Origin: Sinohyriopsis cumingii
Lineage: Eukaryota; Mollusca; Bivalvia; Unionida; Unionidae
NCBI GenBank assembly: GCA_028554795.2
Contig: CM068831.1
Location: 60,444,769 to 60,508,768 of the forward strand
Length of the DNA: 64,000 nt
Direction of reading: 5' to 3'
Shown: positions 1 through 64,000 of the stretch, piece after piece
Position numbering within the stretch: position 1 is the stretch's first letter
How the letters are laid out: each line of letters begins with the position of its first letter
Translations under genes and position numbers: made by a program
The notes under the pieces: generated by a model
Seen by the model: the letters and a program-made list of their open reading frames with translations, nothing else
What the model was told of the DNA's origin: nothing
Databases searched by the model: none

Positions 1-1270
1 TTATTTACCCTGGACTTCAACAAACAATAACCAATAATCAGAAATAAATGTAACATATTTCACACGGCGACACATAGAAAGTATAGCCTTAAAATTCAAT
101 CCATCTAGGCAAGATACAAAGCAACAGAGAAGCTTCTCGTATACGTGTTTTTTAAAATAATGAGTATTGTATTCAGATCACACATGAAGAACAGTCTGGA
201 ATGTATCATTTCCATTGGTATACGTTATAAATGGCGGGACATGCTGACTGGATGAAACATATTTTATGGAATTGGCGAGGTGGGGGGGGGGAGATTTCAA
301 ACTGTTACGTATATCGATTTTTTTGTAACTCCTGGTACTTTATTTTACCTAATTTGTATAAATCTTATTCATAGATGGAATGTATTCACAATGTCTTTAG
401 TTCAGTCTGGCCTACGTGACTCGCTTAAAATCTTACATAAGATTTATAAATAAATGTTTACGTATGTATTGAAAATCAGTAATAATGATCTTAATAATGA
501 AACATAAACTGGCGTCTATTGCGTAGTTTCTGTGACTGTGATATCAACGTTTCGAGAATAATTCTGCGGCTTCCTATTGTTTGTGTTAGGTTACGTCAAT
601 ATGTTTAATTCGTCGTAAAATCAATAATGTATCTTGTCACGTGGGGTCTATTAAGCAACACATTCATTCCGATTTTTGGGGTCATTCGCGCTTATTGAGT
701 TCCTGTTGTAAGTCTGGTGATGTGTTCTATGTAAAACATTTGTTTATACTGTTCATTGAAATATAGAGTGCTCATTATTTGGGCTATACGTTTGTTGAAG
801 AACTGTTATACATTATTCAAAGGAATTCTGGACAATGCCATGTTGACAACGTTACGGTTCTTGGAGGAACAGTACGATTCGGTATTAAAATTTGTAAGGA
901 AAATTTCTTTCAGTTAGGTCGTTCATAGATCCTTATAAGGACAAGTTTGGATTCGCTTCATAATACTGTGAGTTCCTCTCACACTATTTTATTTATAACT
1001 TTCATAAATAAACTGTTTGTTAAGTTTATAACCCTTGTTTGTTTTGCTTCTTTCTGTTACTTACGTTTGTGACCATATAGTCGTAACAAAATCAAGTAAC
1101 CATGCAACGAGTACTGATTGATTCTAATAAACGAAGCTAATAATGACTCATGTAAGATGATTTTAACAGAACCAGTAGTAATTAGTTAAAAGAACGTATT
1201 CCTACGCAGAAATCACATTAGTCTTTGCAAATGTACATGTAAATCATGGATTTTGCAAACGCCACAGTTG
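1..1270. other. Gene-free AT-rich DNA
   Basis: I see no supported gene here. Reading frames are short on both strands. Two tandem polyadenylation-like signals (aataaa) lie near 1005-1010, but there is no coding sequence upstream that I can defend. Confidence 0.5.
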
Positions 1271-1279
1271 TAAAACGAG

Positions 1280-1320
1280 AGAGAGAGAGAGGGAGAGAGA
1301 GAGAGAGATTGAGAGAGAGG
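1280..1320. repeat. (GA)n microsatellite
   Basis: An imperfect GA dinucleotide run interrupted by ggg and att. The surrounding minus-strand open frame is a product of this low-complexity tract and is not called as a gene. Confidence 0.9.
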
Positions 1321-1965
1321 AGAGATATTTGTAACTTGCTGTGCGTGGGATCGCTGCATTTCACTGTCATCTCATAGGAGTAGTTTTCTCTCTTTTGCAG
1401 CTTTTGCAAGTGTTTAAGGTGGCGAAGTTGATGCTTTAGTTTCCTGTTTTCTGTGTCGATTAACAAAAATTAAAAAACTATATTATGGTTATGTAGAAAA
1501 ACTCATTTCTAATATCTTCAACTAAATTAATCAGTAAAATCTCAGTATTGGTAAGATACTTTATTCTGTTTGACATTTTTATGGACACAAAGGTTGTGAA
1601 CATATAATTATCCCTAAACCTTTGTGCCAATTATATATAATTATATATTGATAATGCTTTAGCTGTCTTATTATCCATATGTCTCTTACCTTCATAACCA
1701 TTCAGTGGTGATTTACAATACAATGTTATTATCCTCTCTTGTGGTAAAAAATTGTTATAGGGACGTAGCCCTTCTCTCCCGCCCCTATGTTTCATGGAAA
1801 GATGGGTCAAGGATCAAAGGAACAAATATTTCAAAGGTCATATGTGGAATAATTTGGTTCACTTTTGGTGTTCTGCGGCGTAGCTACGTATGTAGGTTAT
1901 TTAGTGCCAAACTAATTGGAGTAAAGTACCTTCACCAAGGAAACAACTACATTACAGATCTGATA

Positions 1966-2170
1966 GTAATAATAATAATAATAATAACAGTAATATTAAT
2001 GACAACAAAAACTACATATTAATGATATGATTTGTAATAATACTACTGCTACTACTACTACTTATACTACTACTACTACTACTACTACTAATAATAATAA
2101 TAATAATAAAATTATTAGTAGTACTATTATAATTATTATTACTGTTATTATTATTATTATTGTTATTATC
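1966..2170. repeat. Compound AAT/ACT trinucleotide repeat
   Basis: Runs of aat/ata, act and att triplets separated by short unique stretches. The Asn/Thr/Ile/Ser-rich frames on both strands are artefacts of the triplet repeats. Confidence 0.9.
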
Positions 2171-2404
2171 ATTTTCATTAACCAATGTATTCAAGAAGCC
2201 TTTGGTAAGAGAACCAAGGACTACTTTACAGTTGCTTTTCTAAATCACATGTTGTAGGAATATGTACATGATAATGTCTTTAAAATTATTATGCGAAAGT
2301 TCAGTTTTAACATAACATTTTCACAAAAAAGAAAAAAGGAAGGAAACCTCGTATTAGCAAAACCGTTTTAGCAAAAAGACCCGTTATAGAGAATGTGGGT
2401 ATAT

Positions 2405-2548
<144 letters not shown>

Positions 2549-2549
2549 C

Positions 2550-5480
2550 AAATATCTTGCATATGTAACAATGGTAACTGACTGTTGCTTTGTGATATCG
2601 ATAGCCATATCGATACAAAGCGTTCAAGAATTACTAAAACGACATCGATAGAAGAGTTCAAGAGTCGAAACAAAATTGTATTTTCCCTATATCAGTTACT
2701 TAAATCTTCTGTAGCCATGGACAATAATTAAGTTCATATTTCATCTATGACAAATGTTAGATGCCATATCACTCATGCTATTGAGATTTAAGAAAAATAT
2801 TGACTTGTAGAAACAAGTTAAGACAAGATGACTAACTCACATTGCTTGAAATCATCCCTCCTTGCCATGTCCATATCATTTATTGCATCCAATCTGCATT
2901 TTCATCCATTGATAACATAGGTCAGTGTCAATGAGACATTCCAGACTTGTTTCGTATGCATGATTTACGTACTTTACTTATCATTTAATAATCACTTTTA
3001 CTCGAAGTTTCACAGTTGCTTCCTGTCTTGTCTACCTGGATTGAATTTGAAGCGTGTATTACGGTGTGTCGCGCTGTGAGATGCGTTACATTCAGTTCTG
3101 ATTGTTGGTTATGGTTTGTTATTATACAATGACAGCGGCTTTATTTCATGGCACATAATGTGTATGAATCTTTAAGCTAACAATGGTATAAAATGTATTA
3201 CATTTGCCGCTTCTAACAAACCTACAAATGTGCCTTTATCTGTTATGAAATCAACAATGTTTGCTATTATAAATCATTTGTTTAATCATTCTCAAACAAT
3301 TTTATTACAGAATTGTTTCACCAAAAATAGATTAATGTTTCAGGCGAGTCTGCGCCAAATAAGCATTAACGTTTATAATTTCATTTTTTTTCTTTTTAGA
3401 AATGTGCCTGTTATAATGACTTTACGATGTAATCAGCATAAAACAATCGTTGACCAGAATGATCTTTAAGATTTGTACGCTAAATGGAAACGTTTTGAAT
3501 AATTAAATTCAGCTGATAAATAAGTCTATATTTATTTGAATTCCTGCTCGATTTTCTATTAAATCTTCACCTTTCACGAAGATATTATGCATATTTCTGC
3601 ACACTTGATATTTTTTTTAGGAGAAATGCTATATTTTGCAATTTAAGATTATTGTACAGTTTTTTGATCGGATTAATACTTAATATATTTATATGTAAAT
3701 TCACAAAATGTACTAAATCTTCACAAAATGTACTAAATCTTGAACGTGGAATCGAGGGTTCCCCTTGATGTTGAGCCCTTTGCCCCCAAAATCGTGACTC
3801 CTAAGCACAACACTTTCAGAAAAGATGAAGTTGTTTGGAAGTGTTGAAGATGTGTGATATTCCCCCACTCCTTATCGTTTGTGCTTATCGTTAACTAGGA
3901 GATGAACGACCATGGCGTTATTGCCCGGATCGAACAAATAATACAATTAAGTATGAATTTAACGGATGGAATATCTGCGGTATGAGCAGAGTTACAGAAT
4001 AGAACAACACCAGAACCCGTATTTAAAATACAACTGTTTAATATATTTCTTGAACAAAATGAAATCGAACATTACATGTGAATTATTCAATTTCTCTGAG
4101 AAAAAGAGTCACAAATGATGCAAAATTCAATTTTCCGTTCTGTTATACCGATAGAACAAATTTCATCATATGATCGAGTGACAAATTGAACTTAGATTGT
4201 CAAGATGACAGCATCACCTGCTGCTTCCTGTCCTTTATAAATCACTGCTGGTGATAGGTCGACATTTTCCTCTCTTTCCTTCTCTCTATATTTTGTCTCT
4301 TCGGGTCATCATCTTCTTGGTTGCATACTGTACTCTTTTCCCACTGTGCAATAGAGGATGGATGCATTTAATTTTAAAAAAAATAATACCCAAATATTCG
4401 TACTTTTTTGTCCTATATCGTCTATAGAAATTAACAGAACTAGCTATGGTCATTTCGCAACTTAATATTGATGCACAATTATGTCACGTAAAATTTTTGT
4501 CGTTTCTAGCTTGCGTTCCAACTGAGACCATGACATAATTAAACGTCTTTAGATAATCTATCACACCTCACAGCGGGCTATAAATTACTAAGTGGTCTAG
4601 TGCAGTCGGCGCACGTTACTCGATTCTCGGTTGAAAAGAATTCACAGCTTAGTTACACACGGATTAAAGAACTTCATTCCTTTTTCTAAGTACGTTACTT
4701 CTTTGTTAATTATCGATTCATTGACATACATTTTCAAACAGACAATCAACACTCAATATAAATAATACAGCTCATTTAAGGCCGATAACGTACATATTCA
4801 TGCATGAAATCGTACAGTACATGGATTATATTATATACAAAACCACTAAATTGGAACTCATTCATGTAATAAAATATGGTCTGACATTCTTACAACCCAC
4901 ACATCATATATTATGCACGATTATTTCTGAACTCATATAAAAGTTGAAGTATGAATTTAAAATGAACAAATTCAATAATAATTACAAACTTTCATCAATG
5001 AACATTTTGCATGTATTTGAGACTAACCTTGTCCTGTATTCGAGATTCGCAGCAACCCATGAAGTGGAATCTCTCTCCTTTTCATGCTCCTCACTTCTGA
5101 CGCGTGCCCCTTCGGACAATATAACGAGAAATACTTATTATTTGATGGAGCTAAATTCCGTCTGAGAATACACACATCCTCGTTTAGCTTAGCCAGTCAG
5201 CTTTAGTGCTCTGCCGCAAAATATTTGTATCACTCACATCGAAATTAACATAATACACTCTAGTCCACGTCTATTAATAAGTATTCTAAAAAGTATAATT
5301 TTATAACACCTGTTTGAAATATACCCAAACTTCTTCAATTTTCTCTGTTTTGTCTCAAACTTTTACATTTATCGCTATCGATTTTGCGTTAATATTGCAC
5401 TCTAACTCGAACTGCTAATGAGCGAGCCCTAATTCAAAACTAAATTCATGCTCCAAATACAGCAGATTATATCCCTCGCA
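2550..5480. other. Gene-poor region
   Basis: I recognise no protein domain, tRNA or transposon here apart from one perfect 20 bp tandem duplication (listed separately). The frames of 73-79 codons in this stretch carry no recognisable similarity and look like chance frames. Confidence 0.4.
3701..3740. repeat. Perfect 20 bp tandem duplication
   Basis: The unit tcacaaaatgtactaaatct occurs twice in immediate succession without a mismatch, indicating a recent slippage or repair duplication. Confidence 0.9.
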
Positions 5481-5651
5481 GTCAGCTTCCACAGAATGTA
5501 CAGTGAACTTATCTCTACAAACTTGCACCATTACATAGACCCTCTCTTGACGGGTAAATTATGGGAGTTTTACTCTCCAAACCTTTGGTGATGTATTCTG
5601 AGTTGCCTCCTAAAAGACCTCAGGCGAACCTTTCACCTCAGACTCCCCTTG

Positions 5652-6620
5652 TCTGCTTAAACAATCCGTCACTACCTTCTCGCTACCTTTAATGTAGTGT
5701 ACGTCTAATTGGTAATGACCATCTCATTACTCTTCCATTTGTGAACTTAGCTTGAGCTAAATAAGCGAGTGGTTGGTTGTCAGTTTTCAAAATAAACTTT
5801 CGTCCATACAATTAGTCTTGGAATTTAGATATTCGGAAGATAATTACCAAGCATTCTTTCTCAAAATTCGAATACTTGCCTGATGCAGTTAACAATTTCT
5901 TCCTATTATATGCTGCCGAAAATAAGTTTCCACCATACTCTTGCAACATCATTGCCTCGATATCGCTGTCGAAGGCATCATTACGTATGTGAAAGTTCTT
6001 TGTCACGTCTGGTAGTTTTACTACTGCGTCCAACGTCAACCTTTCCTTTAACGTCTGAAAGGCGCCTTTACATGCGCCTCTCCTAAAAGCCTTCGCCGGA
6101 GCGTTCTTCCTAGTCAAGTCGGTCAATGGACTTGAAATAGCGTTGGAGTTAGCAGCATTCCGACGATAATACCCTGAAAGTCCCAAGAAAGATAGAACTG
6201 CAGTTTTAATGGTCGGTAGTAAATAGTTCCTAAGTGGTTCAACCATAGAACTAACTGGGATTAACGTGTCTTCGCTGGTGCTGTGACCTAAGTAGGTTAA
6301 TGTTCTAAACCCTACATGCCACTTAGATTGTCGTGCGGTATGTCCCGTTTAAGTCGCTCTAAATCATTCTAAGCAAATGGACATGGTTGTCCCATGATTC
6401 AGCTGCCATTCTGACTCCAAAGTTGATGATAGCTAGAATTTCGGACAGTTTCTAATTTCTAATGTGTTAGTGGATACAGTTTCAATTTTACGGGCCTTTT
6501 GTCCAACAGCTTCAAACTAAATTCCTTCAAATCCGTATTGGCAGCTCCTTCTGTCAAGAAGCACACGTAATCTAGAATATCGACTCTACTTTCGTATGTT
6601 GCTATGACGTCCACGTATCA
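5652..6620 (-). pseudogene. Ty3/gypsy RT-RNase H remnant
   Basis: The longest open part (6246-5812) contains the RT connection motif FLGLSGYYRR followed by PLTDLTRK, then an RNase H-like segment in which the usual TDAS motif reads RNDAFDSDI. Just upstream (6300-6250) the motif YLGHS typical of the RT thumb is readable. Downstream, 5810-5652 keeps an NQPLAYLAQAKFTNGRVMRW-like stretch and ends with YIKGSEKVVTDCLSR, the hallmark RNase H C-terminus. An RT N-terminal-like fragment may lie at 6620-6480. I could not find the catalytic YxDD box, so the palm core appears deleted. At least three frame changes occur. The order of motifs and their wording fit Ty3/gypsy, not copia or BEL. Confidence 0.8.
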
Positions 6621-6703
6621 ACAAGTAGAACGTCAAAAAATAACGTTTCTTTCGGCAAAAGACAACTAGGAAGTAATTCCGCTTCTCCTCCGTTATCGTT
6701 GGG

Positions 6704-7260
6704 TTATTGAGTCACAACTGTAGCAACCACGAGCTCAGTGAGTGGTTTACTTTCGCGATAACAAATAAACAAGTTGACAAAGTACAGTTTCAACGATAGT
6801 TCTCCTCCAAGAAACGTGAAGTTTGATGTGCTCCAATGACAGCAATAGGAACAATTTTTGAAACCTTCGAACTGATGTTCTTTTTTCTTTCCATTGTAAT
6901 ACTTGGACTGACATCTCCGTTCGTCTTGGAGATTCTTCTGTGCCAAGTTACAAACTTCCTCCAACTTGTGGCAAAAGTCATCAACATACCGATATGTTGT
7001 ACGTACTTCATCGGATAGATGTTCATCCGTCCGCAACTGCTCCAGTACAGCCAATGGTCTTCTCACTCTCCTCCAGTAAATTAATTCAAAAGGTGAAAAT
7101 CCTAAACTAGCATTATGCAAAAATAGCGTGGGGAGGTATCCATACCATCTCTAGGTCGACCTTCACATAGCTTTCTCGGAGCTCGCTTCAGGATACCATT
7201 TAAACGTTCTACTTGATCATTGTTCTGCAGGTGATAGGCGGTTGTAGTCAACTCTCCAGG
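6704..7260 (-). pseudogene. Ty3/gypsy integrase C-terminal half
   Basis: From 7245 down, the minus strand reads TAYHLQNNDQVERLNGILKR, the part of the DDE core that carries the catalytic Glu (VER). After a frame change near 7120 it continues as ASLGFSPFELIYWRRVRRPL, the conserved SPFELLYG-type motif. About 60 further residues rich in Lys and Asp follow, as in the integrase C-terminal domain. The zinc-finger and first two catalytic Asp residues are absent. It lies upstream of the RT-RNase H fragment on the same strand, the reverse of the canonical order. Confidence 0.75.
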
Positions 7261-7479
7261 CTGCAACTGGTCTTTGGGTCAAGTCCTGGGTCTGAGCGGT
7301 ATAGACTAGGACTTTAGCTGCATTGATCTCTTCTCAACAGAACTCACGTACACATGGGTACAAGCTAAAGGGTTAGACAACCCCGGCAAGTATACTGCTT
7401 CAATTCACCCTTCACATGCGGAAATTTAGTTGAATGTTCACGACTGGGAGAGATCTATAGTCGTGTTTGCAAACTGGAC

Positions 7480-7650
7480 TTCTGCGGTCTAGCCTGTGTA
7501 TTTTCAAGGCTTGACATATTTGATATATATCAAAGCCCGATAACTAAAGCCAGCGTCATATAGTACAGTTGCGGACTCACAATTTATCGTAGCTACCGCT
7601 TTGTTCGTCAAATCTGTTGCTTTAAGCTTCTTCACAGTACGCGGAGTTGC
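7480..7650 (-). pseudogene. Ty3/gypsy aspartic protease remnant
   Basis: The minus strand contains INCESATVLYDAGFSYRAL, which aligns with the region around the retropepsin active site. The DTG(A) catalytic triplet appears as DAG. The fragment lies directly after the gag zinc-knuckle region as expected. Stops occur shortly after. Similarity is short, so confidence is moderate. Confidence 0.5.
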
Positions 7651-7686
7651 TAGATTAATCGTTGTCGAACGATACTTTCTTCGGTC

Positions 7687-8703
7687 CTAAACGACATGGC
7701 CTGGCTTATTGTAGCTGTAGCATAGGAAATCTCCTTTATGCCCTACGATACCCTTATTTGACCCCTGGGTTTTCCCTGTCCCACAGAGACGATTTCCACT
7801 GAGATTACTGCCTCCTGGCCTCCTACCGTTCTGACCATTTCGCATTTGGGGTCCCCCCTCGATGGACTTCCTCATGTGGTTGTGCACTCTCGTAGCGCTC
7901 GGCCATATAATGCAAGGTCGTGAACTAACGCTCCACTAGGAGCACAATTAAACCTTTCTGATACGTACTTGAAATGAATTCTTTCACGTATATTCGATTA
8001 CACGTTATTTTGATCTACTTGTCAAACATTACTCGCACGCGTGCATGAAACTGCGCTTGAGATTTTGTAGTTCTTTTTTACGATTATCTGAAGGGTTTTC
8101 GGAATATTTCAGCCGACAGCTAATAGTTCCGAAACAGCGCTTTCTAATGGGTGTCGTAATCATCTACGTCATTTGGCGTCATCTTTTGGTAAATGTTCGC
8201 GGTTTTCTGAACAAATACTGAGACGTTGGTAGCTCACTGATCCTTGGGTATCTAATGAACTAGTGCCAACTTTTCAAATTGCACCAGAAAGTTGTCAATC
8301 ATTTCTTCCTTGTGATTGAATATTTGCAGGCTGATCTGTATCGATCGTCTATTTTCATATAGTCTATTTGTGAGTCCTGAACGTTCATTCCGGTCTTAAC
8401 CCATTCTTGCCTCGGCTTCGATCCTCAGCTTCTCCATGGCTAAAGCATGTTCATTTTTTCACTACGTCCATCCTCGGCTAGCAGTCTGGCCTACTCTAGC
8501 TGTTTCTCTTATCCTGGCTCGGCTACTGGTCTCTCTCTCTTTCTCAGTCCGCTTCATGTCGTTCCTTCTGTCATCTGCTGCTTGTTGTTTCTTTTTGTTA
8601 TAATCCTTTGCTCCACAAATTCAGCTCACTGAATCCCTTCGCCACCTAACTCGTCCTTACCAAGAGATTTAAATTCCCCGACTAACTGTCTGTATGTTGC
8701 CAT
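7687..8703 (-). pseudogene. Ty3/gypsy gag remnant with zinc knuckle
   Basis: A plausible start is the ATG at 8703-8701 (MATYRQLVGEFKSLGK). A charged Arg/Glu-rich stretch follows that would form a coiled coil (AMEKLRIEAEARM near 8440), then a capsid-like segment with many frame changes. The last open part (7887-7687) is Gly/Asn/Arg-rich and ends in CYSYNKPGHVV, a CCHC zinc knuckle (CyxCgkpGHi-type) whose second Cys has become Tyr. This is the nucleocapsid end of gag, and the protease fragment follows immediately. Confidence 0.6.
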
Positions 8704-8759
8704 CCTAGTCTTCTTGTCCCATGTCCAAGAATAAAGGTAAAATTGGTTCTTTAAGTGTT

Positions 8760-9195
8760 TGCCTCGCGCATACACGGAGGTGTACTTAGTATGCACTTCA
8801 CAGAACCAGGTTATTTCGTTTTTAAGAATAATATCACCACATTCTGTGGGGATGTGGTGCTAGAAGACGGGCCAATGGGACACTCATAAAGACTGCATCA
8901 ATTGCAATAATTGCACAAAAGCATCGCTGTGGCCTTCTGAAATTTATAATCTAGCTGATTTGAGCGGCAGCAGAGGAAACGTTTTTCACCCGTATGTTGG
9001 TAATTTCCTGGTTTTTCTTCCTAAGCCGACATCTCCAAAAATCCGATTCTACAATGGGCTTTGCTTGTCAGCTCGTATGAGCACATCACAGTTCGGGGAT
9101 TTTATGAGACGAAAATTTACGGCCACCTGTGCGGACCCTCCGGAACGTCGCAGAGTCAATCGCCTCTCTCAGATTGTTAGCAGTGGTCGGACGCT
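8760..9195. other. Unassigned sequence, possible LTR/UTR
   Basis: Lies upstream of the gypsy gag on its strand, so it may include a decayed LTR, but I found no matching terminal sequence on the other side. A 127-codon plus-strand frame begins at 8960 and runs into the minisatellite. It has no recognisable domain. Confidence 0.3.
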
Positions 9196-9199
9196 CCTT

Positions 9200-9690
9200 A
9201 CGTTCAGGTCAGTATGTAGATCCCTCCTGATGGAGAGTTGGTTGATGAGGTCACTTCATGTCAGGAGTGTCATGTTGCTCGCACATATTAGACATGAAGC
9301 GCACCGCACACCTAAAAATCAGCGTGACGCTCCCTCTCACTAAGGAGTTGGTGCACACCATACCTCATTCACGACAGCATACAGTTCCCTCCCGTTAGTG
9401 ATACAGTGCAGCATATTTCATATTCACAACAGCATGCTGATCCCTCCCATTATGGAGAAGGTGCACCACACACATTATCTTCACGACAGCCTTTGTCGCT
9501 GTACCGATAGGGAGGTAGTGCACCCCACACTACATATTCAGGACAGTATGATGAGGGGGAGGGACACCTCACACCTCGTGGCAGAATGATAGACTGTTCT
9601 TACATCCAGTTAGGGAGGTTGTGTACAACATATCAAATCTACGAATATATGCTATTCCTTCCTGTCCAGGAAGTGGTGCACCGCCAACCT
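9200..9690. repeat. Diverged minisatellite, about 57 bp unit
   Basis: About eight diverged copies of a unit built around 'cacgacagcat...tccctcc...ggag..ggtgcaccacacac..cat' can be followed from 9200 to 9690. Clear starts are at 9371, 9426 and 9482. Most units contain a short tccctcc / ggag(g) complementary pair that could fold. Plus-strand frames through this stretch are repeat artefacts. Confidence 0.75.
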
Positions 9691-9699
9691 TGACACCAC

Positions 9700-11810
9700 G
9701 GCGGCCTATGGTTCCGTCCCATTTTCACGGTAGCTTACTCACACAGGCCACAGTACCTACTGGAAGGATCAGCACTTCAGTTTTATGAGTGATGAATTAG
9801 TTTAAAATGAGGTATTCTCTGATTATCACTCAGTAGCTTCATGATACGGGGATAGGTTATTGCCCAAGCACCCCCTCCAAGTTCCAATTTTGTGAAGGAC
9901 AGGGAGTTTGCCTAATGGACTTGAACAAGGGATAGGGATTGGATCAGTATAGCCCTACGACATGTTCCTTTATGACCTCGTGTGATAATGTACTCTGTCC
10001 CTACAGTATAGGTGATGAATTAGCTTGTGTCCCACTATCACTCCAGTACTAAGTAGCATAAACCCGGAAGGCTAAAGGCGTCGCATCATCCTCGACAACT
10101 AGCCTATATTGCCTGCCCCCTGCACTTTGAATCACTACAGAGTGTTTTTATGCCCACAACACATCCAAGTGGCGTACAGATTCCATCCGCTCTCTGGTTC
10201 GAAGTATGCTAGACGATGATAATGGTGAACTAAGGATCTACGTCAACTCAAATACAACTGAGGTAAAAGGAGAGCAACTTCAGCTATCTAAAAAGCCCCA
10301 TCTCCTTGATAACAGTTGAACGAGTTAGGAGGATGTCTTGTCCTTTCATAAGACGGTAAACAAAGTATTCCGTCTCTTTCCATTGGAGTTTTGTTCAGAA
10401 TCAACTTTCAAACAAACTCACGAAAATATTTTCACTTGAGAAAGGATGTCAAGGGCACAAACTAGAAGGCTTTCCTCTTCCACTTTCCCACAATATTGAC
10501 ATCCTCTCCCATAGGTTCTCTGCAGGCCAAAACGTCGCTACGCAACGTCTAGGCTGGTCCGACCCTCCATGTAAAGTTGAGACACCTGTCTCTACTGCCA
10601 CTTACTGCATAAATCCCAGAAGTGACCTAATAAACCTTCCCAGCTGGATGTTGGTTTGTCCAAAGTTGGTATGTAAACTGGAACTTGGACACTCTTTACG
10701 ATGAGAATAAATGAAGTCATGGAACAGAAAGCTTAGTTATTTGTCACCATACCTTTGCCTGCTGACCTTTTCTTAGCCACATTGCTTAGTATGATGAGAG
10801 AGTCCTTGGTAAATCCAGCTACCTTACAATTCGTGTTAGACGCTGTAGGCCTTTTCCAGATATGAACATACTGTAGTAATGGCGTTTCTGGCAGAATTTC
10901 TCTATAACCACCGTGATATTGCCTAGAGGTTATCAACAGTCTTACTTATCCACAGTAACGAGCTTCAAAGGGCTTCTCTGTTCGAAGCCGATAGCCTGTG
11001 CGAGGAATCATACCTACAGTGACATGAGATTTGATCATCAACATCAGTCTTTCGCAACCGTTCTTGTCCCACCGCAGTTGGCTTGGGTGCGTCTTGTTTT
11101 GTTTTCCTAACGCTATTTTTTTAGCACATAGGCTATACGCATCGGCTAGAAAAAACACAGGGACGAATTAACAAACCGACTTGAAACTAATGGAAAGCAT
11201 TCTGGCATAGCTATGTTAGCCACGTCCGAGACTCGAATACAGGAGGACAAAGGGGAGATGTCATTGGTCTGTAAAGGCAAACAGTTCGGCCATCGAGGCC
11301 CCTCCGTATGAACTAGTCAGATATCTTACTAATACGATTCGTCCCCAAGATTATTCGATAAGGTTTTTTGAACAATCTTGACCTCAAAACTTTAAACTCC
11401 AAATAACAACAACAAAACAGCAACTTGGGTTTACAGTGCACAAGTAGATGCTGAAGCACCCCAAAGTGGATACTTTCTAACCCTGCCTCTTTTCCTGCTG
11501 AAGGAAGTGGCGGTCTTAGTGAGTAAAATCTTCTCCAGACGCACATCTTCCTTACAAACGTCCCCATTTGTGCTCGCCTAGGCATCCTTTACAGGTTTGG
11601 ACAAGCATCACAGATGATGATAGGGCCCTTTCCTTCAAGAACACGCGTTGCAAACTTAAATTTCAGTAACGACCCTTCTATCAAACACCTCCATGTTCTT
11701 TCACCACTCCATTCTGATCAAAGTAACGGAGGATGTGCGCACCCTTTTACATAATGGGTCAATTGAGGGAGTACTGACTGATCAGTCTCCTGCATTCTAT
11801 TCCTGAATCT
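9700..11810. other. No confident call; possibly decayed LINE body
   Basis: This 2.1 kb lies directly upstream of, and in the right orientation for, the LINE 3' end at 11.8-12.6 kb. I could not identify endonuclease or YxDD reverse-transcriptase motifs in any frame. The base composition (richer in G+C than the flanks) fits old transposon sequence. Confidence 0.3.
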
Positions 11811-12585
11811 TCATGGTTACCAAAATACCTTGGTCTGACTTTGGATAGATCACCGACATTCTACAACCACTCGTGAAAACTGCATCAAAGCGGAGCACTC
11901 GAAATAATCTACTCCGCAACCTGGCGGGCTCAACCTGGGCGCTAGTGCTCAGTCTATTGTGATCCTGTCTGGGTCCGATCGTCCCCTATCAAGCTAATTG
12001 ACGTCCAGCTCAAAACAACAGTGTGCATATTCTCCGGAAGACTACTTCATACTCCTTTACCATGGCTGCCAGTACTCAGGCAAATTTCTACTCCACATCT
12101 AAGTCGCCAGGAAGCATCCACTAAACTACTGGTTTATCCCAGTCAGAAAATTCCACTGTACATGGACATTACTTCTCATCCAGTATTCCGCTGGGCTACG
12201 AGACATTAAATCTGAAAAGGTCCGTTGTCGGAACATATGACAGCTATTTCGGCATGGAGTGATGAGTGGTCTTCAAAATAAGTTGTAAGTAACACCTTCG
12301 TAGGTGAGCACACTTTCTGCTTTCCTGCCTTCAACATTTCACCACATCTCTGAATCACGCTGGCCCGTTTCCGGACAGGACAGGGTCATTGTGCGGAAAT
12401 CCTCGTCCATTAGTACCAGGCCACTGACTGTTCTTGTAACTGTGGAGCTCTACAGTGTCACACACTGTGAACAACTGTCCTCTGACAATGTTCCCCGCTG
12501 GACTGCATGCTCTTAACCTTGCAGGTGCTGACGCTATTGGATAGCTTAACATGCACTGTACACGATAAATAAATCAATAATGGTG
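11810..12585 (+). mobile_element. Non-LTR (LINE) retrotransposon 3' end
   Basis: On the plus strand a series of RT-thumb motifs is readable across frame changes: PKYLGLTLDRSPTF (11818), NLLRNLAGSTWA (11908), then GRLLHTPLPWLPVL (12036) and LSRQEA. Around 12360-12440 is ARFRTGQGHCAEIL and CNCGA, and the end is ALNLAGADAIG (12510-12545). This arrangement is typical of Jockey/CR1-like LINEs. The last part resembles the Cys-containing tail that follows the RT. An A-rich tail (ataaataaatcaataatgg) follows at about 12565. All frames are broken. The 3' end abuts the PolB remnant of element A, so the LINE probably inserted into that gene. Confidence 0.7.
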
Positions 12586-12609
12586 GAAAATTTATCGTCA
12601 TAACCAACC

Positions 12610-13853
12610 ACTACCCTTCAAAGCGATTTTGTCTGGAACAAATTGTCTGTTCCAACAGTTAATCATTTATCTCTATGCCAATAATTTGTACGACTGGGTC
12701 TTGATACAACTGTGCCAATTGGATGATTTCAGTGGATCGATCCTGCACTCATTCATCTAATAAAAGACGTGCATGAACACAACATTCACGGTGACAACGG
12801 ATACTTCTTTAAGATCAACTGGGAATATTCCGAGCATTTATACAAGTCATACAACGATTATCCGCTGTCCCTAGAAGCGCTGTCGGTGCCCCGTTCGTGG
12901 TCGTCCCCGTATCAGTGTTCGATGGTTGATGACTTCAGCTGCAAATACACAGAATGCGCCAAACTAGTACCAGGTCTCAGGACCTAACACAACTATGTAC
13001 TAAAGGTGCGAAATATGCAGTTGTGCTTGTACCTGGGTATATTATTTGAACACAATCCATCAAGTGCTCACATTTCGCTAGCAAGTTGGGATGGCGCCAC
13101 CCTTTCAGATGAACATGGACCTACGCACAAGGAGAAGTAATGGAAAACACACGGAAAATTTGCTCAAACGAATTATTGTAGATCTTTGCCGTGATAATAT
13201 TGAGTATGATAGACATTGATACATCGTTGCAGATACGTCCTTTTAGTCCCGAAAAATCGTTTAAGTTGGACTTCTTGCCATTCACCTTAAAAAATCAAAA
13301 CTCAGACTGACGAAACCAATCTATGTTGGGTTGTCCGTCTTGGACCTCTCGCATCTGCTCTACGAATTTCAGTATTACAAGATTTAATCGTTTTACCAGG
13401 ATCGGGTCAAAAAGACACACTGACAATAACTCGCTGCTGATGCATATCACTATCAATGATATGTACGTTGACATGGCATAGCCAAGTTTGGTGTACGAGT
13501 TTGGTACCAGTGAGTATCCGAAAGAACATTCTTTGTTTCGTAATGCCAACAATAAGGTGATTGGCAAGTTCAAAGACAAATGTTCTAGTAAACTGACCGA
13601 AGAGTATGACGGATTCGGCTTAAAAGGGCCCACCATGTTTCTCAGACACGAACTGAACCTGGAATGTCTGCTAGACCGCAGTGAGTTCGCATACACGATA
13701 AATATGAACAGAACGAAATCCATCGCAAGGGTGTATTCCGTTACATCAAGGCGAGATTCTCCTGACTGGATACCAAACGATGCATATTATCCTGATGAAA
13801 TTACAACTTACGCGTTTATTCACCTAGGTATTGCGACCGGAACGTGTCAATGA
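12610..13853 (+). pseudogene. Element A family B DNA polymerase, C-terminal half
   Basis: Readable in order: motif A region YLYANNLYDW (12670; the expected catalytic Asp position is not Asp); GYFFKINWEYSEHLYKSYND and YPLS (12800-12870); KLVPGLRT and YVLKVRNMQLCLYLG (12960-13050); TMENTRK-like (13138); LRLTKPIYVGLSVLDLSHLL (13303); motif C, where the usual DTDS reads TDNNS (13400); then KEHSLF...NNKVIGKFKDKC (13520) and a C-terminal DEITTYAF. These are the landmarks of the protein-primed PolB of Polintons. The N-terminal exonuclease half is missing, replaced by LINE sequence. At least five frame breaks occur and both catalytic Asp motifs are altered, so it is inactive. Its stop (13851-13853) overlaps by 7 nt the end of a converging minus-strand frame. 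Confidence 0.85.
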
Positions 13854-14440
13854 CGAGTCAACACAAATCCGAGCTGAAGTTCCATATCTGCTTGAAAAAC
13901 TTGTACTTCCTCTCTCAAAAATGCACTTGTGTGAGGTATTGATCCACGGTCCCAAACGGTAACGGGTTGATTGTCTTGGAATATCAACCCGTTTCTCCAT
14001 TAATGATAATCATGGCCATGTGACTGGTCCTGATGCATAAATTCGCTTCTATGCACCTGTGACATAGGAATAATCTTTGGACGTCAACGGCACCGCTTCT
14101 TTTAATCGGCTGACTACATCGACAATGTTGAGCGCGTTTTTTGTAGATTCGTAACATTTTTGTCGATCATGGACACCATATTGTAGAAGAATAGTAAATC
14201 TGCCTAATGCACATCATTAGGGGTTTGAACATGAAACCAATCCCGTGAAATCTTTGTTAACATTGGCAAATACTTTTGCCACAGCGCTTTTTTGGCCAGC
14301 CATACTTGTATAGCTAACTGAATGACTTTGGCTTCACTGGCTAACTGTTCGACAGCGGTTTCACCTCTTCAACACACACGTAGTTTGTAGTATGTTTCGG
14401 ATAAAGTGCGGTTTTCGCTTTCATCGTTTGTACTGGCGAA
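13847..14440 (-). pseudogene. Element A retrovirus-like integrase remnant
   Basis: Minus-strand pieces in three frames give the Polinton integrase signature: EQLASEAKVIQLAIQVWLAK with KALWQKYLP (14350-14270), then VQTPNDVH and ADLLFF with the first catalytic Asp (about 14230), ALNIVDVVSRLKEAVPLTSK (about 14130), and IYASGPVTWP (about 14045). The second catalytic Asp and the catalytic Glu are not found. An open tail of 44 codons ends at 13847 and contains EEVQVFQADMELQLGFVL; I could not match it. The gene converges on PolB and lies downstream of the PLA2 gene on the same strand, the same arrangement as in element B. Confidence 0.75.
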
Positions 14441-14465
14441 ATCTTTACTTTTAATGAGCGGACTT

Positions 14466-14941
14466 CTATCCACCGCCTTCCAATGAAATTCTGGCTTTCA
14501 TAGCTACTTTTACGACCCATTGTGCAAGTCTTTCTCCCATTTGTAGATCAATCGCATTCAGGTCGTGAATGAGATCTGCGTCGGCACTTTCACGCCCACG
14601 GATATCATTGGACATTTTACAACCAAAGTGATTCATCATCAACGCGATTTTGAGGTGCTTTGTCGGGCTTTGACTGGTTGTGAGAATCGATTTGCAGATC
14701 CAGGAGCGTACCTGATTGACAGCAATTGCATCCAGAAAGATGCTTTTCGCCCGGATATTTACTCCACAATATCCCTATTAACTGTGTTAACGCTTCCGCG
14801 ATATCACTACCGCTGGTGACTTATTTTTAAACCATTTGCAACTCTCTTGGTGAACGTGACCTTCTTTGCTCCACACTTAACACAGATTCCATTAGGTGTT
14901 TGAACTAGAGCTTGGTTTCTGGTATGTGTTTGACATGACAT
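14466..14941 (-). pseudogene. Element A PLA2-domain (minor capsid-like) protein
   Basis: The ATG at 14941 opens a short N-terminal module with a CVKCGAKK zinc-ribbon-like knuckle and a basic stretch (KRVANGLK). After frame changes, SDIAEALTQLIGILWSKYPG leads into a damaged phospholipase A2 calcium loop where YCGPGT is expected (here CCQSGT), then LDLQID and NRVDD, and later RGRESADADLIHDLNAI to the stop at 14466. Parvovirus VP1-type PLA2 domains are reported in adintoviruses, where they are thought to help virions breach membranes. The His-Asp catalytic pair falls at a frame break. The homologous gene in element B keeps a better calcium loop, which supports the call. Confidence 0.7.
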
Positions 14942-15055
14942 TGCAGTCAATATGAAGGCATGACCGTGTTACAACCACAGACAATTATTCAACTCCATCA
15001 CGCAAAATAAAACTCGCAGATGCTTTTGAATGTAAAAATAGCAGGAAAGACTTGA
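14942..15055. promoter_or_regulatory. Divergent intergenic region, PLA2 / ATPase
   Basis: The PLA2-type gene reads leftward from 14941 and the packaging ATPase reads rightward from about 15060. The gap should therefore hold a bidirectional promoter. The same divergent gap exists in element B (46231-46320). No TATA-like box stands out. This is inferred from gene layout only. Confidence 0.3.
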
Positions 15056-15059
15056 AAAA

Positions 15060-15735
15060 CTTCGCTTTCAACGTCATTGATTTCTCCGCTCAAGCAACGC
15101 CTAAACCGACCAAGCATGGCGATGGAACAGTGCTTACAAACTCAATTTGGGTACTCATCTTTGGCCCTGTTGGATCCGGTAAAATTTAACTGTTGTTGAA
15201 TATGGTTTTACGACGGTTAAGAATGGATCGGTTGTATCTAATTGCACACTCGGCCGATGATTAACCGTGTTATAATGTTATCAAAGATGTTCAATAAGTG
15301 TTAACAATCGGTAACCATGTTTCAATCGATTTCTTTTCTACCATTGACGAAGCCTCTACCATTGACAATTTGGACGCTAACAAAAACAATCTGGTCGTAT
15401 AAGACGATATGATGCTTGAGATCAAGTCAATCCTGCACAAATATTTGCACAAGGCGCGAAACATGGACGTGTTTTATTTGACTCAACTATACGCCCATGT
15501 GTTCAAAGTGATCACTGACATCTATAGCACGCTGATGATACTTCGTCACATTGACGCGCATTGTGTTGGAAACATTCATTGGACTTGATGTAGCGTCGGC
15601 CATTTTTGGGATTAAATTCGTGACATCTCTGCGTGAATTACCTCGAATCCGTATAGTCTTCTCACTATTGATTTGACTGGTAGGCAGATAAGTATCGGTC
15701 ATGTTTGGACACGGTTGAATCAATTTAACAAATAA
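15060..15735 (+). pseudogene. Element A FtsK/A32-type packaging ATPase
   Basis: After a lead-in KPTKHGDGTVLTNSIWVLIF the Walker A loop reads GPVGSGK, with the following Thr replaced by Ile and then a stop. Downstream RRLRMDRLYLIAHSADD matches the conserved post-Walker A segment. STIDEASTIDNLDANKNNLV leads to the Walker B DDMML (about 15405). HKARNMDVFYLTQLYAHVFK (about 15450) is the sensor/arginine-finger region typical of Polinton ATPases. The family packages DNA into capsids. The homologue in element B has the same motifs. It is interrupted by at least four in-frame stops. Confidence 0.8.
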
Positions 15736-16115
15736 TCATATAAACAAATAAAAAATGTTCGGCAGCGATACCATAGGTCGTAAGAAAGACGACGCTGTAA
15801 ATCCGTTGTGAACAGCAAAAAATTAATTCCATAGTAATGGACGGCCGCAAAAATGTTAAAATTATGTTGCAGTAGCGACAGACTGCGCGACAAGACATCA
15901 CAGGTATAACAAATATTTGCGCCGCTGATTAAAGCCATCAATGAAACTTCGGAATTTGCGGAGGATTTTAAAAGGCAATTTATGTTTTAAAGATGGAGCC
16001 CCTGGCCCCTTTTGTAAACTAGCCCAAATCATGAGAGATATCAAGAAAGCCACAAAAACTACTGCAGAGGTTATTACACGCTTACTAGAGGTGCAGGCTG
16101 AAGTCAAAACATAAA
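15736..16115 (+). pseudogene. Element A small helical ORF remnants
   Basis: A short frame starts MFGSDTIGRKKDDAVNPL at 15754. In other frames INETSEFAEDFKRQ (about 15940) and IMRDIKKATKTTAEVITRLL (about 16035) read as amphipathic helices. Spacing and strand fit small virion or core genes that follow the ATPase. Not identified further. Confidence 0.35.
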
Positions 16116-16119
16116 AGGT

Positions 16120-17560
16120 ATGGACCAGGTGGGTGTACAGGGAATTTACTGGGTTTAAACTCGCCCCTGGTGAACCATTTGAATATCATAATCGTGTACT
16201 TAAATTTGTAAAAGATGGGTACGTGACTGAAGCAAATCTAGAGATGCAACATTTTCTGAGACTAATGGACGTGGAACGTAAAAGAATGTCACCCATCCTC
16301 TGAAAATGATACAGAAGATTATTTGGATCAGGCAGACAAACCCCAAACAAAACTTGTGCCTCCAAATGTAGAAACAAAACTAAAAACTCGACAAGAAAAT
16401 GAACATGCACATATCGTGCGTTTATGTATCCGCTTGCTGAAGATATGTTTACACGATGACACATTCTAACACAATTGAGACGCTCCGCGTCGAAACACTA
16501 CATGTGCTACGTGCAATTGATGCTTCAGTTCAACAGACGGATGTAAATACAGCCTAAAGCGTGACATCAATGCTTACCATTTCATCCATTGAACCAGAAA
16601 TTAGTGTGACGTTTTCTGCATCTGTAACAGGCGGAGACTCACGCACACTTGAGTTCGCACTAACCTCGTTGCGAGTGCATTACAGATGGCCTAATGTCCG
16701 ATCCCAACCGTTTGGTGGTTTATCCGCTAACAATTAACTTGTATTTTCAGGAGACAGTGGCGTGAACTGGCATACTGTCGATCTTCCATGGGGCCCACGA
16801 CGTAGAATTGATAAATAAAAAAACTCGACAGAAAATTTCGGTGGAGATTGACAGTCTCTAAACTTTCCATACCTGCTCATGAGCCCACACTCATTTCTGT
16901 CATTTCCATCGACTCTCAAACGTATGAGGTGGATCTTTCACGAAGGTTCATATGGTCAGTGTTAGGTTGGCCTGGCACATAACAGAAAATAAATGAGTAT
17001 TGCGTGTGTGATACATCTCTCATGATAATGTGAAAATGTCTTCAACAATGCATGTTAATTTAACTTGTGACGCCGTCGGTGTCAGTTACGAAATCAGGTC
17101 CACCTCATGCGTAGTTGTACAAGGGCTACATACTATTTAGGATTTCACCGATTGTGTTACTAGGTGATCTGATCTCAATCACCCCCGTAACACCTGTGTA
17201 TATTCCATGCCATAACAATCGGCTAACCCATATTCGATTTACCCTGGAAGATCAAGACGGACACTTGTAGTATCTGAGCGATGAGCCGTTATCCATACAA
17301 CTGTACATAAGAGATCAACCTGACATTTAACATCAACAATGTCAGTCGCACATACACGTGTGAATCCAATTCACGTAGTTAATGCTAGAAAACCTGTGTA
17401 TATGACCTATTACGTAACTGGACACGGTGATGTCGTTCGTGTAGTATTAACGAGCGCACTAGAAGCACTCACAGCCTTATCATCAGGCGCTGCATCCATT
17501 GCTAAACACATGACTAAGAGGGTTGTGGATAGTGTTAAAAGTGCTCCTGGGATCGATTAA
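16120..17560 (+). pseudogene. Element A unassigned virion-gene remnants
   Basis: Plus-strand fragments include ETLRVETLHVLRAIDASVQQ (about 16480), TLEFALTSLRVHYRW (about 16650) and a 73-codon frame at 17339-17560 containing VYMTYYVTGHGDVVR and an Ala/Ser-rich segment, LTALSSGAASIAKHMTKRVV. The first resembles a helical minor structural protein and the last could be a short membrane or core peptide. No family is recognised. Position after the ATPase suggests structural genes. Confidence 0.35.
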
Positions 17561-17599
17561 ATCAACAGCGCTCGAAGGCAGATCCGGTGATTGACGCGA

Positions 17600-18345
17600 G
17601 CATAAACGACGGCTCCAATTACATTGGCATCGACCGAATCAATGCCGCATGCATTGAGTATCAATGCTAACGAAGCCGCTCAAAAGCAATTGTCAGATTC
17701 GATGATTGCAAATCTGCCTGTGGGGAATGGATTGGCACTGTATTAAAGAAAATCAATCATGTGTCAATGAAAACTAGAAGTTTATGCAATTGCGCAGTTT
17801 AAAGAGGTACTGGATCAAAGCAAACAAGGTTTTCAGTATTGCTCATATCCAGCCAAATATCTGAATCAGAATTGCACGTGCAAGACACTCCATGATTTTC
17901 CTTCCATGGGAAGCACTTTTCAAAGTGGAAGGAAATAATGATAATTACAAAGCCAATAGCACAGTGGGATTTGCTAACAAGTGCATGATAGCGTTGATCA
18001 ACAGTGCGCGTTATTCCATCGATGAAAAAAGGAAACCGAATCCATTCTGGATAATGTTGAATTAATCACAACGATTTTCGGACTAGCCCTATACAGAGAT
18101 GATTACACGAGAACCCTGGCTCAACAACGATGTTTGTTAAGGATGTAACAGATCATGCAGATCATAAAACCTCTTAAATTTCAGAAACTTTTGAGGGATT
18201 CGTTTGTGGTGTCACAACGTGCTAGTATGGATCCCAGAACTGGTATCGCCGCTCTTTTGGTGATTGTTTATATCCCAAATTTAAACTTTGAATTTGCACA
18301 ACGTTCATCATAACCAATTGGTGATTCACTGAGGTTTTCGTGCGC
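17600..18345 (+). pseudogene. Element A capsid-like protein remnant (tentative)
   Basis: A plus-strand fragment reads FLPWEALFKVEGNND (about 17895), GFANKCMIALINSARYSID (about 17970) and, in a shifted frame, ILDNVELITTIFGLALYRDD (about 18045). The FLPWE..FKV and RYSI blocks are reminiscent of the first jelly roll of Polinton-type major capsid proteins, which would fit the gene order. Multiple stops are present. The assignment is tentative and rests on short motifs. Confidence 0.35.
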
Positions 18346-18748
18346 AGTACCCCTCTCAAGTTACATTTGTGAGTTTTGCAGAGATGTTCTCAAGGCGATA
18401 TTTGTCTGTAAAAAACACGGTCACCCTGCTTCGGAAGAATAACCCCAACGATTTGGCGTGCTGCAGGTTTTGCTGTTGGTAAAGGTGTATTAGATAATTA
18501 AACATTGTGGTTGCATGTGTTATCCCCATCATCGAGTTGTTTATACAGACGGGAACCTACGTCAACGTTGTTGTTTCTTGCACGTACCATAAACTCATAC
18601 CCACCCACTATTATTGCGTGAGAGTTTACCTGGCAAATAAGTACCCAGCATGGCCTTACTATACCAAAACACTTGTTTGTGGCGTTGCACCTGAGCGCTC
18701 TATCACCCCCGCAATTTCACATTAAAGTATGTTTCATAACATACAACA

Positions 18749-18880
18749 ATGGCGATCAATATTTACGGAAGTTACTCATCTCGCTGGCACGGTGTTGATT
18801 TGGATCTGAGCCGATTTGCCACTAAAGCAGATCTGGCTGAGTTTGACAGCAAGTTTTTGTTTGGTTTCAATTCAGGTTAG
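18749..18880 (+). pseudogene. Element A short ORF
   Basis: ATG at 18749 opens 43 codons (MAINIYGSYSSRWHGVDLDL...KADLAEFDSKFLFGF) ending in TAG. Related-looking sequence continues in another frame to about 19040 (KLKLSNVDIQCIIFKLKI). It is probably the N-terminus of a larger broken gene, of unknown family. Confidence 0.35.
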
Positions 18881-19154
18881 CTTTTGATTTTTGAATATCG
18901 ATCTGGCAAACTGAAATTGTCAAACGTGGACATTCAATGTATTATTTTCAAGTTGAAAATCGACTTTGTGGAAAAGAGCTTGAGTTCACTGGCAACAGCG
19001 GAATCAGAGTCATCGATGTGTCAGTTGTATTGATCAAAGACTAAGTCGATGCAGCTAAAATTGCAGCAAAAAATATATAATTAATGCAATCGCAAATGTG
19101 CCCTCACCACTACACATATTAATTTTTTGAAGAGGAGTTATATAAATATGAATC

Positions 19155-20580
19155 ATGGAACGACAGGAACACACTACCTTATCAACCTTATCAAATTGCC
19201 TACTTAATTTAAGTTCTGTTGATGAAAATGGCTTTGATATTCCTAAATGTCACATCTTAGAGGTGCACGAATACTTGTTCATCACATCGAGAACTAAAGG
19301 TGGTGGGGTAGAATAGTAAATAATCAGTGACATATTGATGCTGGGTTTCTAGCACCAATATTACGTGTCGACAAGCCTGGTACTGTTGCAGATATGTTTT
19401 GAAAATACAGTACCAAAATCGTTAGTCTCAGGACATGAAATGCAGATTGAAGCATTCAACGTTGATCCAGAAACATACTTAACAGTCTTTAGTGTTTGTG
19501 TTTAAGATTAGATTTTATCATTAATATTATATACGCAATGGATTTTGACCACGATGATGAGGTTGTAGAATGTACCGATGGGGTGTTAGATCAGCTAGCA
19601 AGGGATGCTAACATCAATAGTGAGTTTTTTTCCACTTGTTAATGAATAGGTGCTCCAAGACAGTATTACCAGAAACTCGCATACACTTAAATATAAATCT
19701 GATAAGGTCAAGCAGAAATAATTAACCGTTGGATTCACGATCAGGTGCTACTATCAACTCGAACCCTTCTTGGCAAAGCACGTGCGCGTGAAAACAGAAG
19801 CACTGCAGTACCAGGTGTAAGAACACTCCGGGATTGTTTATAAAATGGTGAAGTAGCATTCACAGATGAATCCACCACTTTAAAGTTTACCAACAAATAT
19901 TTTAAACCAACGTTGACTGAATAGAGAAGAGACGTGTATCGAATGTCAATCAAGGACACGGACACACTTTTTTGGGTCACAGTTATTGGTCAAAGACGGT
20001 CGTTATATGATAAAGACATAAATGTGGTTTTAATTGACAGAGGTGCTAAACCACAAGAATGTACATTCTCGAGGATGAAATATTTTATAACTGCATGACA
20101 CAAAGGGTAATTGATTGGAAATGCGTGTGCGTATTGCGTCTGCTAGTGATGAGACAGGACAGGTTTGCCTGTTGTGCAACTGAAATAAGCGATTGAAAAC
20201 TTAATAGAAGAACTATAACAATATTACCGAGGTGAAAAACAAATCGAAGCGGAACAACAGCTGCAAGATGAAATTACCCAAAGAACCGCGTTGATCATAA
20301 GTACAAAGGCATTTGGTTGCAGATGCTATTTGCGGGATCGCTGGGGAAATAACTGTTGTTCTTTGTGTAACTGGAATCACAGCATCCGCCATTGTAGGTA
20401 CACCAATCAGTATTGTTGTCTGAGCTATATCGATATTAATCTGTGTCCATGGTGGCGAGAGAAACTTAATCTTAATGCGACTGCTTTTTCGTGTACGCGT
20501 CTATTCCAAATTTATTGCTGCCACATAGTAGTCTCAATACAATCAGTAAAATGTACTCGGTGGCAATCAAGATAAAATAA
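19155..20580 (+). pseudogene. Element A distal unidentified genes
   Basis: Three coding-like stretches follow one another. 19155-19314 opens with MERQEHTTLSTLSNCLLNLS. 19538-19640 opens with MDFDHDDEVVECTDGV. 19746-20098 is a long frame with two internal stops (LLGKARARENRSTAVPGVRT, then KDINVVLIDRG). At 20310-20430 one frame has a hydrophobic run (ITVVLCVTGITASAIVGTPI) that would span a membrane. No family is recognised. They share strand and decay level with the rest of element A. Confidence 0.35.
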
Positions 20581-20899
20581 TCAGTGCGGCCGAGTTTTAG
20601 ACTGTGCTGGTGAAAATGGTAAAACAGATAAGTTCATACACAATATGAAACCACGCGTTGCAGATTTACAGATGGAAACGTAGAAATAAAAAACACATAG
20701 TGCATATATCGGTCGCTACCATAGGCTTGCCTGTCTGAATACATTTCTCTGTGCATTAGTTTTGTTTTTACAATCACAGAAGAGTAGAGTATTACGGAAG
20801 TGGGTTTCTGAATTATTCGTTACCCTATGGGGACATTGACACTTGTACAATACTAACCCCCATTACTGGCTCACTCACATCATGTGTGTGTTGATTCCT

Positions 20900-22280
20900 G
20901 GAGGGTCTACCACCAACGGGAAAAATGTGAACCACAGACAACGACCCACATAGAGGATAACTATATTGTGGGGGTTAGAGGCGAGAAAGGGGTTTCCGAG
21001 ACCGATAGGGTAGAGAATGAGGAAAAAACAGCAGTTTTGTATTACTCCTGAGAATAATGATCTCGAAAAATCGCGAAAGTCCTATTTCTGGAAGACTCTC
21101 AAACAATTAAAAAGTCAAAACGTGAGAAGTATGTCGATCATATTGTAGCTGATTTATAGTGTTCAGCTGTCAAAGAATTACAATTAAACTTCAATCTGAA
21201 CAATGATAATCTAAGTGGACAAAGCTCCATGCTAGTATCACATACCTGAGCCTAATTTGCAGCCAGAACGACTCATCACACTTAAAACAAATAGATGTAA
21301 GTGTAAAGTTGACATCCAATGTTTCACAATCGGTTATTGGTCTCCGAAAACGCAGAATGGACTTAATCGTTTTTATCAATAATAAATTGCCATCAGTTTT
21401 ATAACTATTTAGCAGAGAAAGGTAAAACAGTGGTGAAAGGAACAAATTTTGAAATCAGATAATTGCATTTGGATTTTTTGCTGAAAGGTATGTCGTTGAG
21501 ATTAAAGTTTCAAAAATCAGAGACCTCACTGGTGGATATAATACTGTTATTTATATTAAAATATAATAATGATGTTTTAATTAAAGCTTCAAACCGTGGA
21601 TTACTTTTATATTAGTTAAAATACCAAAACTATCGAATATTGTTTTAAAACTCAAATGCAAAAAACAATAGAATAATGTTGCTATTTTAAATTTTAATTG
21701 TTAAATAATAGTCAGACTCGTATACAGGTTTCTGAAAATGGGTTTGTGTGGACATTTTCAGGTATTAGTCTAATGGGACTAACACAATTTTTATTTTAAA
21801 TTTATGTTCGGTAGAAAAGATGGGAAGGAATAATTGCTTCTCAGTCTGCAAGGATAGTGATTAATTCTCTACTGATTGTAGTTTCAGTTTTTTAAGCTAC
21901 ATAATTCTTAACATTCTTTGACAGCGAATCTGTATAAACCTCTAAACATGATTTGACAAATATTATTAAAACTTAAAAAGAAATTGCTTACTTTGGTATA
22001 GCTCACAATAACATAAAACCATTATAAAACAATCTTTAAGTAAAAACTAATTTCTACGAGATATTTTTTCATTTCTTGGCTACGTTTGTATTTTTTATCT
22101 ATGATTTCAGAAAAACAATATGAGAATTATTATTATTATTATTACAGAACAAACTTAAAGTGCTAATAATGTTTCCTACCTTAAATATTCTCAGCATGTT
22201 TTTTCTATGTTTTCTAATTTCATGGTGTTTGTGTTTGTAATCATATCATTATATATGTTTTTTATCTTATAGGTGTTGTC
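20900..22280. other. Unassigned, AT-rich; right flank of element A
   Basis: The sequence changes from mixed composition to strongly AT-rich near 21.5 kb, which may mark the right boundary of element A. No gene or terminal repeat is identifiable. Confidence 0.35.
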
Positions 22281-22350
22281 TAATGTTGTAAAGCGCTTAG
22301 AGCTTCTAAAGATTAGACGCAATAGAAAGTCCTCATTATTATTATTACAT
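22280..22350 (+). repeat. L2-like LINE/SINE 3' tail
   Basis: The stretch tgtaaagcgcttagagc...attagacgcaatagaaag followed by (att)n resembles the tail shared by L2-type LINEs and their partner SINEs (GCGCTTTGAG... then TTA repeats). Only the tail is visible. It lies just past the last exon of the Ig receptor gene. Confidence 0.4.
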
Positions 22351-22560
22351 GAATCTTTGCTTATCAACATTGTAAGTGCGAGTATATAATGTCGTATTAT
22401 TCAGACTTTTCATTTCAGTATAAGGAACATTGACCAGCAATGATAGCCTCGTTTTGATTTTTAGCTATCGTTATCAGGATCGCCAACTCGTCAGAAACGG
22501 GTATTATGATAAGGCTATTTTGCAGTGTCCAGTCTCGTTTCTGACGTATGGCTTCTATTG

Positions 22561-33551
<10,991 letters not shown>

Positions 33552-33559
33552 CTTGAATT

Positions 33560-34485
33560 GACAAATAAGAAGCGAATTACTAAAGTTTATTCACGCCACT
33601 TTGAGTTTTCTTGAACAGTGCATTACGTTAGATATAACTTAGAATAAAGATGCTGGTAAATAAAAGACCGCAGTGTAGCATATAATTGCATGGTAAAATT
33701 GCATGATTATAGTAGAAATAATTTGACAATTATATGTTAGTCATTTATGTTAATGCAATATATATTGTATTTCCTTACAAAAGCATATTTTGACAAGTGG
33801 CGAATATGAGTCATTCTTTTTCTTTCTTTTTATTTTCACAAGATGAAATATGTCTGATATTTAATCTGGAAAGGAATTTGTATTTAAAGTTTTTTATTTA
33901 TTTATTTGCCGGTCTTGCTCATTAATCTGCATTTACTAGATGAAACTAAGTTTCAGTGCCCTGTCCTCCATTTTCATATGTTCATTTCATTATAGTTATT
34001 AATTATAATTGTATATATACAGCCTACACTTGAACATGCCTGCAATTTAAGATAAGTGCGAGTTTGCCATCAACGTATCTATTGCAATGTCAGGTTCAAA
34101 AGTGTGAAGCAGCACCTTGGGTTTTTAACACTGCTGATAAATTTGTACAGGGGTATTGAGAATTATATATAATTTTCACACCTGAAATAAAATAGTTTCC
34201 ATGTATCGTGCATGACATGATGAGAAGTATTTGTATTTTCTAATGAGATATTTAAGATGTATTAATAAAGAATGGAAAAATAAAACAAAATTCCTTAATT
34301 GACGTATGTATATTACGTTAAAGTATATAATTAAACTAAAACTAACTTATGAAATATACTTTTCTTGATGGATGTATGAATTTCGTTTCGAAAATATTTT
34401 CGATGTATAGTAAATGGGTGCAAATTTATTATATGTAGAATAGGATAATAAATTATTGGACTGATAATAAAATACTGTTATCCGC

Positions 34486-34541
<56 letters not shown>

Positions 34542-36530
34542 CCGTTTCATTAGCAATCTTACGCTTGCACTTCTCAGTTACTCACCTATCATATGCAACA
34601 TAGGCAATATTATTATTTTCATGTGTTTATGTGTCAAATAAATTAGAATCCCTTTCTATTTTTTGCATGTGGACTTTGCTAGCATTGCAAAACTGAACCT
34701 CTTTAATGCGAATCGAACTGTAGAATATGATAGTTCTTAAGTAATACGGAGGTAATTTATAATTAAAAGGACATCATGTACTCATTTAATGAACCATTAA
34801 ATGTATTAAAGAAAATGAAATTTCTAACGTTTCATTCTTATTTAGCTCGTATGGAACCATTTGGAGTAAATCTGATTCCATAAATATAAATGGAATGTAA
34901 TATGACTGACTTGCCATTTGTAAACCTAACCGTCTCGTGGAAGATCATCAACAGCATTAGAACTTTTCTCTCCATTATATATTTCATTCTTATGATTCTG
35001 AAAGTAGAAAATATACTAGTTGAGAGAGCGAGAAAGTTACCAATTTATGCAATTTGGGCTTTTAAGTGCTAAAATATAACAAACCAAGCTGTAAATACCA
35101 ATTCAAAATTGCATATTATGTAATAATGGAAATGTAAATCAAACACAAAGTAAACTGTATAATCTTGCCATTAAAACTTCAGCAGAAACTATTAACTGAT
35201 CAGTCACTGACGTGAAAATGTAACTATGTGTAATAACATTTTGAAAATTTATTCCAGAGTACACATTCCATTTCAAGCTAGTATAGAAATAACTGAAATA
35301 CTCTCATTCTTAGACAAGAATCAAAGATATATATTCAACAATAATGAGCTGGTAATGTGGTCGTGGCCAGTTTTAATAACAGCTCTACTCGCTATTTGGT
35401 AGCTATTACTTTTCTTTTCAAGCAATCTCGTCCATGCAATGCGAATAGATCCTCCATTGGAGTACAGAATTGTCCGTCCTACACAATCGTGATTATCAAC
35501 AGTACTGATATTACTTGTGTCGTTCGTGACGTGACCAGATACAAATTGCCTTTTGTGAGCAAAAACCTCATTTGCAACTAACTTCAACAATATTTCAACT
35601 ACATTCATCCGTATTGTATTCCGATTTGATGCTGGAATCCCATAATCTGTTTTAGTATTTAATTCTGGAAAAGTCTTCTCTGGTTTCCAGATGTTGCCGC
35701 ATCATTTAGATGTTAGGGTACACCTCTCTTAGATTCAAAATACAATTGGTTCACGGATAAGTTAATGTAAAGTTACTCTGTTCATAATAGAATTTTGAAT
35801 TTACATATCCTGCCTAGCCGGTACGCAATCTGGAGGCAAAACTATTGCTTCTAAGGAACATAATCGTTTGACTAACTTTATGCCTCGGGCATAATCGGCA
35901 TTTTGCACACCTTCTCCTCGATTTAAAACAGCCAAATGTGAAAAGATTGGCGCCGAGATAAATTCAACAATGGAAGCGTACCAATCAAATATAGTGGACT
36001 AGAGGGCTCGAACATAATACTTGCAGGATCTAAAATTTAAACGGTAACAGGTACCGTTTGTAAAGGAAAGCTACCCTAAGATTTTCATTGTGTTGAGAAT
36101 TCTGGAACAGTTACAAGGACGCTTCTGAGTTAGGTCCGATCGCTCTAAGAAAGGGAAACAGTTCCGTTTATGTGAATTCTAAAGAAAGGCCACTCCTAAA
36201 TTTGTGGCGATTTATTTCGTAAAAGGAAATTGGAATTTAATGTAAGAGCTGTAAGATGATATCTTGGCCTAACTTTGTACTTGATTTGAGTTAACTAGAT
36301 TGTATAGCTTTTAATTACTGTAATTAGCTCTGAATTGAGTTATGTCGTGCATTTGTATTTATTAGAATGCTTGTGTTAAGATGTGTATTTGTTAGATATG
36401 CGTTGTAATTGCGTTAAGAGCAAACGAAACATTTTGACAAAAGAGTTGTATGTGCAGCTCAATACCGGATGAAAACGGGTTGCTATGTTCCATCAATCTA
36501 ACTGTTCGTTAAAAAAAGTAGCAATAGCAA
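33560..36530. other. Region upstream of Ig receptor; (AT)n at 34488-34537
   Basis: Should contain the missing signal-peptide exon. One candidate on the minus strand near 34990-34930 begins MERKVLMLLMIFHE, which is hydrophobic enough, but neither nearby GT gives the required phase 1, so I do not call it. Sequence from about 35.8 kb becomes less AT-rich and may already be flank of element B. No other gene is seen. Confidence 0.4.
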
Positions 36531-36534
36531 GGAG

Positions 36535-36600
36535 CTTTTATCCAATCAGAAGAGAACGGGCGCGTGGCATTGGACTCAATATATAGGTGCGACAGTGCTG
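36535..36600 (+). promoter_or_regulatory. CCAAT/TATA promoter-like sequence
   Basis: ccaatcagaag at about 36542 is followed 35 nt later by atatatagg (about 36579). This is a classic metazoan CCAAT-TATA spacing, placed upstream of the first plus-strand frames of element B. Activity is inferred. Confidence 0.4.
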
Positions 36601-36681
36601 ATAGGTAGTTTATCATAATGGGATCGTTTGAGTATGGCTGAGAATATGATACATATGTATTGAGGTGTGCCTGCTGTGGAT

Positions 36682-37211
36682 ATGAGTAGCAGTTTGGTTT
36701 TGAATGGAGCTGCAATGTTTCCAGAAGAAGATGACTTTAATTTGGATTTAGCTAACATTATGTTGTCTTCTTAAGACATTTTGCCTGCGTCAGTAGTAGC
36801 TTCTCCATCGTTACTGTTAATGTGGGATTTTTGAGGGAGACAAAGGAAAGAATTTGAGAGAGTTTTACAATGACAACAAGAGAAAAGTAGAAGTAAAGGA
36901 AAACATAACGAAGAAGTAGAGAAGAGGACAATTTTGAATTATGAATGGGTAAAACAAGATAGTGGAAACAAAACGTTTTGTGTGGTACACGATACTTTGG
37001 TACAATTAAAGTACTTGATACAAATTATACTTCTTTGACTCCACCCCAAGATAAAGCTTTCCATGCCTTCTATCATCATTTCACTGACACTGACATGCCA
37101 GGAGCAGTAACATCAGACGTTATGAGTATTTCCACTGCTGCAAAGCAGCAACAGCATCAGGAAAAGGAGCAGAACATGGTGTGGAAATGTCTTGTGACGC
37201 ATTTGTTATGA
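36682..37211 (+). pseudogene. Element B first unassigned ORFs
   Basis: An ATG at 36682 opens MSSSLVLNGAAMFPEEDDFN... and stops at 36774. Coding-like sequence resumes in other frames (NYEWVKQDSGNKTFCVVHDT at about 36940; TNYTSLTPPQDKAFHAFYHH at about 37020) to a TGA at 37211. The acidic N-terminus and promoter-proximal position would suit a regulatory protein, but I do not recognise the family. Confidence 0.35.
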
Positions 37212-37335
37212 GTTTGTCAAACGCAAACATCCATCGATCCATTTCAGAACCACCAAAATATCTTGTAAAGGAGATGCTACTCAATGACTGCCAAAACAGG
37301 TAAAACTTAAATCCTTTTTCTCACATGACTGAATG

Positions 37336-37337
<2 letters not shown>

Positions 37338-37370
<33 letters not shown>
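37338..37370. repeat. (TG)n microsatellite
   Basis: Sixteen TG units within element B. Confidence 0.95.
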
Positions 37371-37372
<2 letters not shown>

Positions 37373-38199
37373 GTAACATATCCACACTATACAACATTAT
37401 GACATAGAGGCACTTAAGACTTTTGATAATTACTCTTTATTTAAATTCACAAAGAAAATATTATATCACAAAAGTCCATCTTCTTCTTTCTTTATCAAAT
37501 GGGTTCTTACTCTTCACTCTCTCCTGGCGATCTTGACTGCTCTGATTTCCTGCATTTCTTGATGGAGAAGGGTTTCTCTTCTATTTCTAAATAAGGAATC
37601 TCCTATTGTTCTTGTTTTTATTATTCCTGTATTTCTTGTTTTCGTAGGACACTTTGAATATCTGTTCTCCTGGCAATGATAACATGTATCTCTATCTTTC
37701 CCTCTTCTGTGTTTCTCTTGCGTTTACGTTGTGGACATTCTGGAGACCAATTCTTTTTCACTTGACAGATATATAAAGCATCATGACATTACCTTGAGAG
37801 GCGTAGTCCATAGTTTATCGGAAGCATTCTTCCGAATGACACTCTAAATCTCTAACCACCCACAATAAACATTTATTTTCACTCTTCTATTTGCACAATC
37901 TGAAAGCTGAATTAATTTTTAAGAGTAAGAAGTTCTCCCTATACACAAGGAAAATGATGTGTCAAACGTAGTCAAATTAAAGGTGGAATTAAGATGAAAC
38001 CATAAAACGTTTCCAGTGAGAAACCAAATGAGGACGAATAAGCCAAAAAACAACAACAATTAATTCCTGTGCCACCACATGATCTCGCTGTAGTGTTAGA
38101 GCAATCACATGCTAGTGATTTTCAAGACGACAATAGTGAGCCAGAACCAACACCATCAATATCTGCCGAAAGACCAAGATAATCCAGATAGACCAAAAT

Positions 38200-41130
38200 T
38201 AAGTTGTTCAGTAGCTCCCGAAGATTATGACATTCAAGAGACTCAAATAGACTTCTGGAAAATTTAAAACCATGACTTAAACCTACATAATATTACAATT
38301 AGCAAACCCCAAGACATCATGTGCCTAAACCAAGCCATCATCATGGGTCGATCGTATGCGAAGAAGAACGAAACCGGAAAATGTATAGCAGTCCTAGTGT
38401 TTCGAAAACCTAGCTACCCAGACGGAAAATTATAAGCTTGATTATCATCACTAAGTTTCAAATAATTACTAATGCTACTGGATTTTTCTGAAGCGTAGGC
38501 CACTCGTGTGGGCATCTTATTCGAACCAATAATTTCGGGGCACACATTTGCCCAGAGAAGAAAAGATGTCGTCCTTATGACCAGATCGTGGACTTTGAAC
38601 ATATATGCTAAATCCAAATATATAAGGATGAGCTGTAGTCAGACTTGAAGATACTCCATAACAAAAATAAAAGGACACGATTGGATTTTAGTTTTTGCTT
38701 GCTTGGAATATGCGCAAGAAACTTACATTGACTCTCCTAATTGTTGTGTAGCTAATTTGGCTTACGAGAAGTAGATACAAAAGCCTATGTTGTTTCAGTC
38801 GTGGTAATATTGGTACGTGCAAACAATCCTTCTGGGTCCCTGGGCTCTTTACGAATTTTCCTAATGGATCAAAGACCAAATAGATGACTATTAAGATAAT
38901 ACGACAGTCGAAGATAAGCTACAGTGATGAATCACAATTTCTTAGGATACGATTGACAATTTTTCTGAAATATTATTCAAAACAAGGCACCGAGTGTCAC
39001 ACAGTCACAATGAAAAAAGCCAAAGTCATCTACCTGATAGTGAGACAAGTAAAGTTTAAAAATTCCATAAATATTTTGACATGCCTTTGCCTAAAACAGT
39101 TGGAATGATAGAAATGTATAAAGGTTATTAATTAACACATTTTAGTACCAAAGCTGACCAACACGTTGCACTAACGCATTTGAGAGACGTTCACTATTAC
39201 GAACTCGACGGCATGCTCACACAACAATGAGATTCATGTTATGCTTTGTACCAAACTTACTTTTCGAACTCTTTTGACTTTCAGGAAGAAATGATGAAAT
39301 ATTGCTGACAATTATTTCTGCATCTGATGGGTATCGATCCTATGAAGTAAGGTTTTACCATCGATAAAACACGAGAATAAAAAGCCATAATACCCAAAAA
39401 GCCATAATCTTACGTCTCGGTCTGGCATCGACACTTCAACTAAAGTTTTCCGTTCGTTGCATAACTTGTGTGAAGATGAAAACTTGAAATAACATGCTTG
39501 AAACGGGAGAGAAAAGAAAATTCGAAGTCTTTCTTTGCATGGTTGTTATTTACAAAACTCCAAGATTGACTAAGAGTTCCGTGAATGAATTGTACCAATA
39601 AACAGACCAACAACGCTTAATGATTAAAAATTCATATAAATCAAACGGTAGAAATGTGTGAGCACGAGTACGATCGACGTTTCAAAACCGATCCCAAATT
39701 TAGGCGCATTGCCGAACGTTACGACGAGTTGGATCTTGTACGTTTGAACCCAGGCGACAGTTTGTTTGGAGAATGAAACAGTGTGACACGGTTTATCTCA
39801 AGGATAACAAAATTAAATACATCGACATATTTTCTTTGTATACATGAGTGTGCAAATATGCTCTGTTTCCCACAGGGGACCCTGAAATGTTAGCAGTATA
39901 TATTAACGTAAACCAAAATCTTCATTACCAAGTAATGGCCAAAACAAAAACAAAATCTTACATCCATCTCATTTCTGCAATCGGTCTGACATACATTATC
40001 GCCAAGGAAATCTGATGTTTCCTTTAAGGTTAAACATGCAATCGGGACAATTTTATTGTCACAAATATAAAGAACGCGCTTTCATGGGAACGTGTGTGAG
40101 TGAAATTTGTTCGTGCTCTGGATCGTGATTACCGAGTGTTAAATATCTATGAAATTTGTCACTTTCTTACTAAGGAATGATACCAAAAGGACGACAAAAG
40201 GACGAATACTCTAAGAAGAAAGCAGCGGTGGCTCAGCTGATGTTATACCGGACTCACGACAGAAAGGGCGCGGGCTCTAATCCTATCGCGAGACCAGTCG
40301 GCAAGGCAAGTTACTCCAATTGTCTTGGCAGTAAATAACCTATCTGTGTTTCTGTGATGTAATGCGAAAAACTAACCAAACAAACCAATAAAGGAATGTT
40401 CAATGGGCTGCGTAAAAGGATTTCTCAAATTGAAAAAAGAAGCAAGTGGCTAGCACTGTTTGTCTGAGACTCCAGAAGGCAAGAGAAATTCAAATAATGG
40501 TACCGTTCCTCAGAACTGATCCCTTTAGCCGATATGGAAAAGAATGTGAAAGACGTACCTTTGCAAACGTAGCGAAAATAATTTTCTAGGGGAACATTGG
40601 GCCAAGGTCCAATGTTAACCAACACGAAAAACTTTGCAGACCCACGTTCATACATTTAAACTGAATGACAAAGGGAAATTCATGAAATATCTGGCGATCG
40701 TTTGTTGAGATTCGCTCTTGGAAAATTATAAAGAACCTACATAAATTGCACCTCCTGACCCGTTAGGAAATGACATCACTGCAGCGTACATGACAAACAA
40801 TGCGCATTTAAAATTGTAGGAAGCCTTAGAATATTTAGAAGATTTCGTTGTTTTTGTACACTGGCAGCCGTATGTTTAGCAATCGCCCTCATAGCAATTG
40901 CCTAAAAATCGAAAGGGACCGTTTAGGTGCCTGAATGGAGGAGCGCCAGAAGACACTATCGGCAGTTTCGCAAGAGGTGGCACCAAACGTTATGGATACC
41001 AATACCGAGACCGACGGAGAAAACTTCACTCATAATGCAGAGTAAAAAATCTGAGACTGAACTAACGATCTAGTCAAGTAGTGAAATTTTGACGTGTTGA
41101 ACGAAGCCTACAGCACTGACAAGTATCAAG
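38200..41130 (+). pseudogene. Element B family B DNA polymerase
   Basis: Landmarks in order on the plus strand: DIMCLNQAIIMGRSYAKKN (about 38317); MCEHEYDRRFKTDPKF...LNPGDSLFG (39654-39776); motif A KIKYIDIFSLY (about 39810), with the Asp kept; RVLNIYEICHFLTKE (about 40130-40178); FLKLKKEASG-like text after a SINE (about 40415); SRGTLGQGP / NIGPRSN (about 40590), the K.N.FWGK region; AAYMTNNAHLKL...ALEYLEDFVVFVHW (about 40775-40865), where motif C DTDS is missing; and SFARGGTKRYGYQYRDRR (about 40965). This is the other common Polinton-type PolB lineage (GGPK.YGY type). Many frame breaks make it inactive. Confidence 0.8.
40180..40390 (+). mobile_element. tRNA-headed SINE inserted in element B PolB
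   Basis: cagcggtggctcagctgatg resembles a pol III A box and gggctctaatcctatcgcga a weak B box. A body with aaggcaagttactccaattg and cagtaaataacc follows, and then a tail of (aaacc)n type. The 8 bp aaggaatg stands at 40173-40180 and again at 40391-40398, consistent with a target-site duplication. PolB-like coding sequence lies immediately on both sides. Confidence 0.65.
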
Positions 41131-41429
41131 TTTTTCGTTTGACAACATTAGATCGACACAAAAACACATTTAGAAAAACACAAAGTCGACCTTTAGAAAA
41201 GTCTATCTAATCGTGTACCTGAAACTAGAGCGACTTCCAGTCAACAACACTTCATCGTACCAACACACTGAGCTCCAGTATGAAAAATTACAAGAAAGTC
41301 ACTTAGAATGACGATATTTACTTTCACAGAACAACCATAGCAGACTTACTGTGGACTCCAAGTTCAAAGAATCCTAATTTTCTGATGTCTTTTCTGACTA
41401 CTGCGATTGTTCATGTCGAGCAAACACGT

Positions 41430-41560
41430 TTATAAATGGCATACAGATAGGGATATATTACCCACTACCAACGCTTTAGCAAGAGCTGGATTTGACTATG
41501 TGGGATAGGGAAACGAAATACATTGTTTGAGTTGTGGTCTGACAGTCCGTATGGACTAAA
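41430..41560 (+). pseudogene. BIR (IAP repeat)-like fragment
   Basis: The frame KWHTDRDILPTTNALARAGF, then DYVG and, after a stop, NEIHCLSCGLTVR matches the start and middle of a baculovirus IAP repeat: LA.AGF.Y.G, then the zinc-binding C-x2-C (CLSC). The distal His and Cys ligands are not found. BIR proteins block caspases and are carried by several large DNA viruses as well as by hosts. Here it lies between PolB and helicase of element B on the same strand, so capture by the element is plausible. Short and broken. Confidence 0.5.
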
Positions 41561-41599
41561 ACATTCATCTATCCTGAACAAAACATAGTTTCCGTGCTG

Positions 41600-43060
41600 T
41601 AGTTACCTTTTTTACGTCTTTCCACCGATTACAAAATCACAACATAGTACTTCGGGGACAGTACCGTTCCCCAGTATAAAACAGAAAAGATTTCTTAGAT
41701 AAACATTTCACTGAGTACAAAATCAGATCTATAAAGAGGATGAATAATTCAACACAGCAATTGAGAGAAGGACTCACTAAAGACTTCAACTTTGATCAAG
41801 ACCTCGCGTGAAATGATGTTTCTTGCGACCAGAGCGATGGGTATTCCGCGAAATCAAAAATGCAGAACGGTCTTATCGCGCGACTACTAACTTCGAAGCT
41901 ATGCCGCTCATTTTGTTTTGCCGCTCTACTAGCGGAATACATGCATCACGACCATCCGTTTTCACTGGCACAAGTTATGTCGCGCCTATACCCAGCTACC
42001 GATCTCATTCATGCAATGCAAACCTCTCTGGATACCATCACTCGTTGATCAAGATGTGCCAATCTAAGTAAACTACTCGTTTTCTTTCCTTTCACCAGCC
42101 TATTGTGACTTTGAGAGTCGATTCCAGAATTTCAAAGGGAAATGGTATAAATATCTTGAAGTTCTTATTCACAAATCTTGAGCCAGAACCGCATTTGTCT
42201 ATTTAGAAGGAGAAAAATTTTAAAATATACATGAATGCAAATACATTTTTACCAAACACATCAAGGCAAAAATCCTTTGCGACGAGTTATGAGGTAGTAA
42301 CTTATCATTTGAGTAATCCTTTACCTCACAATCTGTTTGCTAGTGTTGTGAATATTTAATCAAAAACGAGGATCAATATTAAATCTTACCATGCCATGAC
42401 TTTTGTCTTCTGTGTTGCAATTTATCCAGTGTAAGGAGGTCAATGACAATACTTAAAATTTAGAGGATTACTTAAACATTTTGCAACAACTATTTCCACC
42501 ACCTATGTTTCCACTGAATTAAGAGTATGTGTTAGTGACTACTTTCTCGATTTTAGTTTCCCAGCAGATTCCTTGTGAACTTTTTATGACCAGCAGATGC
42601 AAAGACATCGTGACTACCCAAACTTTATCTGTGCACGAGTGTTTATGTTTACCAAGACGTGTGTGTAGCTTGTGCTGTACGACAACATATTCACACCTGG
42701 AAAGATGTGAAGATACGGATCATGTAACCCACGTTATTGACATTACAGATAGCTTTTATGGATGACAATGTCTTACAACTCCAGCTCTATTCACTTCGTA
42801 GTTAGCAAATATTGAATACAATCTAAATGCATCAAGATCCACGGTATTCTCCACGCTGATTTTCATCATTGAAATAAAATAGACATAGCTGGTCTTACTC
42901 CGATGAAAATAGTCTCACTAAATTTCGTGCTCAACATCTCAGAGAAGATTTTGTAAACTGTAAACGTGGAAATGTGCATACAGAATTTTAAAAAATAGCA
43001 CAATGGAAAAACTCTCGTATCAAGGGAAAATAAATTACTTGGTTATTGTAGAAAAAAAAA
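41600..43060 (+). other. Unassigned part of element B
   Basis: Plus-strand frames such as 42529-42765 contain a Cys-rich stretch (VHECLCLPRRVCSLCC), which could be a decayed zinc finger, for instance a RING following the BIR-like fragment. The Cys spacing does not fit a RING clearly. Nothing else is recognised. Confidence 0.3.
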
Positions 43061-43064
43061 AACA

Positions 43065-43610
43065 TTGAAAAATCCGATAATTATTAAAACAATAACAAAC
43101 GGGATTTTGTACAAATATGGTAAATACTGTAGTAAAGGTGCTCCAATAATTGTATATGATCATAATTCACCTGCATGGACCGTCTCAGTAAGAACATTTC
43201 CAAGAGAGATACTAATACGAATTTACCACGGTGACATCTACGAAGAAATCGACAAGATAAGTTAGCATGACCCTGTAACAATATGGCTATATCACGCAGA
43301 TGACTCTGTGTCGGATGAATCAACATTTGATCAGTTATGTTACCATCTGTAGTTATTTATCGGAATGAATCACAGCAACAAAATATGAAACATATTTTGG
43401 TAAAATATAACATAGACAAAGATGAAGTACTCAAACGCTGTTTTTACGGCGTTGTCTGTTGTTGTACATATAACCCAACAAAACAAATTCATGACGATCA
43501 ACTTCAAAATAATTTCTCGATGATGTATCACAATCTTGTGTCGAATTTGGTCATGGCGATAAACGAGCAACTACCAAATATCGTTCTTACTGAATTTGCC
43601 GAAATTTAAT
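43065..43610 (+). pseudogene. Element B unassigned replication-region ORFs
   Basis: Two consecutive plus-strand frames of 66 and 90 codons (43065-43265 and 43337-43609) look like genuine coding remnants: NGILYKYGKYCSKGAPIIVY and, in the second, DEVLKRCFYGVVCCCTYNP. They lie directly upstream of the helicase in the same orientation and may be its N-terminal part. No family is recognised. Confidence 0.35.
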
Positions 43611-43934
43611 AATTCGAGTATTTAGCGAGTATTCATCCGATTATACCACTTTGGCTTGGTAGACACTCTTATAAACCAGATACCAATTTCAATCTCAACG
43701 ACTGATGCGCAAACCTCAGCTTGGTTGGGCTCTAATAGCGTTATTACGATATATGTTAGACACTAAGATTTTAACGTCGTTAACGGTAACCTCTGCGATA
43801 ATTTCGTACAAACAATAAAAGCATGTTTGGATACTGCATGATGACAAAGAAATATGCAGAAAACTTACTGGTAAATTTCCTGTTTCATCACGACGTCCAG
43901 TCGAGTTAGATTTTGTCATCAATGACACAGCGGC

Positions 43935-44770
43935 AAAAGGTATATTGGTGTCATGGTGCTGCTGTTAGAGTCGTCACGGATTCTTTTTATATTAGGCGAT
44001 GTAACAAGGAACTTTCTGAGCCATTTATCGAAGAATACACCAGCAGTGTCAACTGAAGTTCTCGGCGAATAAAACGTGAGCAAATACCTAAATATTCAGA
44101 GTCAGCTGACGTCAAAACACCACATATTTATTACTTTAATGTCAATTTATCAGAACCATCATTATCACCATCAGCAAACAATCCAATCACGAGACATAAC
44201 AAGGTCTATCTGAATGATCCAGGTGGTTCTTGGTGAAACAACACGTGCGATAGAATTATTTAAAAACCCTGACATGATTGTGTTGACGCCAACTCAACGG
44301 CTTGCCAGAGAGATGAGACAACTTGGTGTCAGCGCATGCACGTATCATAGTCTCTTTAGATGGCGAGGTGATGCATGGACCCTCGATAGAAAGGGTGAGA
44401 AAAATATCCAGAGAATAATTATCTGGGATGAGATTTGTACAGTATCCAAAGATGTTTTAGAAATGTTTCTTGATTGATAATTAACAAAGTCTACTGCAAT
44501 TATCATGTGTGGCGATCATGGACAGCCTCCGTTGTTTACAAGTGAATCACCACACGAATGGTTGATCAAATATATTAGCCACGAAGAAGAAGTTTTTTTT
44601 ACAAATATCGATCACAGGATGAACAACTACGACAACTGAAATCGTTAATTAGATTACAATCTGACAAAGTTCATTGCGAAATACTGCATACCGTAATTTC
44701 AGACACTCCTCATTTGCAGCAGTGGCTTTGCCACCGCCGCCGTCACAAACAACAACGTCAACAGGAATTA
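43935..44770 (+). pseudogene. Element B superfamily 1 helicase (Pif1/RecD-like)
   Basis: YWCHGAAVRVVTDSFYIRR opens the readable part. A damaged Walker A follows (44200-44235; YLNDPGGS, where the frame shifts inside the loop and the invariant Lys reads Glu), then IVLTPTQRLAREMRQ (motif Ia), CTYHSLFRW, and motif II IIWDEICTV (about 44425). After a stop it continues IIMCGDHGQPP (motif III, GD.QQ.P-like, about 44505), then LIRLQSDKVHCEIL. These are SF1 helicase motifs. Similar unannotated helicases are, as I recall, linked to PolB genes in other eukaryotic mobile elements. Its position beside PolB suggests a replication role. Not functional. Confidence 0.65.
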
Positions 44771-44799
44771 TCAAAGCGGTGAAGAAACAATTAGCTCGT

Positions 44800-44930
44800 G
44801 ATGTGCAAGATGACAAAAAAACAGCGCCAGTTTGACATGGATATGGAATTTGTCATGATGCTGAAACAAAGACAAAGAAATCACTGCGCCTGCTGTAACA
44901 CAATAATGTTGTGGTAATATTTTACAATGA
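44800..44930 (+). pseudogene. Cys-rich (HNH-like?) fragment after helicase
   Basis: The frame MTKKQRQFDMDMEFVMMLKQ followed by RNHCACCNTIMLW shows a C-x2-C knuckle after a helical lead, reminiscent of the N-terminal part of HNH-type endonuclease domains. Only one knuckle is present. Tentative. Confidence 0.3.
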
Positions 44931-44954
44931 TGTAAGACAATGTAACAGACGTAG

Positions 44955-45910
44955 ATGAGCTTCATTCATCAGAGCATGTGTTAGCGTTGTTTGTTGGCTC
45001 GTATCCAATCTGGTGGTAACTGGGTTCACGTGCAAATCCACGTTGAGTGGCTGTTGAATCTGGTCTGTTGATTAGTGGCAGCACAGTAGATCTTACCACG
45101 CTGTTACCCTCAACACGGGATCAGTTGATCTTGCTGTAACATCCTCAAGTTCACCAGGTTTATATAAATACCTCACAGTTACTTTGCTACCCAACACTGG
45201 TTGTTGCAGATAATCTGGTGATTTTCGTCTTTGTATGTGTTTGTTTCGCAATTGTTTCATGTCAGTTCCACTCGTGGCCTCGTTGTTAACGCGGCCACCA
45301 CATGATGTAGTCTCGCAACCCATTCAGGAGATATGTCCTGAACGCTCAGCGTTCCGCTAAGCAATTATTTGGCACATTGATGACCAAAGAGTCGCTATGC
45401 AAGTGTTTGATTAAAGCTTTCAACGATTGTCTCATCTCGATATATCGCTGTGTGTCCACGTTTGATCTTAACGTGCTGTTGTTGTTGTATCATTGTCGTT
45501 ACTGCACCGATAAATGCTTTACCAAGAGCAACCTGTAGCAATTGTGGCCATAGCAGACCGTCATGCAGGCCGGGTCCTAGCGAATAAATTCCTTCAAACG
45601 CTGCTGCGACGTCCGCTGCTATTTTAGACGATAACAGTTCAGCCTCTTTGTATATACTTGCAACGTCTACGACAGTCAACGCATATTTGTATTGCGCCGT
45701 TTTCATACGTCATGCAGTAAAAAAAAAGATATCTGCCTGATAATCTTTGCTGGGCATGCTCACATCAAACCATCCATGTTGAATAGTTTTGAGACGTGGA
45801 AGATAACTTTGCCCTAAGGCCTATCGGCTAAAGCACGAACATCGGCGAGTTCTTTAATTGCTGCTGTACCTCTCCAATATCCTCTTGGACTTTAATAAAT
45901 TGGCTGCATT
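44955..45910 (-). pseudogene. Element B retrovirus-like integrase
   Basis: Minus strand: AAIKELADVRAL (about 45860), ALGQSYLPRLKTIQ (about 45805), FDVSMPSKDYQADI with the first catalytic Asp (about 45755), then an open stretch 45706-45395 with YKYALTVVDVASIYKEAELL, WPQLLQVALGKAF (second catalytic Asp replaced by Ala) and IYRDETIVESFNQTLA with the catalytic Glu. After a frame change 45323-45093 continues VNNEATSGTDMKQLRN and VTVRYLYKPGELED with TDPVLRV, the typical Polinton integrase C-terminal domain. The family integrates the element by DDE chemistry. One catalytic residue is lost and the frame is broken at least three times. Confidence 0.85.
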
Positions 45911-45939
45911 ATGTAACTGTTGGCGTTTGATTGCCCGCT

Positions 45940-46235
45940 CCCTGCACTATTTTACCTTTCATCGCCGATCTTGACATTCACGATATCTCGTTGGTGTAGA
46001 TCTGGATTTTTTTTCGTCAAGTCTAATATCAAGGCGAGTTCCAGGACCACAATACTTATATTCTGGAATGTGTTTATCCCCAGAATACTTAGCCCATGGT
46101 GTTTCATATATTTTCCGGAGTGCTTTAGCAATATCGCTGTCAGCTGTCTCAGCAGTAATACGCACAAACGTATATTTTGTGTGCCGCATTTTACACATTT
46201 ACATGTAAGTGCCGAAGTGTTATTTTTCAACGTGG
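45940..46235 (-). pseudogene. Element B PLA2-domain protein
   Basis: Reading down from about 46230: KCVKCGTQN zinc-ribbon-like knuckle, then SDIAKALRKIYETPWAKYSG, then YKYCGPGTRLDIRLDEK, which contains an intact phospholipase A2 calcium-binding loop (YCGPGT). The part that should carry the catalytic His-Asp is missing and the integrase follows almost at once. The same N-terminal knuckle plus PLA2 order is seen in element A. In parvoviruses and adintoviruses this domain is part of a minor capsid protein. Confidence 0.75.
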
Positions 46236-46314
46236 TTACTCGCAGAAAATGTTGTACCAGTGACTGTCATGCATCGAACACAATATAAACTCATGATTAT
46301 AAATAATATTATAT

Positions 46315-46915
46315 TTGTACAATATGAACGTGATTTCAACGACACGTGAACAAGAACCAGTTAAGCATCGTCCAGTGTTACCAAATTCCATTCGAGCTAT
46401 TATAATTGATCCATCTGCGTCGGGTAAAACTCAGTTGTTGCTCAACCTGATAATGAGATGGCTCAAATGGGACAAACTTTATTTAGTAGCGCCATCTGTG
46501 GATGACCAACGATGCTGTAATGTTCTTAAGGAATTTAATGAATCTTCAGCAGTTGAAGAAAATGTTATTGAATTCATCAAAAATATCGATGAAGCGCCGT
46601 CCGTTGAAGATCTCAACGGGATATCAGCAATCGAGTGGTTTACGATGAAGTCATGGATGACAAACAAGCAAATACATTCAGAATAGTTTCACGGGGAAAA
46701 GACAGAAACACAGATGTCATTTACGTTACTCAGCGGTATACTCATATTCCCAATGTAACGAGAGGCAACTCCAATTTTGGGGTTATTTTAACGGGGTTGA
46801 TACACATACGCTGCGAAATATTCATCACACATGGTGTCACGGCGACATGGACATAGGCAAGTTTAAGAAAATTCCGCATGGATTCATCGCGAGAAGTTTA
46901 AGCAAAACGTTATCG
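46315..46915 (+). pseudogene. Element B FtsK/A32-type packaging ATPase
   Basis: The first 120 codons are open: REQEPVKHRPVLPNSIRAII, Walker A IDPSASGKTQLLLNLIMRW with the Lys-Thr pair retained, KLYLVAPSVDDQRC and NVIEFIKNIDEAPSVEDLNG. A frame change near 46640 precedes Walker B RVVYDEVMDDKQ and DRNTDVIYVTQRYTHIPNV (about 46705-46760), then the C-terminal MDIGKFKKIPHGF. This is better preserved than the copy in element A. It is divergent from the PLA2 gene across about 80 nt. Confidence 0.8.
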
Positions 46916-46917
46916 AA

Positions 46918-47169
46918 TTGGTCTTGATAAGATCTTCTATTAAAGAAATGCATTTGTTGTATAATGAACCAGGAAAACATTATCGAGATTATATCTACTA
47001 TCGAGCAACTGTAGCAAAGATGGTCTCGCTTTTAAACTCGATGTTGAAACAAATCAATGAGAATTCTGAGACGATACAGCAGCGACGAGAAGAGGGCAGA
47101 TATACACTAGCGGTTGAGTACAGAAACACTCATTATTATTACAACATCGACTTGATTACATACCATTAA
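46918..47169 (+). pseudogene. Element B small ORF after ATPase
   Basis: A coding-like frame, from the ATG at 46948 MHLLYNEPGKHYRDYIYYRA to LITYH and stop. It contains a helical stretch VAKMVSLLNSMLKQINENSE. It occupies the same place as the small helical genes after the ATPase of element A. Family unknown. Confidence 0.4.
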
Positions 47170-47524
47170 GTAAGCAGATATACAAAGTTTTGACTGTATT
47201 ACAGTAACGTAACGTATTTTTTCAGCTACAGAGGATTGCCTGAATCTCAATTTTACTCAAAATTTAGATATCTCCCTGGTCACGTGCTTGCGCTAAAAAT
47301 ACATATGCGTTACTGATAACAAGCAGGGTTTCCCAAAAGACGGTCGCGTGGTTGACTGCAATAACTACCTATGCGCTATTAATAATTCGCTGAGATTTAC
47401 AGGTCAGCCAAAAATCGATAATTGTACACTCGTTCGAGAAATCTGTACATATTACATTAAACATAAACTTTAAAATGCTAGAATACTTGATAAATAAATT
47501 ATACGATCTAAATGCGTGGGAACG

Positions 47525-47655
<131 letters not shown>

Positions 47656-47721
47656 TGTATATCTGACTGTTCAGTAAGCGCGTATGCTCATATAAATTAT
47701 TTTATAGTATATTCTTAACTG

Positions 47722-47885
47722 AGACAGTGGCCGAAGTGATTAAGGAGTATAGACAAACTTTCGATAGACCAGTGATCGAGTCCAAAAGACTCGATAAACA
47801 TATTGTCAGCGTCTGCAGCAGATGTTATTATACCCGCAATGCAATGAAAGAAGATGGCATGTTGTTAAATGTGTAATTGTAAACT
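47722..47885 (+). mobile_element. Possible tRNA-headed SINE
   Basis: cagtggccgaagtgattaagg matches a tRNA-Leu/Ser-type A box and agtgatcgagtcc a B box with one mismatch, about 37 nt apart. The following body is not recognised. No clear target-site duplication. Confidence 0.4.
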
Positions 47886-49483
47886 TATATGAATAAAACT
47901 AACCCAGGTGCACTTAACTGGGCCTCCGAAACCCAATAAGGGTGTTCATTCTAAAACACCCGGGGTTCACTGGGTGTGTGTGTTTGATTAAAAATTACAA
48001 ATTAACAAACCAAAAACCCTCCAAAACTTACAATGAAAAAAAAGAAAAATGGTAAAAGAAAAATCCTCTGAATCTCTAAAATTGCGCACTTAGCGATCCA
48101 ACAATTACAACGGAGAAAGAAAAATACAATAATTACCCAAGATTTAACATATATCAAAAGTCATTCAACCTGGTCGCAGGCACTTCCTTTTGCTATATCT
48201 ATGGGACTTTTTTGTCTCTTATTCATAAAAGCATCCAATTCCACAATGGAGGTTTTATTAGTAACACAAATTTGTCGGCCGCCATTTTTTTCGGTCGGCC
48301 CCCCCCAAAAAAAAATAGGTTGCGTACTCTCATACAAAGCATCAAAACCTCAATTTGTCCTTTCAATAGTTTAATGAATCAACACTACTTGGCTAAAACA
48401 GCGTTTTTAGCACCCCATTTTGCAAACAGGGCCTTGATGAGGGGCGTGCCAAAAAAATTGGTCGTTACACTTTTGTCGTTCGCCCTCCCCCCCCCCCTGC
48501 TGCTGCCTTTAATCAATCTAGCACATGACCCTACCCACCTAACTGACAAATACATTCAGCTGAGGAATAGTTATGGTTACGTTATTATTGCTATTAAGAT
48601 GTAGTTTTTAATGAAATGAATTATGTTAGATGCTTAATTTATTTTAAAAATGTGCCATATTATTTGACCAGTAATATCCCATCCAGATCATAGCAGCAAG
48701 ACACAAATCTGATATTTTGGTATAAATGAAAAATAATTATAAGGCGCATTATAAGTGCCTTGATCATATAATTCTGTTTAATACCATCTTCTTTAATCCC
48801 TCCCGGCCACTACAGAGTAAAATGAACATTATGTGGTTGTTTATTTTGTTAATTTTTAAATTGGTATCATATAGTTTCACTGATTTTAAGAAAACAGGTT
48901 TTCTTCATTTAGATTTGTATTCTTGTAAATAAACCTATGAACAATGAACATGATGTTTGGTATGGCAATAATGTTCTTCATCGAGACTATTCTTTTAGCC
49001 TTCACGATCAGGTGCGTCGTGGCGACAAAAGCCTTGAATAACAAATGGCACATTCTTGTTTTTGATTTCTACATTATGTAATTCAAGTAGAAAGGAAATG
49101 CAATTAATCATTTTCCCTGTTGTTTTTGTTGTTTAAACATGTTGTTTCTTTGACAAAACTTTGTTTTTATTTATCTGGAGTTGATAGCAAATCACTACAG
49201 ACATGATTAATAGTTTGGGAAACATTCCTAAGGGTAAAAACGCATACTCGACTGGCAAGTGTAAGATTACTATACTTGTTGTTTTCTTGTCAACAATGAA
49301 AGTTATGTGCCGTGTGCGATGTTTAGACGGAATAATCCACTGAGCTAAGGCCGTACAAACTAAATAATCTAGATCAGAGTCATATACTACACATGTATAT
49401 TTCCGTCTAGAAATAGTTTTAAATAACATTGTTAGGTCAGAGCTTGTTCTATGAACGATTAGTGCACTCTGCGAATAAGTGTA

Positions 49484-49490
<7 letters not shown>
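47886..49490. other. No gene recognised
   Basis: Two inverted complementary pairs lie near 47912-47980 (cccaggtg...cttaactggg; gggtgttcattctaaaacaccc). A 130-codon plus-strand frame (48212-48604) has no domain and crosses poly-C and poly-A runs, so I do not call it. Confidence 0.35.

Positions 49491-49545
<55 letters not shown>
49487..49545. repeat. (TG)n-(GA)n microsatellite at SINE tail
   Basis: A short TG run then 23 GA units. The tract forms the 3' tail of the adjoining minus-strand SINE. Confidence 0.9.
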
Positions 49546-49548
<3 letters not shown>

Positions 49549-49836
49549 TTTGGGGTTTTAACGTAGCTATAAAAATAATCAGTCATATCGCTGCGATATA
49601 TGCAGTGTGGCAGTTTTTTAGTGATATCTAGCACTGGGGCATCATGATGTACCACCCAGTCACATTATCCTTACACCGGGCAGCCCCGTCCTTACACTAA
49701 CCTCTTAATGCTGATCGCCAGGCGATGCAGCTGTTAGTACCATTTTTCTTAGTCTTTGATATGAGTCGGCCGGGGTTCGAACCCGTGACCTTCCGCATTC
49801 GAGGCGGACGCTCTAACCTCTAGGCCACCGGAACGG
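49500..49836 (-). mobile_element. tRNA-derived SINE, minus strand
   Basis: Reading down from 49836: a tRNA-like head with A box tggcctagaggttagagcg, an anticodon-like loop CTCGAAT and B box gggttcgaacccc (about 49770). A body follows containing ggacggggctgcccgg and gtgactgggtggtacatcat, then cgttaaaaccccaaatc and the (TC)n tail. The acceptor stem does not pair, so this is a SINE and not a working tRNA. The head-body-tail structure is typical of mollusc SINEs as I know them. Confidence 0.8.
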
Positions 49837-49839
49837 TCC

Positions 49840-51097
49840 TGTCGTGGGACATATTTAAAACAATCTCTCTTCTTACACATGTTATCGATATTGGAAGACC
49901 AGTTCGTGTATGTTTCCTTCTAAGGATAAAGATTGAAATAATGTCGGAAATTCTGGTTGACATGATTATTATTATCCTAAAATTAAACATGAAGAACCCT
50001 GAATGGCATATCATATACCTTACCGTATTTTATATTCCAGAATGTAGGCACTAGATGGGTGTGTTGACTCTGGAAATCATTTCCTAACGGGTCTCAATTT
50101 TCCCAATGATTGGTCACTGTATGCAGTCTTGAACTATGGTTTATGTGCAGAATTTTCTTTTTCTTATCAGAAAATTGTTATTCTAGAACATCTGCAATTT
50201 TTGACGCATATATACATTGCATCATATATTTCACTACTGAGTACACACATAGCATGCTAAAAACGTGTGCTTTGATTTTCATTTAAGTAATCAATCACTA
50301 AATGTTTTTTATTCTGATCTGCAACCTTTTAGGATATATAGATTGTGGGGAGGATTTTTTAATGTTAGTTTGCATGTCTGTTCCAGTGCAGCTGTCTTTG
50401 CTATATTATAGGTGACAGATTATGAAATCCCACGTCTTGACGTTTCCCTGGCTTCTTGCACCAAAAATATAGACATATGAAAAATTAGAATCGTGTGCAA
50501 ATTTTAAAAGTATCAGTAGTATCTTATTGCCAAAAATTGAATTTTTTTCAATCCATCGTTAAGAGCATAAAACACATGTAATTCTTAATTACTAACGATT
50601 AGGAATACCTGTACAAGAACATCAACTTAATTTGGAGTTCAGCCCCCATCGCAAATGTGGCAAAATAATTGCCACTCGTCAACTGTATTTCCTGCCCATA
50701 AGTTTACTGAATTTGAAGAAGCTGGAGAGAATTCATATAACATTTCATGCATGAAGCCCTCAATAATTCTAGCAGCTTTAGTTTAAGTTTCCATAAAAGC
50801 ACATTCAACTTTAATTGATTCCTGTTTTGAATCTGTTGAAATAAGAATTTGTAATTTTATCGATTAAGATTATTAAATAGTTGGAATGTGTTTTTATTCA
50901 CATAATATAAGGTTCAAAATATTTTGTTCACTCATTCAGCTCTGTGTTTCTGGTATAGTTCAGTGAAAAAAAGGGATGTTTCTCACTGGATTTGGGCTAT
51001 TAAGTTCACTCTGGACTACGTGAGCAGCACTAGAAACTATGCACAAAAAAAATGGCATATCGTTACATTTTGTTTGCTTTTGCATGCGTGGGAGCGT

Positions 51098-51134
<37 letters not shown>

Positions 51135-51400
51135 CAGCACGTACTGAAAAGTGTCCCGGCACTAAGTAAACTACTTGTGTTGCTGTGCAGTAAAACATCA
51201 AATCACACCATATCTTTTAGTTTGGAATTGTTCGGCATTTTGAAAATTTTGATTATGATCTTTGTTTGTACATACGTGCACATTTAAACATGTTACCGGG
51301 ATTAATGGTGATACGTTTGATACACACTGTAAACAAATCTATGGCATGTAGAAACATTCAATCAAAACTATTCCCATCCGAACTCGCACATGCGGATGGA

Positions 51401-51431
<31 letters not shown>

Positions 51432-52095
51432 GCAGACAGACAGACAGACAGACAGACATAGAGATAGATAGCCATGATTATAAATTAATGCATTTCTGAC
51501 CTCGGTACTTGCACACATGGCTGGTATGCACGAATTTATGATTTATGTTCAGCACCCCAAATAGTTCTTTTAAAAAGATTTGGACAAAAAAGATATACCT
51601 GAAAACATTACACTGTTTTCTTTTGTTAATATTTGTCAAACTATAAATGTACGCATAAGTCTTTACAGGGGCACCTAATGTGAACTGATTATATGTATCC
51701 TAGTTACGAATGTATCTTTAGCAAAGTATATACACATACACAACTGGAAATAACATGGGACGTATTATCGTTGACCGTTTAAGTCATAAATGGAAAAAGT
51801 TACAAGTTGGAATAGTAACGTGTTATTTCGAAAAGCAACAAGTTACTTTAAGTAGCGCGTTAGAAATTGTATTCAGTATATTCAATATAAATGTAACGCG
51901 CTCGTTTCGAGAGAAATGTAAAGTGCTAGAATCTTCAATAAGAGTTATAAAGGGAACAAATAATACATTGCTGTTTACCATAAATATGTATCATTTCGTA
52001 TTTGTATTGTCACTGACAATATCAAAAAGAAATAATAACATACAGCACCACTCGAAAAATATCTAATATGGGTTGTCTTCACTAAGATAAGTTAC
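49840..52095. other. No gene recognised; microsatellites only
   Basis: Contains (TG)n at 51090-51132 and a (GATA)n/(GACA)n tract at 51397-51472. The 103-codon frame at 51755-52066 has no recognisable domain. Confidence 0.4.
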
Positions 52096-52117
52096 TCAAT
52101 TAATTGTCCACAATGCA

Positions 52118-52646
52118 ATGTGTTTACACAAGCACCACCAGTTTGAGTCCACAAAAACATTAACAGCTGACCTTAATAGGTACGATGGAGAACACAACCA
52201 AAACGCTGTGATCCATACTTTTAATCCAGATTCACCTGCTGGTGACGTTCTTGAAAGATACATCCAGAAAACTGCTAGAATACAGATTGATCCGTATAAT
52301 CTGCCTGCTGAAACATTTAGCAACGATAGGACGAAAATGGCATGAGGTCAGCTATGTAGACGTAGTCCATTTTATGATGTTTCAGGAACCCGCTTACACA
52401 AAGGATCAGCTTTTTTCTATCTCTTTTCATAATGTAACTTCAGTGAGCTCGATGTTATTACTTCTGGAACATTTTTGTGATGACAGATTTAGAGATGTAC
52501 AACTAGCTTCACAGAATAATAGCATCTTAAATTTTATTGGAACTAATAATCCCTTTGAAAAGTTGCAGTATCCAGCCCTGTTTAATAAAGGATCAAATGT
52601 ATACATTCCACATGTACAAAAAGCTATTGTATTGATGCAATATTGA
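52118..52646 (+). other. Two overlapping unassigned ORFs
   Basis: A frame from 52118 (HQFESTKTLTADLNRYDGEH, then NPDSPAGDVLERYIQKTARI) overlaps a second frame to 52646 (FHNVTSVSSMLLLLEHFCDD). The first has balanced, coding-like composition and the second could continue it after a frameshift near 52330. Possibly a decayed gene or exon. No family recognised. Confidence 0.3.
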
Positions 52647-53294
52647 ACTGCATTATAATTTGTAATGTTTCCTTCACTCTACATTCCAGGTGACCCACTC
52701 TATAAGAGTCAGGGAGAAACCTCTAGAGCTATGGGTCATTGGTGGCACAGACAGGAGTGTGGAATCAGCAAACTGCACATAGCAGGAGTCGGAGAAAGTT
52801 GTACTCACATTGCCAGGAATCAGGTCGCAATTATTACTTCCGGTTCAATACCACAAACGTAGTCCCAGTCTATTTTTAGAGCATCTTTTCCTCACTCACT
52901 TTGGTGTCGATAGAAGTGTTAGATTTAGGCACTATTGGTACTGATGTAAAGGTAATTCTTAAGAATTTGAGCAGTATCTTGTCGAAAATTATGTATATTT
53001 TGGCGACTGTGCAAAGTGAGTAATTAGGCATTGATGCTGATCTCGAAGCAAAACCTGTGACCCATTGCATCGTGCTTTGTTTGCAGTGCAGCCTCACAAA
53101 AAATGCTGGATAACCTATGACTTGAATAACTGTGATTGGAGCCCACCAGGAAAATGTTGAAAGGAATGTTATAATGTATGAAAAAAAAGTAAAACAAAAG
53201 AAATGAAAAATATATATTTTATGTCACCGATTTGCTGTTACTATTAGGAAAAACGATCTACGTTCATGCATGTGACCTACCACTGGCCGACGTA

Positions 53295-53630
53295 TGGTAT
53301 GGTATGTATGTATGTATGTATGTTGTTGTTGTTGTTGTTGTAGGGTTTGACGCCATTTTTCAGCACACGATAGGCTATGCATTGCGGCTAGTAAATGGTG
53401 GAGGAAGAACCTGATAAAGCCCCAGGAAGAACCACCGACCCACGAGAAGCTACTGGCAAGCTTTCTCACATACCCACACTGGCCGAGCCCTAGACTCTAA
53501 CCCACGCAGACGGAGGTGAGATGGCATGATCCGTAACGGGGAGTGCTTTAGACCACTCGGTCACTCGGGGCCCCATGTATGTATGTATGTATATATGTAT
53601 GTATCTATGTAGGTAGGTAGGTATTGATAT
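53295..53630. repeat. (TATG)n microsatellite split by a SINE
   Basis: tatg/gtat repeats occupy 53295-53321 and resume at 53575-53625 on the far side of the SINE. Confidence 0.8.
53322..53574 (-). mobile_element. tRNA-derived SINE with (CAA)n tail, minus strand
   Basis: Head at 53574: gggccccgagtgaccgagtg with A box, B-box region near 53505 (tagagtctagggctcgg). The body includes tatgtgagaaagcttgcc and cttctcgtgggtcggtgg, and the end is gcgtcaaaccctacaacaac. It shares head, body and tail with the plus-strand copy at 58.7 kb, so it is a dispersed family. It sits between two (TATG)n tracts and so inserted into a microsatellite. Confidence 0.8.
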
Positions 53631-53634
53631 ATAA

Positions 53635-56005
53635 TGTCATTTGAGACAAATAAGACATAAATTAAGCTTAATATCTTATTCACTATTATAGGGACCGTGT
53701 TAGAGATTGATTGACTGACTCCGTCGCCCAACCATTCAAGAGATTAAACTTATCATTTAAGGTAGCTCAATCATATGTGCCTTCATTCTCAAACAAAGTT
53801 TTACAAAATGAAATTCGTCTGAAGTTTAGATTGAATTGGAAATGTAAAAGCTGAAATTGAGCTAATAAAATTGTATTGGACGCTAATGCAAATACATCAA
53901 GTTTTAATATGTTTTACAATCTGATTTCTGTTTTCCTCTTTCTTTTGAAGTAACTTCCTCATCTACTTGAAACAAGTTAGAAGTTATAATGTCTTGCCTA
54001 CCTGGAATATAAAGATTCCAAGTCCAAAGTTATGGTAACCTCTCTAGCCGCCCCACCCCCATGCACAAACCTCTATTTATGATTAATTTCAGAAGTGTGT
54101 AAATATGAATATTTTCCTATTACATGCGATTCGGAGAATCAGCATAATAAATATGCTCGTATTTTTCCTATTCATACGCGTATTTACTCACGTAGATACA
54201 CAGACCATATACCAATTTTGAAATGTATGCACGTATAATAAGGTTTATAATCGACAGAAATAATTTGTGGGAAAAAAACATAGAGTGGAAATAAGGATTA
54301 GAATATATGTTTCTCAAACGGGATGGATTTAACGAAGGGCAGGCATCAAAGAAAATCGTCGACTGTGAAAATGAGCTCATAAATATGTATGCTAGACTAT
54401 GTTGAGATTCATTTTTAAATTAGACTTTTTATATCGGTGCAGTTAGTAATTGCATATCATGAGTAAATATTTCTAACGAGTGGAAAAGGTAAATGTTGAA
54501 TAAAATGCCATTTAGATAAATGTTAAATGAACCCTAGCTCTTATGTTTACCAACAAAGAAAATATTATGTAACTTAACTAAAAAGTTTTGTCATATTAAT
54601 CACTATGCTTGCTATTGTTTTCTTGAAGTTACATCACACCTTAATTTAAACATAAATTATTTCAATCGTTCTTACATGGATTAGTACGTGTTTTAAAGAA
54701 ATTATGAAGATATCTGAACACACTTTAAACATTACTTGCAATATTAAAATGCGAAACTATGATGATTAAAATCGTAGCTTCATGATTGTATTTATAAGAT
54801 ATCGGATACCCGAAAATAGCACATCAATTCGAAGTGCTGATTTTGTAGACACTATCGTAATTTCTCTACATGTACTGGGGAAAGAAAAGTACTTATTTTG
54901 TTTTAGAACTTATTTTTGCTTTGGTCATTAACATAAGAGTCAAAAGTTCATAAACATGAATCATTATATCTTTTCAGTCCATCCTAAAATAAATTTTAAA
55001 AGCATAATTTAATATCTCAGTAGACCTGATTTTTCACTTATCTACACAGTTGCATAAAACATAATCCTGCTGAAGCATCACATTTTAAATGTCTTGGATG
55101 ACATATGTGCCTATCGACGCTGAGAGGTCCTATCACGTGACTTGCTTACACATCAACTTTGAGAGTTCTTAAATACTTCCTTATTTACAGATTACCTAGA
55201 TTCGGACAAAAACCGCATATTTACATAGTCACATTAAGATGACATATTACATTATGAATTTCTTTCATTTCTTTATAATTGCGAGAATACGTACATATTA
55301 GCTACAGTTTTTTCAACGTTGGGGTGCACAGAAGTCACACGATAAGACCTCACAATGTTGATTCGTAGACAAGCTTGCACGCACACACATGAGCTTAAAG
55401 ATAAAAAATGCACTTATGTTATCTTTATTTCACTCTCAATATGGTATACTATCTGCATCTTGTACCCTTCATACAAGTACGCGCGCACAAGTTGAAAGAT
55501 GGACTTATTTATGTTCACCTCTCGCTTTCTTCCTTTCATTATTCTGCCTCAACCTCTAGCTTCACACACACACACACACACACATGCAAGCACGCACATG
55601 TATAAATACATACAGGTTACGAATCAATGTTTTTGATCTTCGAATGATAACTCACCAATGCGACTTCTCTCGAAAGTTTAATTCACGGAACTACTACTAC
55701 TACTACTACTACTACTAATAATAATAATAATAATAATAATAATGCATGTGTTCTGAAAATGTTATAATTATTATATTATTACAAACTGGTATAATTTCCA
55801 GAGTATTATTGTTTTATCTATATTTACTTTATATTGTGTACCTGATTTTTGTCATGTTGGTAAGTTGTAAATGAAGTTCTGACTGCCTATGTCCATGTCG
55901 TTGTTGCCTACCTGATTTTCGACATGATGTTTTCTAAATTTTTCTAGAGATTCTGGGCCTTGATGCGGAGCTCATGGAGAGCTTGTAAATAACATTTCAA
56001 AACTT
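53635..56005. other. No gene recognised; (CA)n and (ACT)n-(AAT)n repeats
   Basis: Microsatellites at 55563-55584 and 55691-55743. The rest is AT-rich with short chance frames. Confidence 0.4.
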
Positions 56006-56011
56006 ACAGAT

Positions 56012-56227
56012 ATGGATCACAATATCACCCTACTAGAAAGAAAGCTGACTAAAGCAAAAGACAATAATGCGCAACAGGAGATACAAGACTGCATTAGACA
56101 TCTAAATGAGGATGAAGAGCGCATACTGCGGCTAAAGAGTACGCACGCTATCGCATATCTCCTTAGCAGATACTGTAATGGATTGAGGAGACCATCTACA
56201 AAATTCCACACAAGGATACAACCCTAG
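56012..56227 (+). CDS. Small coiled-coil ORF (hypothetical)
   Basis: 71 codons from MDHNITLLERKLTKAKDNNA to TRIQP. The first 50 residues have heptad-like Leu/Ile spacing and high charge (QQEIQDCIRHLNEDEERILR), predicting a coiled coil. There is no neighbour that explains it, although a decayed minus-strand membrane ORF lies 400 nt downstream. It could be a remnant of another virus-like element or chance. Confidence 0.3.
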   Translation: MDHNITLLERKLTKAKDNNAQQEIQDCIRHLNEDEERILRLKSTHAIAYLLSRYCNGLRRPSTKFHTRIQP

Positions 56228-56612
56228 ACAACACTCGTCTATGAAAAGGTTATCATAGTGACCTCGATTATATCGGCTCTGTGGTTCATCATACTCCACT
56301 CTCTTCCTCAGATACCTACACTTGACCACAGAAGTGCAAAAGGATGGATAAACAAAGCAGCTCGCAAAAGAAGCTTTAGCGATACTGCCCGGCATTTGTA
56401 GCATTTATGTTGAATACATCAGATTGAGCTTTTGCCTCACTGTCGAAACACCTGTTGGCACTTGCCATACCGGCAATAATCGCTTAGATTAGCATGTAAG
56501 ATTGATGACAGAGCATGAAAGTGTGCACATCGTTTAAAAGCGGTTGAACCAGATAGCCACAAGCCCAGACTCATTACCGACAAAGCCCAATGCTGTTTTG
56601 CTTGCATGGTGG

Positions 56613-57250
56613 TCATCCTGTCCTTTTTTTTACCTGCACTGTTTGTGTGGCGCCGATCTTTTTTGCAGTTGTGCTAGTTTCTTGTTGCATCGGCGATGGA
56701 GGGTCGAAAACATTCTCTTCATTTTGTGTTGGCTGCTGATATTGTATTATGCTTGCAAAAGCGTTCTTCCCTGTTTGTTCCATAAGGGAAGATTTCATTT
56801 TTGAATTAGAATCTTTTCCACTTTTTAGTAAATATGAAACCGGTGAAGTGTATGCTCGATAACAGACTGCAAGGTTGAGTTGATTTTGTATCTACGCCTG
56901 CCGTTCTAAACTTCCAATTATTCACAATATTATCGGATTTGCTTGAATAGAGGTAGTACGCATTTATCAGCTATGTCAATAAAATTGGCCAGGAACAAAA
57001 CACCATCCCGTAAAAACACTTCGAGGTTAAGCAACAGTTCGTGGATCTGTTCTTTCATTGCATTGTTATAGTTAAATACGCCAAGAAAAATGTAAAAGGG
57101 ACTACATATGGCGATGGCAATAACTATGTCAAATACTAATCATTGCATAAGTGCAAACAATGCATATAGTATTGCCCAATCATTTAGGTGATACACGTTT
57201 ATACTGGTACCCGGGTAGGGCGCCAAGAAATTTCGTTCGGACCAGGATGG
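56613..57250 (-). pseudogene. Minus-strand membrane-protein remnant
   Basis: From 57250 one frame reads with a single stop to about 56940: ERNFLAPYPGTSINVYHLND, then strongly hydrophobic LVFDIVIAIAICSPFYIFLG, then AMKEQIHELLLNLEVFLRDG and VLFLANFIDIADKCVLPLFK. A second frame continues 56798-56613 (MKSSLMEQTGKNAFASIIQY). Composition is coding-like and includes one or two membrane spans. Family not recognised; a virion membrane or core protein is one possibility. Confidence 0.35.
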
Positions 57251-57259
57251 TCTAACAAT

Positions 57260-58200
57260 TTCGGAGGTGCTTGGCAACAACAGCTTTTAAGTTACGTCGT
57301 TCATGACGATCACAATGATAACTATCAACATCCTCAAATACATATACATCGCAAACAGCATGGTTCCATGTGACGTAGCGTCTGAGAAATTGATCCAATC
57401 GAGAACCATAACCAATTGTTGATATTAGGCAGATAACCGGCATCCATCGTCATTTCGTATAGTGGAATTGATTTGCAATACAGCAAAAACTTATTTATCA
57501 TCGCGCTTGCAATAACGAACTTTCATCGTTTCGTACATAACATTTTATGCAAAGTTCTATGATGATGCACCTGTTAGCATACAAGAGATCTATTCATAAA
57601 GCTAACACAGCATGGATGGATGGATGAACGCTACCAATGCAGTTTCACACGTGTATGACTGTGGATTTCAGAGTAGAACAATAGTGGTGAATATGTCAAT
57701 TTTTCATTAAGTGACTCATGTGTTTCATCGTATGACCTTATACTGCGACCCTAGTGTACATAAACGGATCTTATCCATCATCAGCTGATGATTCTTTGGC
57801 AATGATTAAGATAAACATAAATCTCAACGCATGTACATTATACAATTTGCAGTTGTTAAAATATCCCACAAACAAGACATTTGCACTGATCTATCTAGCT
57901 AAGATTGACCAAAAAGCAGTAACAAAAAAGACACAAAAGAGAATTTTGTATTTACCTTTTAATATTCATCTTCTCAAGATTATATACAAAAGGAATTGTT
58001 TTGTATCAAAGGTGAATTTCATTATATCTTCTGTGTCATTTAAGGGATAGGAGTGGATTTAATGTTTATGTTTTTTTCTTCATTGTTTTGGACCTGTTGA
58101 CATTTCGCTCATTTATTCATTCTATCTTAGAGTGAGGAAATATTTATTACATATATTGTTGCTTTAAATTTGCGTCACAATAAAGTCTTACCGTAATTTA
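57260..58200. other. No gene recognised
   Basis: A plus-strand frame of 98 codons (57754-58050) lacks any recognisable feature. Composition is AT-rich. Confidence 0.35.
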
Positions 58201-58214
58201 TGATCCGAGATGTA

Positions 58215-58455
58215 GAATAGGCTTGATACGCTCTCGTGTATGTCATAAGAGGCGATTAATGGAAACAGGAACAGCGGTGACTAAGTGGATATGTACTGGA
58301 CACGCGACTTCAGTGATGCTGGTTCCTGTCTTACCATCTGATCAACTTGTGCATGCTGCTGTAGTGTGTCTCTGGACAAAGCAATTCACTGCAGTTGTCT
58401 CAGTGCTAAATAACCTATTTTGTTCATGTGTCGTAAAACGCCATCGCAATAAGCC
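58215..58455 (+). mobile_element. Interspersed repeat (SINE-like body)
   Basis: cataagaggcgattaatgga and gtgtctctggacaaagcaattcactg...ctcagtgctaaataacc recall a dispersed repeat I associate with gastropods. The last block is related to the body of the SINE at 40.2 kb (aaggcaagttactccaattg...cagtaaataacc). The tRNA head is missing or unrecognisable. Confidence 0.5.
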
Positions 58456-58675
58456 AAATGACTTTGGCAAACATTAACTTTTCAGGAATGTGAGACACAT
58501 AATCCTTCTTTATGCTATGGTATAATGTAGGCCTATCTCACTCCTAGGAGGAGACGGTTCATCTATACACTCAAAAGAATTCTTTCTGACATAAAATGCT
58601 GACTCTCAGGTGGAACTTTACTATACCGATGCATATAAATAATAATATTAGTCATGCCATAACAGGTAGTACAGG

Positions 58676-58921
58676 GAGCCCCGAGTGGCCGAGTGGTCTA
58701 AAGCGCTCAACGTTACGGATCATTGCCATTTCACCTCTTTCTGCGTGGGTTCAAGTCTCGGGTTCGGCCAATGTGGGTATGTGAGAAAGCATACCAGCAG
58801 CTTCTCGTGGGTCGGTGGTTCTTTCCGGGGTTCTTCTTCCACCATTTATACTGGCCGCCATGTATAGCCTATCTTGTGCAGAAAAATGGCGTTAAACCCT
58901 ACAACACAACAACAACAACAG
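58676..58921 (+). mobile_element. tRNA-derived SINE with (CAA)n tail, plus strand
   Basis: Head gagccccgagtggccgagtg with A box, B box gggttcaagtctcgg (about 58747). The body has tatgtgagaaagcatacc and cttctcgtgggtcggtgg, and the end is gcgttaaaccctacaacaca plus CAA repeats. Near-identical direct repeats acaggtagtaca (58662) and acaggtaggaca (58918) flank it and look like a target-site duplication. Same family as the copy at 53.3 kb. Confidence 0.85.
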
Positions 58922-58924
58922 GTA

Positions 58925-59338
58925 GGACAAATATCAGCACGAGGGTACTGTTGCGGAAAAATATCTTATTTATGACAAATGAATGGATTCGTTCAATGAT
59001 AATAAGGACAAATACCCTTATGAATATTTGTACCTGGCGATCTACTTTAATGCTGAAGTCTGATAAAAAAAACAATGTATTTGGAAGAGAGGATTAATTG
59101 TGGAAAATACCTTTTTATCTTTAAACATCTGACTTTTATAGAATGGGATTTAATGGTTCCCATGTGTACGTCTGCTATGTAAAACTAAATATAGTTCGAC
59201 GAAGAAATTCAACTGTGGAAATATTTGAAATTATTTACCTAATATTTCCTTTGACATTTACACTGAATGGGATCTTTGTGTATATTTTCCATTTATCCAA
59301 CAAACTGAAAGACTAACTGAAATACAACATACACACAC

Positions 59339-59420
<82 letters not shown>

Positions 59421-59850
59421 CTAACTCGAAAATACTTCTGGAATAAATAATCTTTACATAAGTATTTTGAATTGTTAGCTTCTTGAAATATGAAAATAAT
59501 GTTTCATTATATAAATTTAGTTTTAAATTAAGAGGTATAATATTATCCCTACAGTAATCTATTACAAAGATTCTGGATATATGTTCATCTTCTTCTTTCC
59601 ATCTCTTGATGACTAACTGTTTGAATTTATGTTTAAAGTTGTACATGTATCGTTTGATAACAATATATTTGTAATATGTATTCAGTAAGTATGTAAATGC
59701 TAATCATATTGAATTCTTGAACTCAGTTGAATTGATTTTTGTTTGTCTAAAGTGAGATATTCTTCACCAAAATGTATTCACGTGATACAGAAGTTATGTC
59801 GAATTGTATTCCACATTTCCTCGAATAACAAGAATTAACAATAGTAGTAA
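58925..59850. other. AT-rich flank; (CA)n-(AT)n at 59329-59418
   Basis: No gene recognised. The (AT)n tract of about 80 bp generates Tyr-Ile frames that are artefacts. Element C begins to the right. Confidence 0.5.
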
Positions 59851-59854
59851 GGTG

Positions 59855-60118
59855 GGCCACTATACGTACAATGGAAATTAGCATTACGGAGACCCCTGTG
59901 CCACTATACGTACAATGGAAATTTAACATGGCGAAAAATCGTGGGTCAATATACGTACAAGGGGATTTAACATGGCGAAAAATCGTGGGTTAATATACGT
60001 ACAAGGGGAATTAACATGGAAAAAAAATTGTGGGCCGATATACGTACAAGGGGAATTTAACATGGGGGAATAGAGTTTGGGGATTGTTTAGGGACAAAGG
60101 GGAATTGAATATGGGATT
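59855..60118. repeat. Tandem repeat, about 45 bp unit, at left end of element C
   Basis: Six copies of a unit with core atatacgtacaaggggaatt followed by taacatggcgaaaaatcgtg. Copies start near 59858, 59900, 59945, 59990, 60036 and 60082 and diverge towards the outer two. Each core contains the palindrome tacgta. The position suggests a subterminal repeat of the element, though no inverted counterpart is in the window. Confidence 0.75.
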
Positions 60119-60162
60119 TTTTTTTTTTAAATTTTTTTTTAAAAAGGGGTAGGCAATGGAAA

Positions 60163-60206
60163 GGCTATCTCTTTTCGAGAAATATGGCTGGCCCTGAAAA
60201 GGGCCT
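60163..60206 (-). terminator. Histone-type mRNA 3' stem-loop plus HDE-like element (copy 1)
   Basis: On the minus strand, 18 nt after the stop codon at 60225: cccaaa, then ggcccttttcagggcc, then agcca. This is a 6 bp stem with a UUUC loop and the CCAAA / A-CCA flanks of replication-dependent histone mRNAs. About 14 nt further, ctcgaaaagagatagcc gives a purine-rich GAAAAGAGA, where the histone downstream element that pairs with U7 snRNA lies. Confidence 0.75.
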
Positions 60207-60224
60207 TTGGGTTTTCTTCTGCTT

Positions 60225-60614
60225 CTAGTTTCTTCTTTTTCTCCACCAAGTTCTTATTTTATCTCCAACACTCTTTCTCTTCTTTTCTTTCTTTTTTTTC
60301 TCCTGCTCTTCTTTCTTCTTCTCTTCCTCCTCTTCTTTCTTCCTCTTCTCATTTTCTTCTTCTTTTTCAATCTTTTCGTTCCATTTGCTTATTCTTATTC
60401 TTTCCTCTTCACCCTCCTTCTCCTCCTTTATCTCTTTCATGACACCACTAATCTTGTCCTTTACCTTTTTTAACTTATTAATTTCCATCTTTACACGATG
60501 GGGACTATAGGAATAATGGTCTTCAACCAGTCTTATCAACATCTGCTCCATCATTCCTAAGTTGTCTAAAACGTCTTGTAATGTTTGTATTTTGTCCATT
60601 TGGTTAGAAGCCAT
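60225..60614 (-). CDS. Element C small charged coiled-coil protein 1
   Basis: 129 residues from the ATG at 60614 (MASNQMDKIQTLQDVLDNLG). Residues 1-60 are helical with regular Leu/Met/Ile spacing (MMEQMLIRLVEDH; INKLKKVKDKI). Residues 60-115 are almost entirely Glu, Lys and Arg, a single long charged helix. The C-terminus is basic (RKSVGDKIRTWWRKRRN). The upstream box and the histone-type stem-loop bracket it exactly as for the other two small genes. The N-terminal helical half plus charged tail is shared in outline with them, suggesting paralogues. Function unknown; the basic tail could bind nucleic acid. No close family recognised. Confidence 0.65.
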   Translation of the reverse strand: MASNQMDKIQTLQDVLDNLGMMEQMLIRLVEDHYSYSPHRVKMEINKLKKVKDKISGVMKEIKEEKEGEEERIRISKWNEKIEKEEENEKRKKEEEEEKKKEEQEKKKKEKKRKSVGDKIRTWWRKRRN

Positions 60615-60663
60615 CTTCTTTTTTTATTCTTTGCAGAATGGTTTGAACGACGAATACTGTGGG

Positions 60664-60703
60664 TTCTTATACTTAAGGCGCGTACGTGAAGGAAAACATC
60701 CCC
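60664..60703 (-). promoter_or_regulatory. Conserved upstream box + TATA (small gene 1)
   Basis: Plus-strand text gcgcgtacgtgaaggaaaac followed by atcccc (60678-60703), one mismatch from the two other cassette copies, lies 63 nt upstream of the ATG at 60614. Between box and gene, minus-strand agtataagaa (TATA-like) occupies about 60664-60673. Confidence 0.7.
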
Positions 60704-60746
60704 CTAAAACGTAAAATTGATCTTACCTAGATCATGACCAAACAAC

Positions 60747-60772
60747 GCGCGGACGTGAAGGAAAACATCCCC
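60747..60772 (-). promoter_or_regulatory. Extra copy of the conserved box
   Basis: A second perfect gcgcggacgtgaaggaaaac + atcccc, 43 nt beyond the first box of gene 1. Between them lies aaaattgatcttacctagatcatgacca, which also follows the box of gene 2, so the promoter unit of about 70 bp was tandemly duplicated. Confidence 0.65.
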
Positions 60773-60820
60773 TACTTTTTCATTTCATATAATAAAACCC
60801 AAACTATACTCTCCACATAA

Positions 60821-61540
60821 CGCTAAGAAACAATAAACAAATCCATAATCTACTATCCACACAATCGTACGTGAGCGGGTACAAACACAAACACACAAAC
60901 ACATACGCTAAGAAACAATAAACAAAATCCATAATCTACTATCCTCGCAATCGTACGTGAGCGCTTACAAAACCCAAACTATACTCTCCACATACGCTAA
61001 GAAACAATAAACAAATCCATAATCTACTATCCACACAATCGTACGTGAGCGGGTACAAACACAAACACATACGCTAAGAAACAATAAACAAATCCATAAT
61101 CTACTATCCACACAATCGTACGTGAGCGGGTACAAACACAAACACACAAACACAAACACACAAACACATACGCTAAGAAACAATAAACAAATCCATAATC
61201 TACTATCCACACAATCGTACGTGAGCGGGTACAAACACAAACACACAAACACAAACACACAAACACATACGCTAAGAAACAATAAACAAATCCATAATCT
61301 ACTATCCACACAATCGTACGTGAGCGGGTACAAACACAAACACACAAACACAAACACACAAACACATACGCTAAGAAACAATAAACAAAATCCATAATCT
61401 ACTATCCACACAATCTTACGTGAGCGCTTATAAAACCCAAACTATACTCTTCACATACGCTAAGAACAATAAACAAATCCATAATCTACTATTCACACAA
61501 TCGTACGTGAGCGGGTACAAACACAAACACACAAACACAT
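60821..61540. repeat. Tandem repeat, eight copies, 75-110 bp unit
   Basis: Core cgctaagaaacaataaacaa then atccataatctactatccac and acaatcgtacgtgagcgggt, followed by a variable (acaaac)n. Copies begin at 60821, 60906, 60995, 61072, 61171, 61270, 61369 and 61459. Unit length varies with the (acaaac)n part. The long repetitive open frames on both strands across it (for example 61411-60965) are products of the repeat. A diverged ninth copy lies at about 62300-62440. Confidence 0.9.
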
Positions 61541-61544
61541 ACCC

Positions 61545-61660
61545 TCACACTATCTTAAAAAAGAGTTAGTGTTTATATTCACACTACTCTACCTACACAT
61601 TGGCAAATTGATGGTTATTTCTTTTCTAGAGTATTGGGTAGCCCTGAAAAGGGCTGTTTT
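61545..61660 (-). repeat. 115 bp 3'-flank block, copy 1 (pairs with 62432-62555)
   Basis: The block accctcacac...aaaagagttagtgttta...cacactactctacctacaca...ttatttcttttctagagtat, ending in the stem-loop, recurs at 62432-62555 with few changes. It lies across the 3' end of small gene 2 and after small gene 3, so the whole 3' processing region is duplicated along with the genes. Confidence 0.8.
61614..61655 (-). terminator. Histone-type mRNA 3' stem-loop plus HDE-like element (copy 2)
   Basis: Minus strand: aaaac, then agcccttttcagggct, then accca, a 6 bp stem with a UUUC loop and the exact ACCCA 3' flank of histone mRNAs. After about 13 nt comes tctagaaaagaaataa, a purine-rich HDE-like stretch. 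The open frame of small gene 2 runs through the stem-loop, see that entry. Confidence 0.75.
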
Positions 61661-62075
61661 TTTTTTTTTGAACTTCATGGACACCTGGTTTATGGTGGCA
61701 CCTTCCAGGCCTGGCGCCACATACACATCTTATCCCCCAGTTACTTTTTACTTTTTTGGGGGAGAGAGCAGAGGCAGGATATGTCGCTTCAGAATCCCAA
61801 TTTTCGCTCTCTGGGATTCTGAAATTTATTCTTCTTCTCTTCTTTTCCTTCTCCTCCTCCTCTTCTTTGTTTCTTCTCTCCTCCTCTTTGTATCTTCTTT
61901 CCTCTTCTTCTTCTTCTTTATATCTTCTCTCCTCCTCTTCTTTTTTTCTTCTTTCCTCCTCCTCTCTTATCCTTCCCTCCTCCACAATGGCTTCCGCGGC
62001 CAGTTCATTCAACAGGCGCCTGGCATATTCCAGATGCACATGAAGTTCCAACAGTTTAGACAGTCTCGTGTTCAT
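61626..62075 (-). CDS. Element C small charged coiled-coil protein 2
   Basis: 149 codons from the ATG at 62075 (MNTRLSKLLELHVHLEYARR). Residues 1-30 are an amphipathic helix resembling the start of protein 3 (L.KL.E..V.L...R..L). Residues 32-85 are Glu/Arg/Lys repeats such as RRYKEEEE. The remainder (INFRIPESENWDSE...) is less charged. The frame only ends inside the downstream stem-loop region after a run of more than 12 A. A homopolymer frameshift near the AAAAAA at about 61755 may have removed an earlier stop, since the related genes end 18-25 nt before the stem-loop. The true C-terminus is therefore uncertain. Confidence 0.6.
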   Translation of the reverse strand: MNTRLSKLLELHVHLEYARRLLNELAAEAIVEEGRIREEEERRKKEEEERRYKEEEEEERRYKEEERRNKEEEEEKEKKRRRINFRIPESENWDSEATYPASALSPKKVKSNWGIRCVCGARPGRCHHKPGVHEVQKKKNSPFQGYPIL

Positions 62076-62127
62076 TTTTGGTGTTGATCAATCAACAAGG
62101 GTAGCTAGACTTCCCAGCGAGTTTCAA

Positions 62128-62165
62128 TTTATAGTGAAAGCGCGGACGTGAAGGAAAACATCCCC
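62128..62165 (-). promoter_or_regulatory. Conserved upstream box + TATA (small gene 2)
   Basis: gcgcggacgtgaaggaaaac + atcccc (62140-62165) stands 64 nt upstream of the ATG at 62075. A clear TATAAA (minus strand, 62133-62128) lies between box and gene. A degenerate copy of the box (gcgcggacctaaaagaaaca) is at 62216-62235. Confidence 0.75.
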
Positions 62166-62431
62166 TTAAAAAACATAAAATTGATGTTACCTACATCATG
62201 ACCAAAAACAACAACGCGCGGACCTAAAAGAAACACTCACTCACTTTTTTATGCTACCCATCACTATTTTAAATTTTTTTATAAATCACTTCAATAGACT
62301 ATCCACATACGCAAAGCAATCCAATCTAACCTCAAATCTACACCTCAAACACCAAATAAAGACATCATTTTAATCTACTATCCACACCAATGTACTTGAT
62401 CACTTACAAACACACAAACTCACAAACACAT

Positions 62432-62555
62432 ACCCTCACATTTTTTTAAAAAGAGTTAGTGTTTATTTTCACACTACTCTACCTACACACATTGGCAAAT
62501 CGATCGTTATTTCTTTTCTAGAGTATTGGGGGGTAGCCCTGAAAAGGGCTGTTTT
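62432..62555 (-). repeat. 115-124 bp 3'-flank block, copy 2
   Basis: Second copy of the block described at 61545-61660, following small gene 3. Confidence 0.8.
62507..62550 (-). terminator. Histone-type mRNA 3' stem-loop plus HDE-like element (copy 3)
   Basis: Minus strand, 25 nt after the stop of small gene 3: aaaac, then agcccttttcagggct, then accccc. The HDE-like tctagaaaagaaataa follows after about 14 nt. It is the same arrangement as copies 1 and 2. Confidence 0.75.
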
Positions 62556-62575
62556 TTTGTTTGCTATGGCATTTT

Positions 62576-62941
62576 TTAGTTTCTAAGAATGCGATGTCCT
62601 CTGAGGATAGACTTTCTGGCGATAGGTCTGCTTCTTCGGAAAGAGAAGAAGAACTCTTTGGTGTCGATACGACAATCGACAAAGCCTCTGTCAGCTTCAG
62701 GTTGCTGTTGCTGTTGTTGTTGTTGTTGTTGCTGCTGTTGCTGCTGTCTCTGAAGTCTGTACTTCTCTGTCCATTCTTCTTTTTCCCTGTTCATTTCTTC
62801 TCTGAAGAGCTCTTCTATCAGGTCTTCAGTGATTTTTAACATTCTCACATTCTCTATTTCTTCTGGCTTCGGTATCAGACTGTGTCTGACCCTATGCAAA
62901 TTCACGTAGGCTTCGTTGAGTTTAGCTAGTTTGGAGCACAT
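62576..62941 (-). CDS. Element C small charged coiled-coil protein 3
   Basis: I start it at the ATG 62941-62939 (MCSKLAKLNEAYVNLHRVRH), giving 121 residues. An earlier TTG in frame is not needed, and this ATG gives the same 65 nt distance to the upstream box as in the other cassettes. Residues 1-60 are helical and charged (EEIENVRMLKITEDLIEELF), then comes a polyglutamine tract of about 16 residues encoded by CAA/CAG repeats. The C-terminus is basic and aromatic (KEFFFSFRRSRPIARKSILR). The N-terminal helix resembles proteins 1 and 2. Function unknown. Confidence 0.65.
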   Translation of the reverse strand: MCSKLAKLNEAYVNLHRVRHSLIPKPEEIENVRMLKITEDLIEELFREEMNREKEEWTEKYRLQRQQQQQQQQQQQQQQQPEADRGFVDCRIDTKEFFFSFRRSRPIARKSILRGHRILRN

Positions 62942-62994
62942 CTTCTTAGGAGGATGAGTCGACAATGGATGGTTAGACTGGAAACAACCCGGTT

Positions 62995-63032
62995 CTTAAA
63001 GTCAAAGCGCGGACGTGAAGGAAAACATCCCC
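62995..63032 (-). promoter_or_regulatory. Conserved upstream box + TATA-like (small gene 3)
   Basis: gcgcggacgtgaaggaaaac + atcccc (63007-63032), identical to the gene 2 copy, lies 65 nt upstream of the ATG at 62941. A weak TATA-like tttaagaacc (minus strand, about 63000-62991) lies between. Confidence 0.7.
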
Positions 63033-63139
63033 CACACGGTTTTTGAGTCGCAACGTTTAGTGAGTGTCATGAGAGGGATAGTAAGAAATGAAAGAGCATC
63101 AATCCAACATTCTTATAGCTAAACAAAAGACAAAGGCAT

Positions 63140-63340
63140 TTTTTTCAAAACACAACATTTTTTATTCAAAAACCACTTAACACTAAACAACAACTCTAAC
63201 ATTTTTAACAATAATCCAACAATATAACATCAAACAATTTTTTCAAAACACAACGTTTTTTATTCAAAAATCACCTAACACTAAACAACAACAACTCTAA
63301 CATTTTTTAACAACAATGCAACACTAAAAGTTTCTCCACT
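63140..63340. repeat. Two-copy tandem duplication, about 100 bp
   Basis: tttttcaaaacacaac + (a/g)ttttttattcaaaaa and acactaaacaacaac...ctctaacattttt occur at about 63140-63225 and again at about 63238-63325. Each copy contains tttatt, an AATAAA polyadenylation signal on the minus strand, just after the capsid gene. Confidence 0.8.
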
Positions 63341-63372
63341 AGGTAAAGAGGGATAACAGTCTTCCATGGTTT

Positions 63373-64000
63373 CTAGTAATCTAGGATGACTTCTCTCAAA
63401 CTGTTGATTTCTATGGCATTATCGAATTCTGCATACAGGATGACGTTCACCGTTTCATCAGGGTCTCGGTCTTTAAACTGAATTTCCACACGAATCTGGC
63501 CGGATTTTATAGGGTGGAAATGTCCCTCGTCGCTGCCTTGGTCTGGAGTGAAATCGAAAGCCCACAAAGCGTAGCCTCCTGCATAATCCTCGTACGTAAT
63601 ACCGTGACTGGTATTGGTTCCTAACTGTCCGGTGGCTTCGTACAGGGACAAGTACGATCTCAAGTAATTCTTCTTGGTAAAGTCAGGTTCGAAAGGTCGG
63701 GTACACAAGGTCTTGCCATCGCGACTGACTTCGATTTTGGACACGCCAAAGTGTTGAAAGTAGAAAGGATTTTGTTCGGCAGCTCCGTTGAAGGCTGTAT
63801 TCTCGACGATACCAACGATCAAACGTTTGGGTAACTGTCCTTGGAACAGATGATCTTCGATCATGGATCGCTGTCCCTTGGGAATGGTGAAGGTTTTCAC
63901 TTCCACGCGTCGTATGGGATACTTGGCGGTCGTTCTGCTCAACGTCTGACTGATGTCGTTTCCCACTTTAGGTAACACTTCCACACGGCGTACGTAGAGT
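63373..64000 (-). CDS. Polinton-type major capsid protein (F54H12.2-like), C-terminal part
   Basis: The frame is open from the right edge of the window to TAG at 63373 (209 codons visible). It reads LYVRRVEVLP..., then AKYPIRRVEVKTFTIPKGQR, DHLFQGQLPKRLIVGIVENT, AFNGAAEQNPFYFQHFGVSK, the FEPDFTKKNYLRSYLSLY block, YAGGYALWAFDFTPDQ and the C-terminus INSLREVILDY. These are hallmarks of the widespread invertebrate 'F54H12.2-like' family, which I identify as the double jelly-roll major capsid protein of Polinton-like viruses. The visible part corresponds to the second jelly roll. No stops or frameshifts are seen, in contrast to elements A and B. No histone-type stem-loop follows; instead AATAAA signals are present. 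Confidence 0.85.
   Translation of the reverse strand, partial: LYVRRVEVLPKVGNDISQTLSRTTAKYPIRRVEVKTFTIPKGQRSMIEDHLFQGQLPKRLIVGIVENTAFNGAAEQNPFYFQHFGVSKIEVSRDGKTLCTRPFEPDFTKKNYLRSYLSLYEATGQLGTNTSHGITYEDYAGGYALWAFDFTPDQGSDEGHFHPIKSGQIRVEIQFKDRDPDETVNVILYAEFDNAIEINSLREVILDY

Follow-up and report, generated by a model that had tools for sequence, protein, structure and literature searches.

Element C and its hairpin genes

At the right-hand end of the window (the whole 64-kb stretch of DNA analysed) begins Element C, a 17.4-kb Polinton/Maverick that extends from position 59843 to about 77279 in window coordinates. Pfam searches returned PolB (E 1.2e-32), an rve integrase (E 2.5e-14) and an A32-like packaging ATPase (E 1.9e-7), the set of genes by which we recognised a Polinton/Maverick, together with the expected terminal inverted repeats (97% identity over 375 columns in blastn). 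The 6-bp target-site duplication of Polintons was sought as well, and the sequences flanking the element, AACAAT and AACAAG, agree at five of six positions. A chromodomain ORF adjoins the integrase, and 44-bp tandem units lie inside the terminal repeat. The PolB is 43% identical to a PolB named adintovirus from a Rhodactis coral, the sole such entry among the matches listed; with PolB as single query, no relative was found in IMG/VR. Copies in the host genome apparently run into the thousands.

Five small genes of the element, three on the left (G1-G3) and two on the right (G4 and G5), are associated with histone-type hairpins. The main ORFs and repeats are as follows.

59843..60214, left terminal inverted repeat (blastn; AG...CT ends)
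60225..60614, minus strand, G1, a 129-aa coiled-coil-like protein with a basic end (ORF list; relatives in L001, L005 and L006)
61626..62075, minus strand, G2, a coiled-coil-like protein with a Cys/His-rich end (ORF list; frame crosses the hairpin)
62576..62941, minus strand, G3, a 121-aa basic protein containing polyQ (stop 25 nt before the hairpin)
63373..64000, minus strand, 3' part of a 437-aa ORF (ORF list; continues in L009; no hairpin)
about 76908-77279 (L010 3177-3548), right terminal inverted repeat, partner of the left one

The products of the hairpin genes are coiled-coil-like, polyQ or Arg-rich. Scans of G1-G4 gave no Pfam histone match; G5, of which two related proteins were found, had no match in PHROGs. 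The 437-aa ORF is probably the major capsid protein. An AATAAA lies 109 nt 3' of its stop; its 208-aa part had no Pfam match, and its 251-aa part matched nothing in PHROGs or PDB at E<=0.05. Likewise, a 309-aa ORF of the element matched nothing in Pfam or PHROGs, and no protease, sought as a Polinton trait beside the double jelly-roll major capsid protein, was identified in Element C.

Histone-type 3' ends

Replication-dependent histone mRNAs end in a stem-loop, recognised by SLBP, followed by a histone downstream element (HDE), recognised by U7 snRNA, and lack poly(A). An initial annotation of the window had described three minus-strand hairpins of this type. These are real: each is a perfect 16-nt hairpin, and nothing else in the 64 kb matches RGCCCTTTTCAGGGCY with two mismatches or fewer; 0.06 matches are expected by chance, and none of 100 shuffles reached three. 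All three also match the Rfam histone 3' UTR stem-loop model RF00032 (gathering cut-off 34 bits), one above and two below the cut-off, with low E-values in a 7-kb scan (1.3e-7 for G1, 7e-6 for G2 and 5.3e-5 for G3). The positions annotated for the second and third hairpins (61655-61640 and 62550-62535) stand, and the first, at 60205-60190, had been placed one base off. Moreover, the annotated number applies to the window; the whole element has five histone-type 3' ends, two of them beyond the window edge, each with a UUUC loop and a GAAAAGA 13 nt downstream (16 nt at G3).

60190..60205, minus strand, G1 hairpin GGCCCTTTTCAGGGCC (RF00032 35.6 bits)
60170..60178, minus strand, G1 HDE-like TCGAAAAGA (GAAAAGA starts 13 nt past the hairpin)
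61640..61655, minus strand, G2 hairpin AGCCCTTTTCAGGGCT (RF00032 31.0 bits, below the cut-off of 34)
61620..61628, minus strand, G2 HDE-like TAGAAAAGA (GAAAAGA offset 13)
62535..62550, minus strand, G3 hairpin AGCCCTTTTCAGGGCT (RF00032 28.6 bits, below the cut-off of 34)
62512..62520, minus strand, G3 HDE-like TAGAAAAGA (GAAAAGA offset 16)
about window coordinate 75853, beyond the window edge, minus strand, G4 hairpin (RF00032 41.2 bits)
about window coordinate 76917, beyond the window edge, plus strand, G5 hairpin (RF00032 35.6 bits)

Hence three of the five (G1, G4 and G5) pass the cut-off, with G2 and G3 below it. Each hairpin is on the sense strand of its gene, including that of G5, on the plus strand. 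We also asked whether the plus strand carries a terminator of bacterial or Pol III type (a hairpin, then T) and rejected this, because the G1-G4 genes, HDEs and promoters fit the minus strand. Chance hairpins are ruled out by the shuffles and by the co-occurrence with HDE and promoter. The inner end of the left terminal repeat holds the G1 hairpin and HDE, and that of the right copy those of G5; the other three hairpins lie outside the repeats, which excludes a purely terminal-repeat role.

In four of the five genes, the hairpin follows the stop codon by 19-25 nt (28 nt in host H3, 27 nt in host H4). For the two genes in the window that had been annotated as ending close to their hairpins, the 25 nt of G3 was confirmed and the 18 nt of G1 became 19. 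G2 lacks the expected stop in this copy, and its open frame reads through the hairpin. In related copies, the G2 ORF ends 25 (L005), 36 (L008) or 86 nt (L006) before the hairpin; the G2 region of L001 has no ORF of at least 50 aa ending within 200 nt of it.

The motif T[AC]GAAAAGA occurs exactly five times on the two strands of Element C, always as the HDE that follows one of the hairpins. The annotated spacing of 13-14 nt holds for G1 and G2 (13 nt each) and fails for G3 (16 nt). Of 19 element hairpins, 15 have GAAAAGA at offset 13 and one has it at 16, which makes 16 with one of these two spacings, and in the other three it is altered; the three distinct host hairpins (H2B, H3, H4) all have offset 13. 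Host U7 snRNA would be expected to pair, through its 5' end, with the HDE-like CTAGAAAAGA. A search for host U7 with RF00066 found nothing, and its positive controls also gave no match; the best of seven candidates fetched reached 16.4 bits, short of the cut-off of 34, and none was convincing. A domain search of the host genome for SLBP gave no match, and its controls stayed silent too. On the other hand, AATAAA signals lie downstream of the G3 and G4 hairpins (109 and 92 nt past the stop, respectively), with an additional one just 5' of the G4 hairpin. Polyadenylated forms are therefore possible, which counts against a purely histone-like 3' end.

Histone-type promoters and match to host loci

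Upstream of a TATA-like box, G1, G2 and G3 each carry a 23-nt promoter motif with one or two mismatches to the promoter of host H2B.

60678..60700, minus strand, G1 H2B-like motif (differs from the element motif at 1 position and from host H2B at 2; TATAAG 6 nt downstream)
60747..60769, minus strand, distal second copy of the motif at G1 (1 mismatch to host H2B)
62140..62162, minus strand, G2 H2B-like motif (differs from host H2B at 1 position; TATAAAT 6 nt downstream)
62213..62233, minus strand, exact 21-mer TTTCTTTTAGGTCCGCGCGTT upstream of G2, common to the host H4 core promoter
63007..63029, minus strand, G3 H2B-like motif (differs from host H2B at 1 position; TATA-like TTTAAG 6 nt downstream)

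The H2B-like motif was found before three of the five hairpin genes and before none of 12 other ORFs. G4 and G5 lack it and have paired CCAAT boxes instead, so among the hairpin genes the histone-type promoter as defined here is confined to G1-G3. Counting against a simple equivalence, the motif-to-TATA distance is 29 nt in host H2B and 6 nt in Element C.

We compared the host H3/H4 and H2B loci with Element C by BLAST, taking the best score of 60 shuffles (33.4 bits) as threshold. What exceeded it were four of the five hairpin+HDE blocks (37-47 bits), the H4 promoter 21-mer (41.1 bits) and the three H2B motifs (39-41 bits), and nothing else once low-complexity matches (TTG repeats and a purine-rich H2B coding stretch at 37.2 bits) were set aside; such purine runs of H2B were the only matches to histone-coding DNA above the shuffles. 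The G3 hairpin, at 31.5 bits, did not rise above the shuffles, which counts against it. The identity of H2B was confirmed by a search with host H2B.

The initial annotation had proposed that the element adopted the histone 3'-end pathway of its host. Two tests that could have overturned this were run, and neither did. The hairpin+HDE geometry is that of the host histone genes, and the proposal gains support because hairpin genes also carry histone-type promoter motifs, which all 12 other ORFs lack.

Copies and conservation

One hairpin form has 19,306 exact matches genome-wide and the promoter motif 30,227, with none for either reversed control. In 7.65 Mb sampled, the motif lies 410-499 nt upstream of 50 of 66 hairpins (shifted controls: mean 0.17, maximum 3). 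As expected from the annotation, related copies retain the hairpins even though much of the sequence around them has diverged: across four gene groups, hairpin identity is 0.96-1.00 versus 0.53-0.93 in the preceding 30 nt. This contrast is large in the G2 group (hairpin 0.97 and HDE 0.96 versus 0.53) and small in the G4 group (0.96 versus 0.93). A few copies have damaged hairpins, an example being the stem of the L002 G4 hairpin, and in one of six copies picked by polymerase the sequence at the expected position is unrelated. Within the stem, the closing pair alone varies, between G-C and A-U apart from two cases of A-C; this covariation is weak because 31 of 500 shuffles reach its score.

Among 13 distant Polinton-like loci (nine from bacterial genome records, four from IMG/VR), all shorter than the whole element, none had an RF00032 match over the cut-off, so hairpins as a general Polinton trait are unsupported. 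Scanning IMG/VR with GGYYCTTTTNAGRRCCACC yielded two contigs, neither with GAAAAGA in the next 30 nt, and RGCCCTTTTCAGGGCYACCC had no matches there.

Discussion

Element C carries histone-like modules that match those of its host, are restricted to the hairpin genes among the ORFs examined, and are conserved and co-occur across copies. We are fairly confident that it represents a Polinton/Maverick whose five small accessory genes are equipped with a histone-gene expression module. Judged from their sequence, G1-G5 are probably under histone-like control, with S-phase-coupled, non-polyadenylated transcripts. Transcription of G1-G3 would start from an H2B/H4-type core promoter and that of G4/G5 from a divergent CCAAT+TATA promoter, most likely via the host's S-phase histone transcription factors. 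Each transcript would be read from a single uninterrupted ORF, and the SLBP/U7 machinery would cleave it 3' of the hairpin, leaving it without poly(A). The module is absent from the capsid candidates, polymerase and integrase, whose expression is presumably ordinary. The presence of histone start and end signals on non-histone genes suggests a switch-on when the cell copies its DNA; the G1-G5 proteins may thus be made while cellular, and hence element, DNA is copied. On balance, we lean towards a virus-like lineage that placed a block of protein genes under complete histone control, promoter and 3' end alike, with S-phase stem-loop mRNAs devoid of poly(A) and perhaps made at the histone locus body.

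Could the transcripts themselves be the effectors? Expressed from many copies, they might titrate SLBP or U7 and upset the host's histone supply, with the proteins being secondary. The very high copy number of the signals and their near-identity to those of the host fit such a sponge; we nevertheless consider it improbable, as most of the hairpins sit just past the stops of reading frames that can be recognised from copy to copy, and a matching set of promoters accompanies them, which is what ordinary gene control would lead one to expect. We regard as more improbable still that the signals are useless relics of histone-gene fragments taken up by an ancestor. Such a capture would account for the near-identity of promoter and 3' sequences to those of host H2B and H4 and for the damaged signals in some copies, and the part of PMC3169594 drawn on here describes a transposon of root-knot nematodes, Tm1-HH, with a captured histone hairpin. 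However, the module recurs on several different genes, and its conservation stands out against the preceding sequence in the G2 group, though hardly in the G4 group; the alternation of G-C and A-U closing pairs points the same way, if weakly. Least credible of all is a role of the hairpins in the DNA or its ends (replication start, packaging or integration) with mere resemblance to the histone signal: the two hairpins at the inner ends of the terminal repeats would suit it, but not the three outside, nor the sense-strand placement of all five, the host-like HDE spacing and the histone-type promoter on three of the genes.

If histone-like control of G1-G5 is correct, these genes would represent the first non-histone, protein-coding class of stem-loop-ended mRNAs in animals, and such processing would make a virus-like element the source of a large exception to the histone-mRNA rule. 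It would also explain how selected genes can be tied to host DNA replication without a cell-cycle switch of the element's own. The element genes would also form an independent test set for what a gene must have to be recognised by SLBP, U7 and the histone locus body; many natural variants are on offer in the copies within one genome.

Compared with the H2B, H3 and H4 genes of the host's tandem arrays, the element genes share the hairpin core, the sequence and spacing of the HDE and the short stop-to-hairpin distance, the UUUC loop of H2B, and the H2B/H4 promoter motif with TATA. They differ in their non-histone products (G1-G4 scanned against histone profiles), in the A-U closing pair of two of the five hairpins, and from H2B in the motif-to-TATA distance. 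With Polintons/Mavericks and adintoviruses, as portrayed in the excerpts of PMC11071296 used here, Element C has in common a viral-type PolB, an rve integrase with chromodomain ORF, an A32-like ATPase, terminal inverted repeats and a length of about 17 kb; the same excerpts define adintoviruses by a PolB with an N-terminal OTU-like domain and a Hexon recognisable by BLASTp. What sets Element C apart are its histone-type 3' ends and promoters, of which, in line with the initial annotation, we found no earlier description in Polinton-like elements. The nearest precedent found is Tm1-HH/Cg-1 of root-knot nematodes; Tm1-HH is, according to the portions of PMC3169594 considered here, a small, non-autonomous Mutator/Foldback element with one captured histone hairpin, no obvious coding potential, composite foldback repeats and 9-bp target duplications. 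Given the 44-bp tandem units, the terminal repeats alone cannot separate Element C from Tm1-HH; its many ORFs and 6-bp duplication-like flank argue against assigning it to that transposon. Both are mobile elements with a captured histone hairpin, yet, unlike the non-coding nematode transposon in that account, Element C combines promoter, hairpin and HDE on several protein-coding genes.

Element C is a Polinton

Beyond the right edge of the window (C8:60444769-60508768), flanking sequence (L009 and L010) identifies element C, the virus-like mobile element at that edge, as a Polinton/Maverick. It encodes PolB, an rve integrase, a chromodomain ORF and an A32-like ATPase; its left end opens with AGTAGTAAGG, its right end closes with CTTACTACT, and its terminal inverted repeats match at 97% identity over 375 columns. 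From these end sequences and the flanks, AACAAT and AACAAG, we place its bounds at 59843 and about 77279 (17.4 kb). Profile scans for capsid proteins gave no match for parts of a 437-aa ORF or for the whole of a 309-aa ORF; the former is a candidate capsid protein. The PolB frame has 733 codons in element C (L009:7005-9101, about 70936-73032), and an open frame of at least 1326 codons is present in 44 of the 64 copies among the matches listed. A 149-aa plus-strand ORF (L010:1406-1855, about 75137-75586) has two CCHC zinc knuckles by eye, a TATA, ATTAAA downstream and no hairpin. Tandem 44-bp repeats (TATACGTACAAGGGGAATTTAACATGGCG...) occupy 59905-60065 within the terminal inverted repeat.

Five histone-type 3′ ends

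The three histone-type hairpins proposed in the initial annotation, behind the minus-strand genes G1-G3 at the left end, lie where they were put, two exactly and the first one base off; the window has no other such site (0.06 expected from shuffles). All were detected by RF00032, the Rfam histone stem-loop model, one above the 34-bit cut-off (35.6 bits) and two below it (31.0 and 28.6). Two more follow small genes at the right end, the G5 protein having a pI of 11.6 and 18% Arg.

Hairpins to the right of the window
L010, about 75853, minus strand: G4 hairpin, 3′ of a 186-aa ORF (RF00032 41.2 bits)
L010, about 76917, plus strand: G5 hairpin, 3′ of a 77-aa Arg-rich ORF (RF00032 35.6 bits)

The stop codon precedes the hairpin by 25 nt in G3, as previously claimed, and by 19 rather than 18 nt in G1; the distance is 25 nt in G4 and 24 nt in G5, and the stop codon of G2 is found in relatives while absent from the frame in the element C copy. 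The outermost hairpins, those of G1 and G5, each sit at the inner end of a terminal repeat, so that two different outward-running genes share one 3′ end. T[AC]GAAAAGA, of the histone downstream element (HDE) type, occurs five times on both strands of element C, each time behind a hairpin. No hairpin was found within 250 nt on the 3′ side of the 11 ORFs examined out of 12 others.

These ends resemble those of the host. Hairpins of the form GGCCCTTTTTAGGGCC occur in 30 near-identical host H3 loci, 29 of which also show the H4 hairpin (L022 is cut), and the host H2B hairpin, GGCCCTTTTCAGGGCC, has the same core and loop as those of element C. Host H2B, H3 and H4 (all three distinct genes) carry CTAGAAAAGA with GAAAAGA 13 nt past the hairpin, an offset found after 15 of 19 element hairpins; it is 16 after one, and the motif is altered after three. 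The G4 hairpin of a further copy (L098, C6:136198551-136198646) has a UUUU loop, as in host H3 and H4, and other copies have UUUC. Many short contigs (C310, C531, C561 and others) carry the host histone genes as tandem arrays whose unit measures about 8.27 kb.

When one H3/H4 locus and the H2B locus were compared with element C pieces by BLAST (threshold 33.4 bits, the best of 60 shuffles), four of five hairpin+HDE blocks, an H4 21-mer and three H2B motifs exceeded the threshold, as did low-complexity matches, namely TTG repeats and a purine-rich H2B coding run (37.2 bits). The G3 hairpin and a 16-mer in H3 coding sequence (31.5 bits each) were within chance in this test.

Histone-like promoters

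G1, G2 and G3 have GGGGATGTTTTCCTTCACGTCCGCGC in common (one mismatch in the nearer of the copies before G1), 6 nt upstream of TATAAG, TATAAAT and TTTAAG, respectively, whereas the host H2B counterpart, GATGTTTTCCATCACGTCCGCGC, stands 29 nt before its TATA. Measured from GTCCGCGC/GTACGCGC, this H2B-like motif lies 71-73 nt upstream of the ATG. The four copies in element C and a fifth, distant match all lie ahead of G1-G3, and GTCCGCGC/GTACGCGC is absent from the 250 nt upstream of all 12 other ORFs. The counterpart in host H4 is TTTCTTTTAGGTCCGCGCGTT, where GTCCGC precedes the ATG by 70 nt and TATA by 54 nt; the same 21-mer recurs upstream of G2. G4 and G5 are divergently oriented, their CCAAT boxes standing at -91/-131 and -93/-133 and their TATA boxes at -54/-52; the G5 arrangement is alike in all four copies read.

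The stretch that separates G1 from G2 includes, on the upstream side of the G1 promoter, 77- and 99-bp units repeated in tandem (60989-61539). Every unit carries CTCACGTACG (minus strand), which resembles the promoter motif; the array is possibly a promoter-side repeat.

Conservation and abundance

The best eight of 75 scored RF00032 hits (L001-L008), hence chosen for having a hairpin, all proved to be element C or a relative; seven have G1-G5-type genes, and in L004 the same promoter motif accompanies a different ORF, of 182 aa. The neighbouring G2 or G4 hairpins inside seven of these loci did not enter into that choice: of those seven, four show no defect, two have an A-C mismatch at the closing pair, and one, the L002 G4 (91% identity), has a damaged stem but retains its HDE. 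Six copies picked by PolB alone include three with the full G4 hairpin, two in which its 3′ arm and HDE are seen where the fetched stretch ends, and one with other sequence. In related elements the hairpins are retained, with damage in a few copies. In alignments of pattern-found hairpins only, with L002 G4 left out, identity was 0.96-1.00 in the hairpin versus 0.53-0.93 in the 30 nt before it; for the HDE, three groups reached 0.93-0.96, and the G5 group, in which part of it is gone from two copies, 0.62.

Polintons in this host (2.9 Gb) seem exceptionally numerous and recent: from a larger candidate set, the PolB search gave at least 64 near-identical copies (98-100%) among the matches listed, and exact signal matches run to tens of thousands (19,306 for the hairpin 20-mer AGCCCTTTTCAGGGCTACCC and 30,227 for the motif GATGTTTTCCWTCACGTCCGCGC, reversed controls 0). 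Some listed motifs have A in place of the window copy's T, making them identical to the host H2B 23-mer. Of the 100 hairpin places listed for C1, 24 stand alone and the rest make up 38 pairs, of which 35 are spaced 768-886 bp, like G2-G3. From the signal counts and this pairing we infer an element copy number on the order of ten thousand. In C1:1-7.65 Mb, 50 of 66 hairpins are preceded on their own strand, at a distance of 410-499 nt, by an exact motif (circular-shift control: mean 0.17, max 3), and 65 have one within 3 kb.

Discussion

Sequence evidence strongly favours a histone-type gene set in this virus-like element. At least some of the G genes probably undergo histone-type 3′ processing with S-phase-linked transcription; the bolder reading, in which the gene block would be wholly under histone-gene control, is one towards which we lean with less assurance.

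The RF00032 cut-off was reached by none of the four IMG/VR contigs and nine Polinton-like loci in bacterial genome records (mostly MAGs, presumably eukaryotic contamination in most cases) that a PolB profile picked out. Histone hairpins are likewise absent from the older Polinton fragments within the window (38.3-41.3 kb). With no hairpin over the cut-off in these distant loci or older fragments, the histone module appears to be lineage-specific. These fragments, of a diverged Polinton (38292-41269 and 44214-46686), have PolB pieces with 33-52% aa identity to element C, a helicase-like AAA ORF and a neighbouring P-loop ORF recognised by eye.

The initial annotation knew of no such description in Polinton-like elements, and in searches of the open-licensed PMC full-text literature on histone signals in Polintons, adintoviruses, viruses and transposons, none of the titles and abstracts listed describes such a gene set. 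In the mammalian H4 promoter, a subtype-specific element binds HiNF-P, which recruits NPAT (PMC5706932); by analogy, GTCCGCGC may act in this way in element C. The nearest precedent found is Tm1-HH/Cg-1 of root-knot nematodes, a non-coding transposon with a histone hairpin (PMC3169594), whereas the hairpins of element C follow protein-coding ORFs.
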